Below, one piece after another: positions 1-8,081 of a stretch of 8,081 nucleotides of DNA (position 1 is its first letter; each line of letters opens with the position of its first letter). The DNA is taken from positions 1 through 8,081 of the forward strand of contig SKJM01000354.1 in NCBI GenBank assembly GCA_007122045.1. Reading direction: 5' to 3'. Position numbers and translations under genes: made by a program. The notes under the pieces were generated by a model. The model had not been told where the DNA came from. It made no database searches and saw only the letters and a program-made list of their open reading frames with translations. The DNA is from Planctomycetales bacterium. GTDB taxonomy: Bacteria > Planctomycetota > Planctomycetia > Pirellulales > Thermoguttaceae.

Positions 1-168
1 CGGGAACTGCTGCTGCGGCTCCATCACGCGGCCGGGCAGGGCGAGAGCGTCACCCTCGGCCCCAAAGAGCACGAACTGCTCGAAGGGCTGCTCGGCCTGA
101 CCGACGCGATTGCCGATCAGGCGGCCGACCGCGACGGGATTGACTGCCTGATACCCATTCAGCGGTAA
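1..168 (+). CDS. C-terminal part of an unrecognised protein
   Basis: Frame 1 is open from the first base to a TAA at 166-168 and gives 55 residues, starting RELLLRLHHAAGQGE and ending DGIDCLIPIQR. The gene begins outside the window, so neither its start nor its domains can be seen. The visible part is probably mostly helical, rich in Leu, Ala, Glu and Asp, with no membrane segment and no catalytic motif that I recognise. GC is about 67% by hand count, clearly above the methyltransferase gene to the right, and third codon positions are mostly G or C, which supports real coding and suggests host-type sequence. It converges on the PIN gene. Function unknown; the reading frame is fairly secure. 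Confidence 0.6.
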   Translation, partial: RELLLRLHHAAGQGESVTLGPKEHELLEGLLGLTDAIADQAADRDGIDCLIPIQR

Positions 169-468
169 GGGCACAGGCTGGCCCCGTTCCGTTGCGAATC
201 CTGCGGAATTCACATTCCCGGGAGTTCTCTGACACCAGTCTCCGGTAATGCCCCCCATTGACTCACGAGCCAGCTTCCACTAGCGTTGGAAGTCGAGTCC
301 GCATCGGTCGATGTGACCGAGGCGCGCCACGAACTGGTCCAAATCACTTCGGTCATGATCCTGGCAAGAGGGATGGGGAGGCAGCTCTGCAGGAAGATAA
401 GCCGACGGAATTGCGGAATACTTGTTCCAGAAAGGCGCTGTTCATGGCCCGCCCTGTCTTCCCTACGG
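169..468. other. Non-coding space between converging genes
   Basis: These 300 bases lie between two stop codons, the left partial gene (+) and the PIN gene (-). Open frames here are short, have no ribosome binding site and overlap one another, so I call none. The only structure seen is a compound stem-loop at 260-299: an inner stem CTTCCA (274-279) with TGGAAG (287-292), and an outer stem GACTC (260-264) with GAGTC (295-299). No T-run follows on either strand, so a terminator role is only a guess. This is also where the left edge of a transferred methyltransferase-PIN segment could lie, but I see no repeat that marks it. Confidence 0.5.
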
Positions 469-1008
469 CTACTTCCAGTAACTGATCCGAAGGGAGACCG
501 GGCTGCCTCTTTCGACCAGCGACGTCGCTGCTGCTTCAATGCGCCTCATGCCTTCATTCTGGTCCATCGTCGCGAGAACAAGGTTGTACTGAGCGGCGAC
601 GGACGCAATGAGCAAGTCGCGTTCATCAATTCCCAGTTCCTTCCCGGTAGTTCGATCCTTTAGTTGTTCGGGCAACCTTTCCTTGTGGCCGCGTTGCTTC
701 GGTGTCGCGTACAGACGCCAGATCTCGGCGCGAAGCTGTGCATACGCTTCGACCGTGTTGTCGTCAATACCGAGATGGAGCGGGTACCGACCGAAGAATG
801 TTCGAACCTGCGCCTGCTGAGCAGGATCCGGATTCGCTGCCGTTGCCATGCCGAATTCAATCTCGGCGATCGCTATGACCGGGAGCATGACGGGTGCATC
901 GCCGAGTGCGCTCAGGTGGCTTTCGATGCCGGCATAGCGCGGATCCGACGGACGTGCTAGCACGGAAATGACGTTGTTATCCAGCAAATAGCCATCGACG
1001 GCGGTCAC
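469..1008 (-). CDS. PIN-domain nuclease, VapC-like
   Basis: A 179-aa protein with the pattern of PIN-domain metal-dependent ribonucleases. Visible: the N-terminal strand with the first acidic residue (LLDNNVIS, D10), the second acidic site (IAIAEIEFGM, E49), and the C-terminal core DLLIASVAAQYNLVLATMDQ with D131 and D149. These match the usual four acidic residues that bind Mg/Mn. It is longer than typical VapC toxins (about 125-145 aa); the extra length includes a charged stretch at about 100-125. The start is GTG at 1008, directly after the TAG of the methyltransferase gene and 8 bases after a GGAGG, so translation is probably coupled. No VapB-like antitoxin gene lies on either side. It could be a toxin, an orphan, or the nuclease partner of the methyltransferase. 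PIN fold well supported; biological role inferred. Confidence 0.85.
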   Translation of the reverse strand: MTAVDGYLLDNNVISVLARPSDPRYAGIESHLSALGDAPVMLPVIAIAEIEFGMATAANPDPAQQAQVRTFFGRYPLHLGIDDNTVEAYAQLRAEIWRLYATPKQRGHKERLPEQLKDRTTGKELGIDERDLLIASVAAQYNLVLATMDQNEGMRRIEAAATSLVERGSPVSLRISYWK

Positions 1009-3543
1009 CTATTCGACCTCCGTTAGGGCGTCGATCAGCGCAGGATCGTCGATCTGAGGGATGTTGTCGAGCAGAAACTTCGGATTGCAGTTGGCGAAAT
1101 CGCTTGTGAGGTACATCCACAACGGGATGCTGGGGCCGAAGTTCGCTGGAAAGTATTCCGTGAACTCGAAGGGCACCCGGCGCTGGTAGCCTCGAAAGAA
1201 GTCTAGTAGCTCGCGCTCAAGGCGCGGGGGAAGGTTGTAAGCCCGCAAGAGTATGGCGTCGATTTCAAGCAGTGCGCGTCTGGCAATGTCAGAGACATCA
1301 GCCGGTTTCAGCCCAGACGAATCATCGCTCCACAGTGCTTGATACGCGTCAACCGCTCGCGAAAGTGACTGTAATTGTGCGGTAGTCAGGTTCGGGACAG
1401 GAATTTGTTGGAAGGTCTTCTTCCGATTATCGAGCTTGTTTTCGCGGCACGCCAAATATGCGTTAGCTACTGGGCCATTCAGAAGGGCGGCAATCACGGT
1501 GATAGGAAGCTGGGCTGCAGGCCAAAGCGCAATGAATCTCTGAGACGAACAACGCCCCTGATCGTCGGCAAAAGCGGCCAACCGCCATGCTCCGCGAGAT
1601 ACCGTTGCTGCGTTGACGAAAACCTTCGGCCTGTCCCACTCGTAGTCGAACGCATTCCCTCTTCGGTCCCCTTTTCTGAATGACAGGTAGTACGTCCTTG
1701 GTGCCTGAAACGCCATCAAGGTCTCATCTTTCGCCTTGTAGAAGCCCTTTCGAAACCCCCGCTTCTCGGTCCTGGAGATGTACTTGTCTTCGGCAAATGG
1801 TGGTTGCCATTCGACGCCACGGTGCAGCGTCGCGATATCGCCAATAGTCGACATTCCTTTGAGGTGCGCCCAAACGTCGGCAAGCGGGGTGACCTTGAAC
1901 GATGCGGCGGCAGCCGGAACGGCCTTGGTTTCTGTCTCCCGCCACGACACTTCATAGTCGGACAAGAATCGTTCACGGTCGCCATCGCGCACATGAGAGA
2001 ACGACACTCGGACTGCCTGATTGTCAGCACTTGGCGATGAAGCGAGCAGAATCGCTGTTTCAATCTGACTCTGAGCGAACACGCGGTCCGGCAACGCAAG
2101 GACTTCAACTTCGCCGAATCGCTTTGCCAGTTGTTCGCGGATGGTCTTGTAGCCCCTTCCATCTAGCAGTTGCCGGGGCAAAACGAAACCCAATGTGCCG
2201 CCCCGCTTGAGCCTCGCTAGGACCCGTGTCAGTAACTCAACCGGTTTCTGGGTCGCACTGAGCCCGGAATAGGTCGCTCGTTCCTCGGGCGTGAACGATC
2301 CAAACGGTGGGTTACACAACACAACGTCCGCTCGTGCAACCGCATTCTCGAACGGTCTGGAATCGAAAACGTCGACCTGCTGCAGATTCCATCCGTTTGG
2401 AAACGGAAAATCCGCGAGCATCAGACACAAGCGACTGATTTCGAGCGCGAACGAGTCTCTTTCGTATCCGGCGAGCGACTTGACGAAATAGCGGTGGCGC
2501 TGCTCCGGATCGATATCGGCCGGCAGTAGGTCTCGCAATCTTTCCAAAGCTGCGACAAGGAATATCCCGTGTCCGGAACACGGCTCGACAATGCGCGGCG
2601 GCTGTCCAACATGTGCCTCGGTCAACATCTTTCCGGCGATGTACCGCGCGACGGCGACGGGCGTGCTGTGGATCCCCAGTTTCTTTCGCGACTGATCGTC
2701 AATCAGCGTGTGCTCGTAAACGTACGCCAGCGATTCGACCGATAGGTTTTCGAAGCTGATGCTGCGCCACAACTGTTCCGCGACGATTTGCCGTGTCCGG
2801 GGATCATCGAGGACGGGTCCGGGTTGATTGTAGTACTTACCAACGCGGGCCAGTACATCGTCAACGTGGTCGAAATCCGTGATTGATCGGAATCGGTTCA
2901 CCCGTCGATCGCACAGGACCTTCGCTGCGAGGAGCCGGAAGACGAGTCGGAACAGCTCCTGCACGTCCGGCTTGCGGCCGGTGGCTCGTTTGTGTGTCTC
3001 CGTCGCCGTGGTGAGCACGTCTTTCAGCAATGCGTCAAGCTTCTCGCGGATGTGCTCCTCGAGCGCTGGAAGCAATCCGAGATCCACGAAATCCAACTGA
3101 CGCGATTGGAGCGTGGTCGAGATATTCTTCGCCCTGAGAATGCTATCGGGTGACCAATCCCCGGCGTTCTGTGCAAACTCGGAACGGATATTGGAAGCCG
3201 CGATCTCCTTCCAGACGCTCGACGAAGCCGCCCCGACCCGCCATTGGCGCACTAGGGTGTCATCGACCTCGAATGCAACGGGAGCCCCAAACGCTCGGTA
3301 CGAGTCGACGATGTTTGTCGGTTGACACTCATGAGCGAGTAGCACGCTAATGCAGGCGGAGTCGAAAGACGGAGGAGTGCGTCCAAACGCCGCGGCCGGG
3401 ACGACCCGCGTTGGAGAATCTGGAGACAGAAAGTCGGTGTACCTGTAGTCTTCAAACAACAACCCCTCTCCGTAACCAGCCGATTTGAGTGCGGTCAGGA
3501 TGGAGCGAAAATTGTTCTCTTGCGCGTTGCTCTTGAAGTCCAT
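1009..3543 (-). CDS. N6-adenine DNA methyltransferase with a TaqI-like specificity region
   Basis: An 844-aa protein expected to methylate adenine N6 in DNA using S-adenosylmethionine. Domains: an N-terminal region of about 1-270 of unknown function; then KLGIHSTPVAVARYIA (288-303, motif X region), SAM-binding motif I IVEPCSGHGIFL (318-329), motif II GYERDSFALEIS (359-370), motif III near DVFD (391-394) and catalytic motif IV NPPF (411-414). About 560-720 resembles target-recognition segments of TaqI/Eco57I-type enzymes, including CRENKLDNRKKTFQQIPVP near its end. A helical tail closes the protein. I see no convincing PD-(D/E)xK nuclease motif, so it may be methylation-only. ATG at 3543 is the only standard start after an in-frame TAG upstream, but no strong ribosome binding site precedes it. 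It is the first gene of an operon with the PIN gene. Methyltransferase class is firm; whether it is a type IIG enzyme, an orphan or a defence component is open. Confidence 0.9.
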   Translation of the reverse strand: MDFKSNAQENNFRSILTALKSAGYGEGLLFEDYRYTDFLSPDSPTRVVPAAAFGRTPPSFDSACISVLLAHECQPTNIVDSYRAFGAPVAFEVDDTLVRQWRVGAASSSVWKEIAASNIRSEFAQNAGDWSPDSILRAKNISTTLQSRQLDFVDLGLLPALEEHIREKLDALLKDVLTTATETHKRATGRKPDVQELFRLVFRLLAAKVLCDRRVNRFRSITDFDHVDDVLARVGKYYNQPGPVLDDPRTRQIVAEQLWRSISFENLSVESLAYVYEHTLIDDQSRKKLGIHSTPVAVARYIAGKMLTEAHVGQPPRIVEPCSGHGIFLVAALERLRDLLPADIDPEQRHRYFVKSLAGYERDSFALEISRLCLMLADFPFPNGWNLQQVDVFDSRPFENAVARADVVLCNPPFGSFTPEERATYSGLSATQKPVELLTRVLARLKRGGTLGFVLPRQLLDGRGYKTIREQLAKRFGEVEVLALPDRVFAQSQIETAILLASSPSADNQAVRVSFSHVRDGDRERFLSDYEVSWRETETKAVPAAAASFKVTPLADVWAHLKGMSTIGDIATLHRGVEWQPPFAEDKYISRTEKRGFRKGFYKAKDETLMAFQAPRTYYLSFRKGDRRGNAFDYEWDRPKVFVNAATVSRGAWRLAAFADDQGRCSSQRFIALWPAAQLPITVIAALLNGPVANAYLACRENKLDNRKKTFQQIPVPNLTTAQLQSLSRAVDAYQALWSDDSSGLKPADVSDIARRALLEIDAILLRAYNLPPRLERELLDFFRGYQRRVPFEFTEYFPANFGPSIPLWMYLTSDFANCNPKFLLDNIPQIDDPALIDALTEVE
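1017..1021 (-). promoter_or_regulatory. Ribosome binding site of the PIN gene
   Basis: GGAGG on the - strand, 8 bases before the GTG start at 1008. It lies inside the last codons of the methyltransferase gene. It decides the GTG start and supports translation of the PIN gene by ribosomes finishing the upstream gene. Confidence 0.75.
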
Positions 3544-3711
3544 GTTGTCTAGGAATCCAGGGAATGGAGGCTTCTGGGCATTCTACAGGGTTCATCGACC
3601 GACCACTTGCTCTGCCAAAGAATAGCTGGAAAAGCTTGTTGGTAACAGTGGTGCCACGCAGAACTTGGGAGGCATAGGGAGGATGGATAGCCGCGAATGC
3701 CGCTGTTCTTG

Positions 3712-3747
3712 GGGGCGTCGCCCCACAGTGGCCGGGGTCGTCGGCCA
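3712..3747. repeat. Two tandem GC-rich hairpins
   Basis: Stem GGGGC (3712-3716) with GCCCC (3720-3724) and a 3-base loop, then TGGCCG (3729-3734) with CGGCCA (3742-3747) and a 7-base loop. They lie about 170-205 bases upstream of the methyltransferase start. They could be part of an RNA leader, an old repeat end, or chance in GC-rich DNA. Confidence 0.3.
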
Positions 3748-4257
3748 GTCGAGACCCGGTGACAATTCCAATTCCAGTCTACTCGCTGTGCGGAAGAGCG
3801 GCCCGCGCCGCGAATGAGGGCATTTGCCCGCAGTGGGGTGAATCCAACTGCCCCGTGAAGGTATGTCTTGAGCGTCATATCACCGGCCCGAACCTGCATC
3901 GGTCCGACACACCGATGCGCCTTAGGCGAATCCCACTAGCAGCCACCCTAGCAGGTGCCGGAGCTGCCGTCCAGGGGCCCGGGCCGCACACTGGCCATAT
4001 CCCGGTCTTGTGCCCCCGCAGAGGGGCCGTGCCACAATCTGCCGCATTTCCGGACCTCGGGCGCGCCGGCGTGATTGGCGAATCCCGGAAGCCGCGGATA
4101 TCGCCCGATTATCTGGCCCCTCTGGCGAGCCGTAGATGGCGTGATTGCCCTTCAGAGTGACCTCGACCGGGCACCCACGTCACCGGCTGAACCACGGCGA
4201 TCATCCGTCTCTTTGCTCGGCGACCCGGTCGCCGCATCTTCCCCATTCCCCCAACTC

Positions 4258-4263
4258 AAGGAG
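4258..4263 (+). promoter_or_regulatory. Ribosome binding site of the SWIM gene
   Basis: AAGGAG ends 7 bases before the ATG at 4271. It chooses this start over an in-frame ATG at 4145, which has no such site. Confidence 0.7.
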
Positions 4264-4270
4264 TCCCAAC

Positions 4271-4447
4271 ATGCGTGATCTCCAAGACGGCGAGTCGGCC
4301 CAGGTGCAAGGATCGGCCCGCACTCCGTACATCCTCAAGAACGTCGGCGGCGTCTACTCCTGCTCCTGCCCGGCCTGGCGGAACCAGTCGCTGCCGATCG
4401 AACGCCGGACCTGCAAACACATCCGGCTTATGCCCAGCTGGGCATAA
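4271..4447 (+). pseudogene. SWIM zinc-finger gene, 5' part, interrupted by the RIT element
   Basis: The frame codes 58 aa: MRDLQDGESAQVQGSAR, then a SWIM finger with C31, C33, C48 and H50 (CSCPAWRN, then TCKHI; a CxC-x14-CxH spacing). SWIM fingers bind DNA or protein. From memory, planctomycetes have proteins with this start that continue into longer domains, in some cases an ATP-dependent DNA ligase; that is recall, not a search result. The frame runs into the element's left-end palindrome at codons 51-52, and TAA (4445-4447) comes from the palindrome. The tail LMPSWA is therefore element-derived. The complete four-ligand finger is kept, so a 58-aa finger peptide could still be made, but the rest of the protein is cut off. 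The continuation should lie beyond 8081, outside the window. Confidence 0.75.
4421..4427 (+). repeat. Left copy of 7-bp direct repeat ATCCGGC, possible crossover core
   Basis: ATCCGGC here (host codons Ile-Arg plus one base) recurs in the same orientation at 8075-8081, at the other outer edge. This fits a core shared by target and element. It is also what the palindrome and inverted repeat would give by themselves, so the meaning is uncertain. Confidence 0.4.
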
Positions 4448-4454
4448 GCCGGAT
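4421..4454. repeat. Perfect 34-bp palindrome at the left end of the element
   Basis: The 17 bases from 4421 to 4437 are the exact reverse complement of 4438-4454, centred on CAG|CTG. Each arm contains the element's end motif, so the centre is a head-to-head pair of copies. The right arm's last 7 bases (GCCGGAT, 4448-4454) are also the first 7 of the 32-bp inverted repeat. The left arm overlaps the last host codons of the SWIM gene. It may be a recombinase binding site with two facing arms, or could form a hairpin in single-stranded DNA or RNA. Confidence 0.9.
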
Positions 4455-4479
4455 TATGCCCAGTTCAGGATTATGCGCA
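4448..4479 (+). repeat. Left terminal inverted repeat of the RIT element
   Basis: Thirty-two bases identical to the reverse complement of 8050-8081. Inside are two direct copies of one motif: CCGGATTATGCCCA (4449-4462) and CAGGATTATGCGCA (4466-4479), offset by 17 bases. Identity stops sharply at 4480. Confidence 0.95.
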
Positions 4480-4488
4480 CCACAGCAT

Positions 4489-4505
4489 CGGGCACCCCGG
4501 TTTTT
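4489..4505 (+). terminator. Possible weak rightward terminator inside the left end
   Basis: CGGG (4489-4492), a 3-base loop and CCCG (4496-4499), then G and five T (4501-4505). The stem is only 4 bp. If real, it would stop transcripts of the SWIM gene from running antisense into the last recombinase gene. An overlapping alternative stem, CATCG (4486-4490) with CGATG (4509-4513), is also possible. Confidence 0.25.
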
Positions 4506-4528
4506 GAGCGATGGTCGTGGCTTTGCAA

Positions 4529-4540
4529 TGCACATAATCA
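4529..4540 (-). repeat. Inner, reversed degenerate copy of the end motif (left)
   Basis: TGCACATAATCA matches TGCGCATAATCC of the right repeat at 10 of 12 positions and faces opposite to the two outer left copies. It lies 49 bases inside the left repeat and overlaps the stop codon of the third recombinase gene. Its counterpart is at 7968-7979. Confidence 0.5.
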
Positions 4541-5548
4541 CAGTTCATCCAGGAACTTCATCAGGGGCTTGGCGGCGGTTCGTCGCTGCTTCGGGACGTG
4601 TGGTGGCTCCAAAAGTGACAGAGCCTGTCGTTTGGATTCCACATCTGCGGCCAAGTACTGATGGGTGGTCTGAATGCTCTCGTGTCCCAGCCAAATTGCG
4701 ATCGTCGAGAGGTCGACGCCCGATTGGAGAAGATGGGTGGCGGTCGTATGGCGAATAGTATGTGGCGACACGCGGACCGATCGCAACGCGGGATGTTTTT
4801 CCGCGGCGCGTGTCACTGCGAGTTGGAGACGCTGTGCGACGCCGGAACGGCTCATTGCCCCCCCACGACCGTTGGGCAGAAGCGGTGAATCGGGAGTCAC
4901 TCCAGCTCGCCGTAGCCAGGGTCGCAGAAGCTTGGTTGTTTGCCGCCACAGCGGTACAGACCGGTGTTTCCGGCCCTTGCCAAGAAGATGAACCGACGCA
5001 TGTGATTCGAGACACACGTTTTTGACCTTTAGGCCGACAAGCTCCGACACTCGTGCTCCGGTGTTGTACAGCAACATCAACAGCAACTGATCCCGCTGAC
5101 CGGTCATCGTGGTAGCGTTCGGCGTGTCCAATACGGCTTGCATCTGGTCACGAGTGAGGTATTTGACAGAACCACGGTCGAAGCGTTTAATCGGAACGGC
5201 GAGCACTCGCTGCGCGACCGGCATCAGCAGTGGATTCGCAGCGGTGGCATGGCGAAGGAATGAGCGGATTGCCGCAAGGCGGGCATTGCGACTACGGGCA
5301 CAGTTACCTCGGGATTTCTCCAGGTCTACCAGAAATGCCAGCACGCGGTCGGCGGTTAGGTCATCCACGCAAAGCTTGTCTGGTTTGAGGTGCCATCGCT
5401 TCTGAAGAAATCGCAATAACAACCGGAAAGCATCGCGGTAGGAACTGATTGTCCGCGGGCTCAAGTCACGCTGGCCGATCAGGTAGGAGTAGAAGTAGGA
5501 TTGAATCGCCGGGCCGAGCGGGATTCTGGGAGTCGATTGATTCCTCAT
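4538..5548 (-). CDS. ritC: Tyrosine recombinase, third gene of the RIT trio
   Basis: A 336-aa site-specific tyrosine recombinase. The N-terminal core-binding (SAM-like) domain is about 10-105 (SPRTISSYRDAFRLLLRFL) and the catalytic domain about 125-310. Catalytic residues visible: R166 (NTGARVSEL), K191 (LLGKGRKHRSVPL), H263 and R266 (SPHTIRHTTATHLLQSG), H289 (WLGHES) and nucleophile Y298 (TTHQYLA), nine residues after H289 as in the other two. The frame is open up to 5635, but ATG at 5548 is preferred: it overlaps the upstream stop as ATGA and has GGAG 6 bases before it. The 29 residues gained from the upstream start look like out-of-frame translation. It is expected to work with the other two recombinases to move the element; the division of labour is not readable from sequence. 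The stop lies 58 bases from the left inverted repeat. Confidence 0.92.
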   Translation of the reverse strand: MRNQSTPRIPLGPAIQSYFYSYLIGQRDLSPRTISSYRDAFRLLLRFLQKRWHLKPDKLCVDDLTADRVLAFLVDLEKSRGNCARSRNARLAAIRSFLRHATAANPLLMPVAQRVLAVPIKRFDRGSVKYLTRDQMQAVLDTPNATTMTGQRDQLLLMLLYNTGARVSELVGLKVKNVCLESHASVHLLGKGRKHRSVPLWRQTTKLLRPWLRRAGVTPDSPLLPNGRGGAMSRSGVAQRLQLAVTRAAEKHPALRSVRVSPHTIRHTTATHLLQSGVDLSTIAIWLGHESIQTTHQYLAADVESKRQALSLLEPPHVPKQRRTAAKPLMKFLDEL

Positions 5549-6501
5549 GAGCGTCTCCGTGGCGATGAAGTTGCGAACAGTTCGAAGCGACTCCCGACTA
5601 TTGCCAGGAGTTCTGGTGTGGCAGTCAGGTACCAATAGGTGCTGGTAACGCAGGCATGCCCCAGATAGGTCGAGAGTGCTGCGATCTTGTGATGGACATT
5701 CTCGCCGTCACGATACCAGCGCAGAAGGCAGTGGCAGGCGAAGCTGTGGCGCAGATCGTGGATGCGCGGACGGGGCCAGTCGCCGTTGCCCTGCCGCCAT
5801 CCCAATTCCACACAAAGCGTGCGAAAAGCATCAAGTGCGCCCCAGTGCGACAGCGCCGATCCGCAAGGGCCGACAAAGAAGGGCTTTCTCTTATCGTGGC
5901 CCCACCGGCGATTGCGGGCTGCCACGTAGCGTCTCAACGCTCGGGTAGCTGTCGGATGCAACGGAACCAGCCGAGACTTCTTGAACTTGGTCTGTTCGAT
6001 CCGTAGGATGCCGCGTTTCAGGTCAGCCTGCCCAAGCGTAAGCTTCAAGGCCTCACCCACCCGCAAACCCGTCGAGGCCAACAACCCGAAAAGCGTTCGG
6101 TATGTCAACGGTCTAAGTTCATACGTGGGCTTTAGACACCGAGTGGCTTTCAGGAGTTGTGCGAGTTGTCGATCGTCAAAGATGTGCGGACGGGAACGCC
6201 AACCTTTCGGCATGAGCCGCTGATCTGGCACCTCCGTCTGTCCATCCCGAGTGGCCAAGTACCTGGCGAAGCCGCGGACAACCGTTAATCGGCCTGCCTT
6301 GTATTTTGTGCTCGCAGCCTTTGGCAGATTGACCCAACGAAGAATCACATCCGTCGTGAGGGGGCCTCGCCAGCCAGAACGATCCAGGTATGTGGCAAAG
6401 TTCAGGAGAAGTCTTCCCGAGTGCCGCAAGTCGAAGCCAAGCGCCCGCCTGTAATCGAGGTAGGCCTGGGCCTTTCGAACCATGGTCCGTTGACGGCTCA
6501 T
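5545..6501 (-). CDS. ritB: Tyrosine recombinase, second gene of the RIT trio
   Basis: A 318-aa tyrosine recombinase. The N-terminal domain spans about 1-95 (KAQAYLDYRRALGFDLR, then a helical region ending ARYLATRDG) and the catalytic domain about 105-300. Residues visible: R147 (STGLRVGEALKL), probable K172 (EQTKFKKSRLVPLHP), H248 and R251 (RIHDLRHSFACHCL), H282 (YLGHACV) and nucleophile Y291 (STYWYL). ATG at 6501 overlaps the upstream stop as ATGA and has a strong AAGGAGG before it. Its own stop overlaps the next start in the same way (5545-5548), so the three proteins are probably made in similar amounts. The motifs differ clearly from the neighbours, so it is a separate lineage rather than a recent duplicate. 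It acts on DNA at the element ends, presumably together with the other two. Confidence 0.93.
   Translation of the reverse strand: MSRQRTMVRKAQAYLDYRRALGFDLRHSGRLLLNFATYLDRSGWRGPLTTDVILRWVNLPKAASTKYKAGRLTVVRGFARYLATRDGQTEVPDQRLMPKGWRSRPHIFDDRQLAQLLKATRCLKPTYELRPLTYRTLFGLLASTGLRVGEALKLTLGQADLKRGILRIEQTKFKKSRLVPLHPTATRALRRYVAARNRRWGHDKRKPFFVGPCGSALSHWGALDAFRTLCVELGWRQGNGDWPRPRIHDLRHSFACHCLLRWYRDGENVHHKIAALSTYLGHACVTSTYWYLTATPELLAIVGSRFELFATSSPRRRS
5554..5558 (-). promoter_or_regulatory. Ribosome binding site of the third recombinase gene
   Basis: ACGGAGAC on the - strand, with GGAG ending 6 bases before the ATG at 5548. It decides the 336-aa start over the longer 365-aa one. Confidence 0.65.
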
Positions 6502-7751
6502 CGCTGCACCTCCTTGGCTCCGGGCCAGGGTAGGCCAACTTGAGAGAGGGCTTTGAGATCGACCTTCGCGTAGATGGTGGTAGTGTCGATAGACCGATGC
6601 CCAAGGACATCGGCGATTTGCCTGAGGCTTGCCCCGGCGCTCAGCATCCGACTGGCGATGCTATGACGAAGGATGTGGGCGGCGCCGATGTCCTTTCGCA
6701 ATCCTGCACGAGCCGCCCAGCGCTTGACCATTACACTGATGGTTACCGAGCAAATCGGTTTGCCGATCCTTGGTGGCCAGTGCGCGACAAAAACGGTCGG
6801 TGCCGTGCATGTTGGCCGCCCGTGTCGTAGGTAAACCTTCAGTGCCTTGGAGAGCTTGCGTGGAATTGGGAATGTTGCCGATCCTCCTCTTTTGCTGCGA
6901 CGCGCCTGAAGTATGCCAGAGTCAAGATTGACGCCACTCAGTTCCAGCCTCGCTACTTCTCCGGACCGCAACCCCAATTCGCTCATGCACAGCAACATGG
7001 CCCGGTCACGCATGCCGATTGGCGTCTCAGCATCGGGCATGTTGAGTAGCCGGGCGAGTTCTTCTTCCCGTAACGTCTCCGGCAGCGACGCCAAACGCCA
7101 ACATGCGAACCCTGGTACGGCAGCCGATAGATCGCGTCGAATCAGCCCCTCCTGTAATAGAAATCGCAGGAAAGATCGAGTGGCAGTGGTGATAGAGTTG
7201 GCGGTGACTGGTTCATGGCGTCGAACTTCACACGCGACGAAATCTTCGATTTGTTCGGGTGTCCAGGTAGCCAGTTGACCAGCCTGCCGTACTCGCAGGC
7301 GAGTAAGCATGGTCAGCGCTGATCTCAAACGATTACGCACGGTGCCCGTGGCGAGCCCACGCACGCTGACGAGATACTCTTGATAGCGTCGAAGCAGGCG
7401 GCCACCGAAGCCACGAGGGAACTCTGGTCGCCGTGTCTCCACGGATGGTCGGATCATCGTCAAGAGACGGTGGAGTGCCATGTAGTTTCGTCTGGAATCA
7501 CAAGGCGCTGGCGGCGGGCACCGACACACGGGTAAATGCCGACGCACGAATTGCTGAACCACCGCGGCGTTCAACGGCCGTCGCCCCAGCCAGCGGCCGA
7601 AGTGGTCAACAACCCGAAGACTGTCCCACACGCTTTCAGTGCAGTAACCGTGGCGAACAAGGTGATCGAGATACCGCCTGAGCACTGGCCCAAGGGGATT
7701 CTGAGGAATACGCAACTGCATTCGACGGACCGCACGCTCGTATTTGGACAT
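6498..7751 (-). CDS. ritA: Tyrosine recombinase, first gene of the RIT trio
   Basis: A 417-aa tyrosine recombinase, the longest of the three. An extra N-terminal region of about 1-110 holds a Cys cluster, HLPVCRCPPPAPC (C76, C78, C84). A core-binding domain follows at about 115-205 and the catalytic domain at about 225-400. Residues visible: R262 (ELGLRSGEVARLEL), probable K287 (RRSKRGGSATFPIP), H359 and R362 (AAHILRHSIASRMLSAG), H385 (VLGHRSID) and nucleophile Y394 (TTIYAKVD). ATG at 7751 is fixed by AAAGGAGG 6 bases upstream. Its stop overlaps the next start (6498-6501). The operon therefore reads from the right inverted repeat toward the broken SWIM gene. First-position, longest recombinase is as expected for RIT elements. 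The Cys cluster may be a small metal-binding or structural feature; the role is unknown. Confidence 0.93.
   Translation of the reverse strand: MSKYERAVRRMQLRIPQNPLGPVLRRYLDHLVRHGYCTESVWDSLRVVDHFGRWLGRRPLNAAVVQQFVRRHLPVCRCPPPAPCDSRRNYMALHRLLTMIRPSVETRRPEFPRGFGGRLLRRYQEYLVSVRGLATGTVRNRLRSALTMLTRLRVRQAGQLATWTPEQIEDFVACEVRRHEPVTANSITTATRSFLRFLLQEGLIRRDLSAAVPGFACWRLASLPETLREEELARLLNMPDAETPIGMRDRAMLLCMSELGLRSGEVARLELSGVNLDSGILQARRSKRGGSATFPIPRKLSKALKVYLRHGRPTCTAPTVFVAHWPPRIGKPICSVTISVMVKRWAARAGLRKDIGAAHILRHSIASRMLSAGASLRQIADVLGHRSIDTTTIYAKVDLKALSQVGLPWPGAKEVQR
6509..6513 (-). promoter_or_regulatory. Ribosome binding site of the second recombinase gene
   Basis: GGAGG, within AAGGAGGTG on the - strand, 7 bases before the ATG at 6501. 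It lies inside the end of the upstream gene and supports coupled translation. Confidence 0.7.
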
Positions 7752-7757
7752 GAACGC

Positions 7758-7765
7758 CCTCCTTT
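7758..7765 (-). promoter_or_regulatory. Ribosome binding site of the first recombinase gene
   Basis: AAAGGAGG on the - strand, 6 bases before the ATG at 7751. It is among the strongest sites in the window and fixes the operon's first start. Confidence 0.8.
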
Positions 7766-8049
7766 GTTGTTCCTGCGGGACACTCGTAAGACTGTTTGCC
7801 TTTTCGGATGCGAAGCCGGGATTTGTTCATGCCGGAGAAAAGAAGACGCCCTGTATCTAAGACGCTCAGTTGAAGCCCCCTTGGAATAGGAAGAACCCGC
7901 ACAGTCACGGACGCGAACCGCACCATCAGAGAAGAACCCCACGGAGGAATCGCATAGAAGAGCACCCTGGTTATGTACAGTACACGGTCGCGAGAGTGCC
8001 AGTCAGCACCGGCAATCCGAGGCGGATTCCGTCACCTTGCAGGCGCTAC
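7766..8049 (-). promoter_or_regulatory. Leader region of the recombinase operon
   Basis: About 280 bases lie between the right inverted repeat and the first recombinase gene. The operon promoter should be here or in the repeat itself, but I see no clear -35/-10 pair. Open frames crossing the region on the - strand run out of frame into the recombinase gene and have no good start site, so I do not call a leader peptide. The one structured stretch is TGTACAGTACA (7974-7984) beside the inner motif copy. Confidence 0.4.
7968..7979 (+). repeat. Inner, reversed degenerate copy of the end motif (right)
   Basis: TGGTTATGTACA matches the reverse complement of the left inner copy (TGATTATGTGCA) at 10 of 12 positions and faces opposite to the two outer right copies, 70 bases inside the right repeat. 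The likeness weakens but goes on for about 5 more bases. It could be an accessory binding site, or an operator, since it lies in the operon leader. Confidence 0.45.
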
Positions 8050-8081
8050 TGCGCATAATCCTGAACTGGGCATAATCCGGC
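8050..8081 (-). repeat. Right terminal inverted repeat of the RIT element
   Basis: Exact inverted copy of 4448-4479, with motif copies TGCGCATAATCCTG (8050-8063) and TGGGCATAATCCGG (8067-8080). It runs to the last base of the window, so it may continue, and any palindrome like that at the left end would lie outside. Confidence 0.95.
8075..8081 (+). repeat. Right copy of 7-bp direct repeat ATCCGGC
   Basis: Same orientation as 4421-4427, and the last seven bases of the window. Removing everything between the two copies plus one copy would leave the SWIM gene reading Cys-Lys-His-Ile-Arg into whatever follows. Confidence 0.4.

Follow-up and report, generated by a model that had tools for sequence, protein, structure and literature searches.

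The window, by which we mean the whole 8,081-nucleotide stretch of Planctomycetales contig SKJM01000354.1 analysed here, ends in a RIT element that cuts off an ATP-dependent DNA ligase gene behind the codons for CKHIR. The features of this region are listed below in order of position, with W, X and Y denoting 6-bp spacers and P a palindrome.

4271-4427, plus strand: 5' part of the cut ATP-dependent DNA ligase gene, with the SWIM motif ...YSCSCPAW...RRTCKHIR; 4422-4427 is spacer W
4421: last host position ahead of spacer W
4422-4427: spacer W, TCCGGC, between host and palindrome P; host or donor sequence both possible
4428-4447: palindrome P (TTATGCCCAG/CTGGGCATAA), 20 bp, outside the ritC-side end; 10/10 arm pairs
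4448-4453: spacer X, GCCGGA, an inverted copy of spacer W
4454-4480, plus strand: ritC-side terminal repeat, with outer arm a1 (4454-4463), 7 bp, and inner arm a2 (4471-4480); 26 bp common to the other end
4538-5548, minus strand: ritC, 336-aa tyrosine recombinase; best RitC match L052, 62%
5545-6501, minus strand: ritB, 318-aa tyrosine recombinase; best RitB match L052, 57%
6498-7751, minus strand: ritA, 417-aa tyrosine recombinase with two predicted N-terminal core-binding domains; nearest L051, 50%
8049-8075, minus strand: ritA-side terminal repeat, with inner arm 8049-8058 and outer arm 8066-8075
8076-8081: spacer Y, TCCGGC, in sequence and direction as W; the contig stops here

Elsewhere in the window, the minus strand encodes an 844-aa N6 DNA methylase (1009-3543; matches PF02384) and, directly after it, a PIN-domain (VapC-like) protein (469-1008, also minus strand), which are possibly a defence or modification module.

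All three recombinase frames are complete and overlap by 4 bp (ATGA) at 6498-6501 (ritA/ritB) and 5545-5548 (ritB/ritC). The catalytic Arg, HxxR, His and Tyr are legible in each translation (GLRSGEV / HILRH / GHRS..IY in RitA, GLRVGEA / HDLRH / GHAC..WY in RitB and GARVSEL / HTIRH / GHES..QY in RitC) and PF00589 is matched by all three proteins, which bears out the first-pass annotation's account of three intact tyrosine recombinases chained by ATGA. Its naming of the trio as RIT also holds: compared with 211 proteins of other RIT loci, fetched with a RitA query and sorted into types by gene order, RitA, RitB and RitC each had the best match to their own type (374, 367 and 400 bits, respectively) and scored at most 90 bits against the other types. 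In an AlphaFold2 model of RitA (mean pLDDT 82, pTM 0.50), the helix list predicts two four-helix bundles ahead of the catalytic domain, and XerA, XerD and lambda integrase are among its closest PDB matches; two core-binding domains are likewise stated for RitA in the available text of PMC8138268. RIT elements are also characterized by an extra C-terminal helix in RitC. The trio shows other features by which they are recognized, namely adjacent same-strand tyrosine recombinase genes with overlaps of 4-8 bp, a terminal inverted repeat (here 26 bp plus a 6-bp spacer) with a length near 3.5 kb (here 3,622 bp) and, in the predicted model, a RitA with two core-binding domains. RitA also matches its counterparts from pHG1 and EbN1, both named as RIT carriers in the accessible part of PMC3414803, although the 34% identity places the window's element at a distance from those RITs.

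The element body spans 4454-8075. It had first been delimited as 4421..8081 with a perfect 32-bp inverted repeat at its ends. The repeat is real (4448-4479 / 8050-8081), but it combines a 26-bp terminal repeat (4454-4479 / 8050-8075) with an attached 6-bp spacer (4448-4453 / 8076-8081), and the boundaries were misread: 4421 is host, 4422-4427 is a spacer and 4428-4447 is a palindrome in its own right. The resulting order is host, TCCGGC (4422-4427), P (4428-4447), GCCGGA (4448-4453), element (4454-8075), TCCGGC (8076-8081) and contig end. Separate from the terminal repeat, a perfect 34-bp palindrome at 4421-4454 extends into the host codons CAC ATC CGG. Recent movement had also been read from the perfect ends, a weak argument that we dropped, as the 26-bp terminal repeat is perfect in 31 of 53 RIT loci. 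The source assembly is fragmented (4.3 Mb in 861 contigs, 72.7% complete) and window base 8081 was confirmed as the contig end; the right junction of the element therefore falls beyond it and is unseen.

The frame from 4271 reads MRDLQDGES...YSCSCPAWRNQSLPIERRTCKHIR and then enters the element. A search of 99 genomes with the ligase fragment matched 11, including its own, with a weak and broken match in G063, and at 11 places in nine relatives' genomes the ligase frame continues uninterrupted across the insertion site (...CKHLR-AFRGEQAE...SEKLDGVR). One intact relative (L016; 338 aa) matches PF01068 and PF14743, both of ATP-dependent DNA ligase. The earlier claim of insertion inside an identifiable gene is supported by these uninterrupted relatives. 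Within the 72.7% complete source assembly, neither the remainder of the ligase gene nor any further element copy was found, and the 12-base end sequence used as a probe occurs only at the element's two ends in the window, as for a single copy.

We surveyed other RIT loci for the same arrangement. A single-sequence query found no close RitA relatives in genome contigs; a RitA alignment gave 408 confirmed genome loci, of which 80 were kept, and 27 viral loci, of which two were kept. Together with the window these made 83 loci, 56 with a usable repeat and 42 with both flanks; L056, L069, L080, L114 and L130 were excluded by hand. Each terminal repeat is built from a pair of direct 10-bp arms of type TTATGCCGAG, the outer (a1) and the inner (a2) being set 17 bp apart. 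On the P-bearing side, a1 is followed outward by spacer X, the 20-bp palindrome of two like arms, spacer W and host, and at the opposite end spacer Y alone separates a1 from host. Scoring P where at least seven of ten arm pairs matched at the expected centre, we found it on exactly one side in 34 of the 42 loci with both flanks (including both L053 and L054, which are 99.4% identical over 10 kb and likely one site in two bins), on neither side in eight and on both sides in none. It lay on the ritA side in 19 loci and on the ritC side in 15, and seven further loci, window included, carried it with the other flank cut. Palindromes in the expected register are far above chance, the threshold having been reached in 6 of 1034 control tests at 11 other centres. 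A later Planctomycetota set of 17 fetched loci included ten with both flanks readable, of which eight had P on exactly one side, five of these being copies of two elements (in genomes G279 and G577), and two had none; L198 had P with its other flank cut, and L188-L190, L192, L193 and L196 had no usable repeat. The anatomy itself, and a palindrome on one side only in most loci, are documented directly by these sequences.

Spacers W, X and Y of one locus are alike, differing on average at 0.85 to 1.3 of 6 positions, compared with about 3.45 of 6 between loci for W–X and W–Y, and W is identical to X in 20 of 40 cases within a locus versus 12 of 1560 between loci, with the L053/L054 pair counted once in these spacer comparisons and in those of the palindrome arm, p. 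In 8 of 37 loci no two of the three spacers are identical. Positions at which W, X and Y each had a different base numbered 2 of 222; this count was set aside, as such positions would also be few under independent mutation. The p arm resembles a2 more than a1 in 18 loci, a1 more than a2 in six and both equally in 16, and it is identical to a1 in only 4 of 40 loci (the window, L086, L092 and L115).

By BLAST, 35 targets of RIT elements comprised six rit-like genes (five RitB and one RitC; 44-58% identity), seven more recombinase-like genes, seven with the IS66 motif and 15 left unclassed. IS66 transposase genes, radC and a Tn6049-type transposase gene are already known as RIT sites from the available sections of PMC2864759 and PMC3414803. 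Joining the flanks in the 35 loci restores motifs of tyrosine recombinases (HxLR|HSFATHL; for example, HTLR|HSFATHL across flanks joined without P) and of IS66 transposases (GR|KNWLF). Open frames through the joined sites are weak proof alone (27 of 35, versus 42 of 70 frame-shifted controls), so the restored motifs and the empty site described below replace that argument. Among the insertions in ritB- or ritC-like genes, those of L060, L072, L074, L086, L127 and L100 lie at or beside the catalytic HxxR codons, and in L127 the frame is shifted across the insertion site. The window's own target half fits the target consensus weakly (614 of 16,110 positions score as high, or 1,713 of 16,122 when host bases alone are scored), and we rejected the consensus as proof of this insertion. 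The best match to the target-half consensus in the window is the element's own ritB (5727-5752, HDLR|HSFACH codons); the consensus is biased to recombinase targets.

Natural experiments came from other genomes. G279, a single-contig genome from the same order as the window's source, holds three copies (L182, L183 and L184) that are identical over 3,466 bp and lie in paralogous host genes (82-83% alike in the stretch of flank that matches). After removal of the element, P and one spacer, amidoligase-like open frames appear in two of the three loci (L182 product, PF12224); in L184 the longest frame is another one, yet the sequence at its junction is similar to that of the paralogs. L182 and L184 have P on the ritC side and L183 has it on the ritA side; it always adjoins the AATCGAAACC-type target half, with the body reversed in one copy. 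Identical copies in both orientations at paralogous sites are directly visible in this genome. In G321, which belongs to the same genus, the L182 gene is intact and the empty site carries a single TATCGA and no P, with flanks matching those in G279 at 99.9% over 1,191 bp and 100% over 1,915 bp. This filled and empty pair shows the interval present and absent as a unit, the check that the first-pass annotation had asked for, in a relative but not for the window's own copy; RIT mobility is supported by comparison for G279. A different RIT in G223 (L228, 2223-5713), with P on the ritC side, sits at another site in the same amidoligase family as in G279.

The spacers of these copies carry distinguishing marks. 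L182 and L184 have X=TATCGA, W'=CATCGA and Y=TATCGA, and L183 has X=CATCGA and W'=Y=TATCGA. A single circle, A–CATCGA–P–TATCGA–C, and a TATCGA target would account for both L182 (by the A spacer) and L183 (by the C spacer). L184 may be another product of this circle or its source, because L216 and L227, which share the downstream half of the L184 site, carry CATCGA there. The two identical copies in G577, L185 and L186, have one spacer sequence in common as X of the former and Y of the latter and another as W' of the former and X of the latter; they fit a circle A–CCAGCA–P–ATCACA–C, where targets would be CTGGCA and ATCGCA, target and donor spacers being assigned to fit the circle. The spacer marks fit one circle in each of these two genomes, a two-spacer test that rests on the pairs L182/L183 and L185/L186.

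We consider it likely that the window's SWIM-motif ligase gene was cut by a RIT element inserted through site-specific recombination from a circular form, the joint of which carried P between two spacers. Such a joint would read ritA end, 6-bp spacer, 20-bp P, 6-bp spacer and ritC end, and either spacer could recombine with a 6-bp chromosomal target. Depending on the spacer used for entry, P would come to lie next to the ritC end or next to the ritA end; it would always adjoin one particular target half, with the bare element end at the opposite half. Excision of the circle would be expected from recombination at W and Y. We infer the circle from the spacer marks; its joint was not found in viral contigs or 163 loci with exact patterns that covered the ATGCCG arm type only. 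With somewhat less assurance, we favour an integration mode that would be new to the papers cited here, with two equivalent crossover sites about the palindrome, which would permit either orientation and keep P on the same target half. The three arm types (a1 outer, a2 inner and p in the palindrome) would then be divided among the three recombinases, one site for each, and a crossover left intact would react again to yield P-less copies.

Copies without P could end up between two like target halves because the crossover left intact beside the palindrome would react with a second target. N-type halves at both ends are expected from continued activity of spacer X, which still has a1 and p on its two sides, or from recombination between two insertions. 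Scored on host bases only, with a classifier correct for 27 of 34 and 32 of 39 known flanks, seven of nine P-less loci (seven from the survey table plus L158 and L195; L057 omitted, as was L194 with its odd 57-bp repeat) have an N-type target half at both ends; the exceptions are L058, which is mixed, and L117, which scores the opposite way. A similar flank lies beside one end in two P-less elements, on the ritC side of L117 (GGGTTAGTCCAA) and on the ritA side of L058 (GGTTTAGTCCAA). In L057, one of the eight loci where neither side reached the P threshold, an imperfect palindrome is present (12 of 16 pairs). L080 (1-3720), kept off the table for its 250-bp repeat, carries P outside each end, with IS66 flanks that are P-type in both cases, and looks like the reciprocal recombinant. 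The genome with L080 also holds L078, and their element bodies are identical.

Other origins of the palindrome can be weighed against the same loci. The reach of the window's 34-bp palindrome into the host codons would suit a chromosomal palindrome that was there before and beside which RITs insert, but the empty site in G321 is without P, P does not vary among the three G279 copies or between the two in G577, whose flanks differ, and host motifs are restored when flanks are joined without it; we find this explanation scarcely credible. Fold-back copying of the element end, making P anew at each insertion, would explain why the P arm equals a1 in the window, yet such equality is confined to the four loci named above, the arm is more often nearer a2, and P is constant between identical copies. 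An assembly artefact would have to recur in the single-contig G279 and in two finished plasmid records (L159 and L161) in which P is legible. Taken as one alternative, de novo copying or artefact is very unlikely.

A further possibility is that RITs insert in one orientation with P fixed at one end, and that recombination between spacers X and Y afterwards flips the body in situ. The geometry permits this, X and Y being inverted copies with the same arm a1 on one side, and the reversed G279 copy could also be obtained by two in-place inversions. A single X-Y flip starting from L182, however, keeps W'=CATCGA and X=TATCGA, which are exchanged in L183, so that a second step is needed, and we regard in-place inversion as unlikely. 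It also seems rather improbable that the window's element is a dead remnant in a fragmented assembly and unable to move: it is a single copy, its own genome offers no empty site and the contig ends in a spacer, but its three frames are unbroken, with the catalytic residues in place, and lie between perfect ends. Insertion from a circle through either side of the palindrome remains our preferred reading, and the short palindrome that RIT elements usually have outside one end only is likely the trace of it.

RIT ends bear a likeness to dif, where XerC and XerD each act on one of two arms about a 6-bp spacer, but dif belongs to a cellular resolution system and has a single crossover site. Known RIT elements include those of Cupriavidus metallidurans CH34 (ritA1B1C1) and Aromatoleum EbN1, as described in the available parts of PMC2864759 and PMC3414803, and the window's element has in common with them overlapping ritA-ritB-ritC genes, a length of about 3.5 kb, a terminal repeat (28-34 bp in the RIT literature) and insertion inside genes. 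The accessible account in PMC3414803 reports a 28-9 bp inverted repeat and an 'overlapping palindromic sequence', features judged to match the usual sites poorly, leaves the palindrome uninterpreted and has difficulty explaining how four strand cuts are divided among three recombinases; the one-sided P, paired spacers and empty site seen in the present loci do not appear in it. RIT target specificity, empty site and movement are entered as NT (not tested) in the available portion of PMC10214605.

Among other multi-recombinase elements, GInts (PMC5385486, main text as available) resemble RITs in needing several recombinases and are described with 6-nt staggered cuts, spacer heteroduplex and a circle, but they have four genes and short imperfect direct repeats as attL/attR, and no palindrome is mentioned in the main text. 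Strand-biased circularizing elements and Tn554 (PMC10214605, in the sections available) are, like RITs, tyrosine recombinase transposons; they carry 6 bp of donor flank to the new site and use two recombinases with helper proteins, and no palindrome between crossover sites is described there. We claim no priority for P; the two-crossover integration mode proposed here is not described in the available text of PMC3414803, PMC10214605, PMC8138268, PMC5385486 or PMC2864759. Against these accounts, the present comparison gives defined arms, spacers and palindrome, a near-identical filled and empty pair and a precise prediction of the circle, with which RIT ends would become annotatable to the base.
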